From assembly GCA_021773795.1 (NCBI GenBank), contig JAJFJT010000026.1, positions 1 through 64,000 of the forward strand: a stretch of 64,000 nucleotides of DNA, read 5' to 3'. Positions 1-64,000 of the stretch are shown piece after piece. The translations under genes were made by a program, and so were the position numbers. The notes below the pieces were generated by a model. The model was not told the DNA's origin. It did not search any database and saw only the letters and a list, made by a program, of their open reading frames with translations. Position 1 is the stretch's first letter, and each line of letters begins with the position of its first letter. The DNA comes from Gammaproteobacteria bacterium. Its GTDB lineage: Bacteria > Pseudomonadota > Gammaproteobacteria > HK1.

Positions 1-121
1 AAGATGTTTTACAAACAATTACTTTATGTAATGATGAAAGCCAATCGACATGTTTAACAAGCATTCCATCTAATTGCTCTGAAATTGAATCCAGGTCGTT
101 GTAATTAATCTGAGTTCTCAT
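1..121 (-). CDS. CZB-domain protein, N-terminal part (partial)
   Basis: The gene starts at an ATG at 121 and runs off the window after about 40 codons. A good ribosome site (AGGAAG) lies just upstream of the ATG. The visible residues include LVKHVDWLSSLHKVIVCKT, which has the His-x-x-Trp-Leu spacing of the first helix of the chemoreceptor zinc-binding (CZB) domain, as at the start of the diguanylate cyclase DgcZ. In that family this His helps bind zinc and controls a downstream output domain such as GGDEF. The output domain is outside the window, so a cyclase, a chemoreceptor-related protein or a free-standing CZB protein are all possible. The AT-rich base composition differs from the neighbours. 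Confidence 0.6.
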   Translation of the reverse strand, partial: MRTQINYNDLDSISEQLDGMLVKHVDWLSSLHKVIVCKTS

Positions 122-169
122 ATCACTTCCTTCCTGGCCTAACAGGATTTATGTGGAAAACTTTCTCGT

Positions 170-472
170 TTAATGATTAATGCCGATTCGACAATAAACG
201 GACCGGCGTGTGCGCCCCAAGCGTTCATCTTTTTCTACGAAACAATAATACCCTTTGTTTATCAGCATGTTATAACCTTGCCAGCCTTGCTTTTCGGTGT
301 TCGGCGCTTTTGTCTCCCCCGGATTATGTCGAATCTTTTCCACATAATCCGATTGAGGTAGCCATGCCTCATGATAATGACTCGTGCCAAACATGCGGGA
401 AGCCAGCGATGTGCCCATAAAGCACAGACCGCGGGGTGAAGGTTGGAGGAAAACGTATGACGCTGTTGTCAT
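170..472 (-). CDS. Small hypothetical protein
   Basis: This open frame of about 100 codons has an ATG at 472 preceded by AAGGA, and it ends 48 bp before the CZB gene on the same strand. The frame stays open to 595, but that extension enters the slyD terminator, so the internal ATG is preferred. The product is mixed in composition and rich in Lys, Tyr and Trp toward its end, with no signal peptide, membrane segment or motif I recognise. It could be a real small protein or a chance frame. Confidence 0.3.
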   Translation of the reverse strand: MTTASYVFLQPSPRGLCFMGTSLASRMFGTSHYHEAWLPQSDYVEKIRHNPGETKAPNTEKQGWQGYNMLINKGYYCFVEKDERLGRTRRSVYCRIGINH

Positions 473-585
473 GTGTGGATCATTCCTTGATACCGTTTGC
501 AGGGATAGCAGCAGCGCCCCGCAGGGTTGCCATGTGGTTGATGCCCACATTACACCCATCTGATTGCTTTTTCCCAGACGCAAAA

Positions 586-606
586 AAGGGGGCATAAGCC
601 CCCTTC
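586..606 (-). terminator. Rho-independent terminator of the FKBP gene
   Basis: A GGGGGC/GCCCCC stem with an ATAA loop lies 24 bp after the slyD-type gene, and its strand continues into a T-rich run (TTTTTTG). This is a typical intrinsic terminator. Confidence 0.8.
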
Positions 607-629
607 TTCGTACAACTTACTGTTTGCCC

Positions 630-1112
630 TTAATGCACGTGCTCATCCCCATGCACATGACCATGATCAAGCTCTTCGGCGCTGGCTTCGCGTACTTCTT
701 CCACCGTGACGTCGAAGTTCAGCGTCTGCCCGGCCAATGGATGGTTGGCATTGATGGTGATGTTGTCGTCGTTCACGGCTTGGACGAGAACGCGCTGGGC
801 GTTGCCTTCGGCATCCCGGGCCTCGAACTGCATACCGGCCTTGATATCTTTCACGTCCTGAAAGGCACTGCGCGGAACCACCTGAATCATCTCCGGGTTG
901 ACTAAACCGTAGGCATCCTCCGGCTTAATAGTCACCTGCAAGTCATCACCCACCTCTTTACCTTCCAACTCCTTCTCAAGCCCTGGAATCAGGCTCTCGG
1001 TGCCGTGCAGATAAACGAGGGGTTGCTCGGGGGTGGAGGCATCAAGCTCTTCACCCTCACTATTGGTCAATTTGAACTGCATCGATACTACGCATTTACC
1101 ACCGATAACCAT
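630..1112 (-). CDS. slyD: FKBP-type peptidyl-prolyl isomerase, SlyD-like
   Basis: A 160-residue cytoplasmic FKBP-fold prolyl isomerase and chaperone of the SlyD type. The N-terminus follows the SlyD layout, with a short strand and then a two-residue change to the acidic loop, and the flap region reads KPEDAYG. The tail ends in HGHVHGDEHVH, the metal-binding His-rich end that lets SlyD hold nickel or zinc; it is much shorter than in E. coli. The start at 1112 has an AGGAG site at good spacing. It appears monocistronic, with its own terminator downstream and a family-1 repeat upstream. No hydrogenase genes are near, so a role in nickel delivery cannot be judged. Confidence 0.9.
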   Translation of the reverse strand: MVIGGKCVVSMQFKLTNSEGEELDASTPEQPLVYLHGTESLIPGLEKELEGKEVGDDLQVTIKPEDAYGLVNPEMIQVVPRSAFQDVKDIKAGMQFEARDAEGNAQRVLVQAVNDDNITINANHPLAGQTLNFDVTVEEVREASAEELDHGHVHGDEHVH

Positions 1113-1155
1113 TGAAAACTCCTGAAAATAGGCCGGATAACCGACTGTCTGTCAT

Positions 1156-1296
1156 GGGTGCCTCTAAAAATTCAAGTTTCAAGGCAAGACAAGGCATGAG
1201 TAAAAAAGTTGAGCGCAGCCTATGTTTGATAGGTGAGCGAAACTTTTTTGCGAGATACGCCGTATTGCGATGAAAATTGTGTTTTTAGAGGTGCCC
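1156..1296. mobile_element. Family-1 palindromic element, copy 1
   Basis: A 141-bp non-coding element whose ends are inverted repeats (GGGTGCCTCTAAAAA at the left; the right end is its near complement). Subterminal parts contain CAAGACAAGGCA and ACGCCGTATTGCGA, and the centre is a second dyad (AAAAAAGTT/AACTTTTTT). A copy at 44296-44435 has the same ends and is about 85-90% alike by eye. It encodes nothing and looks like a MITE or long palindromic repeat moved by a transposase elsewhere. Confidence 0.8.
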
Positions 1297-1444
1297 TCAT
1301 GTCTGAATTAGCCTGGACCACTGGCTTTGGGATACGCGGGAACAAGGGGGAACGTCTACTGAGAGTCAACCAAATCCGTTGTAAGCGGCTATTTTCGCTT
1401 GTTTTTGTCCGAAAATCGAGCCCGGGCCACTAGCCAGGCAGTGC

Positions 1445-2044
1445 CTAACCCTTAAACCACCAAAAATCAGCGGCCAAAACCAGCCGGCTGAGACATTCAT
1501 AACCCGCTGCACTAGGGTGACTGCCATCCCCTGCGGCTGCTTCCCGCATCCACACGGCATCTTGCTGCAGCGCTTCATAGACCGGGAGATACGGCACCCC
1601 CACGGCGTGCGCTGCCAACTGAAAATGCCCGCACAGCTCCTGAATACGCTGATTCTGTGCTGCTTCACTCACTGGCGGCGGGCCGACAAAGGCCGTTTGG
1701 CTGCGCGATCGAGCCTCACTCAGAATACGCCGGAAGCTCGCCACGCTCGCCTCCAGTGGCACTCTCCTCTCTCCATTTTCCAATACGGTGTCGTTTACAC
1801 CGAAGGAAAACAGCAGGTAGTTTTGCGTGTTCGGCGGCAAGCGGGCTGAGCATTCTGATTGCCAACGGTCCAGCACATCGCTGCTGGTATCACGGCGTAT
1901 ACCCAGATTGTAATGACTCAGATCGTAACCGGACTCACATGCCGCTGCGGCAACCCGGCCGGCCCAGCCCAGGCATTGCGGATCCCCAGTACCCTGCACG
2001 AAGGAATCTCCTACGAAGCAGATGCGATGCTCTGTCGGCATCAT
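1445..2044 (-). CDS. SGNH/GDSL-family hydrolase
   Basis: A roughly 199-residue cytoplasmic hydrolase of the SGNH superfamily. The block I motif GDSF carries the nucleophile Ser14, block III reads GVND (residues 82-85), and block V reads DGSHPS with Asp173 and His176. The family cleaves ester or thioester bonds in lipids, acyl chains or sugar acetates; the substrate cannot be read from sequence. The start overlaps the stop of the DUF1353 gene (ATGATG/TGA), which indicates translational coupling. A longer frame up to 2068 would lie inside the preceding gene. No signal peptide is visible. Confidence 0.85.
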   Translation of the reverse strand: MMPTEHRICFVGDSFVQGTGDPQCLGWAGRVAAAACESGYDLSHYNLGIRRDTSSDVLDRWQSECSARLPPNTQNYLLFSFGVNDTVLENGERRVPLEASVASFRRILSEARSRSQTAFVGPPPVSEAAQNQRIQELCGHFQLAAHAVGVPYLPVYEALQQDAVWMREAAAGDGSHPSAAGYECLSRLVLAADFWWFKG

Positions 2045-2475
2045 TCTTGGACCTCTGGTGGGACGCAAATAATTTTGTCGGACTGCCCACTACCGGGTGT
2101 TGCGTTAGCGCCACCAAACAGTTTCACCGCCTGATACAAGTACCAGGCCCGGAATTTCGACATGCCATCCTCCAGGCAGATTGCCCGCAACAACTGGTCA
2201 ACGTGGTCGCGGTAGGAGAACGGAAGTTTTTCCATCCGCATCAACTGATAGAGCGAATCGTGTACCAATGCCCCGCGCATGAAATTCAGCGTGTCGATGG
2301 TGGGTCCGCTGGAGCCATCCCAGGCGTAACCATTCGCAATTCCAAGTAGACCCGCCGCATCCAGGCTGAGGAAAGGCGTATCGATCACCTGTTCACGGAT
2401 TCCCACAGCGTGTTGATAAGGCTCCACAAGCTGGTACTTGTAGCGGTGTAACTCCCGGTAACAAGCCTGAATCAT
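2041..2475 (-). CDS. DUF1353-like protein
   Basis: A 144-residue protein starting at the ATG at 2475 after a GGGAG site. The middle reads NGYAWDGSSGPTIDTLNFM followed by ALVHDSLYQLMR, which resembles DUF1353, a family of unknown function also met in phages. The conserved YxWDGxS and LVHDxLYQ segments are consistent with a small metal- or substrate-binding pocket, but no activity is known to me. It sits between the DUF924 gene (20 bp upstream) and the SGNH hydrolase (overlapping), so the three probably form one transcript. Confidence 0.65.
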   Translation of the reverse strand: MIQACYRELHRYKYQLVEPYQHAVGIREQVIDTPFLSLDAAGLLGIANGYAWDGSSGPTIDTLNFMRGALVHDSLYQLMRMEKLPFSYRDHVDQLLRAICLEDGMSKFRAWYLYQAVKLFGGANATPGSGQSDKIICVPPEVQE

Positions 2476-2494
2476 GGTCAACTCCCTGTCCTGA

Positions 2495-3052
2495 CTAGCC
2501 TGTGAAAGCGGCCTCCGAGGCCAGATACGCCCGCTCAGCATCCGTGCTCTGGCGACCAAGAATTTCGTTGCGGTGGGGGAAGCGGCCAAAGCGACGGATG
2601 ATGTCGTGGTGGTGCTCGGCAAAGGCGATATTCTTTTCCAACCCCGCCTGCCGGAACAGCCGTACCGACCGCTCCTGATCCGCCATATCCTCACTGTGCA
2701 TCAGCGCCATATATAGAAAGGACACGGTGTCGCCAGCCAATGCCTTGTCAAAGCCCTTGTCGATAGCCTCCCTGGCAATCTCAATGGCACGGGCCTCGGT
2801 GGCGAATGACTTGGCCTCACCCCGAAACATGTTGAGCGGCAGCTGATCCAGCACGATAACCAGTGCCAAAGTACCCTCGGGAGTGGCCGCCCAGTCATCC
2901 AGCCTGCCATCTACGGCGCTATCCCAAAGGACCTCAAAGCTTTCCCGGACCTCGCCATCGAATACCAGCGTCGATGCAAACCAACGCTCGCGCACTCGCT
3001 TCGAGTACCAGAATTCGAGAATAGTCCCAGGACTGATGGGCTTTGGCATCAT
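2495..3052 (-). CDS. DUF924 family protein
   Basis: A 185-residue all-helical protein with the DUF924 signature order: an N-terminal EFWYSKRVRERWF, then LALVIVLDQLPLNMFRG, then the HSE and RFGRFPHRNEILGR segments. DUF924 folds resemble TPR-like helical bundles; its function is not established. It is the first gene of the DUF924-DUF1353-SGNH run. It lies 32 bp after ppiC, so ppiC may share the transcript. Confidence 0.85.
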   Translation of the reverse strand: MMPKPISPGTILEFWYSKRVRERWFASTLVFDGEVRESFEVLWDSAVDGRLDDWAATPEGTLALVIVLDQLPLNMFRGEAKSFATEARAIEIAREAIDKGFDKALAGDTVSFLYMALMHSEDMADQERSVRLFRQAGLEKNIAFAEHHHDIIRRFGRFPHRNEILGRQSTDAERAYLASEAAFTG

Positions 3053-3084
3053 TCTTCACATTCGGGGCAACTACCGCCCGAATA

Positions 3085-3366
3085 TCAGTCGGTGCGCTCG
3101 GTAACTTCCAGCAGGTGATAACCAAATTGGGTCTTGATGGGGCCGTGTACAATATTCAGCTCACCATTAAAAACGACCTTGTCGAACTCGGACACCATCT
3201 GCCCCGGACCGAACTTGCCGAGACTGCCACCGCTTTTCCCCGAGGGGCAGGTAGAGTGTTTTTCCGCCACCTCTGCAAAGTCGGCACCGGCAAGGATCTC
3301 CTGTTTCAGTTCCTCACATTTTGCTTCGTTGTCCACCAATATGTGTCGCGCGCATGCACTAGCCAT
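3085..3366 (-). CDS. ppiC: Parvulin-type peptidyl-prolyl isomerase PpiC
   Basis: A single-domain parvulin of 93 residues, the length of E. coli PpiC. The start ATG at 3366 has a GAGGA site. Family motifs are present in order: ARHILV at the N-terminus, FAEVAEKHSTCPSGKSGGSL, GPGQMVSEFDKVVF, and the end QFGYHLLEV. The fold isomerises prolyl bonds in the cytoplasm and prefers bulky residues before proline. A frame extending upstream to 3402 lacks a site and homology and was not used. Confidence 0.92.
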   Translation of the reverse strand: MASACARHILVDNEAKCEELKQEILAGADFAEVAEKHSTCPSGKSGGSLGKFGPGQMVSEFDKVVFNGELNIVHGPIKTQFGYHLLEVTERTD

Positions 3367-3482
3367 TCTTTCGTCCTCTATACGGGCATGAAGGGGGCCC
3401 AATAACCCTATGAAAAGCGGGGGGTTTGGAGAAATTATTCATCACTTCCCTTATACTCCCCGGCCTGAATTTAACGGGCCGA

Positions 3483-3698
3483 ATGGTAGCATTCTTAGTG
3501 ACTGAACGACTGCAACAATTGATAGAAGAAGTGTGGAAGAGCGTCGAACTGCGCGAGCGCCTGCTGGAAGACATGGAAGAGGTGCTGGAGGAGATCGGCA
3601 TAGACTCCCCCGAAGACATTGCCGAATGGCGCGCTTGGCAGAATAGCCACTTTTGCGGCTGCTATGACGATATCGTCCGGGCCTGCGCCTGCGGTTAG
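3483..3698 (+). CDS. Small acidic hypothetical protein with a Cys-rich tail
   Basis: About 71 residues, divergent from ppiC. The body is a strongly acidic amphipathic helix (around RERLLEDMEEVLEEIGI) followed by SPEDIAEWRAWQNSHFCGCYDDIVRACACG. Four cysteines in the last 16 residues could bind metal. The start is uncertain: ATG at 3483, GTG at 3498 and TTG at 3426 are in frame, and only the TTG has a G-rich site. I do not recognise the family, but the regular helix-then-Cys layout suggests a real gene. Confidence 0.5.
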   Translation: MVAFLVTERLQQLIEEVWKSVELRERLLEDMEEVLEEIGIDSPEDIAEWRAWQNSHFCGCYDDIVRACACG

Positions 3699-3739
3699 CC
3701 CCCCTGCTAAGCTTGGGCACAAGTGATACGGAGTAAGCC

Positions 3740-4099
3740 ATGCCCCCCAAAAGCAACAATCGCCTGGATGATATTGTCGCCAACGCCAGACGGGCACAGG
3801 ATGAACGCGCCCTGGGATACCGCGAGCAATCGCTAAAGATTCATCCCTGGGTCTGCGGTCGCTGTGGCCGGGAATTCACCCGTGCCAATCTCCACGAGCT
3901 GACGGTCCACCATAAGGACCACAACCACGACAACAACCCCGCGGATGGCAGCAATTGGGAAAACCTGTGCGTCTACTGCCACGACAACGAGCACCAGCGC
4001 CAGCTAGAGCACGGCTTTGGTTCCGATGAAACCAAGGCAGAGACCGCTACCCACAATCCTTTTGCTGATTTAAAGGGTCTGCTGAAAAAATCCGACTAA
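3740..4099 (+). CDS. yajD: YajD-family HNH nuclease
   Basis: A 119-residue HNH protein with two zinc-binding Cys pairs (Cys39/Cys42 and Cys77/Cys80) around the HNH core. The core reads TVHHKDHNHDNNPADG and then NWENLCVYCHDNEH. Length and motif order match E. coli YajD, an uncharacterised stand-alone HNH protein. HNH domains cut DNA through a His-Asn-His metal site. It follows the small Cys-tailed gene by 41 bp on the same strand. No restriction or phage partner is nearby. Confidence 0.85.
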   Translation: MPPKSNNRLDDIVANARRAQDERALGYREQSLKIHPWVCGRCGREFTRANLHELTVHHKDHNHDNNPADGSNWENLCVYCHDNEHQRQLEHGFGSDETKAETATHNPFADLKGLLKKSD

Positions 4100-4146
4100 G
4101 GGAAGCTCAGCTAGGGTTGGAAGGCCTAACGGTGGGAAGTTTGAAC

Positions 4147-4167
4147 GGCGGACACGATCCGCCCTAC
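4147..4167 (-). repeat. Single REP sequence
   Basis: A 21-bp imperfect palindrome reading GGCGGACACGATCCGCC then CTAC. It belongs to the REP family seen around the RAYT gene at 28340-28873. It lies in the 323-bp gap between yajD and the SPFH gene. The rest of that gap holds only the hairpin at 4369-4393 and no frame I can support. Confidence 0.75.
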
Positions 4168-4368
4168 GGAGCCAGGGTTTACCACCGCTTCCATCATCCC
4201 GGCCAAGCCCCGCATCGTAGTATGGGGCAGGCTGCGCGCGAGCCGGACAATAGCGCGTAGCGCGTTGAACGCCCAAGGGGCGGCCCGCAGGGTGAGCAAA
4301 GCGAATAATCCAGGGAACGGAGGCACGGCGAGGGTGGGCTATTTGTCTTGCCGGGTTACAGGCTTATC

Positions 4369-4393
4369 GTCGGGTTACGCTGCGCTAACCCGA
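4369..4393. repeat. Short inverted repeat GTCGGGTTA/TAACCCGAC
   Basis: A 9-bp perfect stem around CGCTGCG, followed by CTAC. Similar 'cgggttacgctgcgctaacccg' hairpins are dispersed in many proteobacterial genomes. It lies 30 bp past the stop of the SPFH gene and could end its transcript, although no T-run follows. Confidence 0.5.
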
Positions 4394-4422
4394 CCTACGA
4401 GAGCCGGATCCCCGCAACCACC

Positions 4423-5379
4423 CTACTTCCCCGAAGCCTTCGGCATCGGCGGCAGGGATAAAATCACCCCACCACGACCGTCACCGCCCATCAGGGTTTG
4501 CGGATAAGCGCCGTTCCAGCGTTCGATACTTTTGTAGCGAATCAGTGTGCTGGTGAGAGAGGCGGCGATACGTTGGTTGGCGGCGGCAACGGCCTCCGCT
4601 TCCTTGGTGATCTGATAGGCCTTGGCATCCGCCTTGATGCGTTCCTGCTCCGCCTGGGCCTTGGCGTTGGTGGTTATCTCGATGAGCTTGGTATTGGCCT
4701 GGATGGTTTTAATGTGCTGTTCTTTGCTGGCCTGCTTTTCCACCATGGCCAAACGCTGCTCCTCCTGCTTGGCGATCTGCACCTCTTCGATTTTCTTCAG
4801 CACAATGGGCGGCAACTTGACGTTGCGCATGGAGACTTCGTTGAGCACGAAGGGTAAGTCCTTTAGGCGCATGCCCAGCTGGGTGCGAATTTCCACGCTG
4901 ATCTCGGAGCGCTTATCAGCAATCTGCTCGGCGTGATATTTACCCACCACGTTGCGAATAATGTCGCGAATCTGTGGGTTAATCAGTTTATCGTAATAGC
5001 CATAACCGTATTTTTCGAGGATCTTGTTGGCCTGCGCCGCCACCGGCGTGAACTGGATGGACATCTCGATGCCGATGGGCAGGTTCTTGTTATCCAGTAC
5101 CTGAATATAGGGCTTGTTAATCACCCCCCCCATCCCTGCCTGACTTTTCCTACCCTGATAAGTCACGGTTTGCAGCTTGATATCGAAAATACGAACGGTC
5201 TGCATCATCGGGATCTTGAAATGCAGGCCTGGCAACTGCACGTCATCACCGAATTTACCGAAGGTTGCGAGCACACCCACCGTGCCACTATTGATGGTGT
5301 AAACCGAATTGACCGCCAACAAGGCCGCGGCAATGAGGAGAACAACGATAGGACCCACGGCACCCGGTAGACGTTTCAT
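4423..5379 (-). CDS. Prohibitin/SPFH domain membrane protein
   Basis: A 318-residue band-7/SPFH protein. One N-terminal membrane segment (about residues 8-24, IVVLLIAAALLAVNSVY) is followed by the SPFH domain. A long charged coiled coil (about 200-270) comes next, rich in Lys, Glu, Gln and Ala. It is closest in layout to bacterial prohibitin-like proteins. These proteins form ring-like scaffolds in the inner membrane and often regulate membrane proteases; no protease gene is adjacent here. It is preceded by the phosphoesterase gene on the same strand, 86 bp away. Confidence 0.88.
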   Translation of the reverse strand: MKRLPGAVGPIVVLLIAAALLAVNSVYTINSGTVGVLATFGKFGDDVQLPGLHFKIPMMQTVRIFDIKLQTVTYQGRKSQAGMGGVINKPYIQVLDNKNLPIGIEMSIQFTPVAAQANKILEKYGYGYYDKLINPQIRDIIRNVVGKYHAEQIADKRSEISVEIRTQLGMRLKDLPFVLNEVSMRNVKLPPIVLKKIEEVQIAKQEEQRLAMVEKQASKEQHIKTIQANTKLIEITTNAKAQAEQERIKADAKAYQITKEAEAVAAANQRIAASLTSTLIRYKSIERWNGAYPQTLMGGDGRGGVILSLPPMPKASGK

Positions 5380-5465
5380 GACGGTTTTACTCCCTGCTAA
5401 CTATAACGAGGACGGCATTGTGGCATGGGCTTATGCGGATTCCCACGCCACAACGTAAGCCCCGC

Positions 5466-6083
5466 TCAGGATGACTTACCTGCGGGAAGCGTCCATTCCA
5501 CCCCACCCGGGCCCGCATTTACCACTGGAGTGTTAGCAATACATTCGTGTTTTCCCCCATCTACATGCACGTGCCCACAGACGGCTAGCACGGGTTTAGT
5601 CGCTTCGATGGTGGCACGAATCGCGGTGCTGCCCAGGCCCTGGCCCTCACTGGATGAGTCCACCGCGCCAAGGGGTGGCGAGTGGGTGATGAGTACCGCA
5701 CCCGGAGGGCAGTCCGCCAACAATTCTACGGCCGCAATCTCACTGAAGTCGTAACTCCAGTCACCAAAGGGCGTCACCGGAATGCCGCCGCCCACGCCAT
5801 AGAATGCCATTCCATGCAGAGTGACTCCGGAGCCATGCAGAATATGCGCGTCCTTCCACCCACGGCATGCCTCACGAAGCTCATCAATATTCTCGTTATT
5901 GCCGGGCACCAGCACCGTCGGGCATTCAATGGCCCGCAACACCTGGATGATTTCATGGAGACCACGATGGACCTTGGAAAAATCCCCGGCGCCGATGGCT
6001 ACATCAACCTGACGGGAACGTTCTACCAGCGCCCGGGCCGCCACTGCATCGCAATGCAAATCGCTGAACAAGAGTAATTTCAC
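5466..6083 (-). CDS. Metallophosphoesterase
   Basis: A 205-residue calcineurin-like phosphoesterase with all five metal-binding blocks: Asp8-x-His10 (SDLHCD), Asp34 (GAGDF), GNNE (61-64), His134 (THSP) and GHVH (170-173). It is a compact cytoplasmic single-domain form close to the YfcE/MPPED type, which acts on phosphodiesters. The substrate is unknown. The start at 6083 is the first residue of the first strand (MKLLLFSD). No accessory domains are present. Confidence 0.85.
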   Translation of the reverse strand: MKLLLFSDLHCDAVAARALVERSRQVDVAIGAGDFSKVHRGLHEIIQVLRAIECPTVLVPGNNENIDELREACRGWKDAHILHGSGVTLHGMAFYGVGGGIPVTPFGDWSYDFSEIAAVELLADCPPGAVLITHSPPLGAVDSSSEGQGLGSTAIRATIEATKPVLAVCGHVHVDGGKHECIANTPVVNAGPGGVEWTLPAGKSS

Positions 6084-6146
6084 TGTGAATCCTCCTTAGC
6101 CACCGCGGCCCTTTCCCGACCGCACAATCCTGATATACCAGCCTTT

Positions 6147-6500
6147 TTATTGCCCACGCTTTTTTGCAGCGGCCCTTAAGGCGGCCCCGTAGGCTTTGTT
6201 TGCCCAGAGCATCATATCCTCCGCATTTTCCAAAGCCTCTTCAGGCGCGCAATAGTAGGACATCGAATACGCCTTGCCCCTCTTCTGGTAGCTAAAGGCC
6301 TCCAACTCCCGATGTCTGAAATCATTGATGGTTTCATGGTCTGCCTTCAGATAAAGAGAGTCATTCGCCATCAACGCAAACATGAGCCCATCAAGGAAGA
6401 ACCCATAACCTCCAAACATCCGCCTGGCAGTCACTGGCCCCATGGACTGCATCAGTTCCACCACATGCGCCACCAGCTCGTTTTGAATTCTTACCGTCAT
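6147..6500 (-). CDS. TfoX N-terminal domain protein
   Basis: A 117-residue protein matching only the N-terminal domain of TfoX/Sxy, with the typical RRMFGGYGFFLDGLMFALM and a following LYLKAD strand. Full-length TfoX regulates competence genes with CRP and cAMP. Single-domain forms like this one are common and their role is not established. Lone N-domain proteins are often near unrelated genes, as here between a phosphoesterase and glpD. The Lys/Arg-rich C-terminus could contact nucleic acid. Confidence 0.85.
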   Translation of the reverse strand: MTVRIQNELVAHVVELMQSMGPVTARRMFGGYGFFLDGLMFALMANDSLYLKADHETINDFRHRELEAFSYQKRGKAYSMSYYCAPEEALENAEDMMLWANKAYGAALRAAAKKRGQ

Positions 6501-6538
6501 CGGTTAGCGCTCACAAAGCGGGTTACGCATCATAAGCC

Positions 6539-7711
6539 TCAGAGCTGTATTTCCCGGGTATCGGCACGGGGTACCCGCTCCGGCAAACTGCCCGCCAAAC
6601 GCTGGATTACACGTTCGGATGTGGAGCGGTAGGTGGTGAGCTTGCCTCCCAGCACGCTCAACAACCGTGGTTGCGAGCAACGGTCCACCACCAGGCTAGT
6701 TTCGCGGGAGCGGGCTGATAACAGGCCCTGACTGGAGGGCAGCACCCGCAGGCCGGCGAAACTTTCGAGAATCCGGACATTCTTTTCACCCGGCGAAGAT
6801 GTGAAGTAGTGCCGCCAGGTCTCCAGCAGATAATCAATTTCATCCTGCGGTGCGCTGACGGCACCAGGATCTCCCTGATAAAGGCCCTCGGTGGTTCCCA
6901 CCAGGGTATGGCCGTGCCAAGGCAGCGCGAAGACGGCACGATGGTCCCGGGGTGACTCCACATAATAGGCCGCCGACAGGGCGCCCGGCAGGACAATGTG
7001 AGAACCCCGAACCAGTTCCACTGCCGGCACGGACTGGGCCGGAGAGACTTTTTCCAACACCTCCGAAGCCCACGGCCCCGCCGCATTGACCAGCGCCCGG
7101 AAGGAAAGACTTTGACTCCTGCCTCCACTTTGGTAATGCGCAATACCCCCCTCGGGGCTTAGTTCCACCGTGGTCACACAGGTATCAAATAAAATTCCAG
7201 CCCCCAATTGCTGGGCCGAGTGCAGTACCGCGCGGGTCAGCGCGGCATCGTCAGTCTGGGCCTCAAAGTAGCGAAATACTGCCCGTAAACCGGTGGTCTC
7301 CAGGCCATCGAGCTGCTCCCACTGGCTGCGAGGGAGCTGTTGGAAGCGGTTTTCGCGGCGCATCCCCCCCAGCACGGCATACAGCGACAGGCCGGCACGG
7401 ATCAGCAAGGGACCGCGTTGGCTGTGACCATATAGAGGGATATGCATGGGCGTGAGGTGCACCAGCTCCGGGGCGTTCTTCAGCAGCAGTGCGCGCTCGC
7501 GGAGGCTTTCCCGAACCAATCCGAAGTGAAAGCCTTCAAGGTAACGCAGGCCGCCATGGATAAGCTTGCTGGAACGGCTGGAGGTGCCCTGTGCAGGCTC
7601 TGAATATTGCTCCAGCAGCCGCACAGAATAGCCCGCAGCAGCCGCAACCTGAGCCACGCCAGCCCCATGAATTCCCGCACCAATTACCAGCACATCCACG
7701 GTATCACTCAT
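6539..7711 (-). CDS. glpD: FAD-dependent glycerol-3-phosphate dehydrogenase, short form
   Basis: A 390-residue flavoprotein that oxidises glycerol-3-phosphate to dihydroxyacetone phosphate at the membrane and feeds the quinone pool. The Rossmann GAGIHGAG begins at residue 12, the FAD/substrate motif HGGLRYLE lies near residue 53, and GGKLTTYR lies near the end. E. coli GlpD is about 500 residues; this protein stops soon after GGKLTTYR and so lacks the C-terminal helical domain. The ending is not obviously broken, because the frame closes cleanly. It overlaps the GDPD gene by 4 bp (ATGA) and is last in a three-gene operon. Confidence 0.88.
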   Translation of the reverse strand: MSDTVDVLVIGAGIHGAGVAQVAAAAGYSVRLLEQYSEPAQGTSSRSSKLIHGGLRYLEGFHFGLVRESLRERALLLKNAPELVHLTPMHIPLYGHSQRGPLLIRAGLSLYAVLGGMRRENRFQQLPRSQWEQLDGLETTGLRAVFRYFEAQTDDAALTRAVLHSAQQLGAGILFDTCVTTVELSPEGGIAHYQSGGRSQSLSFRALVNAAGPWASEVLEKVSPAQSVPAVELVRGSHIVLPGALSAAYYVESPRDHRAVFALPWHGHTLVGTTEGLYQGDPGAVSAPQDEIDYLLETWRHYFTSSPGEKNVRILESFAGLRVLPSSQGLLSARSRETSLVVDRCSQPRLLSVLGGKLTTYRSTSERVIQRLAGSLPERVPRADTREIQL

Positions 7712-8463
7712 GGGTTCTCCTCTCCCTGGAAGACCGGATGTTCAAGCAATGTGCCGATCTCATCGGTCTCCACAAAATCTGCCCCACACATTCCCAAAGT
7801 GAGGGCTCGCTCAATCTTATCGACACCGTAGATCACCCATGACCACGGTCCCGGCCACAGTGGCTCTTCTATCTCTGGCAGATGCCGCTCGCCGACAAAC
7901 AGATATTCCGGTGCCAAGGCCTCAGCGGCAGTGCGCGATGGTGCATCATAATCCCGCATTACCCAGCCTATGGCCTGCCCAGTGGCGGAACGGAAACAGC
8001 GCAATACATTGTTTTCAAAGGATATTAATGCCCACTGAAAGCAGGCGGAGGCCATGGCAGAGCTAATAGACCTGGCAACCTGTTCGGCACCAAATCGCTC
8101 CACGCTCTGGCGCTTGGCCTCCACGAAGACGGTCACTCCGGGATGCCTGTTCAACATACTGACAACATCAGCGAGAGTGGCAAGACGGGTGCCCAAATAA
8201 CGCGCGCCAAAGCGCTTTGGTTCGCCCACATCCACCTGCACCAGTTCTGCCTCAGATAGACTCAGCGCATCGCCCACGCTATCGGAGGTACGCTCAAGAG
8301 TGGCATCGTGGAGAACCACTGGAACACCATCAGCAGAGAGTTGGACATCGAATTCCACATGGGATGCACCCGCCGCTACCGCAGCCTCGATACCCCGTAG
8401 GGTATTTTCCGGATAGCGCCCCCTGTAACCACGGTGGGCAACCAGTTGGGGAATCCTGTTCAC
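7708..8463 (-). CDS. ugpQ: Glycerophosphodiester phosphodiesterase, cytoplasmic
   Basis: A 251-residue GDPD-family TIM barrel. The catalytic His10-Arg11 (VAHRGY), PENT (18-21), the metal ligands Glu37 and Asp39 (EFDVQLSADG) and the second catalytic His52 (VLHD) are all present. It splits glycerophosphodiesters into an alcohol and glycerol-3-phosphate. There is no signal peptide, so it works on imported or internal substrate, like UgpQ. It overlaps both neighbours by 4 bp, between the FGGY kinase and glpD. The operon therefore makes and then oxidises glycerol-3-phosphate. Confidence 0.9.
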   Translation of the reverse strand: MNRIPQLVAHRGYRGRYPENTLRGIEAAVAAGASHVEFDVQLSADGVPVVLHDATLERTSDSVGDALSLSEAELVQVDVGEPKRFGARYLGTRLATLADVVSMLNRHPGVTVFVEAKRQSVERFGAEQVARSISSAMASACFQWALISFENNVLRCFRSATGQAIGWVMRDYDAPSRTAAEALAPEYLFVGERHLPEIEEPLWPGPWSWVIYGVDKIERALTLGMCGADFVETDEIGTLLEHPVFQGEENP

Positions 8464-9896
8464 TGGCCTACTCTCTTTCCCAATTCATCTCTCGAGACAG
8501 TATATCGACGAATCAGCGCATCATTGGGCGTGGGCACGAAGTGGGTTATATCGCCTGTTTCCCATCCTGCAGGCTCACCGCTCGCGAGCCATGCAATGCC
8601 GCGGGCGGTGGCCTCGGTTTCCAATGGCCGCTCTACAGGTAGGCTCGTGAGATCGGCCAAGCGCTGAGAAAATCCGTGGAGACGGGAAAGACCACCACTA
8701 ATACGAAGGCGCTCAATTCGGCAGCCGGCTTGCCGCAGACACCGAAGATTCGTCTCAAGATGAAACAGGATGCTCTCGGCAACTCCCACCAACCGACAGG
8801 CTTCAGAACACTCGCGGCCGGATGACAGCTCGGATAGCTCCGGGGTGAATCCTGCCCGCCACCATGGCGAACCAAGCCCTCCCACGGCATTGAGATAGAT
8901 CGGCACCCCGTTCCGGCACTCCGGCCAGGGGTCCAGCAACCCTACCGGATCGGAGATTCCCCATAGTCGTGCGGCATGGTTGAGAGCCGCACCGGCGCCG
9001 TTAACTGTCCCCTCCAGCAAGTAGTCACTACCATCCGCCCGACTCATGGCAATACCGCGAAGCAGTGGCGAGTCCCCGCCTCCCAGCGTCCGCCTAAGCG
9101 CCAACACAAAGGCACCAGTGCCCACATTAACCACGGCGGTATCCGCCGGCGCTCGGCCGCTGGCATAGAGCGCCGCATTTTGATCCCCACTGACCGCACA
9201 CAGCGGAATGTGGCTACCGCACAGATGGCCGTATGAATGGATGACGGGGTGGCCTGACGGCAGGATCTCTCGCGAAATTTGAAACAACGCCAGCAGTTCA
9301 TCATCCCAGTCCCGCTGGTGCAGATTCCACAGCAAAGTGCGGGCGGCATTACTTTCATCACAAAGGAGAGGTCGTCCCTCCAACAGATGAAAAAGCAGAA
9401 AGGCCGCGAGTGGCCCCATGGCGAGGCGCCGGGCACGGGCTGCTTTACGTACCGCGGGGACTTTTTCCAGCAGCCAATGGAGTTTGGAAGCGCCATAGTG
9501 CGGCGAGAGTTGCAGACCCGTATGAGCCTTGATCAAGGGAGCGGCCTGTTTGCGGGCATCCATCACCGGTTGGCCCCGAGTATCCTGCCAACTGAGCGCC
9601 GGAGCCAGCGGCTGGCCCGTTTCACGATCCCAAGCCACCACGGTGGAACGCTGGGTTGCGAGCCCTGCCGTTATTACCGTGGCCTTTTTGTCCCGGACAA
9701 TGGCCAAGGCCTCATTCATGGCCTCGTGCAGGGAGTTCAGCAAAGCCCCCGCATCCTGCTCTACCCACCCGTTCTTCGGCCGCGACAGCGCTACCTTGCG
9801 GAGCACCGTGGTGTAGTGCTGGCCGTCGCTACCCCACAGCACCGCCCGTGACGCATGGGTGCCCTGGTCGAGAGCCAGAATCCACCGGGCAGACAT
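8460..9896 (-). CDS. FGGY-family carbohydrate kinase, glycerol kinase-like
   Basis: A 478-residue FGGY kinase. The N-terminus reads ILALDQGTHASRAV, the phosphate-binding loop of the family. The second half has VSGDQNAALYASG and NVGTGAFV, and the segment ISGGLSRLHGFSQRLADL is the C-terminal ATP-binding block. The order upstream of GDPD and GlpD suggests glycerol as substrate. The sequence is shorter and more divergent than GlpK (about 500 residues), so another polyol cannot be excluded. No glycerol facilitator (glpF) or GlpR gene is adjacent. Confidence 0.8.
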   Translation of the reverse strand: MSARWILALDQGTHASRAVLWGSDGQHYTTVLRKVALSRPKNGWVEQDAGALLNSLHEAMNEALAIVRDKKATVITAGLATQRSTVVAWDRETGQPLAPALSWQDTRGQPVMDARKQAAPLIKAHTGLQLSPHYGASKLHWLLEKVPAVRKAARARRLAMGPLAAFLLFHLLEGRPLLCDESNAARTLLWNLHQRDWDDELLALFQISREILPSGHPVIHSYGHLCGSHIPLCAVSGDQNAALYASGRAPADTAVVNVGTGAFVLALRRTLGGGDSPLLRGIAMSRADGSDYLLEGTVNGAGAALNHAARLWGISDPVGLLDPWPECRNGVPIYLNAVGGLGSPWWRAGFTPELSELSSGRECSEACRLVGVAESILFHLETNLRCLRQAGCRIERLRISGGLSRLHGFSQRLADLTSLPVERPLETEATARGIAWLASGEPAGWETGDITHFVPTPNDALIRRYTVSRDELGKRVGQ

Positions 9897-9924
9897 GCGC
9901 TAGCAGGCTGTTGCCTGTAATACG

Positions 9925-10341
<417 letters not shown>

Positions 10342-11058
10342 CTACTTCATCATTTGCACCAAACGCTCGGCGGGTACATAGCCGGGAATCATCTGACCGC
10401 TTTCAAGAAAAATAGTGGGCGTGCCGCGGATACCGAGGCGACGACCCAGGCTGTATTGCTCCGCCACCGGGTTAGGGCATTCCCTGGCCTCCACCGGTCG
10501 CCGGGACTTGGCGTCGGTCATGGCTTGGCGCTGGTCATCCGCGCACCAGATGGACACCATCTTATTGTAGGTCCCCGATGAAAGCCCGGCCCTTGGAAAG
10601 GCCAGATAACGGACCTTCACACCCTGGGCGGTGAGCTTGGGCACATCGCGGTGAAGCTTGGCACAGTAGGGGCAGTCCACATCCGTAAACACGGTGATGG
10701 TGTGTTTGGTCTCTTCCGGGGCAAACACCACCATATCGGCCTCATCCAGCTGACCAAGCGCTGCCAGGCGCGCCGCACTGCGACTTACCTCGGTCAGGTT
10801 CTCCCCGGACTCAATCTCGATAAGGTCCCCACGAACCACGTGGCGACCGTCCTCGCTCATATAGACCACATGCGGCCCCAGAGTCACCTCGTAGAGGCCT
10901 GGAATTGGCGATGGCACGATTCGGCTCGGAGCGATACCCGGAGACAGCTTCATTACGCCCTGCAATACCCCCAGGGGTGGCGCCTCCTCTTCTGCGGCCG
11001 CCGCCAGCAAGCTCCATAACACGAGCCCGATTCCCACACTGATTTTTCCGAAATTCAT
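10342..11058 (-). CDS. dsbC: Thiol:disulfide interchange protein DsbC
   Basis: A 238-residue periplasmic disulfide isomerase. The signal peptide (about residues 1-22, ending LLAAAA) is followed by the N-terminal dimerisation domain and a thioredoxin-fold domain with the active site CPYC (Cys129 and Cys132). The cis-proline loop reads GIRGTPTIFL. DsbC repairs wrongly paired disulfides and is kept reduced by DsbD. The start at 11058 is 4 nt after AGGAGA; ATGs at 11061 and 11085 are in frame but badly spaced. The protein ends RLVQMMK, and the gene is divergent from the molybdate transporter. Confidence 0.92.
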   Translation of the reverse strand: MNFGKISVGIGLVLWSLLAAAAEEEAPPLGVLQGVMKLSPGIAPSRIVPSPIPGLYEVTLGPHVVYMSEDGRHVVRGDLIEIESGENLTEVSRSAARLAALGQLDEADMVVFAPEETKHTITVFTDVDCPYCAKLHRDVPKLTAQGVKVRYLAFPRAGLSSGTYNKMVSIWCADDQRQAMTDAKSRRPVEARECPNPVAEQYSLGRRLGIRGTPTIFLESGQMIPGYVPAERLVQMMK

Positions 11059-11220
11059 CATCTCTCCTGTTTTCACTTTCATCATTTCACATCTTACGCT
11101 GCATTCTACGCGTTCAAGGCTAAGGAACCTTTATCCTTACCCCGCCTATGATTCCCCAAGCACCGATTTGGTTCAGCCAAATCCGCCACATATTTGCCGG
11201 GTGACCAGCATTCAGGCTGA

Positions 11221-11226
11221 TATAAT
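11221..11226 (+). promoter_or_regulatory. Possible -10 box for the MOT1-moaA operon
   Basis: A perfect TATAAT lies 28 bp before the GTG at 11255. The matching -35 is weak: TTGCCG is 21 bp away. If used, it places the transcript start near 11233 and rules out the longer in-frame start at 11168. Confidence 0.3.
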
Positions 11227-11254
11227 TTTCGTCCCTCTAACCTTGGGTTCCAGC

Positions 11255-12409
11255 GTGGATCAAACAACTATTAAGCCTCAACTATCCTTTTCCCTGAAAG
11301 AATTTTCCGGATCCTTTGGTGACCTGGGGCTATTTATTCCGCTGGTGGTGGCCGTTGCACAACTCAGCCATATGAATCTCGGGGTCATCCTGGTGGCCGC
11401 GGGAATAATGAACATCCTCACCGGCTATCTGTTCCGCCAACCCATCCCCGTACAACCCATGAAGGCCATTGCCGCCGTGGCCATCACAGACGGATTAAGC
11501 CGTGGCAGCATTATGGCCGCGGGAATGGGCATGGGGATATTGCTCCTCGCACTGTCACTCAGCGGCGGCATCGATTTTATACGGCGTTACATTCCCGATG
11601 CCCTGGTCCGCGGGATTCAACTGGGTGTCGGCCTGAAACTGGCGGAAAAAGGCGTTCAGTGGATTCTTGAGCTCCCTCCTCTTGGTATCAATAGTATGAC
11701 CACGGCCTTCATTGTCGGTGGCCTGTTGCTCTACTTTGTTAGCAGAAAAACCCCCGGGCTCCTGCTTATATTTCTCGCCGGCTTCCTGCTCATTTATATG
11801 GAGCACCCTACGCTATTTTCTGATATCACTTTTGCCTTCCCGCCACTGGCCCTCGTCCCGGCCACCCTGGTCGAATGGAGGACCGGCTTATTACAAGGCA
11901 CGCTGGCCCAGATGCCCCTGACGCTACTGAATTCGGTAATTGCCGTGTGCGCCCTGAGCGCTGATTATTTTCCGCGCCGGGGCATCGCGCCGCGAAAGAT
12001 GGCATTGAATGTCGCCATGATGAATATCGTGTGCGTACCCTTTGGCGCCATCCCCATGTGCCACGGAGCCGGGGGATTGGCCGCCCAGTACGGTTTTGGC
12101 GCTCGAACCGGCGGCAGCATCGTCATGCTCGGCATGCTGAAATTGATGCTCGGGCTACTTATCGGTGGATTTCTGCTGCAAGTGTTAAGTGTCTATCCAT
12201 ACGCTATCCTTGCTCCCATGCTTATTTTTGCCGGTATCGAGCTGGCTAAAAGCTGTTTCTCGCTGGATAACAAAACAGATTTCACCATCGCTTTGTTAAC
12301 GGCAGCTGGCATTCTGGGAGCAAACACATTGATTGGATTTTTACTCGGTGGAGTAACCGCGCTCGCTTGCTTCCCCTGGAGGCGACGCTCGGTGTCCGAT
12401 AATCCCTGA
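11255..12409 (+). CDS. MOT1-family molybdate/sulfate-type transporter
   Basis: A roughly 384-residue inner-membrane protein with about ten hydrophobic segments. It carries the two MOT1 signature stretches: GDLGLFIPLVVA followed by QPIPVQPMKAIAAVAI near the N-terminus, and PMCHGAGGLAAQYGFGARTG in the second half. MOT1 proteins import molybdate with high affinity. The stop overlaps the start of moaA (TGATG), strong evidence that transport is coupled to molybdenum cofactor synthesis. The frame is open back to 11168, but that extension has no family similarity and contains a TATAAT box. No ABC molybdate transporter (modABC) is in the window. Confidence 0.88.
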   Translation: MDQTTIKPQLSFSLKEFSGSFGDLGLFIPLVVAVAQLSHMNLGVILVAAGIMNILTGYLFRQPIPVQPMKAIAAVAITDGLSRGSIMAAGMGMGILLLALSLSGGIDFIRRYIPDALVRGIQLGVGLKLAEKGVQWILELPPLGINSMTTAFIVGGLLLYFVSRKTPGLLLIFLAGFLLIYMEHPTLFSDITFAFPPLALVPATLVEWRTGLLQGTLAQMPLTLLNSVIAVCALSADYFPRRGIAPRKMALNVAMMNIVCVPFGAIPMCHGAGGLAAQYGFGARTGGSIVMLGMLKLMLGLLIGGFLLQVLSVYPYAILAPMLIFAGIELAKSCFSLDNKTDFTIALLTAAGILGANTLIGFLLGGVTALACFPWRRRSVSDNP

Positions 12410-13422
12410 TGGCGACTCCTGTCGATACACTCCACCGGCCACTAAGCGAACTCCGCATCTCGGTCACCGATCGCTGCAACTTCCGCTGCGATTACTGCAT
12501 GCCGAAGGAGCTATTCGGCGCCGAACATCACTTTCTCCCACGCTCATCATTACTCAGCTTCGAAGAAATTAATCGTATCACCGGGGTTTTCGCCTCCCTC
12601 GGGGTTCGTAAAGTCCGCCTCACTGGTGGCGAACCCCTGCTTAGACGCGATCTGGATCGCCTCATCGGCATGCTGGCGGAAATCCCGCAGATCGATGATC
12701 TCAGCTTGACCACCAACGGCGCACTGCTCACCCGAAAAACTGCACTCACATTGAAAAATGCGGGTCTGAAACGCATCAGCATCAGCCTCGACACTCTCGA
12801 TGACGAAGTCTTCCAGGCCATGAACGGGGTGCAGTTTCCAGTGCATCAGGTGCTGGAGGCCATCGACCATGCAGCAGCAGTCGGGCTGGCACCGGTTAAG
12901 GTCAATATGGTGGTCAAGCGTGGCGTCAACGATCAAGCTATTTTGCCCATGGCCCGCCATTTTCACGACAGCGGGCACATATTACGTTTTATCGAGTACA
13001 TGGACGTGGGCAACAGCAATGGCTGGTGTTACGACCACGTCCTGCCATCCGGCGAATTGCTGGAACGGATCCACCAGGAATTTCCCATCGAAGCCTTGCC
13101 TTCCAATCACTCCAGCGAGGTCGCAAAACGCTGGCGTTATCTGGATGGTGGTGGTGAAATCGGCGTCATCACCTCAGTTACCGAACCCTTCTGCAAAGGC
13201 TGCACCCGCGCCCGCATCTCCGCCGCCGGTACCCTCCACACCTGCCTGTTTGCCAGTCACGGCCATGATTTGCGTAAACCGCTCCGTAGCGGCACCTCTG
13301 ACGAACAGCTAGGCCAACTTATCAGCGGCTGGTGGAAACAACGCGAAGACCGCTACTCTGCCCTGCGCACCAGCCAAAAGGCCATCCCCGCAAAAATCGA
13401 GATGTCCTACATCGGCGGCTGA
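12409..13422 (+). CDS. moaA: GTP 3',8-cyclase MoaA
   Basis: A 337-residue radical-SAM enzyme that performs the first step of molybdenum cofactor synthesis, GTP to cyclic 3',8-dihydro-GTP, with MoaC. The N-terminal cluster motif is CNFRCDYC (Cys23, Cys27, Cys30). The C-terminal cluster has FCKGCTRARISAAGTLHTC. The protein ends in the conserved Gly-Gly (SYIGG) needed for activity. The start overlaps the transporter stop. No moaC, moaD, moaE or mog follows; repeats begin soon after the stop. Confidence 0.95.
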   Translation: MATPVDTLHRPLSELRISVTDRCNFRCDYCMPKELFGAEHHFLPRSSLLSFEEINRITGVFASLGVRKVRLTGGEPLLRRDLDRLIGMLAEIPQIDDLSLTTNGALLTRKTALTLKNAGLKRISISLDTLDDEVFQAMNGVQFPVHQVLEAIDHAAAVGLAPVKVNMVVKRGVNDQAILPMARHFHDSGHILRFIEYMDVGNSNGWCYDHVLPSGELLERIHQEFPIEALPSNHSSEVAKRWRYLDGGGEIGVITSVTEPFCKGCTRARISAAGTLHTCLFASHGHDLRKPLRSGTSDEQLGQLISGWWKQREDRYSALRTSQKAIPAKIEMSYIGG

Positions 13423-13469
13423 CTGATAGGGCGAGGTGCATGGAGTGCTCCTTGATATCAAAGCACCGC

Positions 13470-13532
13470 GGCGGACACGGTCCGCCCTACATGATTCCCG
13501 ATGGAGTGCCCGTAGGGCGGACCATGTCCGCC
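13470..13532. repeat. REPIN: inverted pair of REP sequences
   Basis: GGCGGACACGGTCCGCC-CTAC at 13470-13490 and its inverted partner GTAG-GGCGGACCATGTCCGCC at 13512-13532, 21 bp apart. Inverted REP pairs of this kind are the mobile unit of RAYT transposases, and the sequence matches the REPs that bracket the RAYT gene at 28340. The 416-bp gap between moaA and xerD is filled by this pair and the two elements that follow. Confidence 0.8.
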
Positions 13533-13591
13533 AACCCAACTCTAGCGAAGTGTTGAAGACGCCTCAGGCGAGTACAAGACAAGGCAAAATT

Positions 13592-13682
13592 TGTGCAAGG
13601 ATGCGCTTATGCCGCGAGGGCATGGTCACTCTCGCGCATCCCTGTGCTTCGTGACATAAGGCCATCCTTGGCCAAAGATGCC
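13592..13682. repeat. Family-4 'CTTATGTCGC' repeat, copy A
   Basis: A 91-bp stretch with inverted halves (GCGCTTATGCCGCGAGGGCATGG and the later GTGACATAAGGCCATCCTTGG). Its right half is nearly identical to pieces at 15223-15259, 23571-23627 and 46668-46733, the last inside gltX. It is preceded by the family signature GGCGAGTACAAGACAAGGCA at 13568. Confidence 0.75.
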
Positions 13683-13716
13683 GAGGAGTACTCCACCAAC
13701 CCAACTCTACCAAAGA

Positions 13717-13843
13717 GTTGAAAGCGTTCCAGGTGAGTGCCAGACAAGGCAAAAGCCAGTGAAAAAGCGGAGCTTACCTAAAGTAAGTGAGCATTTTGAG
13801 CTGGTTTTTAACGCCGTATGGCGCCACATGGGGCGCTTTCAAC
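13717..13843. mobile_element. Palindromic element related to family 1, at the end of xerD
   Basis: A 127-bp element with 10-14 bp inverted ends (GTTGAAAGCGTTCC and GGGGCGCTTTCAAC). Inside are CCAGACAAGGCA and AACGCCGTATGGCG, which match the subterminal parts of the family-1 element, although the outer arms are unrelated. The right arm contains the xerD stop codon (13839-13841). It encodes nothing. Confidence 0.7.
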
Positions 13844-14747
13844 CGCGAGGGTGGTGGCGGGCGTGTAATTCCGCCAACCGCTGCCGTGCCACGTGGGTAT
13901 AGATCTGGGTGGTGGAGATATCGCTGTGCCCCAGCAGCATCTGGATCACCCTCAGGTCGGCACCGTGGTTGAGCAGGTGGGTAGCAAAGGCGTGGCGCAG
14001 GGTATGGGGGGATATCGCTCCGACAATTCCAGCCTTGGCCGCATGCCGCCGGATGAGGTACCAGAAGGCCTGACGGGTCATGATGCTACCCCGGCGAGTG
14101 GGAAACAAAGCATTGTCTGCACGCCCATTGAATAATAGCGGGCGGGACTCTGCAAGATGGCGTTCCAGCCAGTAGCAGGCCTCCTCGCCCATGGGCACCA
14201 GGCGTTCCTTGCCACCCTTGCCCACCACGCGCACCACCCCCTGACGAAAATTCACCTGCAGGGACTGCAGGGAAATCAACTCCGATACCCGCAATCCGGT
14301 GGCATAAAGAAGCTCCAGCATGGCCCGATCCCGCAAGCCCTCGGGTTTGGAAAGATCGGGAGCCTGTAGCAGCTTTTCCACCTCGGCCTCTCCGAGCCCC
14401 TTGGGCAAGGGACGGCCCAGGCGCGGCGGTTCTATCCGCTCACAGGGATCGGCATCCATATGACCATCGCGCACCTGATAGAGATAAAACCGCCGCAGGC
14501 TGGAAAGCCGCCGCGCCAGGGTGCGCGGGGACAGCTCACCGAGATCGGCTATATAGGAAAGTACATCCATGCGCCGGGCCACGAGCAAATGCTGGCCCTT
14601 GAGGGCAAGCCATGCGGCAAAAGCCCTGAGATCACTGCGATAAGCGGCCAGGGTATTGTCCCGCAGACCCCGCTCCATCCACAGGCTATCGAGAAAGGCC
14701 TCAATAACCGCCTCGTCCTCAGGCGTGGGTAATCGCTTCGTGCTCAA
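13839..14747 (-). CDS. xerD: Tyrosine recombinase XerD
   Basis: A 302-residue site-specific recombinase that resolves chromosome dimers at dif together with XerC. An N-terminal SAM-like core-binding domain (about 1-110) precedes the catalytic domain. All catalytic residues are present: Arg153 (GLRVSE), Lys177 (GKGGKER), His248 and Arg251 (HTLRHAF), His274 (LLGHSD) and Tyr283 (IYTH). Length matches E. coli XerD (298). The stop codon sits inside a palindromic repeat arm, so the last few residues may be repeat-derived. The start overlaps the end of ogt by 29 bp. Confidence 0.93.
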   Translation of the reverse strand: MSTKRLPTPEDEAVIEAFLDSLWMERGLRDNTLAAYRSDLRAFAAWLALKGQHLLVARRMDVLSYIADLGELSPRTLARRLSSLRRFYLYQVRDGHMDADPCERIEPPRLGRPLPKGLGEAEVEKLLQAPDLSKPEGLRDRAMLELLYATGLRVSELISLQSLQVNFRQGVVRVVGKGGKERLVPMGEEACYWLERHLAESRPLLFNGRADNALFPTRRGSIMTRQAFWYLIRRHAAKAGIVGAISPHTLRHAFATHLLNHGADLRVIQMLLGHSDISTTQIYTHVARQRLAELHARHHPRG

Positions 14748-15204
14748 GCAACCAGCTCTTTATGGATAGGGTTTCGTCGTTGGTGCTGCCCGAGAAGCCA
14801 CCCAGGCCGTGCGCCGCCACAACACGGTGACAGGGAACGATGACGGGTAACGGATTCGCCCGACAGGCCCCGCCCACGGCACGCGCACCGCTACCAAGCT
14901 TTCTGGCCAAGGCCCCGTAACTAACCGGCTGGCCACGAGGAATCTCTGTCAGTGCCTGCCATACCCGTTGCCGATGCGGTGTGCCCGATACCGCTAGCGG
15001 CAGCTCAAACTGCGCCCCCGGATCAGAAAAATAGGCCTCTAATTGCCTGACCACTTCACGGCTGGTGGCATCGGTCGGGGCCTGTTCGGGCGTCTCTGGC
15101 GGAAGAAATTCCGTGCCCACCAGCTGATTATTGCGCACACATATCCCGAACTTGCCCACTGGAGTGTTTAAAACTGCCGTATGAGTATTTTTGGTAGCCA
15201 TCAT
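14719..15204 (-). CDS. ogt: Methylated-DNA--protein-cysteine methyltransferase
   Basis: A 161-residue suicide DNA-repair protein that removes alkyl groups from O6-alkylguanine. The active site is PCHRV, with the acceptor Cys125. The helix-turn-helix stretch VSYGALARKLGSGARAVGGA and the C-terminal HGLGGFSG are typical. It has only the Ogt/AGT core and no Ada N-terminal domain. It overlaps both the helical-repeat gene (4 bp) and xerD (29 bp), so the three are probably transcribed together. Confidence 0.93.
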   Translation of the reverse strand: MMATKNTHTAVLNTPVGKFGICVRNNQLVGTEFLPPETPEQAPTDATSREVVRQLEAYFSDPGAQFELPLAVSGTPHRQRVWQALTEIPRGQPVSYGALARKLGSGARAVGGACRANPLPVIVPCHRVVAAHGLGGFSGSTNDETLSIKSWLLEHEAITHA

Positions 15205-17015
15205 TTTATCGCTCCCACACGTCCTGTATTTTGCAATATAAGGCCATCCTTGGCCAAAGCTCCCGCTTGCAGATCAAACAGCGCCTGTTCCAGTTGCACA
15301 CGCAGCAGGGGATCATCCTCAACTCGCAACAGTCCCCGGTAGATGCGTTCGGCATCTGCCCACACCCCCATTCGACCCAGCGCGGCGGCAAGATGGCGTT
15401 TCACCAGACGAATACCGGCCACACCGGAACCCTGAGCCACAATGGGTAAAAACGCAGTCACCGCCGCGGCATCATCCCCTGATGCCACAAAGAATACACC
15501 GATTCGAAACCAAAGCTCAGGGGTGATTTCAGACTGCCCTCGCCGCACCAGCAGGGCTCGTACAAAGGCGCGGCCAGCCTCCGGCGCCTGCTCCGCGAAG
15601 CTCAGCGCCTCACCAACCAGATGGTCCGACAATTCTGGAGCCTGTGCCTGCTCCAGCAATAGGGTCAATAGCGCCAGCCCACCGTCGACTTTCCCCGCAT
15701 GCAAGCTGAAACGGGCCCAGGCCAGTTGCCATGGATGAAGCGCAAGGCCCACGGCCGGTCGCTTCCAGTCGGTGAAAATTTCTGCCACTGCCTCCAGGTC
15801 CCCCGCTGTCAGCAGGGTATCCACCAGTACTGGATAGATCGCCACAGGCAGCGCCTCTCCCACTGGATAGATATGCCTCAATAGTGCGCCCGCATGAATC
15901 CCAGCCAATAATTCACCCCAATTTTGCTGTGCCTGGTCTCTTAACTCGGGCGCCGTCGCACGCCTGCTCAGATGCGCGTACAGGGCACGCGCCGCCAGCG
16001 GATCACGGGATACTTGCTCTGCTGCGTATTGCATCAGAGGGTTCACATCGGTAGCAGAGAGACCGGCCTTAGCGGCAAGTTCCTCAGCGTAGCCGACATA
16101 GGCGGATAACAGCATCCGATTTTGTTCCTTCGCCCATGGCAGCAGTGCCGTCATTGCCTCCAGGGATCGTAGATGCAGGCGGGTAACCCGCCTTTCCCCG
16201 GCAACGGCAACCAGGGCCGACCAAAACCAGCGGCGCAGTTGTGGTTGCAGCTGTGGAGCCAGCTTGGCGGCACGCTCATAGGCTGTGTCCACGGGCTCCT
16301 CACCACTGATCCCGGAGATCAAACGCAAGGCCTCGGCCACCCGGCCTTTGGTATCGGCAAGACGCCCGAGTGCGGCCGCAGCTTGCCCGGAGGACAGCAA
16401 AACCCGGGCATGCAGCAGGCGCCATGCCGGGCTGTTATCGGTGTAATCCTGACGGTAACGGCGGGAGGCGCCAAGGGCATCCTCAATCCGCCCACTGGCA
16501 AGATGAAGCACGATGATCTGGCGACGATAACCACTCAAGCTCTCATCAATCGGTATCGCGCCACGGTTCCAGACCAGAGTCGCCAGCAGTGCCTCGGCAT
16601 CCTCACTGCGCCCGAGCTGGATAAAGCTATCCACCTGCTGGCTGGCCGCCCATAAACGGAAATCTGTGGGCAGACCACGGGGGAGGTTTCGCAAGCGCTC
16701 CAGCACCGTCGCCCAATTACCGTGGCGCTTATGAATGCCGATTCGCAGTCGCTCCCAGCGCATCCAGGCTTCGAAATTTTGATAATACTCGGGCTGTGCC
16801 TGCTCCAAACGGTGCAGGGCATAAGCGGGAAGCCCGCTCGCTGCCAACTTCTCTATTTGATGTTCATCATCCTCTGCGGCCAATAGCGGCAAGGGCAGAC
16901 TGAGCATGATGATCAGCCCACAGAACAGGGGCGAAAAAAAACGGGCACCCCGCGCAAGGCGGGATCCCCGTTTATATCGATTCCGCGACAGAAGCCCGGA
17001 AATCACCAAACTCAC
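15201..17015 (-). CDS. Exported helical-repeat (TPR-like) protein
   Basis: Up to 604 residues, almost wholly helical, with repeating Ala/Leu/Arg-rich 30-40 residue units that look TPR-like. A hydrophobic segment (about residues 30-46, ending LPLLAAED) reads as a signal peptide. It is presumably periplasmic and binds proteins or peptidoglycan, but I do not recognise a family. The start is uncertain: the GTG at 17015 overlaps the rplS stop, yet a rho-independent terminator lies within the first 27 codons. The ATG at 16907 after the terminator gives a weaker signal peptide. The last 16 residues ([13 protein letters not shown]...) are encoded by a family-4 repeat fragment. Confidence 0.65.
15223..15259. 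repeat. Family-4 repeat fragment, copy E, inside a coding end
   Basis: On the minus strand, CTTTGGCCAAGGATGGCCTT and the following AT match copy A (13592-13682) exactly for 22 bp, and the next 15 bp match in part (ACAGG shared). The fragment codes for the last residues of the helical-repeat protein. Confidence 0.7.
16934..16972 (-). terminator. Rho-independent terminator after rplS
   Basis: On the minus strand, ACGGG and CCCGC pair with GCGGG and CCCGT around a CTT loop, followed by eight T. It begins 40 bp past the rplS stop and lies inside the open frame of the next gene. Confidence 0.8.
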
Positions 17016-17362
17016 CGTTTTAGCTTTTCCTTGATCCGAGCAGCCACACCAGTGCGCTCACGCAGGTAATAAAGCTTGGCACCACGCACGTCGCCAAAAC
17101 GCTTGACGGTGATGTCCTCAATGGCACGGCTGTGAGTCTGGAAAACCCGCTCCACCCCTTCGCCGTGGGAGATCTTGCGCACCGTAAAGGCGGAATTAAG
17201 GCCGCGGTTACGCTTGGCAATGACCACACCCTCAAAGGCCTGCAAACGTTCACGATTGCCTTCCTTGATCTTGACCCGAACCACCACGGTATCGCCTGCA
17301 CTAAAGCGGGGAATCTTGCGCTCCATCTGCTCCGCTTCGATTTGTTCAATGATGTTGCTCAT
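17012..17362 (-). CDS. rplS: 50S ribosomal protein L19
   Basis: A 116-residue large-subunit protein at the 30S-50S interface. The sequence [20 protein letters not shown] followed by [20 protein letters not shown], and the C-terminal [18 protein letters not shown], are characteristic. Last gene of the rpsP-rimM-trmD-rplS operon, 57 bp after trmD, with a terminator 40 bp downstream. Confidence 0.98.
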
Positions 17363-17419
17363 ACCTTAATCCTCGTTGTCTTAACACACGATCTGCAAAG
17401 CCCGCAGACCATGCCACTG

Positions 17420-18175
17420 TTATTCTGTCTCGCTGTCGTCATCCTGCCCGGCGATAAATTCTGCCAACAACTGCGCCTGTTCCGCTTCCAGCTGTCGACC
17501 TTCCAATAAGTCTGGCCGCCGCAACCAGGTACGCCCCAGGGCCTGCTTAAGCCGCCAGCGCCGAATGGCCTCGTGGTCCCCGGAAAGCAATACCGGTGGA
17601 ACCTCATCATCGCCCAGTTCCTCTGGACGGGTGTAATGGGGGCAGTCCAGCAAACCCGCCATAAATGAATCTTGCTGGGCCGAATCCGCGTCACCCAGGG
17701 TACCAGGCAGCAATCGAACCGTAGCGTCTATCACCGCCATGGCTGCCACTTCACCGCCGCTCAAAACATAGTCCCCAATGGACCATTCCTCATCCACCTC
17801 GGCGGCAATCAAACGCTCGTCAATGCCCTCATAGCGTCCACAAAGCAGAATGACCGATGGCTGCTCTGCAAGCTGCTTCACATCATCTTGCTGCAGGCGT
17901 TTCCCCTGGGGCGACAAATAAATAACCCGTGCCGCATCACCCAGAGCCTGACGCGCCGCCTGAATCGCATCGCGTAGTGGCGCGACCTTCATCAGCATGC
18001 CAGGGCCACCGCCATAGGGACGATCATCGACCGTTCGATGACGATCCCGGGTGTAATCCCGAGGGTTCCAGCATGCCAGTTCCCAGATCCCTCTTTTCAG
18101 GGCCCGCGAACTGACACCGTAATCGCTAATCGCATCAAACATTTCGGGAAACAGGGTGATCACGCCAATGCGCAT
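17420..18175 (-). CDS. trmD: tRNA (guanine-N1)-methyltransferase TrmD
   Basis: A 251-residue SPOUT methyltransferase that makes m1G37 in tRNAs reading CNN codons, preventing frameshifts. The N-terminus is [13 protein letters not shown]. The motifs [24 protein letters not shown] and the knot region [16 protein letters not shown] are present. It follows rimM by 36 bp in the usual operon order. Confidence 0.98.
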
Positions 18176-18211
18176 ACGCCATCCCGTCGCCCTGAATCTT
18201 GCATCATCGGC

Positions 18212-18718
18212 TCAGTAATCGAGCCCCCAATCCACTCGCATCTCTCCGGCCTCCAGATCGACGCTCTGCACCACCTGTTGCCAGACATAGGGAATCAGAC
18301 GTTCCTCTTCCCCCTGCACCACAAGCACGTCGTTGGCGCCGGTCTCCATCAAACCCGTGACCCGACCCAACTCTATGTTCTCGGTGTTAATCACCCTGAG
18401 ACCCATCAAATCGTCCCAGTAATATTCATTTTCAGCCAGATCCGGCAACTGCTCATGCGCAAGTAAAACCTCCTTACCTGCAAGCATCTCTGCCGCGTCC
18501 CGATCCTCGCAGCCGCGCAACTTGACCCGGAGAAAACGCCCATGGGGCCGACCCGACTCCAACCGCCATTCGCGAAAATCTTCAGCGCTGCCAAGCCGCC
18601 AATCCTTGCTTTGCAGCAACGCCTCGGCCGGCTCGAAAAAAGGCCTGACCTTCAGCCAGCCCCGAACCCCGAACGGCCCCGCGATCTTTCCCACGCTGAT
18701 GAGATGAAGCTGAGACAC
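18212..18718 (-). CDS. rimM: Ribosome maturation factor RimM
   Basis: A 168-residue 30S assembly factor that binds S19 and helps mature the 16S head domain. The N-terminal RimM domain begins ISVGKIAGPFGVRGWLKV. The linker has EYYWDDLMGLRV and the C-terminal PRC-barrel contains VLVVQGEEERLIPYV. It lies 45 bp after rpsP. Confidence 0.97.
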   Translation of the reverse strand: MSQLHLISVGKIAGPFGVRGWLKVRPFFEPAEALLQSKDWRLGSAEDFREWRLESGRPHGRFLRVKLRGCEDRDAAEMLAGKEVLLAHEQLPDLAENEYYWDDLMGLRVINTENIELGRVTGLMETGANDVLVVQGEEERLIPYVWQQVVQSVDLEAGEMRVDWGLDY

Positions 18719-18763
18719 TGGAGAAACGAGCCGCCCACACCGTCTCCGGGTGGGCTGAAGGGT

Positions 18764-19027
18764 CTAGGCTTCGACCGCGGCCTGTTCTTCCACCGGCTGC
18801 TGGAGCAGGTTTGAGACCCGCGCCGACGTCTGAGCGCCCTGGGACACCCAGTGGCTAATGCGCTCGCGCTGCAGCGACAGTTTCTGCTCGCCACCGGTGG
18901 CAAAGGGGTTAAAAAACCCGACGCGCTCGATAAAACGCCCGTCCCGCTTGTTACGACTGTCCGCTACCACGACGTGGTAGAAAGGTTTCTTTTTCGCGCC
19001 CGTACGGGCTAAACGTATGGTTACCAT
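18764..19027 (-). CDS. rpsP: 30S ribosomal protein S16
   Basis: An 87-residue small-subunit protein starting [20 protein letters not shown], with [14 protein letters not shown] following. The start ATG at 19027 has an AGGATAA site. The frame is open to 19096, but that extension has no similarity to S16. First gene of the rpsP operon. Confidence 0.97.
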
Positions 19028-19163
19028 CTTTATCCTGCGCACCCTGAGAAATGAGTGATAAATGCCAGTTTTCCTGCCCGTAGGGGGCAGGACCAAAAAG
19101 GGCGTTATTGTACCCGCTTCTCTCTAAATAGTAAGGCTTTTTTTATTCTTCAATAAAGCCCTG

Positions 19164-20525
19164 CTAGAAAGGCATTCCCGGACCGCCACCGCCCTTAAGA
19201 CCCGCCAGCAGTTGCCCCATGCCGCCGCGCTTTTTCATCCGCTTCATCATTTTCTGCATCTGCATCATTTGCTTCAGCAGACGGTTCACATCCTGCACCT
19301 GGGTACCCGAGCCGGCGGCAATGCGACGTTTGCGTGATCCCTTGATTATCAGCGGACGGCGTCGCTCCAGCGGGGTCATGGAATTGATGATGGCCTCGGA
19401 GCGGATCAGCTCACGCTCACCCACCTGCTGCTGTGCAGCGGCTGGCAGCTGGCCTCCTCCCGGCAATTTCTCCAGCAGGCTGGAAACCCCGCCCATGCTA
19501 CGCACCTGGCGCAGCTGATCGCGGTAATCCTCCAGATCAAAACCCTTACCTTTCTTGATTTTTTGAGCAAGCTTCTGTGCCTGCTTGCGATCGAGCTTGT
19601 GTTCCGCCTCCTCGATGAAACCCAGTACATCGCCCATGCCGAGGATGCGCGAGGCCACCCGGTCCGGATGAAACACCTCAAGCGCATCGGTCTTTTCCCC
19701 CACCCCGAGGAACTTGATGGGTTTACCGGTTACTTGCCGAATGGACAGCGCCGCACCGCCACGGGCATCACCATCGGCCTTGCTGAGAATAACGCCGGTC
19801 AGTGGCAGCGCCTCGCCAAAGGCGCGGGCCACATTGGCCGCGTCCTGGCCAGCCATGCTGTCGGCCACGAACAGCGTTTCCACCGGATGGACCGCCTCAT
19901 GCAGCACCTTGATCTCGCTCATCATGGCATCGTCCACATGCAGACGACCGGCGGTATCGATGATCACCACATCACAGGCACGCTTGCGCGCTGTCTCTAC
20001 CGCCGCGGTGGCAATGGCTACCGGTGTGGCATCCGCCTCACCACGGTAACAACGGGCGCCCACCTCCCCTGCCAGGGTTTCCAGCTGCTCCATGGCTGCC
20101 GGGCGATAAACGTCACAGCTCGCCACCAGCACGCTCTTTTTATGCTTTTCCTTCAGATGGCGTGCGAGCTTGGCTACCGTGGTGGTTTTGCCCGAGCCCT
20201 GCAGACCCGCCATCAGGAATATCGCAGGCGGCGTGACCTTGAGGTCCAATTCACCACCGACATCGCCCATCACATGGGTCAATTCGTCGCGCACCACGCG
20301 GACGAACTCTTCACCGGGGCTCAGGCTCTGCATCACGTCGCGACCAAGGGCACGCTCACGCACCTGCTCAATGAAGTCCCGCACCACAGGCAAGGCGACA
20401 TCCGCCTCCAGTAGCGCCATGCGCACCTCGCGCAGGGCCTCCTGAATATTCTTCTCCGTCAGCCGCCCACTGCCACGCAGGCGTTTCAGGCTGGCGCCAA
20501 GACGTTCACTTAAATTTTCAAACAC
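19164..20525 (-). CDS. ffh: Signal recognition particle protein Ffh
   Basis: A 453-residue GTPase that, with 4.5S RNA, targets nascent membrane proteins to FtsY. N domain (1-90), G domain with GLQGSGKTTT, DTAGR and the SKADGDARGG motif, then the Met-rich M domain near the C-terminus (LLKQMMQMQKMMKRMKKRGG). It lies upstream of rpsP on the same strand and is divergent from ypjD across a 97-bp gap. Confidence 0.98.
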   Translation of the reverse strand: MFENLSERLGASLKRLRGSGRLTEKNIQEALREVRMALLEADVALPVVRDFIEQVRERALGRDVMQSLSPGEEFVRVVRDELTHVMGDVGGELDLKVTPPAIFLMAGLQGSGKTTTVAKLARHLKEKHKKSVLVASCDVYRPAAMEQLETLAGEVGARCYRGEADATPVAIATAAVETARKRACDVVIIDTAGRLHVDDAMMSEIKVLHEAVHPVETLFVADSMAGQDAANVARAFGEALPLTGVILSKADGDARGGAALSIRQVTGKPIKFLGVGEKTDALEVFHPDRVASRILGMGDVLGFIEEAEHKLDRKQAQKLAQKIKKGKGFDLEDYRDQLRQVRSMGGVSSLLEKLPGGGQLPAAAQQQVGERELIRSEAIINSMTPLERRRPLIIKGSRKRRIAAGSGTQVQDVNRLLKQMMQMQKMMKRMKKRGGMGQLLAGLKGGGGPGMPF

Positions 20526-20622
20526 AACTATTCCTCACCATGTAAATCTCAGCTGCGTATTCTAACAGTGGAGCAGCCACCTTTCCGACCCGTCTCTTTC
20601 TTGGCATGATTGCCGCTACCAT

Positions 20623-21453
20623 GTGTCGACCAATACAACAACTCTAAAAGTGCTTAATCCCTTAAGTATCGCCCTCTATCTGGCGGCCACCGGCCTGTTG
20701 AGCTGGTGCCTGTTTTTCAATACGGGCAATAATCACCCGAAACCTCGCCACTGGGTAACCACCGCCTTTGCTGCCATCGCCCTGCACGGCTTGCTGCTCC
20801 ATCAGAGCACCTTTGCCGGCACCGATATCAACCTGGGCTTTTTCAATGCCATCTCGCTCAGCGCATGGCTCATTGCATTGACCGTTGTCAGCGCCAGCGC
20901 CTTGCGTCAACCACTTGATAATCTTGCTCTTTTCGCCTTGCCGCTGGCCGCCCTTGGAGTGCTGATGAGCGCACTCTATCCCGGGGTGCATTTGCTGCCC
21001 AGAGAACAAGGTGCCGGCCCGGAGCTGCATGTGGCCACCTCACTCTTTGCCTACAGCATTCTCACCATCGCCGCCTTGCAATCGGTGCTGCTGGCGGTGC
21101 AAGAACATCGTTTGCGCCATCATCATCCAGGCCGCCTGCGCCACATCCTGCCGCCACTACAGGTACAGGAAAGCCTGCTCATTCAGTTCGTCGCCGTGGG
21201 CTTCGCGCTGCTGAGCCTCAGCCTGCTGAGTGGCTTCATGTTCCTGGAGGATCTGTTCGCTCAGCATCTGGTGCATAAAACCGTACTCTCAGCCATTGCT
21301 TGGCTGGTCTTTGCGGTGTTACTGCTGGGACGCTGGCGTTTTGGCTGGCGGGGTCCACGCCTTGCACGCTGGAGTCTCTCCGGCTTTTCATTGCTAATGC
21401 TGGCCTACTTCGGTAGCAAACTGGTGCTGGAACTACTGCTGGATCGCGTCTGA
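20623..21453 (+). CDS. ypjD: CcsA/YpjD-type cytochrome c assembly membrane protein
   Basis: A 276-residue inner-membrane protein with eight hydrophobic segments, of the family that includes the haem-handling CcsA domain and E. coli YpjD. The conserved His-containing segments LHVATSLFAYSILTIAA and HKTVLSAIAWLVFAVLLL are visible. The GTG start has no clear ribosome site. Placement next to ffh with a CorB-like gene after it is a conserved gammaproteobacterial neighbourhood. It is probably not required for cytochrome c maturation itself; the precise role is not established. Confidence 0.87.
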   Translation: MSTNTTTLKVLNPLSIALYLAATGLLSWCLFFNTGNNHPKPRHWVTTAFAAIALHGLLLHQSTFAGTDINLGFFNAISLSAWLIALTVVSASALRQPLDNLALFALPLAALGVLMSALYPGVHLLPREQGAGPELHVATSLFAYSILTIAALQSVLLAVQEHRLRHHHPGRLRHILPPLQVQESLLIQFVAVGFALLSLSLLSGFMFLEDLFAQHLVHKTVLSAIAWLVFAVLLLGRWRFGWRGPRLARWSLSGFSLLMLAYFGSKLVLELLLDRV

Positions 21454-21476
21454 AATGCCCCCTCTGCGGAAGGCCA

Positions 21477-21685
21477 GGAGCCTGTCGGACTTAGGCGCTC
21501 GTAGCGAGGGAAAGTCATTTTGAAGCAGATTTTTCGGTCATTTGAGGATAATAACCGGGCTATTAGAGGCTTCCGCGTCCTGCTCACGCCTTATGCCCTA
21601 CATCCCTGTAGGTAACGAAAAGGACCGGGAAATATGACCAAAATGGCTTTTCCGCAGCAGAGCAGTCCTAGGTCTGACAGGCTCC
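21477..21685. mobile_element. Family-2 element, copy A
   Basis: A 209-bp non-coding element with inverted ends GGAGCCTGTCGGACTTAGG and its near complement. The interior contains TCGTAGCGAGGGAAAGTCAT, GGTCATTTGAGGATAATA and CCCTGTAGGTAACGAAAAGGA. Copies lie at 44045-44293 and 49421-49629, with deleted forms at 47389-47444 and 45346-45362. It separates ypjD from corB and ends 4 bp before the corB start codon. Confidence 0.8.
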
Positions 21686-21689
21686 CAGA

Positions 21690-22979
21690 ATGACTGATCT
21701 GCCCCTTTCGGTACTCGGCGGAATCCTTTTCGTGCTGATCCTGCTGTCGGGTTTTTTCTCCGGCTCGGAAACCGGCATGATGGCCCTCAATCGCTATCGG
21801 CTGCGCCATCTGGCGCGCAATCAGCATCATGGCGCCCAGCGGGTTAGCAAGCTCCTGCAACGGCCGGACCGGCTCATCGGCCTGATTCTACTGGGCAATA
21901 ACTTCGTCAATATCCTTGCCTCGGCGCTCGCCACCATCATTGCCTTACGGCTATTGGGGGAAAGCGGCATCGTCGTCGCCACCTTTCTACTCACCCTGGT
22001 GATTCTTATTTTTGCCGAGGTAGCCCCCAAAACCCTCGCCGCACTGCATCCGGAGCGTATTGCCTTTCCCGCAAGCCTGGTGCTTGCCCCACTGCTTCGG
22101 GTGTTCTACCCGCTGGTATGGCTGGTGAACTGGATTGCCAACGGCTTATTAAAGCTGTTTCACCTGTTGCCCGCAGAGACCACCAAGGCCACTGATCTCA
22201 GCAGTGATGAGTTGCGCACCGTAGTCAAGGAGGCCGGTAGCCTCATCTCCCGCCGCCACCGGCGCATGCTGGTGAGTATCCTGGATCTGGAAAAGGTCTC
22301 GGTGGAAGACATCATGGTGCCGCGTGCCGAGCTTGACGGTATCGACCTGAATGATCCCGAACACGAGATCCTGCAGCAACTCACCACCAGTCAGCACACC
22401 CGTATGCCCGTATTTCGCGGTGATATCAATCATATCGCCGGCATCATCCACCTGCGGCGCATGCTCGGCCCGGTGCACAATAATGCACTGGATAAGAGGG
22501 AGTTGATCGAGCAGTTGGAGGAGCCCTATTTTGTACCGTTGGCCACCCCGCTCAATCGTCAGCTGGGACTGTTTCAACGTCAGCAGCGACGCATTGCCCT
22601 GGCGGTGGATGAATATGGGGATATCCAGGGACTGGTCACCCTGGAAGACATCCTGGAAGAAATTGTGGGCGAATTCACCACCGATCCGGCGGCCGATAAT
22701 ATTGACATCCATCCTCAGGCGGACGGCACCTATCTCATCGATGGTGCCTCCAATATCCGCGAGCTAAACCGCAGCATGCGCTGGAATCTGCCTGAAGATG
22801 GCCCGAAAACAATCAACGGCCTGATCATCGAATACCTGGAAGCCATTCCTGAGCCGGGAACCAGCCTGCGCCTCGCCGGCTATCCCATAGAGATCATACA
22901 AACCACAGAACATGGCGTGAAAACGATCAAACTCAATCCCACCGGTCGTTCCAAGGCAAATTCAGGCAGTAAAAATTAA
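21690..22979 (+). CDS. CNNM/CorB-family membrane protein with CBS domains
   Basis: A 429-residue protein with an N-terminal CNNM transmembrane domain (about 1-150, starting in FSGSETGMMALNRYRL). A CBS pair follows (about 200-330, with EDIMVPRAELDGIDL and VDEYGDIQGLVTLEDILEEI) and then a C-terminal CorC/HlyC domain. The family is linked to magnesium or cobalt efflux and resistance. The start codon lies 4 bp after a family-2 element and has no clear ribosome site, so the element forms its leader. Confidence 0.9.
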   Translation: MTDLPLSVLGGILFVLILLSGFFSGSETGMMALNRYRLRHLARNQHHGAQRVSKLLQRPDRLIGLILLGNNFVNILASALATIIALRLLGESGIVVATFLLTLVILIFAEVAPKTLAALHPERIAFPASLVLAPLLRVFYPLVWLVNWIANGLLKLFHLLPAETTKATDLSSDELRTVVKEAGSLISRRHRRMLVSILDLEKVSVEDIMVPRAELDGIDLNDPEHEILQQLTTSQHTRMPVFRGDINHIAGIIHLRRMLGPVHNNALDKRELIEQLEEPYFVPLATPLNRQLGLFQRQQRRIALAVDEYGDIQGLVTLEDILEEIVGEFTTDPAADNIDIHPQADGTYLIDGASNIRELNRSMRWNLPEDGPKTINGLIIEYLEAIPEPGTSLRLAGYPIEIIQTTEHGVKTIKLNPTGRSKANSGSKN

Positions 22980-23023
22980 AGCGATATGATAGGTACCTAA
23001 ACCTCATCCTCTGGAGGGAGTAC

Positions 23024-23404
23024 ATGGGCACTAAAGCAGGACGAAACGGTGATGAACGCCGCCATTTCACACGCTTTCCTTTTAAGGTTCACGCCACACT
23101 CAGCGATGATGACAATAGCTGGGAGACCGAGCTGCTCGATATCTCCATCAAGGGAGCCTTGATAGTGCGTCCTGCCAACTGGAAACAAGCTGTAGAAAAA
23201 GCCGGGGGTCGCTTGCAGATTCAGCTGGAAGGCAGTGAGACAACCATTGATATGGAGGTGTTGATCACCTACATCGAAAGCGAGCGCATGGGACTACGCT
23301 GTGAGCACATTGGCATGGAGAGTTTTGAGCACCTCAAACGCCTGGTAGAGCTCAATCTAGGCGACGAGACACTCCTGCAGCGCGAGCTTTCTGCCTTGCT
23401 GTAA
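23024..23404 (+). CDS. PilZ domain protein
   Basis: A 126-residue single PilZ domain. The c-di-GMP-binding motif is present: Arg13-xxx-Arg17 (RRHFTRF) and Asp39-x-Ser41-xx-Gly44 (DISIKGALI). Such proteins change conformation on binding c-di-GMP and act on pili, flagella or polysaccharide machinery. The ribosome site is GGAGGG. It lies between corB and radA (convergent). A CZB-domain gene at the window start might be part of a c-di-GMP system too, but they are unlinked. Confidence 0.9.
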   Translation: MGTKAGRNGDERRHFTRFPFKVHATLSDDDNSWETELLDISIKGALIVRPANWKQAVEKAGGRLQIQLEGSETTIDMEVLITYIESERMGLRCEHIGMESFEHLKRLVELNLGDETLLQRELSALL

Positions 23405-23420
23405 TCTACTCGCAAGTAGT

Positions 23421-23643
23421 AGAAAAATTTTCAGGCGAGTGCAAGACTAGGCAAAAATTCTGTACAGGGATGTACTTATGTCGCGGTGGCATGGATGCCA
23501 AGAAGCGGCGCTTGGCAGGGATGTACTTATGTCGCGGTGGCATGGATGCCAAGAAGCGGCGCTTGGCAGGGTCGCTCTCGCACATCCCTGTGCTTTGCGA
23601 CATAAGGCCATCCGTGGCCAAAGTGCCGCATGAGAATTTTTCT
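23421..23643. repeat. Family-4 repeat, copy B, with a 51-bp tandem duplication
   Basis: A 223-bp element with inverted ends (AGAAAAATTTTCAGGCG and its near complement). It carries the GCAAGACTAGGCAAAAA signature, then the CTTATGTCGC region. A 51-bp unit (23467-23517) is repeated exactly at 23518-23568. The right half, TGCGACATAAGGCCATCC at 23597-23614, matches copy A. The right arm overlaps the radA stop codon by two bases. Confidence 0.8.
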
Positions 23644-25009
23644 AGATTGCGGCCAGGGCCTCGTGTAAACGTGTAACCGGTACAATCTCCAGCCCCTTGA
23701 TAGCACGCCGTGGGGCATTTCCCTTGGGGATCACCGCCCGCTGAAAACCGTGTTTGGCCGCCTCTCTTAGCCGTTCCTCGCCGTAGGGTACCGGGCGGAT
23801 CTCCCCCGCCAGCCCCACTTCACCAAAACTCAGCAGTTGCCGTGAAACCGGGCGATCCCGCAGGCTGGACAGTACCGCCAACACCACCGGCAGATCCGCC
23901 GCGGTCTCACCGATACGCACCCCGCCCACCACGTTGACGAAGACATCCTGATGCAGGCTGGCCACCCCGCCGTGACGGCTGAGCACCGCCAGCAGCATGG
24001 CCAGGCGATTCTGTTCCAGGCCCACGGTCACTCGTCGCGGATTGCCCAATGCCGAGTCATCCACCAGCGCCTGCACCTCCACCAGCAAGGGTCGGGTGCC
24101 TTGGCGAGTGGCCATGATGACACTGCCCGAGCTTTCCGCCCCATCGGATACCAGCATCATCTGCGATGGATTTTCCACCTCACGCAGCCCCTTTTCCGTC
24201 ATCGCGAAGATGCCCAGCTCATTCACCGCGCCAAAACGGTTCTTCACCGCCCGGATAATGCGGAAACGACTGCTGGCCTCGCTCTCAAAATAAAGCACCG
24301 TATCCACCATGTGCTCCAGCACCCGTGGACCCGCCAGCGCTCCTTCCTTGGTCACATGGCCGGCGAGAAACAGCACGGTGCCGGTCTGCTTGGCAAAACG
24401 CACCAGCCGCGCGGTACTCTCACGCACCTGGGCCACACCGCCAGGGGCTGAACCCAGCGCCTCCGTATAGATGGTCTGAATCGAGTCGATCACCATCACC
24501 CGCGGCTTTTCCCGCTGCGCCAGGGCGAGGATCTGCTCTACCCGGGTTTCTGCCAGCAGGCGCAATTCATCGGTGTCCAAGGCCAGCCGTTGAGCCCGCA
24601 GGATCACCTGTTCCAGCGACTCCTCGCCAGTGACATAGAGAAAGGCAGCACCACAGTTGTCGTGCAAACAGGTCAATACCTGCAATAACAAAGTGGACTT
24701 GCCTATGCCGGGGTCCCCTCCCAGCAGCACCACCGAACCCGCCACCAGACCACCGCCGAGCACCCGATCCAGCTCCCGGATCCCGGTGGGCTCGTGGCTG
24801 GTCTCCTGCACCGTCACCTCGGCTGCCGAGAGAATGGCGCTATCCTCGTTACCCGTGTAGCCCCCGTAACGATTGTCCTGCGGCGGCGCCGGCGCAGGCC
24901 CCGCCTCCAACAGGCTGTTCCACTCACCACAGGTGCCGCACTGGCCGGCCCATTTGGAATGGCGCGCGCCACAAGACTGGCATTGGTAAGAGCGTTTTTC
25001 TTTAGGCAT
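23642..25009 (-). CDS. radA: DNA repair protein RadA
   Basis: A 455-residue RecA-like protein that helps process recombination intermediates through branch migration. The N-terminal zinc finger (CQSC...CGTC) is followed by a RecA fold with Walker A GDPGIGKST, the KNRFG motif and a C-terminal Lon-like domain. The start MPKEKRSYQCQSC at 25009 fits the family; the frame is open to 25069 but without similarity. The stop codon TAG is formed partly by the arm of the repeat at 23421-23643. Confidence 0.95.
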   Translation of the reverse strand: MPKEKRSYQCQSCGARHSKWAGQCGTCGEWNSLLEAGPAPAPPQDNRYGGYTGNEDSAILSAAEVTVQETSHEPTGIRELDRVLGGGLVAGSVVLLGGDPGIGKSTLLLQVLTCLHDNCGAAFLYVTGEESLEQVILRAQRLALDTDELRLLAETRVEQILALAQREKPRVMVIDSIQTIYTEALGSAPGGVAQVRESTARLVRFAKQTGTVLFLAGHVTKEGALAGPRVLEHMVDTVLYFESEASSRFRIIRAVKNRFGAVNELGIFAMTEKGLREVENPSQMMLVSDGAESSGSVIMATRQGTRPLLVEVQALVDDSALGNPRRVTVGLEQNRLAMLLAVLSRHGGVASLHQDVFVNVVGGVRIGETAADLPVVLAVLSSLRDRPVSRQLLSFGEVGLAGEIRPVPYGEERLREAAKHGFQRAVIPKGNAPRRAIKGLEIVPVTRLHEALAAI

Positions 25010-25167
25010 GGACAAAATTCGGCAGCTGGAATGGCCGTTGATTGTAGCCTTCAGTTGCCTGCCATTCATCCCGGAGGGAACAGATTCAGGCTAAACTCCA
25101 AGATAGGGAAAGTGATCGTTAGCGCAGCGCCCGACTGCCATTGATGAATACTCCGAGGCCCACACCC

Positions 25168-25692
25168 ATGACCGACAATAATAAATCCCAGGAACACCTG
25201 CTCCACGGTTACGAACGCATGCTGGAGCGCGCACGCAGCACCCTGGAGCAGGCCCGAAAAGAGGCCGTTCCCCCGCTTTCCCAACTACTGGACAAGGCCC
25301 GGGAAAAGGCCGTCTCGCTAGGAGAATTAAGCCGTGAGGAGGCGGAAAAGGTCGCCCATTATCTGCGTCGGGATGTGGATGATGCGGCCGATCACCTGAA
25401 CGAGAGTAATGATGAACTGGGAGACTGGCTGCGCTTTGACATGGAACTCATAGAAGAGCGCCTGCGCGATCTGTTTTCCGGCATGGTCGACCACACTCGC
25501 CTGGAACTGGATCGCCTCGCTACCCGCGCCCGCGAGGGCACGATACTGAGCACCGGTGAGGTCAGTGGTCCTGGCACCCTGGAGTGCCGTGGCTGTGGCC
25601 AGCACCTGCACTTCCACCGCACCGGCCATATCCCCCCCTGTCCCAAGTGCCACGGTACTGAGTTTCGGCGCCCGAGAAAAGCAGCGGCATAG
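25168..25692 (+). CDS. DUF1451 zinc-ribbon protein, YbeL-like
   Basis: A 174-residue cytoplasmic protein. A long charged helical part (about 1-120, with LSREEAEKVAHYLRRDVDDA) precedes a C-terminal zinc ribbon with CxxC pairs (LECRGCGQHLHFH and PPCPKCHG). The layout matches E. coli YbeL (DUF1451), of unknown function. The ATG at 25168 has GAGG upstream and gives the family N-terminus; starts at 25141 and 25144 are also in frame. Confidence 0.85.
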   Translation: MTDNNKSQEHLLHGYERMLERARSTLEQARKEAVPPLSQLLDKAREKAVSLGELSREEAEKVAHYLRRDVDDAADHLNESNDELGDWLRFDMELIEERLRDLFSGMVDHTRLELDRLATRAREGTILSTGEVSGPGTLECRGCGQHLHFHRTGHIPPCPKCHGTEFRRPRKAAA

Positions 25693-25705
25693 AGACCTGC
25701 CGACC

Positions 25706-25726
25706 GTAGGGCGGACCATGTCCGCC
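25706..25726 (+). repeat. Single REP sequence
   Basis: GTAG followed by GGCGGACCATGTCCGCC, identical to the copies at 13512, 28222 and 37186. It starts 14 bp after the stop of the DUF1451 gene, a typical REP position. Confidence 0.8.
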
Positions 25727-25763
25727 GCGAAAGCCCGCCCTTGTATTGTAAATCTGCAGTTGC

Positions 25764-25869
25764 TGTAGCCTGGATGAAACGGAGTGAAATCCGGGGCAGA
25801 GCCCGGTGCCACACCAACCCACTGTGCCGCCACTTACCCGGATTTCGCTGTCGCTACATCCAGGCTACA
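25764..25869. repeat. Long inverted repeat ('TGTAGCCTGGATG')
   Basis: A 106-bp hairpin-forming sequence. The left arm (25764-25795: TGTAGCCTGGATG ... AAATCCGGGG) is complementary to the right arm (25837-25869: CCCGGATTT ... CATCCAGGCTACA). It resembles dispersed extragenic repeats common in proteobacteria. The remainder of the 323-bp gap, 25870-26015, shows nothing I can name. Confidence 0.7.
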
Positions 25870-26015
25870 GCGGACGGTGCTTCATCAGGCTTGAGGCCCA
25901 TAACAATATCTACACGAGTTGACCGCACCGGCACGGAACATTTCCATATTTTGTGGTCGAAGGAGAGACGCGAGGCATTACATTTCCCGCCCATACACCA
26001 TGGAAACATTAGCCA

Positions 26016-26858
26016 ATGTCGAGTACCCCCTTCCGCCAATCCACAGCAACAGGACTACTGATAGCAGCCCTGCTGTGCTTTACATCCCTCTCCAGCGCCG
26101 CCCCCAAGGCTGAGCTCTGGAAACGCTGGCAGACTCACGATTCCGCTGCCACAGAAACCGTCGATCACTCAGCCTGGACGCAATTTCTTCAGCAATACGT
26201 ACATCCGGGTGAAGATGGCATACATCGTACCGCCTACGACCGCGTCTCCCCTGGGGCACGCCAGGCACTGGACGGCTATATCGGCAAACTGGCCAGCACC
26301 CCCATCAGCCAGCTCAATCGTAGCCAGCAGCGCGCCTATTGGATCAACCTCTACAACGCCCTCACAGTGCAAACGGTACTCGCCCATTACCCGGTAAAAA
26401 GCATCCGTGATATCCGCATTTCACCGGGCTGGTTTACAGTCGGCCCCTGGGATAAAAAGCTCGTGCGGATAGAGTCCGAAGAGCTCAGCCTGAACGATAT
26501 CGAGCACCGTATCCTGCGCCCCATCTGGCGGGACCCGCGCATCCATTACGCCCTCAACTGTGCCTCGCTGGGATGTCCCAATTTGCAGCGTGAAGCCTTC
26601 ACCGCAGACAACAGTGAAGCACTGCTGGATACCGCCGCCAGGGAGTTCATCAACCATCCACGCGGGGTTTCCGTACGTAATGGAAGCCTGCACGTTTCAA
26701 GTATTTACGTCTGGTTTGGAGAAGACTTCGGCGACGACGAGGCTGGCCTGCTCAGCCATCTGAGAAAATATGCGGCAGAGCCCTTGGCAACGAAGCTAAC
26801 GAACGTGAAGAACGTTGCCTCCCACGACTACGACTGGGCTCTCAACGACACCTTATAA
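26016..26858 (+). CDS. DUF547 domain exported protein
   Basis: A 280-residue protein with a signal peptide (about 1-28, hydrophobic GLLIAALLCFTSLSSA then AP). The DUF547 domain follows, with RAYWINLYNALTVQTVLAHYP, the HYALNCASLGCPNL stretch and FINHPRGV. The paired Cys in CASLGC and the preceding His are conserved in the family and suggest a papain-like or metal site, but no activity is proven. Probably periplasmic. It stands alone. Confidence 0.85.
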   Translation: MSSTPFRQSTATGLLIAALLCFTSLSSAAPKAELWKRWQTHDSAATETVDHSAWTQFLQQYVHPGEDGIHRTAYDRVSPGARQALDGYIGKLASTPISQLNRSQQRAYWINLYNALTVQTVLAHYPVKSIRDIRISPGWFTVGPWDKKLVRIESEELSLNDIEHRILRPIWRDPRIHYALNCASLGCPNLQREAFTADNSEALLDTAAREFINHPRGVSVRNGSLHVSSIYVWFGEDFGDDEAGLLSHLRKYAAEPLATKLTNVKNVASHDYDWALNDTL

Positions 26859-26880
26859 GAGAGGTGGGTGCTTTCACCAT

Positions 26881-26946
26881 GTAGGGCAGGGCAGGCCATG
26901 CCTGCCGCACATTAAACGCCCATTCGGCGGGCACGGCCCGCCCTAC
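26881..26946. repeat. REPIN with variant REP sequences
   Basis: A left copy GTAGGGCAGGGCAGGCCATG-CCTGCC (26881-26906) and an inverted partner GGCGGGCACGGCCCGCC-CTAC (26926-26946). Both keep the CTAC tail but have changed stems that remain self-complementary. The pair lies 22 bp after the DUF547 gene. Confidence 0.7.
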
Positions 26947-26950
26947 ACAA

Positions 26951-27000
26951 GCGCCGCTCCTTGGCATCCATGCCATCGCGGCATAAGTGCGTCCCTGCAC
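26951..27000 (-). repeat. Family-4 repeat fragment, copy C
   Basis: On the minus strand it reads GTGCAGGGACGCACTTATGC, then CGCGATGGCATGGATGCCAA, which matches the left half of copy B (23461-23515) with few changes. It directly abuts the terminator of the PEP-CTERM gene. Confidence 0.7.
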
Positions 27001-27023
27001 AAAAAAAACCCCGCCGGAGCGGG
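27001..27023 (-). terminator. Rho-independent terminator of the PEP-CTERM gene
   Basis: A CCCGC/GCGGG stem with a 4-base loop followed by eight T on the minus strand, 30 bp past the stop codon. Confidence 0.85.
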
Positions 27024-27052
27024 ATTCGGAAAGGAAAAAAGAAGCTTTAATA

Positions 27053-27832
27053 TTAGCGCTTACGGCGCCGGGCACCAAAACCCATACCCGCAAGGCCGAG
27101 GCCGAGCAATGCGAGGGTAGCGGGTTCAGGAACATCACGCTCCTGTTCAATAGAAACCTGGAGAGTATAGGTATCTCCCGTATCAGGTGGATTACTGTTG
27201 CTGCTCCACTCTCCTGAAGAAACAATATGCTCTGGAATAATTTCTTCCGGAATACAGACTGCCCCGAAACACTGTTCAGGAATTATCACTTCAGGAATTG
27301 TTACTATTGTTGCGTCGTTCGGCGTGGACGAAAACTCAGCCACACCCACCACGTAGGTACCCGCCGTGGCAAAGATAACATCAAGAAAGGAGTCCAAAAC
27401 GCCTCCCGATACGCCGTCACTTCCCGAGGCGCCGGCACTCTGAGCACTATCATCATTGCTAAACTGAACGATACCCGCCGAGTTCCAGATGGCAATCTCG
27501 GTATCCATATCTCCGGCACTGTCGGTCCAGCCGAAATCAATATCGAAGATACCCCGCGCCCCATCAAAGGGCACCAGGAAGGAGTAAAAATCAAAGGTGC
27601 CATCACCGGTGCCATTGATAGTCACATGGGGAATGGTGGTAGAGGTGTTACCAAAGGTATCCCCGATGTTCACACTGAAATCCAATGAGAAGGAGCCATC
27701 GATATTCTGCGCCGTCGCCAAGGTGCTATTGGGTTCGGACTCCGCCAGTACCGATGCACCCGCCAGACCCGCATAACACAGGCCACTCGCAAGGGTCAGG
27801 GCCGTGAGACTTAGAATTCGTTTTGTTGCCAT
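27053..27832 (-). CDS. PEP-CTERM sorting domain surface protein
   Basis: A 259-residue exported protein. A signal peptide (about 1-27, ending AGASVLAES) is followed by a beta-rich, Asp/Gly/Ser/Thr-rich domain resembling bacterial pre-peptidase C-terminal folds. The C-terminal sorting signal VPEPATLALLGLGLAG and the Arg/Lys tail RRRKR complete it. Exosortase cuts such proteins after the PEP motif and displays them with extracellular polysaccharide. No exosortase is in the window. A strong sigma-54-like promoter lies 44 bp upstream of the start. The ATG at 27832 has a GGAG site; the frame open to 27889 is not needed. Confidence 0.9.
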   Translation of the reverse strand: MATKRILSLTALTLASGLCYAGLAGASVLAESEPNSTLATAQNIDGSFSLDFSVNIGDTFGNTSTTIPHVTINGTGDGTFDFYSFLVPFDGARGIFDIDFGWTDSAGDMDTEIAIWNSAGIVQFSNDDSAQSAGASGSDGVSGGVLDSFLDVIFATAGTYVVGVAEFSSTPNDATIVTIPEVIIPEQCFGAVCIPEEIIPEHIVSSGEWSSNSNPPDTGDTYTLQVSIEQERDVPEPATLALLGLGLAGMGFGARRRKR

Positions 27833-27875
27833 GCTCTGTGCTCCAAAAAGTTTGTTCGTGGTTTCACGGAAGTCT

Positions 27876-27893
27876 AATGCAAGCCGCATGCCA
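27876..27893 (-). promoter_or_regulatory. Sigma-54 (RpoN) promoter of the PEP-CTERM gene
   Basis: TGGCATGCGGCTTGCATT matches the -24/-12 consensus TGGCAC-N5-TTGC with the exact GG-N10-GC spacing. Transcription would start near 27867 and leave a 35-nt leader containing the GGAG ribosome site. PEP-CTERM and extracellular polysaccharide genes in several proteobacteria depend on RpoN and the activator PrsR, which fits. Confidence 0.7.
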
Positions 27894-27936
27894 TTATTTG
27901 TTTTTCCCTATAATTCATAGCCTTAGAGCATTACGC

Positions 27937-27954
27937 GCTCTCTTCAAAGAGAGC
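27937..27954. promoter_or_regulatory. Perfect dyad upstream of the sigma-54 promoter
   Basis: GCTCTCTT and AAGAGAGC separated by two bases form a perfect 18-bp dyad. It lies 70-87 bp upstream of the predicted start, where enhancer-binding activators of RpoN promoters commonly bind. It could instead be a simple hairpin. The rest of 27955-28221 holds nothing I can name. Confidence 0.4.
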
Positions 27955-28221
27955 TCTGCCCGGCAGGTGTAAAGTTTCCTGACGAGTTCTCCTTTCCCCC
28001 GGGGCCGTAGACAGGTTGTAGAATAACCTGAAAATAAACATCTAAGCGATTGTTTTATTAGGACTTTATTTGGAATAACTCGAAAGCAATGGCAGGGACA
28101 GGTAGTCACCACACATCGCAGACCGCTTCAGAAGCGTAAAAATTTCTGACAAGTAATGTAAAAGGCTTGATTCCCACGAACGGTGGAGCTTTGGCATGCT
28201 GGCATAAACCTCACCCACCTC

Positions 28222-28298
28222 GTAGGGCGGACCATGTCCGCCTAAAAAGAAGCTCTGATTATTACCGCCATTAAGACGGCGGACACGGTCCGCCCTAC
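28222..28298. repeat. REPIN next to the RAYT gene
   Basis: GTAG-GGCGGACCATGTCCGCC at 28222-28242 and the inverted GGCGGACACGGTCCGCC-CTAC at 28278-28298, 35 bp apart. It ends 41 bp from the stop of the RAYT gene. Confidence 0.85.
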
Positions 28299-28339
28299 GA
28301 GTCCGTATCCAGCGCACCGTGCGCCAGAAACGCTACCGC

Positions 28340-28873
28340 CTACTCACCAAAATGGCCATCCATTTTATCGGGTGGAATATCGCCCCACGTCTCGGGATAT
28401 TTTCCTTCGCTCACATAACGGTGAAAACTGGAGAAAGGCCAATCCGCCACCCGTGTGACATGCTCATGCTTTACCGGATTCCAGTGCAGATAATCCAGAT
28501 GTCCGTGCAGATCCCGCTGGTCACGAATGAGATGCTCCCAATACCGGGATTGCCAAATCCCGAGTTTCCTCCGTTGTCCAGGGATAGCCGGATTATCAAC
28601 ACCCTGAATAGCCTGACTGGTCAGGCGTTTAATCATTGACCAGCGATTGGGATAGTCGGCGTCATCGGGCGGCAGTGTCCAGATGCAATGTAAATGATCC
28701 GGGAGCAAGACCCAGGCATCGATATTAAATGGGTGTGATCGGCGAACAGAATTTATTGCAGCACGCAAGGCGGTGCGGAGTGACGGTATGGTGAGGATTG
28801 GATGTCGTTTCCAGCTAACCAGTGTGAAGAAATAGCAGCCACCTAGAACACGGGCTCGACGATAGTTTGGCAT
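28340..28873 (-). CDS. rayT: REP-associated tyrosine transposase (RAYT)
   Basis: A 177-residue Y1 (HUH) single-strand nuclease. The metal-binding HUH motif is His60-Leu-His62 in LLPDHLHCIW, and the catalytic tyrosine is Tyr128 in DYLHWNPVKH. Both lie in the arrangement of RAYTs, which cut REP hairpins and are thought to move REPINs. The gene is intact and bracketed by REP sequences (28278-28298 and 28903-28923), the usual single-copy RAYT layout. About ten more copies of the same REP are scattered in the window, which suggests that it has been active in this genome. Confidence 0.92.
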   Translation of the reverse strand: MPNYRRARVLGGCYFFTLVSWKRHPILTIPSLRTALRAAINSVRRSHPFNIDAWVLLPDHLHCIWTLPPDDADYPNRWSMIKRLTSQAIQGVDNPAIPGQRRKLGIWQSRYWEHLIRDQRDLHGHLDYLHWNPVKHEHVTRVADWPFSSFHRYVSEGKYPETWGDIPPDKMDGHFGE

Positions 28874-28902
28874 CTGACATCCTTGTCATTGTGGTGATGA
28901 AT

Positions 28903-28923
28903 GGCGGACATGGGCCGCCCTAC
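28903..28923 (-). repeat. REP upstream of the RAYT gene
   Basis: GGCGGACATGGGCCGCC followed by CTAC, 29 bp before the RAYT start codon and in the same orientation as the REP at 28278. Together they bracket the gene. Confidence 0.8.
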
Positions 28924-28952
28924 ATTTCCGTACCGAAATCCAGGATGACTGG

Positions 28953-29363
28953 CTAGTTCCAGCAATCGCCGCCGCCGGTGGAGCCTTTTTGTCCCAGGGA
29001 ATTGAGGGTAATGGTGGCGCACTCGGTATCGGTGGCCTGGAGATTTTGTGCGGTGGCCGTGAGGCTGTAGGCAGTAGCACTGGCGGCGGTGGCGTCCACG
29101 GTGTAGAAGGCGTTTTCTGAGACCGCCGGGTCCGCGGCAAAGCTAAGCTGGGTCATAACGTTGGTATAGGTATTGTTATCGGCAAAAAAGCGCTCTTCCC
29201 GATTGGCCGCCTGCAGCAGCAGGTTACGGCCCTCAGCCCGGCGCGCCTCGCGCACATAATCCTGATAGGCCGGATAGGCAAAGGCACCGATGATGCCGAT
29301 GATGGCAACCACAATCATCAGCTCCATCAAGGTGATACCCGCACTTTTGTGAAAGTTCTTCAT
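28953..29363 (-). CDS. pilE: Type IV pilin (PilE/PilA-like)
   Basis: A 136-residue pilin. A short Lys/His leader (MKNFHKSAG) ends at Gly9, where prepilin peptidase cuts. The mature protein begins [20 protein letters not shown], with the key Glu at mature position 5 (residue 14 here). The rest has the ADNNTYT region and a C-terminal Cys pair (TECAT and GGDCWN) of the D-loop. It is a lone pilin gene: no pilV, pilW, pilX or assembly genes are adjacent. The start 29363 follows a plausible site; the frame open to 29435 is rejected. Confidence 0.92.
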
Positions 29364-29505
29364 GGCTCTTATCTCTCCTGACATAGTGGCCCGGTCGGCC
29401 ACGTCATTATGAACGTTGCCTTGGAAGCATCGCAAACATCAGGGGCCAATAATGAGACCCGTGGCACAGGACGTGCGGGACCAACTTGGGTGATAATCCG
29501 CTCCC

Positions 29506-31041
29506 ATGGCTAAGTTTGACGTTACCAAAGGCTGCCAAAATCAGTCCACCGGGGTACTCGGTGGCTGCTATCTGCTGTGCATGGCCATCGCCTACGCGCT
29601 CTACCAGACTCGGGTGCTGCCAGCAGGCGGTCCGCCCGTCACCGGCGCGCTGAGCTGGCTACCCGCCGACTATCATTTCCGCTCCATCACCCGAAACTAC
29701 TACGACATCCTGTTTATCGTGCTGCTTGGCTTCCAGTTCATGGTGAGCTGGGAGTTCATCCACAACCGCGCTGGCCGCACACTCATTCTGGCTATTAGCT
29801 TCGGAACCCTGGCTATGGCCCTTGGCGTTGCTCTTGGGGCTCCCTGGATGCTGGCGGCCCCGCTACAGGACTTCGGTGGCTGGAAGTGGAATCGCTTCGA
29901 GGTGGTATTTCTTTTGCAAACCAGCGCCATGCTGTTGCCGTGGCTACTCCGTGACCGCAGCCAGGACCATGTCATGCGCTCGCCCTTCGGTTGGGCATTG
30001 CGCAGCGCCTTCTGGCGCTGGGGCGCGGGCCTACTGGTCTTCACCCTGGTGCTTGCCATCACCTTTTCCCACCCCTTCTATGGCAACAAATATTATGAAA
30101 ACTGGCGCATCGTCTGCGCCTATCTATACAGCGCCTACCTGTTTTTCGGCTTTCCCTATGCGCTTATCACCGCGCGCTACCGGGGACACCGCTACGAACA
30201 TCGGGTAGACGCGGGCTTCGTACTGTTACTGATCCTGCGCGGCATGATGCGACGCATACTGCACCCTGGCTACACTGGACTACGGCGGATCCTGAATGAC
30301 CGCCGCAATCTCGCGCTGCTACGGGATCTCGGGGTGAAGCTGTTCTTTGTGCCGTTAATGGTGGTGTTTTTATTCAACGAGTTCGGCCAGCTTTCCACCT
30401 TTCTGGGCCAATACCTGGATAGCAGTCGTGGTTTCGGAGCGCACTGGAAACAATCCTTTGATGCCGCCTACTGGGTGATGTTCCACAGCCTGTTCGTGGT
30501 GGATGTGGGGCTGGGACTCATCGGCTATTGCGCCTCCTCACGCTGGCTCGACAACAAGTCACGTAGCGTGGACCCCACCATGAGTGGCTGGCTGGTAGCA
30601 CTGATCTGTTATCCACCCTTCAACGGTGTAGCCAACGGTTATCTGCCCTATGGCCCAACAGGATTTTCCACTGCCTACTGGATTTTCCAGTCCGTCTGGC
30701 TGGAAGTGGGGCTGAAGACCTTCAGCCTGGTGCTGTATGCGGTATACGTGTGGGCAACCATGGCCTTTGGGCTGCGCTTTTCCAATCTCACCCATCGCGG
30801 CATCCTTACCCAGGGGCCCTACGCCCTGATACGCCACCCGGCCTATACCTGCAAAAACCTCGCCTGGTGGGCCAGCAGTATTACCAACTTCAGCAATCCT
30901 ATGCAGTTCTTGTTCCTGGGGGCATGGAACTTTATCTACTATCTGCGGGCGATGACCGAGGAACGCCATCTGCGTCAGGACCCGGACTACCGGAGCTATT
31001 GCAAACACGTGCGCTATCGCTTCATTCCAGGGCTTTGGTAG
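29506..31041 (+). CDS. Large membrane protein with an ICMT/PEMT-like C-terminal domain
   Basis: A 511-residue polytopic membrane protein with about ten hydrophobic segments. The last 110 residues carry the isoprenylcysteine/phospholipid methyltransferase pattern: RGILTQGPYALIRHPAYTCK, a membrane hairpin, then MTEERHLRQDPDYRSYCKHV, whose Glu-Glu and Arg-His residues bind S-adenosylmethionine in that family. The N-terminal 380 residues are an additional membrane domain I do not recognise. It could methylate a lipid, a sugar polymer or a small thiol. It is divergent from the pilin gene and convergent with rfaH. Confidence 0.65.
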   Translation: MAKFDVTKGCQNQSTGVLGGCYLLCMAIAYALYQTRVLPAGGPPVTGALSWLPADYHFRSITRNYYDILFIVLLGFQFMVSWEFIHNRAGRTLILAISFGTLAMALGVALGAPWMLAAPLQDFGGWKWNRFEVVFLLQTSAMLLPWLLRDRSQDHVMRSPFGWALRSAFWRWGAGLLVFTLVLAITFSHPFYGNKYYENWRIVCAYLYSAYLFFGFPYALITARYRGHRYEHRVDAGFVLLLILRGMMRRILHPGYTGLRRILNDRRNLALLRDLGVKLFFVPLMVVFLFNEFGQLSTFLGQYLDSSRGFGAHWKQSFDAAYWVMFHSLFVVDVGLGLIGYCASSRWLDNKSRSVDPTMSGWLVALICYPPFNGVANGYLPYGPTGFSTAYWIFQSVWLEVGLKTFSLVLYAVYVWATMAFGLRFSNLTHRGILTQGPYALIRHPAYTCKNLAWWASSITNFSNPMQFLFLGAWNFIYYLRAMTEERHLRQDPDYRSYCKHVRYRFIPGLW

Positions 31042-31087
31042 GAGCCCCGTGGGGCTAAACCCTAGGCCAACCGGAAAAATACGGAAC

Positions 31088-31585
31088 CTAAACTACCTCA
31101 ATCCCCGTAAGTGGCGCCTCGATGCGGGCACTGCGATCAGCCAGCTCCAGTAGCAACACCACCCGTTCCTTGCCACTGGAGGCCTCAAAGATGGCCTCGT
31201 AACCCGCCATGGCACCATCGCGGATACGTACCCGGTCTCCCGGTTTGAGCTTTACTTCCGGCAGACATTGCACCCCATCGGCATCCTCGCGCTTACGTAA
31301 TGCATCCACCAGAGCACCGGGAACCACCGCCGCATGGCTGGCGAAGCGCACCATATTGGCAACCCCGATGGTGGAACGTATAGGGCCCCAATCCTCATTC
31401 TGATCACTGAGCTGAAGAAAGAGGTAGCGGGGAAACATGGGAACAACCACGTCGTAATAGCGACGCTCGCGCCGGCGACGGGCGCGCAGCATAGGCAGAT
31501 AAGCGCGATAACCCTGGCGGGTCAGATTTTCCAGGGCCAGCCGTTCACCCTGTGGCTTGGTGTAAAGGAGATACCAGGCATCCAT
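31088..31585 (-). CDS. rfaH: Transcription antitermination protein RfaH
   Basis: A 165-residue NusG paralogue. It begins MDAWYLLYTKPQGERLALENL and has the NGN domain with the RYLFLQL stretch. A KOW-type C-terminal segment follows (VKLKPGDRVRIRDGAMAGYE). RfaH reduces pausing and termination in long operons for capsule, lipopolysaccharide or pilus genes and recruits ribosomes. The gene sits directly beside nucleotide-sugar genes, which fits. The start at 31585 is the conserved Met; seven more codons are open upstream. No convincing ops element is seen near the neighbouring operon. Confidence 0.9.
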   Translation of the reverse strand: MDAWYLLYTKPQGERLALENLTRQGYRAYLPMLRARRRRERRYYDVVVPMFPRYLFLQLSDQNEDWGPIRSTIGVANMVRFASHAAVVPGALVDALRKREDADGVQCLPEVKLKPGDRVRIRDGAMAGYEAIFEASSGKERVVLLLELADRSARIEAPLTGIEVV

Positions 31586-31642
31586 CAATGCTTCCCTTCT
31601 GTGCAATCGCCACCAAAGCGGGTGGCAAGTCCATGCTAACGC

Positions 31643-31708
31643 CTAAGGAACCTCTGATCTATTCGTGAACTCGTATCTTGCGCCCAAAATAAATCAGAGC
31701 TTCCCTAA
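31643..31708. mobile_element. Family-3 element, short deleted copy
   Basis: A 66-bp element with ends CTAAGGAACCTCTGAT and ATCAGAGCTTCCCTAA. Its interior TATTCGTGAACTCGTATCTTG is the reverse complement of the right part of the 168-bp copy at 53895-54062. The right end contains the stop codon of ugd (31705-31707). Confidence 0.7.
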
Positions 31709-33009
31709 CGCCCAACACCGAAATACTGAAAACCGGCTGCGTCCATCTGGGTCGGTTCGTAGACATTGCGCAGATCTACAAACACATCACCCACCATGGC
31801 CTCCTTGAGGCGTTTCAAATCAAGGCCACGATAACAATTCCACTCGGTCATCATCACCACTGCATCGGCCCCGGCCACTGTCTCGTAGATGTCATCGCAG
31901 TAATGCATGGTTGCCGGCAACAGTTTGCGCGCCTCATCCATGCCCTGGGGATCATGGGCACGAACCACCGCCCCTTTTTCCAGCAGTGGTGGCAGGATCG
32001 CGAGCGCCGGGGCATCACGCATATCATCGGTCTCGGGCTTGAAGGTCAGGCCCAGTATGGCAATGGTTCTGCCCGACTCACTGCCCCCGAGAGCACGGCG
32101 AATCTTGTGTACCATGCGTGCCCGCTGGGCGGCGTTGACCTCCACCACCGCCTCAACGATACGACAGGAAACGCTGTTTTCCTGCGCAGTGCGTACCAGC
32201 GCCAGCGTGTCCTTGGGAAAGCACGAGCCGCCATAACCGGGGCCAGCGTGCAGGAATTTGCGGCCGATACGGCCATCAAGGCCCATGCCACGCGCCACCG
32301 CATGCACATCGGCATCCACCGCCTCGCACAGGGCCGAGACCTCGTTGATAAAGCTGATCTTGGTGGCGAGAAAGGCGTTGGCGGCATATTTGGTGAGTTC
32401 TGCACTCTCCAGATTAGTGATCACCAGCGGCGTTTCAATGAGATTGAGGGGGCGGTAGAGTTCACGCAAACGCTCTTCGGCGCGCTTGCTTTCCACTCCC
32501 AGCACCACCCGATCCGGGCGCATGAAGTCCGATATGGCCGCACCTTCGCGGAGAAACTCAGGATTCGAGGCCACATCAAAGTCGGCCTCCGGGTTCTCCT
32601 CGGCCACGATACGTGCCACCTGGCGCGCAGTACCCACGGGCACGGTGGATTTATCCACGATGACGGTATAGCCCGAGAGATGCTTAGCTATCTCGCGGGC
32701 AGCGGCAAAGACATAGCTAAGATCGGCGTGCCCGTCACCGCGGCGGCTGGGAGTGCCAACGGCAACGAATACCAGATCCGCGCCGCCCACGGCTTCGGAA
32801 AAATTTGTAGTAAAGCGCAACCTGCCGGCCAACTGGTTCTTCGATACCATGTCCTCAAGACCTGGCTCATAGATGGGAATCTCTCCTCGAGACAACGCTG
32901 CAATCCGCTCCTCATCCACATCCAGGCAGCTTACCTGGGCCCCGAATTCGGCAAAACACGCCCCCGACACCAGGCCCACATAACCCGCACCCACTATGGT
33001 TACATTCAT
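31705..33009 (-). CDS. ugd: UDP-glucose 6-dehydrogenase
   Basis: A 434-residue enzyme making UDP-glucuronate from UDP-glucose with two NAD+. The N-terminal Rossmann reads TIVGAGYVGLVSG. The catalytic Cys is in GYGGSCFPKDTLAL, and the C-terminal domain has LGLTFKPETDDMRDAPAL. UDP-glucuronate is the start of acidic polysaccharide building blocks and the substrate of the epimerase encoded two genes upstream. The gene lies 16 bp after the neighbouring dehydrogenase. Its stop codon is inside a family-3 repeat end. Confidence 0.95.
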   Translation of the reverse strand: MNVTIVGAGYVGLVSGACFAEFGAQVSCLDVDEERIAALSRGEIPIYEPGLEDMVSKNQLAGRLRFTTNFSEAVGGADLVFVAVGTPSRRGDGHADLSYVFAAAREIAKHLSGYTVIVDKSTVPVGTARQVARIVAEENPEADFDVASNPEFLREGAAISDFMRPDRVVLGVESKRAEERLRELYRPLNLIETPLVITNLESAELTKYAANAFLATKISFINEVSALCEAVDADVHAVARGMGLDGRIGRKFLHAGPGYGGSCFPKDTLALVRTAQENSVSCRIVEAVVEVNAAQRARMVHKIRRALGGSESGRTIAILGLTFKPETDDMRDAPALAILPPLLEKGAVVRAHDPQGMDEARKLLPATMHYCDDIYETVAGADAVVMMTEWNCYRGLDLKRLKEAMVGDVFVDLRNVYEPTQMDAAGFQYFGVGR

Positions 33010-33025
33010 TGCTTAACGACTCCTG

Positions 33026-34315
33026 TCACAGACGCCACAGGGTAATCCCTGCCGGGGTCTCTTCTCTGGGCAATACGCCCTTCACATCAATGACCACGCC
33101 ACCCTCATCACCCAGAAGCTCGGAGATCAAGGCCCAGCCACGCTGCAGATATTCTTTATGGGCAACCGCCAGAATGACGCATTGCGCTGGCTTGAGCGCA
33201 TCGAAGGTCAGCGGGGTAATGCCGTATTCCTCTTCCGCCTCGGCCACATCCGCCTGTGGGTCGTGCACCTGCACCGTCAGCGCGTAATCCTCCAGCTCGC
33301 GGATGATGTCGATGACCTTGGTATTGCGCAGATCCGGGACGTCTTCCTTGAAGGTCAGTCCCAGCACGGTGACGATATTGTCACGCACGGTCTCACCCCG
33401 ATGGATTAGCGCCTTCACTACCTGACCGGCCATAAAGGCCCCCATGCCATCGTTGATCCGCCGCCCCGCCAGGATGACCTGGGGGTTATAGCCGGTCATG
33501 GTGGCCTTGTGAGTAAGGTAATAGGGATCAACGCCGATGCAATGCCCGCCCACCAGCCCCGGCGTGAAGGGCAGAAAATTCCACTTGGTACCGGCCGCCG
33601 CCAGCACATCCCGGGTGTCGATATCGAGACGGTCAAAAATGAGACTGAGCTCATTCATCAGTGCGATGTTGAGATCGCGCTGGGTGTTCTCAATGACCTT
33701 GGCGGCCTCCGCCACCTTGATGGTGGCCGCCCGATGCACCCCGGCCGTAACCACCGAGCTATAGACCTCGGCGACGATTTCCAGAGTTTCCTCATCGAGG
33801 CCGGAAACGACTTTGGTGATGGTGGTAAAGCTGTGTTCTTTATCACCGGGGTTAATCCGCTCCGGGGAGTAACCCACACTAAAATCAATGCCACATTTCA
33901 GGCCGGAACTGCGTTCCAGCACTGGCACGCAGGATTCTTCGGTCACTCCGGGATAAACGGTGGATTCGAAGACCACGATATCGCCCTTCTTCAATTGCGA
34001 ACCCACCGTAGAGGCGGCTCCCAACAAGGGCATGAGATCGGGCCGTTTGGCATCATCAATAGGGGTCGGCACCGCGACTATGAAGAAATCCGCCTTGGGC
34101 AAATCCCGTGGATTGGCGGTAAACAGCACGTTAGTCGCCGCCAGTTCCTCCACGGTCACCTCGGCAGTGCGATCATGTCCCTTGTTCAGCTCCGCGACCC
34201 GCCCGATATTCATATCAAAGCCCACCGCAAAATCCTGGCGGCCAAAAGCCACCGCCACTGGCAAACCCACATAACCGAGTCCGATTACCGCAACTTTTCT
34301 TCCATGTGCCATCAA
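33026..34315 (-). CDS. UDP-N-acetylhexosamine dehydrogenase, TviB/WbpA type
   Basis: A 429-residue nucleotide-sugar dehydrogenase. It begins [18 protein letters not shown], and the catalytic Cys is in [19 protein letters not shown], the form typical of UDP-GlcNAc/UDP-GalNAc dehydrogenases such as TviB (Vi antigen) and WbpA. The C-terminal [18 protein letters not shown] agrees. It makes a UDP-N-acetylhexosaminuronate. Which epimer is oxidised cannot be decided from sequence. It overlaps the epimerase gene by 4 bp. Confidence 0.88.
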
Positions 34316-35322
34316 TTCACCCCGTAATATTCTTTATACCAATCAACAAAATTCTGTATCCCCATCTCCACCGGCGTATTGGGTCGGTAGTCGAGATCAC
34401 GCACCAGATCCTCCACATCCGCCAGGGTGTCCGGCACATCCCCCAGTTGCAGCGGCAGCAGGTTGCGCTCGGCCTTCATGCCCAGGCACTCCTCCAGCAC
34501 GTTGATGTAGTGGTCCAGCTCCACCGCCGTCTGATTACCAATGTTATAGAGGCGATAGGGGGCACGGCTTGATGCGGCATCGGGATGATCCCCATTCCAT
34601 TCCTCATTGCATGGCGCCGGCCGATCCAGCACCCGTTTCACCCCTTCAACGATGTCATCCACGTAGGTGAAATCACGCCGGTGTTTACCGTAATTGAAGA
34701 CATCGATGGGCTTGCCCGCGAGGATGTTGCGGGTGAATAAAAACAGCGCCATATCGGGACGACCCCAGGGGCCATAAACGGTAAAGAAGCGTAATCCAGT
34801 GGTAGGGAGGTCATAGAGATGGCTGTAACTGTGGGCCATCAGCTCATTCGCCTTTTTGCTGGCAGCGTAGAACGACAAGGGGTGATCGACGTTGTGATGC
34901 ACTGAAAAGGGCTGGCGCGTATTGGCACCATACACCGAGCTGGTAGAGGCGTAGGTCAGATGCTCCACCTCATTGTGTCGGCAACCCTCCAGCACATGGG
35001 CAAATCCCACGATATTGGATTCCACATAGGCAAGCGGATTTTCCAGTGAATAACGCACCCCCGCCTGGGCCGCCAGATTCACTACCCGCTGTGGACGTTC
35101 GCTGGTAAAGAGTTTTGCCACACCAGCGCCGTCGACCAAATCCAGCTTCGCGAAGCGAAAATTGCCATAAGCCTGCAGGCGTGCCAATCGGGCCTTTTTC
35201 AGCTCCACATCGTAGTAGTCGCTGAGGCAGTCGAGGCCGATGACTTCATCCCCACGCTCAAGCAGACGCTCGCTCAGATTCGCGCCGATAAAACCCGCGG
35301 CGCCTGTAACCAGTATTTTCAT
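34312..35322 (-). CDS. UDP-glucuronate 4-epimerase-like protein
   Basis: A 336-residue extended short-chain dehydrogenase. The NAD motif is [11 protein letters not shown], the catalytic triad includes Ser in STSSVYG and Tyr-xxx-Lys in YAASKKAN, and [19 protein letters not shown] is typical of UDP-glucuronate 4-epimerases (CapI/WbpP-like group). It would supply UDP-galacturonate for an acidic polysaccharide. First gene of the three-gene operon; glycosyltransferases, flippase and polymerase are not in the window. Confidence 0.88.
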
Positions 35323-35395
35323 TATTTTCCCTAGCCGTCGTTTGCTCGCATATCAGCGGCCGTTGGCCGCCAACCTTTAGGGTGTCCTTTAGACA

Positions 35396-37138
35396 TCATG
35401 CATCCATTCCCGCTAATCGCACCTCCAGTCCAGAAGCTCGCTCCACCCGTTGAGCAACGGCCTGCAATACCGCTTGTTCGCCAGCCCATATCTCAATCTC
35501 CTGCCGCGCCCGGGTACTAGCGGTGTAGAGCAACTCACGGCTCAACATCCGACTCCCTTCGGGAGGCAGCACCAGCACCACGCGCTCGAATTCCGAGCCC
35601 TGGCTTTGATGCACGGTCAGTGCATAGGCGGGATCATGGGCAGGCAGTAACGCCGGCGAAAAGCTGCGCACCGTGCCTTCGTCCGCCGCAAAGAAGGCAA
35701 AAAGCTCACCATCACGCTCCGGATCCGGCAGCACCACACCGGTTTCACCATTGAACAACTGCAGGCTGTAGTCATTGCGCCGAATCAGCAACGGCTGCCC
35801 CGCGTACCAGCGCCCACTGCCTAATATTTCTCCCCGCTGGCGCAGCACATGTTCGACACCCGTATTGATGTGATGGATGCCGGAGCGCCCTTCACGCACC
35901 GCACACAGCACCCGGAAGTGCTGCTGTGCAGCCAATACCTGCACCGCTTCGGCATCACCATTTATTGCACTCCAGGGTGCCGCCAGTTGCTGCAAACCCG
36001 TGCCATCCACACCGCTGGTGGCTAGCGGCCGCAAAGAAACGCCCGGGAATTGCTCGTCGTACAAAATCTCCAGCACCCGCCCACCGTCGCCGGCGTTGAT
36101 CGCCATAGCCAACTGACCAATCCCCTGGGACTCGGCAAAGCGTCGGCTTTTCCGCAAGCTCTGTACACAGGGCCTGAGTACCGCACCACTTTCGGCGGCG
36201 GTGCAGATATCCCCGAGCACCGTACCCACCTCTACCGAACTAAGCTGATCTTTATCGCCCAGCAAGATCAGGCGGGTGGTGGGGGCAATAGCATCCACCA
36301 ATGCCCGCATCATCGGCAAATCCACCATGGAGGCCTCATCCACCACGACCACATCTGCGGGGAGCGTATGACCAGCATAATAACGGGGCGTCTCCCCACT
36401 CCCATACCCCAGCAGGCGATGCAAGGTGCTGGCGCTTTCAGGCAAAGCATCTACACCTAGCCCCATCTTTTGTGCCCGTACCGCCTCGGCCAGACGCGCC
36501 GCCGCCTTGCCGGTGGGAGCCGCAAGCAAAGCGCTCCAGTTTTCTGCCGAAGCCTGCTCAGATAAAAGGGCGAGGATGCGGGCAACGGTATGGGTCTTGC
36601 CGGTGCCCGCCCCGCCGGAGATCACCGCCAGGGAATGGCGTACTGCCATAGCGGCGGCCGCACGCTGGCTGCCGGGTCCTCCTGCATCATCCGCAAACAA
36701 GCGCTCCAGCCCCTGTTCCAGCAGCGCCTCATCCACACCCGTCGGTTGCATCTGCACGCGCTGATGCAAGGCGCTGGCCAGCAGGCCTTCCTCCTGCCAG
36801 TAACGGGCGAGATAGAGACGGTCATCACCATCAAAAACCAGCGGGGCATGCGCTCCCGGTGCAGCCACCACCGACGAAGCCAATAGTGCCTCTCGCCAGT
36901 CGTCCAATAGTGGGGTTTTCAGATCGTAGCGCCTGTCCGCCAGCGCCTGCCCGGCACACGCGGATAGGCGCAGGCAGGTACTGCCACGACCCACAGCGGC
37001 ACTGGCAAGGCAAGCGCCCATAATAACGCCCGCACTTTGTGTGCCATCGAGTTCCGCCATAAAACGGGCAAAATGCCAGTCCAGTTGACGTATCTCGCCA
37101 GCGGCCATCAGCCGCCGTAATTCGGCCAGCAGGCTCAT
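35396..37138 (-). CDS. recD: Exodeoxyribonuclease V subunit RecD
   Basis: A 580-residue 5'-3' helicase subunit of RecBCD. Walker A is GGAGTGKTHTV, Walker B is VVVDEASMVD, and the C-terminal motif VHQSQGSEFERVVLVLP precedes LYTASTRAR. Length is close to E. coli RecD (608). Last gene of the recC-recB-recD set, but separated from recB by 165 bp that carry a REPIN. Confidence 0.93.
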   Translation of the reverse strand: MSLLAELRRLMAAGEIRQLDWHFARFMAELDGTQSAGVIMGACLASAAVGRGSTCLRLSACAGQALADRRYDLKTPLLDDWREALLASSVVAAPGAHAPLVFDGDDRLYLARYWQEEGLLASALHQRVQMQPTGVDEALLEQGLERLFADDAGGPGSQRAAAAMAVRHSLAVISGGAGTGKTHTVARILALLSEQASAENWSALLAAPTGKAAARLAEAVRAQKMGLGVDALPESASTLHRLLGYGSGETPRYYAGHTLPADVVVVDEASMVDLPMMRALVDAIAPTTRLILLGDKDQLSSVEVGTVLGDICTAAESGAVLRPCVQSLRKSRRFAESQGIGQLAMAINAGDGGRVLEILYDEQFPGVSLRPLATSGVDGTGLQQLAAPWSAINGDAEAVQVLAAQQHFRVLCAVREGRSGIHHINTGVEHVLRQRGEILGSGRWYAGQPLLIRRNDYSLQLFNGETGVVLPDPERDGELFAFFAADEGTVRSFSPALLPAHDPAYALTVHQSQGSEFERVVLVLPPEGSRMLSRELLYTASTRARQEIEIWAGEQAVLQAVAQRVERASGLEVRLAGMDA

Positions 37139-37185
37139 GATCTGTCTCCGACACAGAGGCCCTCAAGAAATATCCATCTAGTTAC

Positions 37186-37251
37186 GTAGGGCGGACCATG
37201 TCCGCCATTGCTATGGCGTGGCGAGGCTGAGGCGGACATGGTCCGCCCTAC
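37186..37251. repeat. REPIN between recB and recD
   Basis: GTAG-GGCGGACCATGTCCGCC (37186-37206) and inverted GGCGGACATGGTCCGCC-CTAC (37231-37251), 24 bp apart. The pair would fold into a large stem in the recB-recD message and could reduce recD expression or protect recB mRNA. Confidence 0.85.
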
Positions 37252-37303
37252 AGCAAACGTAGCCCGTTGCCACGCGGATCGAGTGAAAGCAATTCTGCTC
37301 ATA

Positions 37304-40300
37304 CTATTCCCCCGCAAAAAGCCCATCCAGGGCCTCGATGAAGGCACGCTCCGGGCGGTCAAAATAGACCCCGCCAGCGGCTCCGAGAGCCGGTTCCATG
37401 CCACGCAAGAAGAGATAGTAAACGCCACCAAAATGGCTGTTGTAATCGTAGTCGGCAATGCGCGTCGCCAAGTGGCGATGCAGGGCAACCGCGTAGATAA
37501 GGTACTGCAATTCGTAGTGGTGGGCCGCCATGGCCTCTGTCAGCGCCACCGCATCGTAGGCCTCAGGGGTATCGCCCAGATGGTTGGATTTGTAGTCCGC
37601 CAGGTAATAGCGGCCCTGATATTCAAACACCAGGTCGATATATCCCTTCATCATTCCCATGATTTCGTGAAAATGATAGTGGTGGCTGCCCGGCGCCCGA
37701 TAGCGCTGCAGCACGGCATTCAGATCTGTGGCTTTAAGGCCCAACACCGGAAACCAGAAGCTGAGTTCCGCACATTTTTGGCTGGCTTCGATATCACCTA
37801 AACGAAGAGTCCCGGCGGGATCCAGCGGGGTATCCAGAAGGTTGGTGATGAGGGTCTCTACCGCACCTGCACAGGCCGGGTCGAATCCCTCCCGATGGAG
37901 CTCTGACAGTATCGCCTCACGCAGCACCGATCCGTGCGCATTGGGAAAATCGAGCCGCTCCAACAAGCCGTGCAACAAATTGCCGGCATGAGCTCCTTTG
38001 GGTAGTGCATGGGAACCCACCACCTGTTCGACACCCGTGCCGGGAGGCTCTGCAACCGCTTCCCGCTCATAGTCCAGGACATCTTCCCCCGGCTCCTGAG
38101 CGGAGGCGAGTGAACTATAGCTCACCACCCGCCAGCCAGGGGCTACCGGCCCCGAAAAATGCCGCGCCCTGGGCGAGCGATCTACCATACCGGTATCCGC
38201 AGCAAGCACACAGGCCTCAGGGAGTGGGCCAATCTGTGCGCCAGACTCCAGACACCGGTTGATCTGCGCACGTATGCCATCGTCATCCAGTTGACCGATA
38301 GCACTGCCTTCGTTGGCATCGGATTCGGCCGGGTGGAGCAAAGTAGCTAATGCAGAGTGTTCTGCACCGTTGATTTTACCCCAGCCGATATAGCACAGAT
38401 GGGCCGCGCGGGTCAGGGCCACGTAGCACAGGCGCACCGCCTCGGCACGCGCCTCACGCCCCATCCGCTTGATATGCTCCGAACGTTGGTCAGAGCCAAG
38501 ATCCGCGCTATGAACACCATCCGCATCATGAAAAAGTACGGTGTCACCTTTCTCTTCATCGCGGCCATCCCAGAGAAAGGGCAGAAAGACAATGGGGTAC
38601 TGCAGACCCTTGCTGCGATGCACGGTCAATACCTGCACCCGCCGGGCATCACTCTCCAGGCGCAATTGCTGTTCGTCCTGCTCACCGTTAGGATTTGCAC
38701 GCGCCTGCTGGTACCAGCGCAACAGGGTCTCCGGCCCCGCCTGATCTTTATCGGCCTGCTGCAGGAGCTCTGCAAGATGCAGCAGATTGGTCAGACGACG
38801 TTCGCCATCCGCATGCCCTAAAAGCCGCCCGGGAATGCCCTGTTCCCACAGCAACCGGTAGAGCATGGGGATAAAACCCCGTTCACACCAATGGCGGTGA
38901 TGGCGCTGAAAACATTGCACCCAGCGCACCCGTACTGCGGGGTCCTCATGAAAGGCGAGCAGTTGCTGGCCGTCAATCCCCATCAAAGCTGTACCAAGGG
39001 CAGCGGCAATACGTCGTGCATCACCCGGTTCGGCCAGCGCTGCCAACAGCCAATGTAAGTCTGCCGCCTCATCACTCTCGTAGACGCTGCTGCGGCTGCT
39101 GTACACGCTGGCAACCCCTGTCGCCATCAGATGACGACACAGCAAGGCCGCCTCATCGTTGGTACGCACCAACACTGCCATATCTGCAGGTTGCAGGGCA
39201 TCTTCACCAATCAGTGCCTCGCCCTGGGCCGCGAGTGTCAGCAGACGTGCAATTTCCGCGGCACAGGCCGCCGCGAGACTCTCCCTGGCCATATTTTTGG
39301 GAATGATCTTTTGCTTTTCGCCCCGCTCCAGCAGCCAGAATTGCAAGGGAGCCGGCTGCTTTCCAACCAGGCGTAGCGGCCTTTCATCCGTCTGTCCGGC
39401 GGCCTCTACCGGGTGATACTGAATGCTGTCGACATACAGGAAGGGGTTTGGAACTTCGCCAAACAAACGATTAAGGCCCCCCACCAGCGCCGAGCTGGCA
39501 CGCCAATTGGTTGCCATACTGAAGGAAGCCGCCTGTGAACCCACCATCGTGCGGGCACGAAAGTAGGTGAATACATCCGCCCCCCGAAAACCGTAGATCG
39601 CCTGTTTGGGATCACCCACCAGAAACAGGCCCGTTTCCGCTGGCCCCACCCAGAGGGCATGGAAGATATCCCACTGCAGCGGGTCGGTGTCCTGAAACTC
39701 ATCAATGAGCGCCACCGGGAAGCGGCTGCGAAGTTGTGTACCGATGTGTGAGCCGGCGGGCCCGGTGACCGCACGCTGCACCTCGGCCAACAGATCGTCA
39801 AAATTCCACTCCTGCGCCTGTAATCGGCGCCGCTCACCCTCTTCCTGAAACCACACCATGGCTTCAGCCAATAGTCCGGCACGACGCCCCTGCAACCAGG
39901 CCTCACTGGCTTGCACATAATTCCCACAGAGATCAAAAAACGGGTGTTCCGGGGGTCCGTTGCCCTTTTTCGCCGCCGCCGGTTTAACCGAGTTCTGCAG
40001 ACGCTCAGTGGTGAAGAGTCCAATGTCGGCAGGCAAAATAGCCGTGGAGATAGGCACAGCAAAAAGCTCATCCAAAGCACTGGTCGCCGCCTCCAACTTA
40101 TCCGCCCGATAGGTCTTCACGTTCCGCGCAAGATAAGGATCGTTTTCCAGCACCTCCAGCAACTCCGGGCGATGCACCACCCAGTCCGCACATAATTGCG
40201 TGTGCAAGCCCTGCACCTGCGCCGCCGTGGTTGCAAGCTCACTGGCTGTCGGCACCCCCAACAGCCTCAGGCCGGGAAAGCGTGCCAGCTTTTTCACCTC

Positions 40301-40861
40301 ATTCAACAGCGCTTCAGGATGGTTCCAACAAGGGTAGATCCAGCTAAATTCTTCCACCGGGGCGTATTGGATACGGCGACGCCAGAAGTCCTCGATAAGC
40401 GTGTGTTGCAGCGCCACCTCATCCTTTCCCAGGCTGCTGTGCAGGTCGACACCACACTCGAAGGCGTGATCACGCAGCACCCGGTGACAAAAGCCGTGAA
40501 TGGTGTACACCGCCGCCTCATCCAGCCGGATGATGGCATCACGCACCCGCTCAAGTGCCTCTGGTTTATCCGGCAGACGGGTCATCAACTCCGCCATGAA
40601 GACATCCTGTCCGCCAGCATCACCCTCCAGAGCAGCCTGGGCTGCCAGTAAGGCCTGATGCAAGCGCCCGCGCAGTTCCTGGGTCGCGGCCTCGGTAAAG
40701 GTCACCGCCAGGATCTCACTCACATCCCGCCGTTCCTCCAGCAACAAACGCAGGTAGAGGGCGACTATGGCGTAGGTCTTGCCGGTGCCGGCACTGGCCT
40801 CAATGAGGCTGACGCCGCGCAGTGGTACCTCGAACAGCTCAAGTTTGCGTAGCGTGCTCAT
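37304..40861 (-). CDS. recB: Exodeoxyribonuclease V subunit RecB
   Basis: A 1185-residue helicase-nuclease. Walker A is ASAGTGKTYAIV (residues 22-33), UvrD-like motifs include DEFQDTDPLQW and LTVHRSKGLQYPIVFLPFLW, and the C-terminal nuclease domain has GYIDLVFEYQGRYYLADYKS, with the metal-binding Asp residues and DYK. It works with RecC and RecD to process double-strand ends and load RecA at Chi. It overlaps recC by 4 bp. Confidence 0.95.
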   Translation of the reverse strand: MSTLRKLELFEVPLRGVSLIEASAGTGKTYAIVALYLRLLLEERRDVSEILAVTFTEAATQELRGRLHQALLAAQAALEGDAGGQDVFMAELMTRLPDKPEALERVRDAIIRLDEAAVYTIHGFCHRVLRDHAFECGVDLHSSLGKDEVALQHTLIEDFWRRRIQYAPVEEFSWIYPCWNHPEALLNEVKKLARFPGLRLLGVPTASELATTAAQVQGLHTQLCADWVVHRPELLEVLENDPYLARNVKTYRADKLEAATSALDELFAVPISTAILPADIGLFTTERLQNSVKPAAAKKGNGPPEHPFFDLCGNYVQASEAWLQGRRAGLLAEAMVWFQEEGERRRLQAQEWNFDDLLAEVQRAVTGPAGSHIGTQLRSRFPVALIDEFQDTDPLQWDIFHALWVGPAETGLFLVGDPKQAIYGFRGADVFTYFRARTMVGSQAASFSMATNWRASSALVGGLNRLFGEVPNPFLYVDSIQYHPVEAAGQTDERPLRLVGKQPAPLQFWLLERGEKQKIIPKNMARESLAAACAAEIARLLTLAAQGEALIGEDALQPADMAVLVRTNDEAALLCRHLMATGVASVYSSRSSVYESDEAADLHWLLAALAEPGDARRIAAALGTALMGIDGQQLLAFHEDPAVRVRWVQCFQRHHRHWCERGFIPMLYRLLWEQGIPGRLLGHADGERRLTNLLHLAELLQQADKDQAGPETLLRWYQQARANPNGEQDEQQLRLESDARRVQVLTVHRSKGLQYPIVFLPFLWDGRDEEKGDTVLFHDADGVHSADLGSDQRSEHIKRMGREARAEAVRLCYVALTRAAHLCYIGWGKINGAEHSALATLLHPAESDANEGSAIGQLDDDGIRAQINRCLESGAQIGPLPEACVLAADTGMVDRSPRARHFSGPVAPGWRVVSYSSLASAQEPGEDVLDYEREAVAEPPGTGVEQVVGSHALPKGAHAGNLLHGLLERLDFPNAHGSVLREAILSELHREGFDPACAGAVETLITNLLDTPLDPAGTLRLGDIEASQKCAELSFWFPVLGLKATDLNAVLQRYRAPGSHHYHFHEIMGMMKGYIDLVFEYQGRYYLADYKSNHLGDTPEAYDAVALTEAMAAHHYELQYLIYAVALHRHLATRIADYDYNSHFGGVYYLFLRGMEPALGAAGGVYFDRPERAFIEALDGLFAGE

Positions 40862-43800
40862 CGGCTCACCCTGGTGATGCTGGCGATGAGTGGTTCGTAG
40901 ATGATTTCAGCCAGACTACGAAACTCTGCTCCCAGGGGTTCCGATCGGCGAAAGACGCTGCGGTATTCAGGCCTTTTTCCCTCTTGATCGCGCCAGATCT
41001 TAAGCGCCTTTTTCATCGCCGCACCCTCATCCCCATCCTTTGCCATAGCCTCCGCATAGGCCCAGGCGCTATCGGGAAAAAAGGGCAGTGGCTCAGACTG
41101 ACCGCGGTGATACAACTCAATCAGGGTTGCAAGCTGGGTGCGCACATCGGCCACCTCCGGCCCGAGCGCCAGCTGCTTGTCCAGGGCGATGTGCAGACTG
41201 CTCATGGGGGAACCAACAGCATGAAGTGCAAGATGCGGAAGCCAGAGGGCAATGCGATCCCTGCCCTTCAGCTTGGCGCCGCGATAACGCGTGCAACCCG
41301 CTGCGCTCAGGCCGTGAATATCGCCATGCAGCAGTGCATCATTGATAAGCAGCTCAACCTCACGCTGTGGTAAAGCAGGCTCCATGCGCGGCCGGATTTG
41401 CTCGGCCATTACCGATACTTCCGTCAACAGACTTTCTAGCCAGGGAGCAGCGACCGTGCCGGACGGCAACAAACCGCTGCCATGGGCCCACTGGCACAAG
41501 GCAGCGGGCGATTCACCCGTAAGCGCCTGATCCAGCAAGGCATTGCGCAAGCCATAACGTTCCAGCGGATCCAGGCTAAAGGTTTCAGCTTCAGCAAGGC
41601 CTAAATCATCTTCCCAATAGCCAATGCCGAGGCGGTTTTTAAGAAAGACACGCACCGGGTTAGAGAAAAAGCCCACCAACTCGTCCAGGGCAACACGGTT
41701 ATCCGGCCGCTCCGCTGACGCCAGTGCGGTTATCAGCATGGGAGCGAGGTCGCCCACCTGAGCCGGGGCCGGTGGCATCCATTCGTTCGCGTAACTAAAC
41801 CGCGTTGAGTCCTGCGCTCGGAAATAATCACTGCTAAAGGGCTGCAAGGGATGGCGGGTGACCACACTCGCCGCGTCCTCACCCCAGGCTCGTTGTACAT
41901 AATCCTGTAATTCACTCACCGGCGCCGCCGGCATGATCGGCGAATCATCCCGGGGGCTCGCCCCCACATAGCTGATATAAAAAACATCCCGTGCCGATAG
42001 CAGCGCTTCGAGGAACAGATAACGATCCAGATCCCGCTCAACGCGATCGCCTCGACGACGTTGCCGGGCCATAAGGTCAAAGCTCGGACGCGGGTGATGG
42101 CGTGGAAAGGCGCCCTCGTTCATGCCTATCAGACAGACCACACGAAAAGGAACACAACGCATGGGCACCAGACCGCAAAAAGTAACCCGTCCGCCAGGAA
42201 ATCGCTGTTGGGCCAACGCCCCTTTAAGTTGAAGCTCCAGGGCATCCGTGATGACCCGGCATTCCATCGTCTCGGAAAATTCTGCCGTACTCGCCCTTTC
42301 TACAATCTCGCCCATGCTGGCCAGCACCATTTGCAGGGCGGCAGCTTCCTCATCACCCTCGGTTGCCAGGAAATCTGTCACCAGTTCCCGCAATAGCCGA
42401 GCCCAGGCTTCCAGGCTGTGTTTACGGCGCAGGCGCTGACGCCAACGCACGATGTCCTCAATAAAACCCGCCAGTATCCCCAAGCTCTCCGCCTCACGGC
42501 CACTGATGGCCGCGCAGGGGGTGACGCCATGGAAGGGCCGGCTGTCAGTGGGTATGGCATAGCCCAGCAGAAGTCGCCGCAAGCCATGCTGCCAGGTGTG
42601 CGTTGCCGCCACCGGCATGCCCAGTTCCGCGCGGGCATCCTCATCCAGACCCCAGCGAATGCCGCTATCCCGGCAGGCGCTACGCAGCCTTTCCAGGGCC
42701 TCGGCATCCAGCTGGTAACGACGTGCTACCAGGGGGTTCTCCAGCAATTCCAGCAGCTCCGGCGCACTCATGCGCCCCTCGCCCAGGCCCAGCAAACGCA
42801 ACAGGCAATCGCTGATTCGGGTAGCCGTGGCAGCCGGAACATCCGCAAGCTCCCAGGGAATGTGGCGCGCGCGGGGAACGGCTTCAAAAACTGCCTCGAT
42901 GCAGGGAGCGTAGGCGGCAATATCCGGGGTCATCACCACGATGTCCTGGGGCCCAAAATCCGGCTCCTCGGCAAACAGGGCGAGCAGTTGATCGTGCAGC
43001 ACTTGAATCTCGCGCATGGGGCCGTGACAACGGTGTATCTGCAGCGAGCGATCACCCTTGGCAAGCCCACTCACGTCGGCGATCGTGGTGGGGTCCTCCA
43101 GCTGATAGATCCCACGCTGGATCTGCGCCAGACAATGCGTTCCTGCAGGCTGCTCATCCAGAACCTGTTCCTCGCAGGGGTATTCATGTAATTGTTCGAG
43201 CAGATCGCGCGCCGGACCACCCATGGAGGCCAGCAAAGGATTACCGGTGGAAAAGTAGGCTTGGGCATCCGCCTTCCCCGCCTGCCGCCACTGCGACTGC
43301 AAGCGCCCGATGCGTTTCGGATCGGTGATATCCCCCCAGTAGACCTGACTGGGATTGAGCACATAGGCATGCACCTCGATGCGCTCCGCCAGCAGCGCTA
43401 GCACCTCCAGATACATGGGCGGCAAACCGGCCAAGCCAAAAACCGAGAGGCGCGCTGGTAACGCTGCCACATCTACCGTTCCCGCCTGCCACCGGGCTTT
43501 GAATTCGAGAAATGCTCCGGTGCGATGCAAAGATGACTCACTCTCACGCAGTGCACGCCACAACCTGGCCTGCCAGTGCCCGTCCTTGCCCGCATCCCAA
43601 CTGCTGATCAACTCGGGCCGATGGATGAGGTAACGGTCATAGCTATCGGCAATCAGTCCGGCGAGCTGAAAGCGTCGTTGCTGGGTAGGGGTCGAGCCGA
43701 GAAAATCCCGCAGTGAGCCGAATTCGCTCTGTTTGATAAGCCTTGGCAACAGGCCCATGACACGCCAGCGCAACACCTCACGTCCACACGGGGAGTGCTC

Positions 43801-44040
43801 GGGCAATGTAGGCAACTGGCCACGGAACAAGCGCCACACGAAAGAAGCCGGCAGCGGAAACTCGATATTCGCGGCGATCCCCTGCCCGGCCGCGAGCCGC
43901 TGGTATAGCCAACGCGCCATCCCCGGGCTCTGCACCACCACAGTCTCCGGCACCAGCGGCCCGGCCGCCGGCCCGGCCAGCGTGCACCCCAGTTCTCCAG
44001 CCAGACATTCAAGGCGGTTGCTGTGATAAAGGTGAAGCAT
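40858..44040 (-). CDS. recC: Exodeoxyribonuclease V subunit RecC
   Basis: A 1060-residue Chi-recognition subunit with an inactivated helicase/nuclease fold. N-terminal LVPETVVVQSPGMARWL and the later VTFCGLVPMRCVPFRVVCLIGMNEGAFPR are typical, as is QLQRR-type spacing in the central domain. First gene of the recC-recB-recD unit. Its start codon is only 5 bp from a family-2 element, so that element is the whole leader and may hold or displace its promoter. Confidence 0.93.
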   Translation of the reverse strand: MLHLYHSNRLECLAGELGCTLAGPAAGPLVPETVVVQSPGMARWLYQRLAAGQGIAANIEFPLPASFVWRLFRGQLPTLPEHSPCGREVLRWRVMGLLPRLIKQSEFGSLRDFLGSTPTQQRRFQLAGLIADSYDRYLIHRPELISSWDAGKDGHWQARLWRALRESESSLHRTGAFLEFKARWQAGTVDVAALPARLSVFGLAGLPPMYLEVLALLAERIEVHAYVLNPSQVYWGDITDPKRIGRLQSQWRQAGKADAQAYFSTGNPLLASMGGPARDLLEQLHEYPCEEQVLDEQPAGTHCLAQIQRGIYQLEDPTTIADVSGLAKGDRSLQIHRCHGPMREIQVLHDQLLALFAEEPDFGPQDIVVMTPDIAAYAPCIEAVFEAVPRARHIPWELADVPAATATRISDCLLRLLGLGEGRMSAPELLELLENPLVARRYQLDAEALERLRSACRDSGIRWGLDEDARAELGMPVAATHTWQHGLRRLLLGYAIPTDSRPFHGVTPCAAISGREAESLGILAGFIEDIVRWRQRLRRKHSLEAWARLLRELVTDFLATEGDEEAAALQMVLASMGEIVERASTAEFSETMECRVITDALELQLKGALAQQRFPGGRVTFCGLVPMRCVPFRVVCLIGMNEGAFPRHHPRPSFDLMARQRRRGDRVERDLDRYLFLEALLSARDVFYISYVGASPRDDSPIMPAAPVSELQDYVQRAWGEDAASVVTRHPLQPFSSDYFRAQDSTRFSYANEWMPPAPAQVGDLAPMLITALASAERPDNRVALDELVGFFSNPVRVFLKNRLGIGYWEDDLGLAEAETFSLDPLERYGLRNALLDQALTGESPAALCQWAHGSGLLPSGTVAAPWLESLLTEVSVMAEQIRPRMEPALPQREVELLINDALLHGDIHGLSAAGCTRYRGAKLKGRDRIALWLPHLALHAVGSPMSSLHIALDKQLALGPEVADVRTQLATLIELYHRGQSEPLPFFPDSAWAYAEAMAKDGDEGAAMKKALKIWRDQEGKRPEYRSVFRRSEPLGAEFRSLAEIIYEPLIASITRVSR

Positions 44041-44044
44041 CCTA

Positions 44045-44293
44045 GGAGCCTGTCCGACTTAGGCACTCGTAGCGAGGGAAAGCCATGTTGAGACAGATTT
44101 TTTTGGTCATTTGGGGATAATAGTCAGTCTAGGAGACGGTCGGATTTAGGCGTCCGTAGCGAGGGGAAACTATATTGAGACAGATTTTTTGGTCGTTTGA
44201 GGATAATAGTCGTTCTATATAGACGAAAAGGACCGAAAAATATGGCCGATAGAGCTTTTCCGCAGTAGGGCAGTCCTAAACCCGACAGACTCC
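44045..44293. mobile_element. Family-2 element, copy B, with a duplicated left half
   Basis: A 249-bp version of the element at 21477-21685. The left half (44045-44131) is followed by a second, 15-20% diverged left half (about 44132-44218), and then by the normal right half ending GACAGACTCC. The gap between recC and the 5'-nucleotidase gene is filled by this element and the family-1 copy that follows. Confidence 0.8.
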
Positions 44294-44295
44294 TA

Positions 44296-44435
44296 GGGTG
44301 CCTCTAAAAATTCAAGTTTCCAGACAAGACAAGGCACGAGTAAAAAAGTTGAGCGCAGCATATGTTAGATATGTAAGCGAAACTTTTTTGCGAGAAACGC
44401 CGTATTGCGACGAATATTGTATTTTTAGAGGTGCC
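44296..44435. mobile_element. Family-1 palindromic element, copy 2
   Basis: Same ends and interior as the copy at 1156-1296 (GGGTGCCTCTAAAAA ... TTTTTAGAGGTGCC). It abuts the family-2 element on the left, and its right end is one base from the stop codon of the 5'-nucleotidase gene. Confidence 0.8.
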
Positions 44436-44436
44436 G

Positions 44437-45333
44437 TTATGTGTTGGTTACGCCATGGGGCACATGACCCGTAGCCACGTGCTCGGCGGCGGCTTGGCAA
44501 TGCCCAGCCTGATCCTCGAAAAAGATATCCGCCCCAAAGGCTGACAGAAACTCCCCCTTGCTCATACCTCCGAGAAAAAATGCCTCGTCGATACGGATAC
44601 CCCAGGCACGCAGGGTACGGATCACGCGTTCGTGGGCAGGGGCAGCGCGGGCGGTGACCAATGCAGTACGTAGCGGTGAATCAGGCGACGGAAATTCCAT
44701 CTGGATGTGCTGCAAGGCAGCGAGCAGTTGCTTGAAGGGGCCACCGGGAAGCGGTTCACGGGCCGCGGATTTCTCCCTTTCGGTAAAGGCCTCCAGCCCC
44801 TCGGACTGAAACACCTGCTCCGCCTCATCGGAAAACAATACCGCATCACCGTCAAAGGCAATGCGAATCTGGGCATCGGGATTAACCGTTGCTGTCGAGG
44901 GCAGAATGGTCGCTGCCGCATAACCAGCGGCCAAAGCCGCACGCACGTCCTCGCCATGGGCAGAGAGAAACAAATGGGCAGCAAAGGGGGCAACATAGCG
45001 AAAGGGTGCGGCCCCGGAGGTGAAAGCCGCACGGGTGATATCCAGCCCATGGTGCGCTACTGAGTTGAAAATGCGCAGCCCGGTATCAGCGCTGTTGCGG
45101 GATAACAGAATAACTTCCACCCGGTGCCGCGCGGGGGAACGCTCATTGAGGGCAAGCAGTTTTTTGACCACGGGAAAAGCAACCCCGGGGGCCAGCACAC
45201 GGTCCTCGTGCTCGATTTGATAACGGGAGTACTCGGCTACGCCTTTGTCTGCGTAGATATGGTGGCTCTCCTCCAGGTCAAACAAGGCCCGTGAGGAAAT
45301 CGCGACTACCAGTTTTTCCACAGTTTCAGACAT
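44437..45333 (-). CDS. 5'-nucleotidase, NT5C1-like family
   Basis: A 298-residue cytoplasmic protein of the 5'-nucleotidase family related to eukaryotic cytosolic NT-IA. Recognisable stretches are LVVAISSRALFDLEESHHIY near the start, VEVILLSRNSADTGLRIFNS, IRIAFDGDAVLFSDEAE (the second HAD-like Asp pair) and FFLGGMSKGEFL. It would dephosphorylate AMP or related monophosphates. The ATG at 45333 is the conserved start; the frame stays open to 45564 but crosses tRNA-Glu and is rejected. Its stop is one base from a family-1 element. Confidence 0.85.
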   Translation of the reverse strand: MSETVEKLVVAISSRALFDLEESHHIYADKGVAEYSRYQIEHEDRVLAPGVAFPVVKKLLALNERSPARHRVEVILLSRNSADTGLRIFNSVAHHGLDITRAAFTSGAAPFRYVAPFAAHLFLSAHGEDVRAALAAGYAAATILPSTATVNPDAQIRIAFDGDAVLFSDEAEQVFQSEGLEAFTEREKSAAREPLPGGPFKQLLAALQHIQMEFPSPDSPLRTALVTARAAPAHERVIRTLRAWGIRIDEAFFLGGMSKGEFLSAFGADIFFEDQAGHCQAAAEHVATGHVPHGVTNT

Positions 45334-45345
45334 CCGGCTTCCTGG

Positions 45346-45362
45346 GGAGTCTGTCAGACTCC
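45346..45362. repeat. Perfect 17-bp palindrome made of two family-2 ends
   Basis: GGAGTCTGTCAGACTCC equals the two ends of a family-2 element joined without an interior. It lies 13 bp upstream of the 5'-nucleotidase start and may be an excision remnant. It may also act as a hairpin after tRNA-Glu. Confidence 0.55.
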
Positions 45363-45409
45363 TAGACAATCCTCTGGTAGAGATTGTAACCGGATGCCGC
45401 CGGAAAAAA

Positions 45410-45485
45410 TGGCGTCCCCAGGGGGAGTCGAACCCCCGTCGCCGCCGTGAAAGGGCGGTGTCCTGGGCCTCTAGACGATGGGGAC
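45410..45485 (-). tRNA. tRNA-Glu (TTC)
   Basis: 76 nt including an encoded CCA. The acceptor GTCCCCA pairs with TGGGGAC, the D arm is TCGTCTAGAGGCCCAGGA, the anticodon loop is CTTTCAC with anticodon TTC, and the T arm is GGGGGTTCGACTCCCCC. It lies 40 bp after tRNA-Ala, with a GGGCTGG/CCAGCCC hairpin (45494-45513) between them that may guide processing. Confidence 0.96.
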
Positions 45486-45525
45486 GAAAAGAAAGGGCTG
45501 GCGCGAACCAGCCCAAAACCAGATT

Positions 45526-45601
45526 TGGTGGAGCCAGGCGGGATCGAACCGCCGACCTCAACACTGCCAGTGTTGCGCTCTCCCAGCTGAGCTATGGCCC
45601 C
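45526..45601 (-). tRNA. tRNA-Ala (GGC)
   Basis: 76 nt including an encoded CCA. It begins GGGGCCATAGCTCAGCTGGG, the anticodon stem-loop CAACA-CTGGCAG-TGTTG gives anticodon GGC, and the T arm is GGCGGTTCGATCCCGCC. It is the first gene of a two-tRNA unit with tRNA-Glu. Confidence 0.96.
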
Positions 45602-45616
45602 AAAAACAGGCGGCAA

Positions 45617-45645
45617 AATCTACGCGACCCCCCCCTTACTGTCAA
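45617..45645 (-). promoter_or_regulatory. Sigma-70 promoter of the tRNA-Ala/Glu unit
   Basis: TTGACA (45645-45640), 17 bp, TAGATT (45622-45617). The transcript would start about 10 bp before tRNA-Ala. The -35 box overlaps the gltX stop codon. A run of eight G in the spacer is unusual for a strong promoter. Confidence 0.75.
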
Positions 45646-47111
45646 GCAGAACTCGCGCGATCTTCAATAAATTTTAGCGCCTTGTCGAGGCGCTCTAAAC
45701 TGCGCCGCTTTCCCACCAGTTCCAGGGTGATATCGATGGGTGGAGAAAAGCCACGACCACTGACCGCAACCCGCAATGGCTGTGCCAGTTTGCCGAGTTT
45801 CAAATCCATCTCCTCCGCCAGATCCACCACCTCCTGATGAATGGCTGGCGCCGTCCAGCTATCCAGCGCCTGTAGCCGTTCTTTCAGCATAGCCAGTGCC
45901 GCACCAATCACCGGACGCAGATGCTTTTGTGCAGCCTTCGCATCAAATGCCTCGAAATCCTGGTAGAAAAAGACGCTATTTTCGGCCATCTCGATGAGGG
46001 TCTTGGCGCGTTCGCGCTGTGCCATCACCACCTCAGTTAATTCGGGGCCGGCGTCAGGGTCAATCCCCATTTCCCCCAAGTGCATACCGAAATAACGGGC
46101 CACATGGGCCGGATCGGCGGTTTTCAGGTAATGCTGGTTCAGCCACACCAGCTTTTCAGTATTAAAGGCCGATGCGGCCCGGTTGACGTCCTCAAGATCA
46201 AACAGTGCCACCATCTCATCCAGGCTGAAGATCTCCTGATCCCCATGGGACCACCCCAGGCGCACCAGATAATTAAGCAACGCCTCCGGCAGATAGCCCT
46301 GCTTGCGATACTCCACCACACTCACCGCCCCGTGACGCTTGGACAGGCGCTGGCCATCATCACCCAGGATCATGGGCACATGGGCGTATATGGGTGGCTC
46401 CAAACCAAGGGCGCGGATTATGTTGATCTGTCGGGGCGTATTGTTGATGTGATCGTCACCACGAATGACATGGCTTATCTCCATATCACTGTCGTCCACC
46501 ACCACCGTGAGATTATAGGTGGGGGTGCCATCGCCGCGGGCAATGATCAGATCATCGAGTTCAGCATTCTGAAAGGCGATGCGACCACGGATGGCATCCT
46601 CCATCACCACCTCACCATCGGCAGGATTGCGAAAGCGCACCACTGGTGCATCAGTGGCCCCGGCAGGCACAGCACTTTTGGCCATGGATGGTCTTATGTC
46701 GCGAAGCGCATGGACCGCGCGAGAGCAACTAGGACGGCAATGGCCGTCGTAACGCGGCTTCTGCTTATTGGCCATCTGTCCGGCACGCAGCGTTTCCAGC
46801 CGCTCCTTGCTGCAATAACAGTGATAGGCATGGCCGGAGTCCAGCAACCGCTGTACCACCTCGCGGTAACGTGGAAAACGTTCACTTTGAAAGAACGGCC
46901 CCTGGTCATAATCCAGCCCAAGCCAGCTCATCCCCTCAAGGATGGCATCCACCGACTCGGCGGTGGAACGTTCCCGATCAGTATCCTCCACACGCAGGAT
47001 AAATTCCCCTCCATGCCGGCGCGCATACAGCCAGGAAAACAGAGCGGTGCGGGCGCCGCCCACGTGCAGATAACCGGTGGGGCTAGGGGCAAAACGGGTA
47101 CGAATTCTCAT
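45642..47111 (-). CDS. gltX: Glutamyl-tRNA synthetase with a repeat-derived insertion
   Basis: A 489-residue class I synthetase. The HIGH-like motif is in [18 protein letters not shown] and the KMSKS-like motif in [11 protein letters not shown]. It is about 18 residues longer than E. coli GltX. The extra residues (about 127-147, [20 protein letters not shown]) directly follow the zinc-site segment CYC...GHC and are encoded by a family-4 repeat in frame. In E. coli the zinc ligands are Cys98, Cys100, Cys125 and His127; here the three Cys are kept but the His position is Pro. The remaining active-site motifs look intact, so the enzyme is probably functional. It lies between tRNA-Ala/Glu and tRNA-Val. 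Confidence 0.95.
46668..46733. repeat. Family-4 repeat fragment, copy D, inside gltX
   Basis: On the minus strand, GAGAGCA upstream of TGCGCTTCGCGACATAAGAC and CCATCCATGGCCAAAAGTGC matches the right half of copies A (13632-13682) and B (23577-23627) along about 60 bp. It keeps the gltX reading frame. Confidence 0.75.
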
Positions 47112-47238
47112 TAATTTTCTCTGGTTTCAAATTGGTTAGAACGGTACGGGAACGGTGCTCCCGACCTGTTTTTCTACGTCTTCAACAAACCCTTCCCATG
47201 CACTCCCCATCCGCAAATCAGGGCAACATGCAGATCGA

Positions 47239-47268
47239 TTGACGCACAGGGAAACGAGGCCGTAGAAT
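47239..47268 (+). promoter_or_regulatory. Sigma-70 promoter of tRNA-Val
   Basis: TTGACG, 18 bp, TAGAAT, ending 20 bp before the tRNA. The GC-rich CCGGCCGCG stretch between the -10 box and the start resembles the discriminator of stringently controlled stable-RNA promoters. Confidence 0.7.
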
Positions 47269-47288
47269 AGCCGGCCGCGTGCAAACGT

Positions 47289-47363
47289 GGGCGATTAGCT
47301 CAGTGGGAGAGCACTGCCTTCACACGGCAGGGGTCGCTGGTTCGAACCCAGCATCGCCCACCA
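47289..47363 (+). tRNA. tRNA-Val (CAC)
   Basis: 75 nt including an encoded CCA. GGGCGAT/ATCGCCC acceptor, D arm TAGCTCAGTGGGAGAGCA, anticodon stem-loop CTGCC-TTCACAC-GGCAG with anticodon CAC, T arm GCTGGTTCGAACCCAGC. It is divergent from gltX. Confidence 0.95.
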
Positions 47364-47388
47364 TTTATTCTTTGGCCTTCCGTATCCA

Positions 47389-47444
47389 GGAGCCTGTCAG
47401 ACTCAGGACTGCCCTACTGCAGACGCCTAAACCCGACAGGCCCC
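47389..47444. mobile_element. Family-2 element, 56-bp deleted copy
   Basis: Keeps both ends (GGAGCCTGTCAGACTCAGGA and TTTAGGCGT... GGGGCC on the complement) with almost no interior. It lies between tRNA-Val and the FHA cyclase gene, and its right end touches the stop codon of that gene (47444-47446). Confidence 0.7.
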
Positions 47445-48337
47445 TAAACGGATACGCAGTCAAAGCACACCACTTCTGTTGCCTTATCCAGTTCCCGCCC
47501 CAGGGTGATCTTGCCCTGCCCACTTAACAATATTTCTTCCCGGCGGATATAAGACTGCCCTTCAGCACTCGAAACATAGGTGCCATTAGTGCTCTGATCG
47601 ATAAGGAAAAATTTACCTCTGCGACTCTCAATACGTGCATGTTCGCGGGAGATCATCGAATCGTTGACGGCCAAGTCGACATTTTTCCCGCGTCCAAGGA
47701 CGACCATGCCACTACGGTGATCCAGTGCAAGCACTTCGCCATTATAGCTAAGCTCCAGAGTGCCCTCATGGCGCCTTGATTTGACCAGATCTGTGGCAAT
47801 GCGAGTTACATCATCAGGCTGCCAAACCACCTCAAAGATATCTATATCCTGGGCCTTGCCCTTGACCGGCAGACGATCCAGATGACGGCTACTGGCTCGC
47901 AGTACGGAGGCCAGTGCCGCGACCGTCTCCCGGGTGCTGATAATCTGCCCGCCTTTGGCTAAATCAGTCATGCGTGCCGCCACATTCACCGCATCACCAA
48001 ACACATCCCCATGCTCCAGAATAGCCGGGCCATAATGCAGGCCCACGCGAATCTTTAAACTGGCAGGCATCCCTGGATTCATTCGTGGCAAGTCCTCGGT
48101 AACGCACTCCTGCATGGCCATGGCTGCTTCCACTGCCTGATCTGCAGAGCCAAAGGTGCACATGATTTCATCACCGATGGTCTTGATGATCACGCCCTGA
48201 TGCTTGGCAATCTGTTCCGACATGACCGCTAGACATTGAGTCACGAGCCCGCGCGCCGTGCTGTCTCCAAGGCTATCGTAAAGTTGGGTGCTACCGCTGA
48301 TATCCGCAAAAACGATAGCCAGAGGTTGTTTACTCAT
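47444..48337 (-). CDS. Class III adenylate/guanylate cyclase with a C-terminal FHA domain
   Basis: A 297-residue soluble cyclase. The N-terminal class III catalytic domain (about 1-185) has the metal-binding Asp residues in FADISGST (Asp12) and GDEIMCTF (Asp56), and the GDAVNVAARM stretch. The C-terminal FHA domain (about 200-285) has LGRGKNVDLAVND, SREHARIE and NGTYV, the phosphothreonine-binding residues. It could be switched by phosphorylated partners from the nearby Ser/Thr kinase. Nucleotide preference cannot be decided here. Stop codon touches a family-2 remnant. Confidence 0.9.
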   Translation of the reverse strand: MSKQPLAIVFADISGSTQLYDSLGDSTARGLVTQCLAVMSEQIAKHQGVIIKTIGDEIMCTFGSADQAVEAAMAMQECVTEDLPRMNPGMPASLKIRVGLHYGPAILEHGDVFGDAVNVAARMTDLAKGGQIISTRETVAALASVLRASSRHLDRLPVKGKAQDIDIFEVVWQPDDVTRIATDLVKSRRHEGTLELSYNGEVLALDHRSGMVVLGRGKNVDLAVNDSMISREHARIESRRGKFFLIDQSTNGTYVSSAEGQSYIRREEILLSGQGKITLGRELDKATEVVCFDCVSV

Positions 48338-48361
48338 ACCAGCAGTTTGTGGAAATGATAT

Positions 48362-49387
48362 TTATTTCGGAGCGGCCTTATGCCCGGATTCTGCAACCCG
48401 CAAGCGCAACCGCCACTCCTCCAGAGTTTCCTTTGCCACGCTGGCTCCCTGGGACTCGCGAATCTCACTCAGCGCGCCCTTGGCCGCCTGCATGGCTACA
48501 CTCTTGCGTAGCAGTGTACGGATCTGGCCAGCTACTTGCGGCAGTGGCAATACTTGCCCGGTAACACCGGCACCACGTTTGATGAGATGCATCCCATCCT
48601 TTTCCTGTACCGGGGGAGTGAGCTCATTTTCCTTGAGCTTGCCAAGCATTTCCCGAATTTCCGGCCGCAGGGTGGATAACTTGAGTAGCCCCATATAACC
48701 ATCGTTTAAACGGCTGGCCGGATGCTGGGAATACTTTTCTACCGCTTTCTTGAAAGACAGCTTGCCGGCACGTATGGCCTTATCAATACGTACCGCTTCA
48801 GCGGTCACCTTGGCAACTTCCGCAGCGCTGGCCTCGGCCGGAATAGCTAAAAATATCTGCCACAGATGGATACGGTCATCGATGCGAAACTGTGGCTGAT
48901 TCTGATCGTAAAAGGCCTTTATCTGTTCCTCCGAAGGATAGCTAGCCGGTAATTTCTCCAATGCTTTCTTGCGCAAATAGGTGTCCACCAACACCTGCTC
49001 CGAGCGCTGGCGCATCAGGTAGGCAACCCGTGGATCTTGCTGCCAATGCTCGGCCTTTGCCACCGAAACCACCGCACGGCGTGCCAATTCACGATCCACA
49101 AAACCGGCAAACAACTTTTCATCCTCCAGCACTTTCTGCCGCTGAGAGGTGTTGAGCAAACCGAACAGTGTCTCAAGATCGCCGTATGCCAGCCCATTCT
49201 CCTGGCTTGCACCAGCCGCCGGCGGCACACCCGCCTTCACTGCCGACAGGGGTGAAGATGCACTCTCTTTCTCTTTGTCTTCAGAGCCACCAAAGAGATC
49301 GCTAAAGGAAAAAGCCGAAACCATTGTGGGCAATAGCAACAGCACCAGTAGCAGGGCATGGGGACGCAAAATAGAGTGCAACATCAT
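48362..49387 (-). CDS. Periplasmic parvulin-like peptidyl-prolyl isomerase
   Basis: A 341-residue exported protein. The signal peptide is about residues 1-25 (LLLVLLLLPTMVSA then FSF). A SurA/PrsA-like chaperone region follows, and one parvulin domain (about 190-285, with RIHLWQIFLAIPAEA, YSQHPASRLNDGYMGLL and EKDGMHLIKR). It would assist folding of outer-membrane or surface proteins. The gene lies 24 bp upstream of the FHA cyclase gene on the same strand, so they may be co-transcribed. Confidence 0.82.
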   Translation of the reverse strand: MMLHSILRPHALLLVLLLLPTMVSAFSFSDLFGGSEDKEKESASSPLSAVKAGVPPAAGASQENGLAYGDLETLFGLLNTSQRQKVLEDEKLFAGFVDRELARRAVVSVAKAEHWQQDPRVAYLMRQRSEQVLVDTYLRKKALEKLPASYPSEEQIKAFYDQNQPQFRIDDRIHLWQIFLAIPAEASAAEVAKVTAEAVRIDKAIRAGKLSFKKAVEKYSQHPASRLNDGYMGLLKLSTLRPEIREMLGKLKENELTPPVQEKDGMHLIKRGAGVTGQVLPLPQVAGQIRTLLRKSVAMQAAKGALSEIRESQGASVAKETLEEWRLRLRVAESGHKAAPK

Positions 49388-49420
49388 GATTTCAGTACTC
49401 TCTGGATATGGGTGGTGCTA

Positions 49421-49629
49421 GGAGCCTGTCGGACTTAGGCGCTCGTAGCGAGGGAAAGTCATTTTGAGACAGATTTTTCGGTCATTTGAGGATAATAGTC
49501 AGTCTATTAGAAGCTTCCGCGTCCTGCCCACGCACCTTACCCTACATCCCTGTAGGTAACGAAAAGGAGCGGAAAATATGGCCAATAGGACTTTTCCGCA
49601 GTAGAGCAGTCCTGAGTCCGATAGTCTCC
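49421..49629. mobile_element. Family-2 element, copy C
   Basis: 209 bp, the same length as copy A, with ends GGAGCCTGTCGGACTTAGG and CTGAGTCCGATAGTCTCC. It lies in the divergent gap between the PPIase gene and the phosphatase gene. The rest of that gap (49630-49813) is AT-rich and could hold a promoter, but I see no clear one. Confidence 0.8.
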
Positions 49630-49813
49630 TAGTGTGTGGGGCGGGGAAATAGCTGTCAATCCAGGCATCCTTTCCTTCTGGTAGGGGCTTTACCCCATGG
49701 CGGGCGATTAATAACATACAAATTTATGATAGCAAGCCCCATCGACATTTGTGTTGCCTGCAGATGGATATACTTGTGGTTCTAAACCAAAACTATCGAC
49801 CATATATAACTTG

Positions 49814-50581
49814 ATGTCCGCTCCCCCGCCATTTTCCTGGAACTCTGCGAGCAGAACCGACACCGGTGTACTGCGCCGCATCAATGAGGATGCCTTACTT
49901 GAGCGGCCCGATATCGGCCTGTGGGTGGTCGCAGACGGGATGGGCGGACACGATGCAGGGGATGCTGCCAGCAGCCTGATCATCGAACTGCTGGATGGCT
50001 TTCTAACTTGCCCACGCCTCAGCGCTAAGGTGGAACAGCTGGAAAGCCGCCTGATGGAGGTCAATAAGCGCTTACAGAAGCTGTCCAGGGATCACGGGGG
50101 ACAGACCATAGGCAGTACTGTTGCAGTACTGCTCATTCACGGCACTCTTGCGCTCTGCCTCTGGGCTGGAGACAGTCGCATCTACCGTTTCCGGGATGGT
50201 CGGCTGGAGAAACTCATTCAGGATCACACCCTGGTGGAAGAAATGGTAAAGCAAGGCCTACTGGACCCGGAGAAAGCCCGCAAGCACCCGCAGGCCAATC
50301 TCATTACCCGCGCAATAGGTGCCATGGACCCCCTGTATCTGGATATGGAGATCTATGAACTGGAGGATCAAGATATCTTTTTGCTTTGTTCCGACGGACT
50401 GGATAAAGAAGTTTCGGTGGACGAGATCGAAGCAGCAATGGCTCAAACACCGATCGCAGAATTGGCAAATTCCCTGGTCAATCTCACCCTGTCCCGCGGC
50501 GCACGGGACAATACCACCACCATCGGTTTGCAGGTTCACAAGAATCACAATCCACCCTCCGGGCAAAATCCCTGTGGCTAA
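49814..50581 (+). CDS. PP2C-family Ser/Thr protein phosphatase
   Basis: A 255-residue cytoplasmic phosphatase. It has the metal-binding motifs RINEDA, VVADGMGGHDAGD, LWAGDSRIYRF, LCSDGL and GARDNTT in order, as in Stp/PppA phosphatases. It reverses phosphorylation by the kinase encoded next to it, only 7 bp away. The ATG at 49814 gives the usual N-terminus; the frame is open back to 49751. Confidence 0.93.
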   Translation: MSAPPPFSWNSASRTDTGVLRRINEDALLERPDIGLWVVADGMGGHDAGDAASSLIIELLDGFLTCPRLSAKVEQLESRLMEVNKRLQKLSRDHGGQTIGSTVAVLLIHGTLALCLWAGDSRIYRFRDGRLEKLIQDHTLVEEMVKQGLLDPEKARKHPQANLITRAIGAMDPLYLDMEIYELEDQDIFLLCSDGLDKEVSVDEIEAAMAQTPIAELANSLVNLTLSRGARDNTTTIGLQVHKNHNPPSGQNPCG

Positions 50582-50588
50582 AAATGAT

Positions 50589-52907
50589 ATGGCCCCCACA
50601 ATGATTCTGGTTCCTCTCAGAGGAAAACCGAACTCCGCTGCCACGAGTATTGGGAGTACGGAGCATCGTCAACACAGCATAGATCAGGCGATGGTCGACA
50701 AACATAAGGCATTTGGAGCGGGATCGATCTTGCGCCAGCGCTTTCGCCTGCTCTCAACCCTGGGTGAAGGTGGCATGAGCACGGTCTGGAAGGCCCTCGA
50801 CCTGCTGAAAGAAGAGGCCAGGGATCCGAACCCCTACGTGGCGGTTAAACTGCTCTCTGATGATTTCCAAGAGCACCCGGAAGCCTTCATTGCGCTGCAA
50901 CGGGAATCCAGCAAGGCCATGCGCCTCGCTCACCCGAATATCGCCACGGTCTACGATTTCGACCGCGACGGCCACACCATCTACATGACCATGGAAGTCC
51001 TGGAAGGCCAGGACCTCACCACCTTCATTCGCCATCTCCCCGCTGAAGGCTTGCCGGTGGAAAAGGCGATGTCCCTCATTAAGCAGCTCTCTGCCGGACT
51101 CAGCTACGCCCACGCGGCCAAACTGGTCCACTCGGATCTAAAACCCGGCAACGCCTTTCTCACCCGGGAAGGGGTCGTCAAACTGCTCGATTTTGGTATC
51201 GCACGGGCCTCCAAGGCCCACGGCGATGACGATGGGGAGATCACCCTGTTCGACCCTGGAAAACTGGGTGCACTGACCCCTACCTATGCCACGCTGGAGA
51301 TGTTTGAGGGCCTTGATCCGGACCCCCGAGACGATATCTACGCCCTTGCGATCATCAGTTACCAACTCTTTACCGGCCGCCATCCCTATGGCAAACAAAG
51401 CGCCCCCAAGGCACTCAAACAAAAACTCTCACCACCTCCTGTTTTGCACCTGAGCAGGCGCCAGAACCGCGGCCTGCTACGTGCCCTTGCATTGCACCGC
51501 GCGGATCGCACCGCCACGGTGGATGAATTTCTCCAGGAGATCCGTCCGCATAAAAACTATGCTAGACAAATGATTGCCGCGAGCATGGCAGGGCTACTAC
51601 TGACCGCAGGCCTGGCCTACAAGCCACTAACTAGCTTTAACAAGGCCGGCAAACAAGAGGCCGTGATCACCCTGTTGCAGCGTGGAGATGCCCAGGGAAT
51701 TCGCAGTGGTCTGGAACAATTGAATGCCTTCGATAACGCTGAGCAGCAGCGCCTCAGGCAGGATGCTCGGGGGCGCACTGCCCTAATCACCTATTACCTC
51801 AAGCTCAAGGATAAGGCACTTGAGACATATGACTATCCGGCTGCGGAAAAAGCACTTGAGGACCTTACCGCCCTGTATCCGGATTCCGCCAGGGTATTTC
51901 AAAGCCGGAATGCACTGAGGAACAGGAAAACAGCCCTGCTAAATGCCCTGAATGAGCAGTACAAGCTCCACATAAAACAAGGTGATCTGCTGTCGGTAAA
52001 CGAGCAGGAGGATATCCATGATGTGCTCCGTATCGTCGCGCAAGCCGATCCTGGCAGCCCGTTGCTCAAAGACCGCCGGCTAGCACTGCGTTACGAGGCA
52101 TTGATCAGGGCGGCGATGAAAGCCCATAAAGCTGAACGGGTTAAGGCTTTGCTGATATCCATCGCCACCTATTTGCCAAACGACACCGCACTTAATCAAC
52201 TACGTGTGGAAGTAGAGAAAAAATTAAAGCAGCAACGAGATATGCTTTTGTTGACGGGGATCCGGCAACGAATTGGAAAACATAAGGCTCATCTAAAATC
52301 GCTGGGAGACTTTCAACAAATCCGCAATGATTTAGTACAACTCGTAGAGCTGGCTCCCAACGACCGGCTACTGAGAAAGCTGCAAGGCAGGCTGAATACC
52401 GTCTTTCGCCGTGCGGTTGAAAATAATATTCGTAGCCAGCGCTGGGAATCCAGTGAGTCCCTGCTGTTTCAATTTGCGCCCCTGCTCAACCTCTCCGAGC
52501 TGTTAAAAAGACGCGAACACCTTTCCATGGCCGAGGCCGAGATAGGTATTCAACCAGTCATGAACCCGACACATGTGCAGGCCGTAGCGCAGCGCCAAAA
52601 TGCGTTACAAAAGCTGTTTGCCCAAACGCCGGTGCCCGCGAACTGGGAAAACATGCTAAGTGCACCTTTCAAGGAATTGATTGCCCTGCTGCCGGCTGCT
52701 GATCCGCGGTTGAAACCAATCGTTGCCAAAATAGCCGAGCGCTATATAGAGCAAGCTCAAAATTCCCGCGGGGCGAATCGCTTTGCGGAAGCACTCGTCT
52801 TTCTCAAGCGTGGGCAGAAATCTTTTCCTGCTACTAGCACTTCCCATGTGCCTGTAGAGCCCATCGGCGCTGATCAAAAGGTCTTGCTCCAACCTGGGCA
52901 AGGATAG
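50589..52907 (+). CDS. Membrane Ser/Thr protein kinase
   Basis: A roughly 772-residue Hanks-type kinase. The kinase domain (about 52-300) has LGEGGMSTVWKALD, the lysine in YVAVKLL (Lys87), the catalytic loop HSDLKPGN (Asp173) and DFGIA (191-195). The catalytic loop reads His-Ser-Asp rather than His-Arg-Asp. One membrane segment follows (about 331-352), then a roughly 420-residue helical domain rich in Lys, Leu and Gln that presumably faces the periplasm and is of unknown family. The start is uncertain: GTG 50574 and ATGs at 50589 and 50691 are possible. It lies between the phosphatase and the SPOR gene. Confidence 0.9.
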   Translation: MAPTMILVPLRGKPNSAATSIGSTEHRQHSIDQAMVDKHKAFGAGSILRQRFRLLSTLGEGGMSTVWKALDLLKEEARDPNPYVAVKLLSDDFQEHPEAFIALQRESSKAMRLAHPNIATVYDFDRDGHTIYMTMEVLEGQDLTTFIRHLPAEGLPVEKAMSLIKQLSAGLSYAHAAKLVHSDLKPGNAFLTREGVVKLLDFGIARASKAHGDDDGEITLFDPGKLGALTPTYATLEMFEGLDPDPRDDIYALAIISYQLFTGRHPYGKQSAPKALKQKLSPPPVLHLSRRQNRGLLRALALHRADRTATVDEFLQEIRPHKNYARQMIAASMAGLLLTAGLAYKPLTSFNKAGKQEAVITLLQRGDAQGIRSGLEQLNAFDNAEQQRLRQDARGRTALITYYLKLKDKALETYDYPAAEKALEDLTALYPDSARVFQSRNALRNRKTALLNALNEQYKLHIKQGDLLSVNEQEDIHDVLRIVAQADPGSPLLKDRRLALRYEALIRAAMKAHKAERVKALLISIATYLPNDTALNQLRVEVEKKLKQQRDMLLLTGIRQRIGKHKAHLKSLGDFQQIRNDLVQLVELAPNDRLLRKLQGRLNTVFRRAVENNIRSQRWESSESLLFQFAPLLNLSELLKRREHLSMAEAEIGIQPVMNPTHVQAVAQRQNALQKLFAQTPVPANWENMLSAPFKELIALLPAADPRLKPIVAKIAERYIEQAQNSRGANRFAEALVFLKRGQKSFPATSTSHVPVEPIGADQKVLLQPGQG

Positions 52908-52918
52908 GGGACCCGCCA

Positions 52919-53935
52919 ATGGACAAATCCCCACTTCGAAAACTGGCCGAGGCCTACGCCCAAGAAAAAATCAGCCTTGAACACTATCGAGAGCAACGTC
53001 GGCGCCTGCTGGACGCCATTGAGGATGGCGATATCAAGTTGCGCAACCCATCGCCTGAAGTCCCTCCAGGCGCCCCCCAGGCAGAAACTTCTCAGATAGC
53101 CCACAGGGGTCTGTCAGCCATTGCCATAGCGGCAACTCTGGTGCTCGTGCTGCTCATCTGGAAGCTGTTACCCGAAACCATTCCTGAGCGAGCTCCGAGT
53201 GCCTCGGGCACACCGACCGGGTCAGCTTATGTCTCGCCGGCCCAACAACTGCTGGAGCAATTCCTGTCTACAAATCGGTGGGATAGCCCCACCCTGGACG
53301 ACTTCGAAACCCGTTGGCAGCGACTGCCGGAGGCAAGCCACCTGACGGCACGTACAAAGCCCTGGTTCCAAGGCCTGAAAAATGCGCTGAGCCTGGAATT
53401 AAATACCCGGAAAGCCCTTGCCGCCCTGTCCACCTCAATGGAAACGCAGGCTGCCATCAACCGCCTGATCGCTTTTGGAATGGAACTCGGCATAGGGGAT
53501 CTGGAACCGACATTTTCCACTCCTAAAGCCTTGCCGATAGAGGCAACGGCAACCACAACACCATCCGCGCCCGAGCTTAGCTCCCCCCACGAAGGGGACG
53601 ATTTAAACGGCGCCCGCTGGCTCAAGAGTCAAACCGACGGTCACTTTAGCCTGCAACTCTTTGCGGTCAATCGCCTGCACAAAGTGGAGAGCCTCATCGC
53701 CCACTTTCCCGAGCTGCAGCTGAAGCTCGTTCCTTTCGAACAGGCTAATCCCCGTTTTCGCCTGCTTTACGGCGTCTTTCCAAGCCGTAAAGCCGCACAA
53801 ACCGCCTACAATAACCTGCCCGAAGCCCTGCGGCTGCAGCAGCCCAATCCAATTATTAAAACGGTACAAGAGCTCAAGGCCGGACTGGAAAAAACTAAGG
53901 AATCTCTGATTTATTCTGGTCGAAGTAGATTGTGA
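52919..53935 (+). CDS. Membrane-anchored SPOR-domain protein
   Basis: A 338-residue protein. A short cytoplasmic start (with QEKISLEHYREQRRRLLDAI) precedes one membrane segment (about 65-83, AIAIAATLVLVLLIWKLL), a periplasmic linker, and a C-terminal SPOR-like domain (about 240-320, FSLQLFAVNRLHKVESLIA). SPOR domains bind denuded peptidoglycan, often at division sites. The last 12 residues (from KESLIYSG) and the stop codon are encoded by the end of a family-3 element. It starts 11 bp after the kinase gene and probably shares its transcript. Confidence 0.8.
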   Translation: MDKSPLRKLAEAYAQEKISLEHYREQRRRLLDAIEDGDIKLRNPSPEVPPGAPQAETSQIAHRGLSAIAIAATLVLVLLIWKLLPETIPERAPSASGTPTGSAYVSPAQQLLEQFLSTNRWDSPTLDDFETRWQRLPEASHLTARTKPWFQGLKNALSLELNTRKALAALSTSMETQAAINRLIAFGMELGIGDLEPTFSTPKALPIEATATTTPSAPELSSPHEGDDLNGARWLKSQTDGHFSLQLFAVNRLHKVESLIAHFPELQLKLVPFEQANPRFRLLYGVFPSRKAAQTAYNNLPEALRLQQPNPIIKTVQELKAGLEKTKESLIYSGRSRL

Positions 53936-54062
53936 TGCAAAATGTTCAGCTTTGAGGCGCTGGTCGCACGTAATAGTCAATCTATTGCGAAGAGCAGCAA
54001 TGATAAAGAGGGGCATTTTGGGTGCAAGATACGAGTTCACGAATAGAATAGAGCTTCCCTAA
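53895..54062. mobile_element. Family-3 element, full copy
   Basis: 168 bp with ends CTAAGGAATCTCTGATTTAT and the near-complementary AATAGAGCTTCCCTAA. The left end codes for the last residues of the SPOR protein. A 66-bp inverted deletion form lies at 31643-31708. Confidence 0.75.
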
Positions 54063-54089
54063 ACAGAACCTCACCGGAGAACCTATCAC

Positions 54090-55016
54090 ATGATTTTCCT
54101 ACGCCCCCTAAGCACGCTATTCCTGATCAGCTTGCTGGCCGCTGGCAACGCCCAGGCCGCCGATTCCCGTTACCGCAGTTGGGGTAACGAAGACAAGGTA
54201 CAAGGCATGGTGGACCAATTGCGCAAATTGGTAAGCGAAGCGGAAAGGGATCGTGCCGCCGATCGACGCTTTTTGAGCGATCTTCGTGCCCTCATTGGCT
54301 CTTACGACAAGCCTTGGCGCAAGCAAGTCCTGTATGACAATTTTCGTGATGGTGATTTTAGTCACGATCCAAAATGGCAGCTCGGCAGCGGAAATTTTTT
54401 CATCGATCGGAAAACGGGCTTACGCAGCATTGTTGAAGAAGTAGTGGTTGCCGCCCCTCAACAAAAAACCGAAAAGCCCGGCTCTTCCGGGGATTTAGGT
54501 GTCGACCTTGCCAGCGCAATCTTTGGTGCAATGCTGGAATCCCCTCGCCGCAAACCAGCACCTGCGGCCGCACCAGAGCCGGAGCCGCTCCAGCCGGCCA
54601 CCATTGAGGCGGCCATTAGGCTTAGCAATGCCTTTTCCCTGCAGCTCGAACTTCGCTCCAGACAGGCTGGCGAAGGTCTCGAACTGGCTATAGAAAACAA
54701 CGGTGGTGGGTACCGACTCGCTTATCGTCCTGGCAGCCCGGGCCATTATGAATTGCTACGCACCACTTCACGCGGCATGGCCCTGATAGAGCGAAACGAC
54801 CAAGGCCCCTCCCTCGAAGACGATGCTCGCCATCAACTAAGCTGGACCCGTGACAGCGCGGGATTCATGCGCATCAGCCTCGATAAATCCCTGCTCATGG
54901 AGTTTCGTGATCGCAGCTTTCGCAAGCCCTTCGATCGCTTTATCGTTCATAATCTTGGTGGTGATTTTTCCATCCGCGAGCTTTCGCTTATGGGCGTAGA
55001 AAAGAAACGACGCTAA
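54090..55016 (+). CDS. Secreted protein of unknown function
   Basis: A 308-residue protein with a clear signal peptide (about 1-23, LFLISLLAAGNAQA then AD). The mature part has a charged helical region (about 35-70), a linker with a Pro/Ala/Glu-rich stretch near 160-180 (KPAPAAAPEPEPLQP), and a C-terminal beta-rich half resembling laminin-G/LamG-like or carbohydrate-binding folds by composition only. I do not recognise a family. It follows the SPOR gene after the family-3 repeat, so it may be part of the same cluster. Confidence 0.75.
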   Translation: MIFLRPLSTLFLISLLAAGNAQAADSRYRSWGNEDKVQGMVDQLRKLVSEAERDRAADRRFLSDLRALIGSYDKPWRKQVLYDNFRDGDFSHDPKWQLGSGNFFIDRKTGLRSIVEEVVVAAPQQKTEKPGSSGDLGVDLASAIFGAMLESPRRKPAPAAAPEPEPLQPATIEAAIRLSNAFSLQLELRSRQAGEGLELAIENNGGGYRLAYRPGSPGHYELLRTTSRGMALIERNDQGPSLEDDARHQLSWTRDSAGFMRISLDKSLLMEFRDRSFRKPFDRFIVHNLGGDFSIRELSLMGVEKKRR

Positions 55017-55026
55017 GCCGCTCTCA

Positions 55027-55080
55027 CGGCATAAGTACATTTTGTGCAGGGACGCACTTATGCTGCGGGGGCATGGTCGC
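55027..55080. repeat. Family-4 repeat fragment, copy F
   Basis: TGTGCAGGGACGCACTTATG and then CTGCGGGGGCATGGTCGC match the left half of copies A and B. With CGGCATAAGT just upstream it forms a hairpin between the secreted-protein gene and cyaA. Confidence 0.7.
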
Positions 55081-55167
55081 TAACCCGGTCACATGGCGAG
55101 CCATGTTCGAAGCACTCGGCTACTTTGTCGATGACAATACCGGCATCACACCATCAGGAACCAATCG

Positions 55168-58035
55168 GTGACAAAACCAGGCTCCAATGCTACGCCAGCT
55201 GTCCCCAAAGCGACCCCTGGACAGAATCCGGATCGCACCAAGATCCGCGAGATCAAACGCCACTTTCTACTCTGCAACCATGAGCGACTGGCACGCACCT
55301 TTGACCTGCTAACCCCAAAACAGCAGGAGTACCTTTCCCTGCTACCATTGCTTTTTCACAGCAACCACCCTCTTTTCCCCGGCTACGTCAGCAACGATAC
55401 GCCGGCAGGAATCTCTGACTACACGCCAGATAGGAAGACGCTGAAGCTTGCGCGCCAAATGGCAAAAAGCTTTGATATCCGCCGCCACCCGGTACGCCAG
55501 CGACCGATTTACGGCATCTATCTTATGGGCAGTAGCGGCACCATCGCCTACACCCAGGGGAGCGATCTGGATATCTGGATCTGCCACCAACCCGGGCTCA
55601 AAGCCGCCGCTGTAAAGGAACTGGGGAAAAAGGGGAAATTGATCAGCCGCTGGGCTGAGGAGGTGGAACTGGAGGTCCATTTCTTTCTCATGGTGGATGA
55701 AGAATTTCGTGGCGGCAGGATCAGCAATCTGTCCTCGGAAAGCAGCGGCACCGCCCAGAAACAACTCTTACTTGATGAGTTCTACCGCACCGGCCTGCTG
55801 CTCGCCGGGCGCTACCCCATCTGGTGGCTAGTACCACCCGATCAAGAACAGGATTACGAGCGCTTCGTTGAAATTCTGCATCACAAACGCTTCATCAAGG
55901 AGCATGAATGCCTGGATTTTGGTCCGGTCGCTTCCGTTGCCCCCGGGGAATTTCTTGGCGCCGCCCTCTGGCAGCTTTACAAGGCGATTGGCTCTCCACA
56001 TAAATCCCTGCTCAAGATTCTGGTTCTCGAGTGCTATGCCACCTCCTTCCCCGATCCGGATCTGCTGAGCGTACGCTACAAAAAAGCGATCTATGGGGGC
56101 GCAAAGAAGCTGGATGAACTCGACCCCTACGTGCTGATGCTGGAGTTAATTGCGGAACATCTGGATGCGGACGAAGATGCAGAACGTCTCAAACTTGCTC
56201 AGCGTTCCTTCTACTTCAAAGCAGAAATCCCCCTTAGCCGCCGAGCAACACCGGGAGAGAGAAACTGGCGCCATAAGTTGTTACAACGCCTCACCAAACG
56301 CTGGGGCTGGGACAAGGCCCAGTTTAATCTCATGGATGCCCGAAAACACTGGAAAATTGCACAGGTTTTGGACGAACGCCAGCATTTGATCCGTGCTCTC
56401 ACCCACAGCTATAAGCTGCTCACTCGGGTAGCCGATAAAACGGCTGACAAAAGCACCGTCAGCGACCATGACATGACCATACTGGGACGCAAGCTATTTG
56501 CCGTTTTTGAACCCAAGGCTGGCAAGATCGACATTATTAACCAGGGCATCTCCCAGGACCTCACCGAGGCCCACCTGCAGCTCAAGTGCGATGGTCCTCA
56601 GCAAAATGAAACGAGCTGGAGCCTGTATCGTGGTCTGTCCGCAGCAGATGGAAATGTGCTTGGAGCCTCGCTCAAACGCAGTCACTCTCTTCTGGAGCTG
56701 GTGGCATGGTGCCAATTTAACGGCCTGCTGAATGCGCGTACACGACTGAACCTGGAGCCGGGTGAAAATCAGCCATCAAGCCGTGAAATAGAACAACTCT
56801 GCGCCGATCTTCGACGTCACTTCCCAATCTCTCGGGCCGGCCAAGCCTCAGTCGAAGATCTGGAGCAGCCTCCCCGGTTACTGCATGGCGTGCTGCTCAT
56901 CAATCTGGGCGTGGACCCCATGGAACACTACACCCGCCAAGGCGTAAGCCTCACCAGCAATAAGATAGATGCCCTGAACTATGGCAATCATGAGGAAAAC
57001 CTCGTGCAGACCATGGACTACCTCCATCTAAACAGTTGGGGCGAACTCATGAATTTCCGCTATAACGGGCTGGACGGCCTCATGGAGTGTCTGTGCAAAT
57101 ATCTACGCAGCCTGGGCATAGCCAGTAAACCTTTAGAAAGCCCGGTCTTTTGCCTTTGCTACACGCCAGGTTATGCAGAATCCATCAGCTACCGTTTGCG
57201 GGATCTCCTGGCCTCCCTCACACGCTGGTATCAAAAACCTGCCAGGCGAGCACGCCGCCGTTACGTCCTGCGCGCCCACGGCAAATATCACAGCTTCCTG
57301 GCTGCGGCGGGAAGCGTCCACCACGAATTCTCGGGCTCTGCCGCAGAACTAAGGACCACGCTAAAAAACGCCAGTCAGAAATTCACCACCACCACTTTTG
57401 ATCCCAATTCATCGGGCCCTGGACCGCTGGCGGAAATTTTCAAGGCGAATAAGAAGGATGTCGTTCAGTGTTTCTATCTTCGTCAGGGCGAAGAAGCCCA
57501 CCTCTATGTTCTGGACGAATTCGGCACCCTGTTTCAGGATCGGGTTCACTTTTTTACCGAGGCCGCACTCCAGCACCATTTCCAGCGGTTCTTCAAGGCC
57601 ATAGACCAACGTCAGAGTGAGGCGAATAAGCCACTACGCACCGCCTACTATCGACTCAGAAAAAAGGGCATATCCAACACTTACAGCGTACAGACACGCC
57701 CAGTGCCCGAGGAACCTGACACCCCGGCACTGCTGCATATTCAGGTGATTGCCCAGATCATCAACGGCAAAACCGAATTCACCCTCTATTGCAACGGCAA
57801 GGAATTTTCGACCCTGGAATATGGTCAGGAAGTGTTTCAACAAGTGGCCACCTATGTACTTGAACATCGCCGTGGCCGGGGAAAATATCCGATTTATATC
57901 ACCGACATCGATCTCTCCGCCTTGCATATGGAAGACAGTGAAACAGGAGGATTACAGACCATCCATTATCTGCGTTATAAACGCCGCATCGAACAGCACC
58001 TGAACGACACCTTGGCGCACTTTGAGGAAAGCTAA
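55168..58035 (+). CDS. cyaA: Class I adenylate cyclase CyaA
   Basis: A 955-residue cyclase that makes cAMP for CRP. The catalytic N-terminal domain has LMGSSGTIAYTQGSDLDIWI, with the GSS and the two metal-binding Asp residues (Asp133 and Asp135), as in class I enzymes. Length is above E. coli CyaA (848). The GTG start has AGGAA seven bases upstream. The C-terminal regulatory half is conserved in outline. The gene ends in a 4-bp overlap with a small convergent gene. Its neighbour upstream is the secreted-protein gene, 151 bp away, with a family-4 repeat in between. Confidence 0.95.
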   Translation: MTKPGSNATPAVPKATPGQNPDRTKIREIKRHFLLCNHERLARTFDLLTPKQQEYLSLLPLLFHSNHPLFPGYVSNDTPAGISDYTPDRKTLKLARQMAKSFDIRRHPVRQRPIYGIYLMGSSGTIAYTQGSDLDIWICHQPGLKAAAVKELGKKGKLISRWAEEVELEVHFFLMVDEEFRGGRISNLSSESSGTAQKQLLLDEFYRTGLLLAGRYPIWWLVPPDQEQDYERFVEILHHKRFIKEHECLDFGPVASVAPGEFLGAALWQLYKAIGSPHKSLLKILVLECYATSFPDPDLLSVRYKKAIYGGAKKLDELDPYVLMLELIAEHLDADEDAERLKLAQRSFYFKAEIPLSRRATPGERNWRHKLLQRLTKRWGWDKAQFNLMDARKHWKIAQVLDERQHLIRALTHSYKLLTRVADKTADKSTVSDHDMTILGRKLFAVFEPKAGKIDIINQGISQDLTEAHLQLKCDGPQQNETSWSLYRGLSAADGNVLGASLKRSHSLLELVAWCQFNGLLNARTRLNLEPGENQPSSREIEQLCADLRRHFPISRAGQASVEDLEQPPRLLHGVLLINLGVDPMEHYTRQGVSLTSNKIDALNYGNHEENLVQTMDYLHLNSWGELMNFRYNGLDGLMECLCKYLRSLGIASKPLESPVFCLCYTPGYAESISYRLRDLLASLTRWYQKPARRARRRYVLRAHGKYHSFLAAAGSVHHEFSGSAAELRTTLKNASQKFTTTTFDPNSSGPGPLAEIFKANKKDVVQCFYLRQGEEAHLYVLDEFGTLFQDRVHFFTEAALQHHFQRFFKAIDQRQSEANKPLRTAYYRLRKKGISNTYSVQTRPVPEEPDTPALLHIQVIAQIINGKTEFTLYCNGKEFSTLEYGQEVFQQVATYVLEHRRGRGKYPIYITDIDLSALHMEDSETGGLQTIHYLRYKRRIEQHLNDTLAHFEES

Positions 58036-58319
58036 GCTAGCAAACTCGCGACAATGGCCTGCCATTCTGTGTCGAGATCATCCCGACAAACAGGCTCTCC
58101 CGCTCGTGCATACCAGTAGGCGGCGTTGCCTAAATCACCTTCCCGCCGGTGCAGATAGGCATGCACCCAGGCAGCATCCACGCCGCCATCAGTCTGAACC
58201 TTGCCATGGGCCGTGTGCCAATCACCATGTGCCTCAGTCCATAGCGCCCACAATGCCGGACTCAAGCTTTGGGGGCATCTTGCCGCTGATAGGGATGCAA
58301 GAAACTGCTCCAGGTTCAT
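58032..58319 (-). CDS. Small conserved hypothetical protein
   Basis: A 95-residue soluble protein, convergent with cyaA, starting at the ATG at 58319 (MNLEQFLASLSAARC). The body reads WALWTEAHGDWHTAHGKVQ and then DAAWVHAYLHRREGDLGNAAYWYARAGEP, with many His and Trp. The layout resembles TPR-like conserved small proteins of unknown function. The frame open to 58505 lies across the channel gene and is not used. Confidence 0.7.
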   Translation of the reverse strand: MNLEQFLASLSAARCPQSLSPALWALWTEAHGDWHTAHGKVQTDGGVDAAWVHAYLHRREGDLGNAAYWYARAGEPVCRDDLDTEWQAIVASLLA

Positions 58320-58365
58320 CGTCTTATCCTTGAGATTTCTTTTGGGCGCAAAATATGGCGGCACC

Positions 58366-59352
58366 ATGACTGAGAAGACCGATAACCCGTCAGCACGACT
58401 TCGAATCCACGAGATCCTGGAAATTGCCAAACCCGGAGATTTCGGCAGTCGCGTTGCCGATATCACACTGGTCGTTCTGGTTGCTAGCAATGTACTGGCC
58501 GTCATCCTTGAGTCCGTCGCCTCACTGGCATCAGTCTACGGTACTTTTTTCAACTGGTTCGAAAGTTTTTCAGTGGCCATTTTCACTATCGAGTATGGTC
58601 TGCGCCTGTGGACGTGCATCGAGGATCACCGACTCCCGGATTGCCCTCCCCTGATCTCCCGCCTGCGTTATATGATCTCGCCACTCGCACTCCTCGATCT
58701 GGCTGCCTTTCTCCCCTATTACCTGTCCATGTTCTTTGGCATCGATCTGCGTTTCCTGCGTGCCCTGCGCCTGCTACGCCTGTTCAAGCTGGCCCGCTAC
58801 TCGCCCGCCCTGTCGCTGGTAGGCGCGGTATTCGCCGCCGAGGCCCGGGCCTTCGGAATCGCCCTCTCGCTCCTCATCGTCGTCATCATCTTCGCCTCCA
58901 GCGGGATTTACCTGGCCGAGCAAGCGGCTCAGCCGGAGGCCTTTAGCAGCATTCCCGCCGCCATGTGGTGGTCCATCGCAACCCTGACCACCGTTGGCTA
59001 TGGTGATATCACTCCCATCACTACCATCGGGAAGATTTTCGGTGCCTGCGTCATGATTGCGGGTATCGGCATGGTGGCCCTGCCCGCAGGTCTGCTCGCC
59101 TCCGGCTTTTCCGAACAAATCCAGCGCCGCCGCGAGCACTTCAGCCGCCAGGTTACTCACGCCCTGAAAGACGGCGTCATCGACGCCGATGAACGCCATT
59201 TGCTAAACCGGCTGAGCAAGGAGTTGGGATTTAGCGAGCAGGAGGCCCTCCATCTCCTCGATAGCGTCGCCCGTAACGACGGACGACGCCAGACCCGTTG
59301 CCCGCACTGTGGCGAGGATCTGCGCGCTGGACCCGGGCATTCCACAACATAG
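58366..59352 (+). CDS. Voltage-gated potassium channel-like protein
   Basis: A 328-residue six-transmembrane ion channel. Membrane segments begin near residue 31. S4 (about 129-145) reads RFLRALRLLRLFKLARYS, with basic residues every third position that sense voltage. The pore filter is TTVGYGD (208-214), specific for potassium. The cytoplasmic tail ends with RCPHCGEDLR, a lone CxxC. Channels of this size, the KvAP type, are common in bacteria and their role is mostly unknown. The ATG at 58366 precedes the first membrane segment by 30 residues. Confidence 0.9.
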   Translation: MTEKTDNPSARLRIHEILEIAKPGDFGSRVADITLVVLVASNVLAVILESVASLASVYGTFFNWFESFSVAIFTIEYGLRLWTCIEDHRLPDCPPLISRLRYMISPLALLDLAAFLPYYLSMFFGIDLRFLRALRLLRLFKLARYSPALSLVGAVFAAEARAFGIALSLLIVVIIFASSGIYLAEQAAQPEAFSSIPAAMWWSIATLTTVGYGDITPITTIGKIFGACVMIAGIGMVALPAGLLASGFSEQIQRRREHFSRQVTHALKDGVIDADERHLLNRLSKELGFSEQEALHLLDSVARNDGRRQTRCPHCGEDLRAGPGHSTT

Positions 59353-59358
59353 GCCAGA

Positions 59359-60579
59359 CTACAGCCTTGCTTCAGGCGCCCGACGAGGAATCAGCAACCA
59401 CACCAGGGCAATCACCTGCAGGATCAACACCGCCGTAAAAGCCGCACGGTAGCCGGCCGGGGCATAGCCCCCGCCCGACGCCAGCGCCCACTGGTTAATA
59501 ATCCCGCCAATCCCCCACTGACCGGCAAAGGCGAGCATAAAGACGAAAACATTGAGCCCGGTATTCACCCGCCCCACCAATTCACTGGCAAAGCGCTGCG
59601 AAAGGGCCGCATAGGGCAGGATTCCCGCAGTACCGAAGAAGCCAAAGGCGAGCCATAACAGCAGTGGCGAGGCGTTGGGAAGCAGCACGATGGCCAACTG
59701 GCTGAGCATAAAAAGGCTCATCGCCACGACGGCCACCCGCGCAGTGGAAATTCCCCACCGACCTAGGCGGGCCGCCAGAAAACCCATGCCTAGAAAGCCA
59801 CTCACCATCGCCACGCTAATGAAAAAAAGATGGTTCGCCACCGCCGCACGTGAAAGCCCTGCCACATCCGCCAACCAGGGCCCGGTCCACAAACCCTGGA
59901 TAGAAAGAAAACACGTTTGCGAAAGAATAGTCAGTGGCGCAATGCGCCGGAACAGGGGATTCCCGAATACCAGCTTCAGCCCATGCCACAGCCCGGGAAT
60001 CGGCATCGCCTTCGGTTCCGGCCCCGGGGCATCCGGAACCAGCCAATAAACCAGCCCAGCGACCACTAGGCTGAGAAGGGCCAGCACCCCAAAGAGCCCA
60101 CGCCAGTCGAGCACGCCCAGCAGCATCTCCACCGGCACGGTAGCGGCCATGGCGCCCAACCCACCCGAGGCCATAATAATGCCATTGACCAGTGGCAGGG
60201 TGGTGCGGGGAAACCACAGCACCATCGCCTTGAAGGCCCCCATCAGGCACGCGCTGACTCCCAGGCCAATGAGGGCGCGCCCTAGTATCAGGGTGGATAG
60301 CTGTTCACCGAGAGCGAAAATCGTAGCTCCTACGGCGGCAATCAATAGTAGCAGGCTTTCCACCCGGCGTGGGCCAAAGCGGTCGAGCAGAAAACCCAGC
60401 GGCACCTGGAATAACGCAAAACTCAGGAAATAGGCACTGCTTAACAAGCCCAGAGCAGCGGCATCTATACCCAGAGACGCCACCAGATCGGGGGCAATAA
60501 CCGCATTAATGCTGCGGTACAGATAGGAAAGGAAATAGCCCGCCGCGAAGGGTGCCAGGAGGCTCAGCGCCGCACGCAT
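59359..60579 (-). CDS. MFS transporter
   Basis: A roughly 406-residue 12-segment major facilitator of the GlpT/nitrate-type fold (motif around FLLDRFGPRRVESL between segments 2 and 3). The start at 60579 (MRAALSLLAPFAAGYFLSYL) puts the first segment at the N-terminus; an upstream TTG at 60615 overlaps the leuC stop. The substrate is not evident. It directly follows leuC, where leuD normally lies. Confidence 0.85.
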   Translation of the reverse strand: MRAALSLLAPFAAGYFLSYLYRSINAVIAPDLVASLGIDAAALGLLSSAYFLSFALFQVPLGFLLDRFGPRRVESLLLLIAAVGATIFALGEQLSTLILGRALIGLGVSACLMGAFKAMVLWFPRTTLPLVNGIIMASGGLGAMAATVPVEMLLGVLDWRGLFGVLALLSLVVAGLVYWLVPDAPGPEPKAMPIPGLWHGLKLVFGNPLFRRIAPLTILSQTCFLSIQGLWTGPWLADVAGLSRAAVANHLFFISVAMVSGFLGMGFLAARLGRWGISTARVAVVAMSLFMLSQLAIVLLPNASPLLLWLAFGFFGTAGILPYAALSQRFASELVGRVNTGLNVFVFMLAFAGQWGIGGIINQWALASGGGYAPAGYRAAFTAVLILQVIALVWLLIPRRAPEARL

Positions 60580-60611
60580 TGGCGGGATACTCAAACCACT
60601 AGCGACCGGTA

Positions 60612-62021
60612 TCAACGGCCCATTTTTCGAACATCCACAAAATGGCCCTCAATAGCGGCGGCAGCGGCCATCGCCGGGCTCACCAGATGAGTGCGGCCAC
60701 CCGGCCCCTGACGTCCTTCGAAGTTTCGATTGGAAGTCGAGGCACAGTGCTCGCCGGCACCCAGGCGATCGGCATTCATCGCCAGACACATGGAACAACC
60801 GGGCTCCCGCCACTCAAAACCAGCCGCGATAAATATCTGCTCCAGCCCCTCGGCCTCGGCCTGTTGCTTCACTCCACCAGAACCCGGCACCACCAGGGCA
60901 AGCTTAACCCGCTCCGCCACCTGCCGCCCTTTCACCACTCGTGCGGCGATCCGCAGATCCTCAATGCGCGCGTTGGTGCATGAACCGATAAACACCGTGT
61001 CGATTTTGATCTCGGTAATCGGCGTGCCTGCCGCGAGACCCATGTATTCCAGGGCCCGCTCTATCCCCGCGCGGCGGGTCGCATCGGCCTCGGCAGCGGG
61101 ATCGGGCAAACAGCCGGATACCGGCAATACCATTTCAGGAGAGGTTCCCCAGCTTACCTGGGGTTCAATCCGGGTACCGTCAATATGTAGCTCATGATCA
61201 AAAACCGCATCGGCATCACTTTTGAGATCTGCCCATGCCACTGTTGCCTGTGCCCAGTGCTCGCCCTTCGGCGCCTGCGGACGACCCTCTACATAAGCAA
61301 TGGTTTTCTCGTCTACCGCCACCAGGCCTGTGCGAGCACCCGCCTCGATGGTCATATTACAAAGCGTCATCCGTCCTTCCAGGCTCAGATCACGGATCGC
61401 CTGGCCGGTGTATTCAATGGCAAAGCCGGTACCGCCCGCGGTGCCCATCTCACCGATAATCGCCAGCGCGATATCCTTTGCTGCCACCCCTTCCGGTATC
61501 AGACCGCTGACCTCTACCCGCATATTCCCTGATTTCTTTGCCACCAGACACTGGGTGGCCAACACATGCTCCACCTCGGAGGTGCCAATACCGATAGCGA
61601 GTGATGCCAGGGCCCCGTGGGTGGAGGTATGGGAGTCGCCACAGACCAGCGTGCTCCCTGGCAAGGTAATGCCCTGCTCCGGGCCAACGATATGCACAAT
61701 GCCCTGACGTGGATCGCCCAAGCCATACAGCGGAATATCAAAACGCCCGCAATTCTCCACTAGCGTATCCACCTGCAGACGGGCCACCGGGTCGCTAATG
61801 CCCTGCGCCAGATCCCGGGTTGGCACGTTGTGATCGGCAACGGCAAAATTGGCGTCGCGACGCCACAAGTCGCGATCAGCCGAACGCAGCCCCTCAAAAG
61901 CCTGGGGGGAAGTCACCTCGTGGATCAAATGGCGATCGATATAGAGCAGGGTGCTGCCGTCTTCGTTATGACAGACCGCGTGATCATTCCACAGTTTGTC
62001 GTACAGGGTCTGTCCCGCCAT
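60612..62021 (-). CDS. leuC: 3-isopropylmalate dehydratase large subunit
   Basis: A 469-residue aconitase-family enzyme, the length of E. coli LeuC (466). The cluster Cys are in [13 protein letters not shown] and [13 protein letters not shown], and the active-site stretch [20 protein letters not shown] is present. It isomerises 2- to 3-isopropylmalate with LeuD. The start [14 protein letters not shown] fits the family; a frame open to 62072 does not. LeuD, LeuB and LeuA are absent nearby, and the next gene is an MFS transporter. Confidence 0.95.
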
Positions 62022-62123
62022 GCCGCTCTCCGCCTCTAAAAACGGCTCATTGTAGCCTAACAGGCGCTGCAAAAAGGAGCCGCCGTAGAGCGTCTATGGT
62101 AGACCTTATCCCGCTACCGCCAC

Positions 62124-62155
62124 GAGTCGACAGGAATGCGAGTCGACAGGAATGC
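62124..62155. repeat. Two tandem 16-bp repeats
   Basis: GAGTCGACAGGAATGC occurs twice in a row (62124-62139 and 62140-62155), each containing a SalI-type GTCGAC palindrome. It lies in the 285-bp gap upstream of leuC (62022-62306), which otherwise shows nothing clear. Confidence 0.5.
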
Positions 62156-62306
62156 GAAAACATCCTGTGGCAACGCTAAATCAATACTATGATTTGTTTG
62201 TAGGAGCGTCGTTTCCATTGTCGTTTGCCGGGCGCATCGGGCAGGCGTTAGGGGCTTTTGGCGCAGGACGAGGAGCGTCTATCAAGTGTGCTTGATGGGG
62301 GGTGAG

Positions 62307-62561
62307 ATGATACGCAAAACCACTATAAAGAAGGCCGCGACAAAACCGGCTACAAAGCAAGGTTCAGCCGTTGCTGCCAGTCCATCCAAATCCACGACCG
62401 GACTTTCTGACAAAAAGCGTCGTAACATGATCGCGGAAGCGGCCTATTATCGGGCGGAGGCCTATCAATTTGAGACGGAAGAGATGGATGACTGGCTTTG
62501 GGCCGAGTCGAAAATCGCCCATCAGCTGAATACCATCACCGACGACGAAAGGGCCCGGTGA
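62307..62561 (+). CDS. DUF2934 protein
   Basis: An 84-residue protein: a Lys/Ala/Thr-rich N-terminus (TTIKKAATKPATKQG) and a C-terminal DUF2934 motif (MIAEAAYYRAEAYQF then MDDWLWAESKIAHQL). The family is small, mostly found with stress or Hsp20 genes, and its function is unknown. The ATG at 62307 follows GGGGGTGAG. It lies 190 bp upstream of the Hsp20 gene on the same strand. Confidence 0.82.
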   Translation: MIRKTTIKKAATKPATKQGSAVAASPSKSTTGLSDKKRRNMIAEAAYYRAEAYQFETEEMDDWLWAESKIAHQLNTITDDERAR

Positions 62562-62751
62562 GGCCTGTCGCAAAGCAATTCACATGGCCGGACTTTTTGC
62601 ATGAGCAATGTCCTTGACCACTGCAAACGCAGCGGCTTTAGGAGCGAAGTGGATTGTTCATTGAGGCACTCAAATAAAACGCCTGTCTGGGTGGAGTGCT
62701 GGCTATCCAGATAGGGTGGACAGCTCCCGCACGATCGAGGGGGGCAATATC

Positions 62752-63192
62752 GTGGCACTTATGAGATGGGAACCCATGTGTGAAATTGAAGATATGTTTG
62801 ATCGCTACACTAGGGCGATGGGTTGGCATGCTAATCAGGGTCACGAACTCGTCACATCGGGTGATTGGTCTCCCCGCGTTGACATCAGCGAGACTGACAA
62901 AGAGTTCGTGATCAAGGCGGAAATACCCGAGGTCAAGAAAGAAGACGTCAAAGTCAGCGTGGACAACGGAGTACTTACCATCCAGGGAAAACGGTCGCAG
63001 GAGAAGGAGGAGAAAGGCAAACAATTCCATCGCGTCGAGCGATATTACGGAAGCTTTGTCCGCAGTTTCACGTTGCCTGACAATGTCAATGAAACCAAGA
63101 TAAAGGCCACGTTCAAGGATGGCATGCTGAATCTCCAGATGCCAAAAACGGCTGCGAGCAAACCCAAATCCATTGAGGTGAAAGTGGAGTAG
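62752..63192 (+). CDS. Small heat shock protein Hsp20
   Basis: A 146-residue alpha-crystallin-domain chaperone. The domain runs from DWSPRVDISETDKEFVIKAE to the conserved GMLNLQMPK, and the C-terminal IEVKVE carries the I-x-V motif for oligomers. GTG 62752 has an optimal AGGGGG site; ATG 62761 is an alternative. Holdase for unfolding proteins. No heat-shock promoter is obvious upstream. Confidence 0.93.
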   Translation: MALMRWEPMCEIEDMFDRYTRAMGWHANQGHELVTSGDWSPRVDISETDKEFVIKAEIPEVKKEDVKVSVDNGVLTIQGKRSQEKEEKGKQFHRVERYYGSFVRSFTLPDNVNETKIKATFKDGMLNLQMPKTAASKPKSIEVKVE

Positions 63193-63230
63193 GCGACCCA
63201 CCAAATCGCTCGCCCGACTGGAAGCGGCAC

Positions 63231-63340
63231 TGCATGCTCGCGGAGGCGGCTTATTGCGGGGCGGATTACCGAAAAACAACCATTTCAGACGGCGGAGATG
63301 AACAGCTGGCAATGGCAACCCGACGCATCGCGGTCGGCCG
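63231..63340 (+). pseudogene. Frameshifted DUF2934 remnant
   Basis: One frame reads CMLAEAAYCGADYRKTT and another, from 63278, reads FQTAEMNSWQWQPDAS. Joined, they match MIAEAAYYRAEAYQFETEEMDDW of the intact gene at 62307-62561, so this is a diverged second copy with a frameshift. It follows Hsp20 by 39 bp and has no start or stop of its own. Confidence 0.6.
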
Positions 63341-63408
63341 CCGTTGCCAGCGTACTTGGACATTATCCGAAAGGCGCCGTGCGGGGAAAATACCGCCTCG
63401 TGCTGATA

Positions 63409-63693
63409 TCAGGGCGTGGCCAGGCGCCTTTTAGCCGCGTGCAGAACGTGCTGGTGCTCGAAGTAGACGGTGAATTGTGGGTAATGCCAGCGGCTGATCG
63501 GTGGTTCACCAACTGCGGGAATGATCGCGGTGGGCTCTCCCCAATGTGCACGTACGGCTTCCATGCTGGCACCACGGGCGGGTGCCCCCTGCAGTGCATC
63601 GGCGGCCCCGAGCGGAATGGTGAGCACTTCGGCAGTGGCCGGGAGCAAGCCACCAAGGCCAAATAGCAACAGAACTATAGCTAAGGTATTCAT
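63409..63693 (-). CDS. Small exported hypothetical protein
   Basis: A 94-residue protein with a signal peptide (about 1-22, LAIVLLLFGLGGLLPATA then EV). The mature part reads GASMEAVRAHWGEPTAI followed by RWHYPQFTVYFEHQHVLHA. This layout, a turn with WGEP and then a Trp/Tyr/Phe-rich strand pair, is that of small SmpA/OmlA-like periplasmic proteins, but I am not sure of the family. It ends convergent with the DUF2934 remnant. Confidence 0.75.
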   Translation of the reverse strand: MNTLAIVLLLFGLGGLLPATAEVLTIPLGAADALQGAPARGASMEAVRAHWGEPTAIIPAVGEPPISRWHYPQFTVYFEHQHVLHAAKRRLATP

Positions 63694-63775
63694 AGGATAA
63701 AGGATAGGAAAACCAATCCGATTTTTCCAGCTACCACAGCATCGATTTGGCCATCAAAGTGTCGAATGTTGCACA

Positions 63776-64000
63776 TTAATGGCCGGATGCCAGCTCACCC
63801 GCCACGGACACTTCATCGGGCCATAACCAGCGCCAGCAAATCAGCAGTGCCACAGCGCTAAGCAAGGCAGACACCAGATAGGTGCTCTGTCCTCCCAGGC
63901 CATCCCAGAGATAACCACCAGCCAGGCTTCCGGCCGCTCCCCCGGCGCCAAAACTGAGGCTGCTATAGAGCGCCTGACCTCGCCCCTGCAAACGACCGGT
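63776..64000 (-). CDS. MFS transporter, C-terminal part (partial)
   Basis: About 74 residues of the end of a major facilitator that runs off the window. The visible sequence LQGRGQALYSSLSFGAGGAAG leads into the last two membrane segments and ends PDEVSVAGELASGH. The phrase GQALYSSLSFGAGGAAGSLAGG is typical of HcaT/nucleoside-permease-like MFS proteins. Stop at 63776. Confidence 0.8.
   Translation of the reverse strand, partial: TGRLQGRGQALYSSLSFGAGGAAGSLAGGYLWDGLGGQSTYLVSALLSAVALLICWRWLWPDEVSVAGELASGH

Follow-up and report, generated by a model that had tools for sequence, protein, structure and literature searches.

A probable REPtron, a single-copy RAYT gene with its own dispersed GTAG-tagged REP hairpins, in a small uncultured genus of Gammaproteobacteria

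We consider it highly probable (roughly 0.9) that the DNA analysed here, a window of 64,000 nucleotides, carries a REPtron, namely, a domesticated single-copy RAYT gene and the dispersed GTAG-tagged REP hairpins that belong to it, passed on vertically within a small genus of uncultured Gammaproteobacteria. The genome from which the window derives (G000; 2.56 Mb in 36 contigs) was compared with those of the other two species of the genus, the metagenome-assembled gammaproteobacteria OFTM67 and OFTM98 (G001 and G002), and the counts given below were obtained by pattern searches and from fetched stretches. The gene and the REP sites of the window are as follows.

28340..28873, minus strand: RAYT (TnpA_REP) gene, 177 aa, with HUH residues H60/H62, catalytic Y128 and a C-terminal GHFGE tail
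28903..28923, minus strand: REP on the upstream side of the RAYT start, with a single mismatch in its stem; a REP occupies this position in both sister species too
28222..28298, plus strand: REPIN downstream of the RAYT, two head-to-head REPs with a 35-nt spacer; arms 96% complementary, fold z = -6.7
37186..37251, no strand assigned: REPIN with two perfect arms and a spacer of 24 nt; G001 has the orthologue, G002 does not
26886..26946, no strand assigned: REPIN whose stems, GGCAGGC and GGCGGGC, are variants; both G001 and G002 have its orthologue, and the stems differ between species by compensatory changes
13470..13532, no strand assigned: two REPs tail-to-tail and 21 nt apart, their GTAG tags pointing inward; G002 has no REP at the corresponding place
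25706..25726, plus strand: single REP; G001 and G002 have REPs at the corresponding position
4147..4167, minus strand: single REP with the innermost stem pair mismatched; G002 and G001 likewise have REPs at the corresponding position

The initial annotation described the RAYT gene as intact, with an HUH motif at His60/His62 and a catalytic Tyr128, and inspection of these residues bears this out. The encoded protein matches NCBIfam NF047646 (REP-associated tyrosine transposase) with 183 bits against a cut-off of 80, and its score for Pfam Y1_Tnp lies just under the threshold (22.1 versus 23). The PDB contains a single relative by sequence, the TnpA_REP 4er8 (deposited as 'TnpArep for protein'), to which the protein aligns over nearly its full length (E = 1.3e-40), Y128 pairing with the Tyr of the VDY motif. 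With an HUH motif and a single catalytic Tyr, it is a Y1 HUH protein related to IS200/IS605. One orthologous copy is present per genome at the same syntenic place in all three species, 83% identical to the window RAYT in both of the others, within a conserved gene order and with REPs on both sides. Between species its dS (0.69-0.83) is like that of the neighbouring genes (0.47-1.07), and its dN/dS is 0.11-0.13. Judged by synteny and by dS, the gene is thus single-copy and vertically inherited and shows no sign of mobility of its own; purifying selection maintains it as it would a host gene.

Each REP comprises a GTAG tag and a 7-bp stem closed by a 3-nt loop. A search of the window with GGCGGACCATGTCCGCC, allowing up to 3 mismatches, gave 17 matches where 0.29 were expected, and none of 100 shuffles reached 17; many palindromes are scored once per strand, so that these matches, with a degenerate arm at 26886 added, make up 11 distinct REP arms. 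Their palindromes start at positions 4147, 13470, 13516, 25710, 26886, 26926, 28226, 28278, 28903, 37190 and 37231. The earlier claim of ten or more matching REPs across the window is thereby upheld, and the coordinates given for them were mostly right, except that the arm placed at 26881 actually occupies 26886-26906 and has the tag GCAG. The REP sequence had been said to be the same at all sites; the family is indeed shared, but the REPs at 4147 and 28903 each have a stem mismatch. The gaps of the four inverted pairs (21, 19, 35 and 24 nt) agree with the range of 19-35 bp first reported, although the pair at 13470/13512 is tail-to-tail, so that the usual REPIN orientation is found in three of the four. 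On the upstream side of the gene, 30 bp separate the RAYT start codon from the REP at 28903; the 28222/28278 pair is on the downstream side, and a REP was also found at the place matching 28222..28298 in G001 and G002. In single-strand DNA folding, a single REP hairpin reaches -8.1 kcal/mol, which none of 200 shuffles equalled, and REPINs folded as one long hairpin formed from two inverted REPs, with z = -6.7 and -8.4. According to open reading frame coordinates, all sites in the window fall between likely genes, several of them just downstream of one. A scan of the window against Rfam returned three tRNAs only and no match to the repeats.

The whole-genome count called for in the initial annotation gave 48 tagged copies in G000 (up to 2 mismatches; 0 for a reversed control pattern) and, among the sites scanned, 19 REP pairs, 14 head-to-head and 5 tail-to-tail. 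Across the three species of the genus there are 48, 77 and 34 tagged copies. The remaining 35 of the 38 genomes searched contain none, so that we found no relative with this REP family in the absence of a matching RAYT, an association that is confounded with relatedness because all three species of the genus carry both. GC-rich intergenic hairpins could in principle be ordinary rho-independent terminators or unrelated palindromes. This reading is extremely improbable, and we reject it, because the sequence and the GTAG tag are shared across sites; the head-to-head pairing, the absence of a consistent T run after the stem and the contrast between 48 copies and 0 in 35 relatives also speak against it.

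Does this RAYT pair with this REP? Several lines of evidence bear on this. First, a RAYT more than 80% identical to that of the window was found in the same three genomes only, of the 38 searched. Second, of the four RAYTs in G000, that of the window alone is flanked by the window REP family; two others (C26:70276-70799 and C23:376-996) are flanked by GTAGGTCGGRTTAGCG...GTAAYCCGAC palindromes. Co-occurrence in exactly the same 3 of 38 genomes, taken together with the different palindromes of the other RAYTs, supports the pairing. Third, in a sample of 45 RAYT loci drawn around one query, each with a GTAG hairpin whose 7-bp stem is perfect, REP distance tracks RAYT distance (Mantel r = 0.55, reached in 0 of 2000 permutations). 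A different RAYT as driver of the family was considered and set aside, in that the other three RAYTs of G000 stand beside other palindromes and none has better-matched flanking REPs. The window RAYT is therefore supported by sequence comparison as the best and only candidate partner of the family, and GTAGGGCGGACCATGTCCGCC is most likely its single-stranded REP substrate, as predicted by analogy with related systems. The nearest RAYTs outside the genus (55-60% identical) mostly carry GTAGGGTGCGCCATGCGCACC, in which the tag, stem length and loop are the same and the stem is different. Among them, the RAYTs of the Undibacterium RAYT/REP pairs (L092-L094 and L097) are 57-60% identical to ours; their REPs share the tag, the stem length and the CAT loop, whereas the stem is GGTGCGC instead of the GGCGGAC of the window family.

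The other RAYTs of G000 merit a brief description. The REP kind set beside the C26 and C23 genes is of the GTAGGTCGG type. The family to which these palindromes belong (GTAGGTCGGRTTAGCG...GTAAYCCGAC) occurs in the window at 4369-4398 and has 19 exact copies in G000 and 0 in G001 and G002, both of which also lack the C26 and C23 RAYTs; this second family and its RAYTs were likely gained by transfer or else lost in the sister species. Copies also occur in G014 and G016, where no RAYT was detected. The fourth RAYT (C11:11413-11907) has an in-frame TGA and a third kind of flanking palindrome (ATCCGGGCTAC type), and is a decaying REPtron.

The REP hairpins themselves covary. With a pattern that specified the tag, the left arm, the loop and only the first base of the right arm, full pairing was seen in 116 of 134 hairpins, and an exactly compensating right arm accompanies 45 of the 61 non-consensus left arms. 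Since loci were fetched with up to 2 mismatches in total, uncompensated single changes were not selected against. At 26886, for example, the window has GGCAGGC...GCCTGCC and G001 has GGCAGAC...GTCTGCC. Such abundant compensatory change argues that the hairpin itself is maintained, and the single-strand DNA folding agrees.

How old are these sites? Of the 33 REP sites of G000, at least 15 are syntenic with a REP site in G001 and at least 7 in G002; both values are lower bounds because only REP-bearing stretches were fetched and the scan was strict. In the 11 orthologous site pairs that were aligned, the REP arms are 95.5% identical, a value biased upward because the sites were chosen for REPs in both species, and 8 of 19 arms are wholly identical; the spacers and 40-bp flanks at the same pairs are 73.1% identical. 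Identical stems thus persist across the divergence of the species (dS about 0.7-0.8), and they are found at sites that predate the split, such as 37186/37231 and G000 C8:33891, where the spacers and flanks have diverged.

We considered whether the hairpins now serve mainly a host role, at transcript ends, in mRNA stability or in DNA topology, with the RAYT adding little or nothing to their distribution. The contrast between the arms (95.5%) and the spacers and flanks (73%), the compensatory changes, as if the hairpins were selected in place, and the location of several sites just downstream of genes would all fit such a role. We nevertheless regard this as somewhat unlikely, for the RAYT is under purifying selection and is bracketed by matching REPs in each of the three species, and the GTAG tag, which forms no part of the stem, is unaltered in 47 of 52 G000 arms and in 65/72 and 33/35 arms in the other two species, in a scan that admitted at most 1 tag mismatch. 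A REPtron whose RAYT and REPs are retained together remains the reading that we prefer.

The initial annotation went further and proposed that this RAYT drives the family and has been active recently, on the grounds that several stems are identical. Its role as partner of the family stands; the recent activity is not supported, because many of the identical stems are old and shared. Present activity of the RAYT, with the identical copies as its recent products, is in our judgement unlikely. Many stems are identical in sequence and some sites are unshared: the REPIN at 37186/37231, both arms of which are identical in G001, is missing from G002, and the flanks of 13 of the 33 G000 sites are absent from the REP-bearing stretches fetched from G001. 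The former is missing along with some 90-100 bp around it, so that gain and loss are indistinguishable. Against this reading, identical stems stand at orthologous sites amid diverged spacers and flanks. The spacers are also mostly unshared between loci, with a loose common pattern in part of the REPINs, so that the moving unit may be either a single REP or a pair. The only near-identical REPIN pair (G000 C13:10241 and C24:4312) was examined as a fresh copy event. The surroundings of both match G002 C16:48.4-49.4 kb, which favours segmental duplication, and their immediate flanks are no longer alike; these REPINs are best read as lying in a duplicated segment and not as transposed. Turnover of REPs since the common ancestor is clear, and no event can be dated as recent from these data. 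A recent burst of transposition is unsupported, since identical stems sit at orthologous sites.

Some of the REPs lie next to, or are interrupted by, other repeats. In the sister species, REP hairpins split in the loop by a second repeat of small palindromes (GCTCTCCGGCATCCATGCCGTCGCGGCATAAGTNCATCCNTGNACAAAA) were observed at G001 C4:505506-505552 and C4:506290-506336 (L025, L241, L267) and at G002 C5:42277-42345 (L243, L266) and C3:13980-14026 (L240). A search for such junctions returned 4 in G001 and 4 in G002, and the same search found none in the genome of the window. Free copies of this CATCC-type repeat occur in the window at 23472-23550 (in tandem), at 26963-26990, 17 bp from a REPIN, and at about 13590-13700; its core is present in 12 to 16 copies per genome in the three species, and it matched no Rfam family at the gathering threshold. 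G001 has about 1.2 kb of additional DNA beside a REP pair at C4:508.7-510.2 kb, the place that matches window position 25706; from its length, this DNA may be an insertion sequence. Tandem arrays of mixed REPINs, with GGCGCAC and GGTGGAC stems, are found at contig ends in G001 (C3:5-296 and C8:27-158), where the assembly probably broke within a REP array.

How might the window RAYT act on its REPs? TnpA_REP proteins bind the single-stranded REP and not its complement; they use the catalytic Tyr to cut at CT or CA beside the hairpin, they join strands, and the GTAG tag matters for cutting (PMC8266576); moreover, REP abundance depends on the cognate RAYT (PMC3686654). By analogy, the RAYT described here would most likely bind the REP hairpin in its single-stranded form, with the GTAG tag, the stem and the loop as points of contact. 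Its Y128 would then cut next to the hairpin, the strand being rejoined afterwards, and this cut-and-rejoin reaction may on rare occasions copy or move REPs or REPINs into intergenic sites. The reaction and the low rate of movement are both inferences from studies of other RAYTs. What has been published on the family (PMC8266576, PMC8049555, PMC3686654, PMC3733652) agrees with the present case, which matches the picture of domesticated, vertically inherited RAYTs.

Among known systems, TnpA_REP of the Escherichia coli REPtron Ec (group 2; PMC8266576) resembles the window RAYT over the full length of the protein, with HUH and Tyr at matching places, a C-terminal tail ending in GE and GTAG-tagged REPs flanking the gene. 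In contrast, the REPs of E. coli are long with an obligatory bulge, whereas the window family has a perfectly paired 7-bp stem and a loop of 3 nt. In this respect it is like the group 3 REPtrons of Stenotrophomonas maltophilia and Marinomonas (PMC8266576), the REPs of which are short and perfectly paired, with GTAG and a short loop, although the group 3 proteins, compared here by their description, lack the C-terminal tail that the window RAYT has. In published work, a C-terminal tail goes with bulged REPs, as in group 2, and the lack of a tail with perfect REPs, as in group 3 (PMC8266576). In our query-centred sample, an E. coli-like C-terminal GE tail is present in 40 of the 45 RAYTs with perfect 7-bp REPs, and we tentatively raise the possibility that GE-tailed RAYTs use short perfect hairpins, such that the published division by tail and bulge would not be general. 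The REPINs of Pseudomonas fluorescens SBW25 (PMC3116915) are likewise inverted REP pairs that are linked to a RAYT and form long hairpins with less conserved spacers, but the present family numbers tens and not hundreds of copies, with spacers of 7 to 49 nt and both pair orientations common. As far as the portions of the GTAG super-family description considered here extend (PMC3733652), that group shares the GTAG tag, a 6-9 bp stem, a short loop, sub-families with compensatory stems, head-to-head and tail-to-tail dimers, and RAYTs flanked by their own REPs; the window REP stem does not appear in those portions, and it may equal one of the 24 families of the super-family.

The genus studied here provides a clean three-species example, in an uncultured lineage, in which REP sites can be traced at orthologous positions. 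It follows from these sites that identical REP stems are no guide to recent transposition: at old sites common to several species, the stems remain similar even as the sequence around them diverges.
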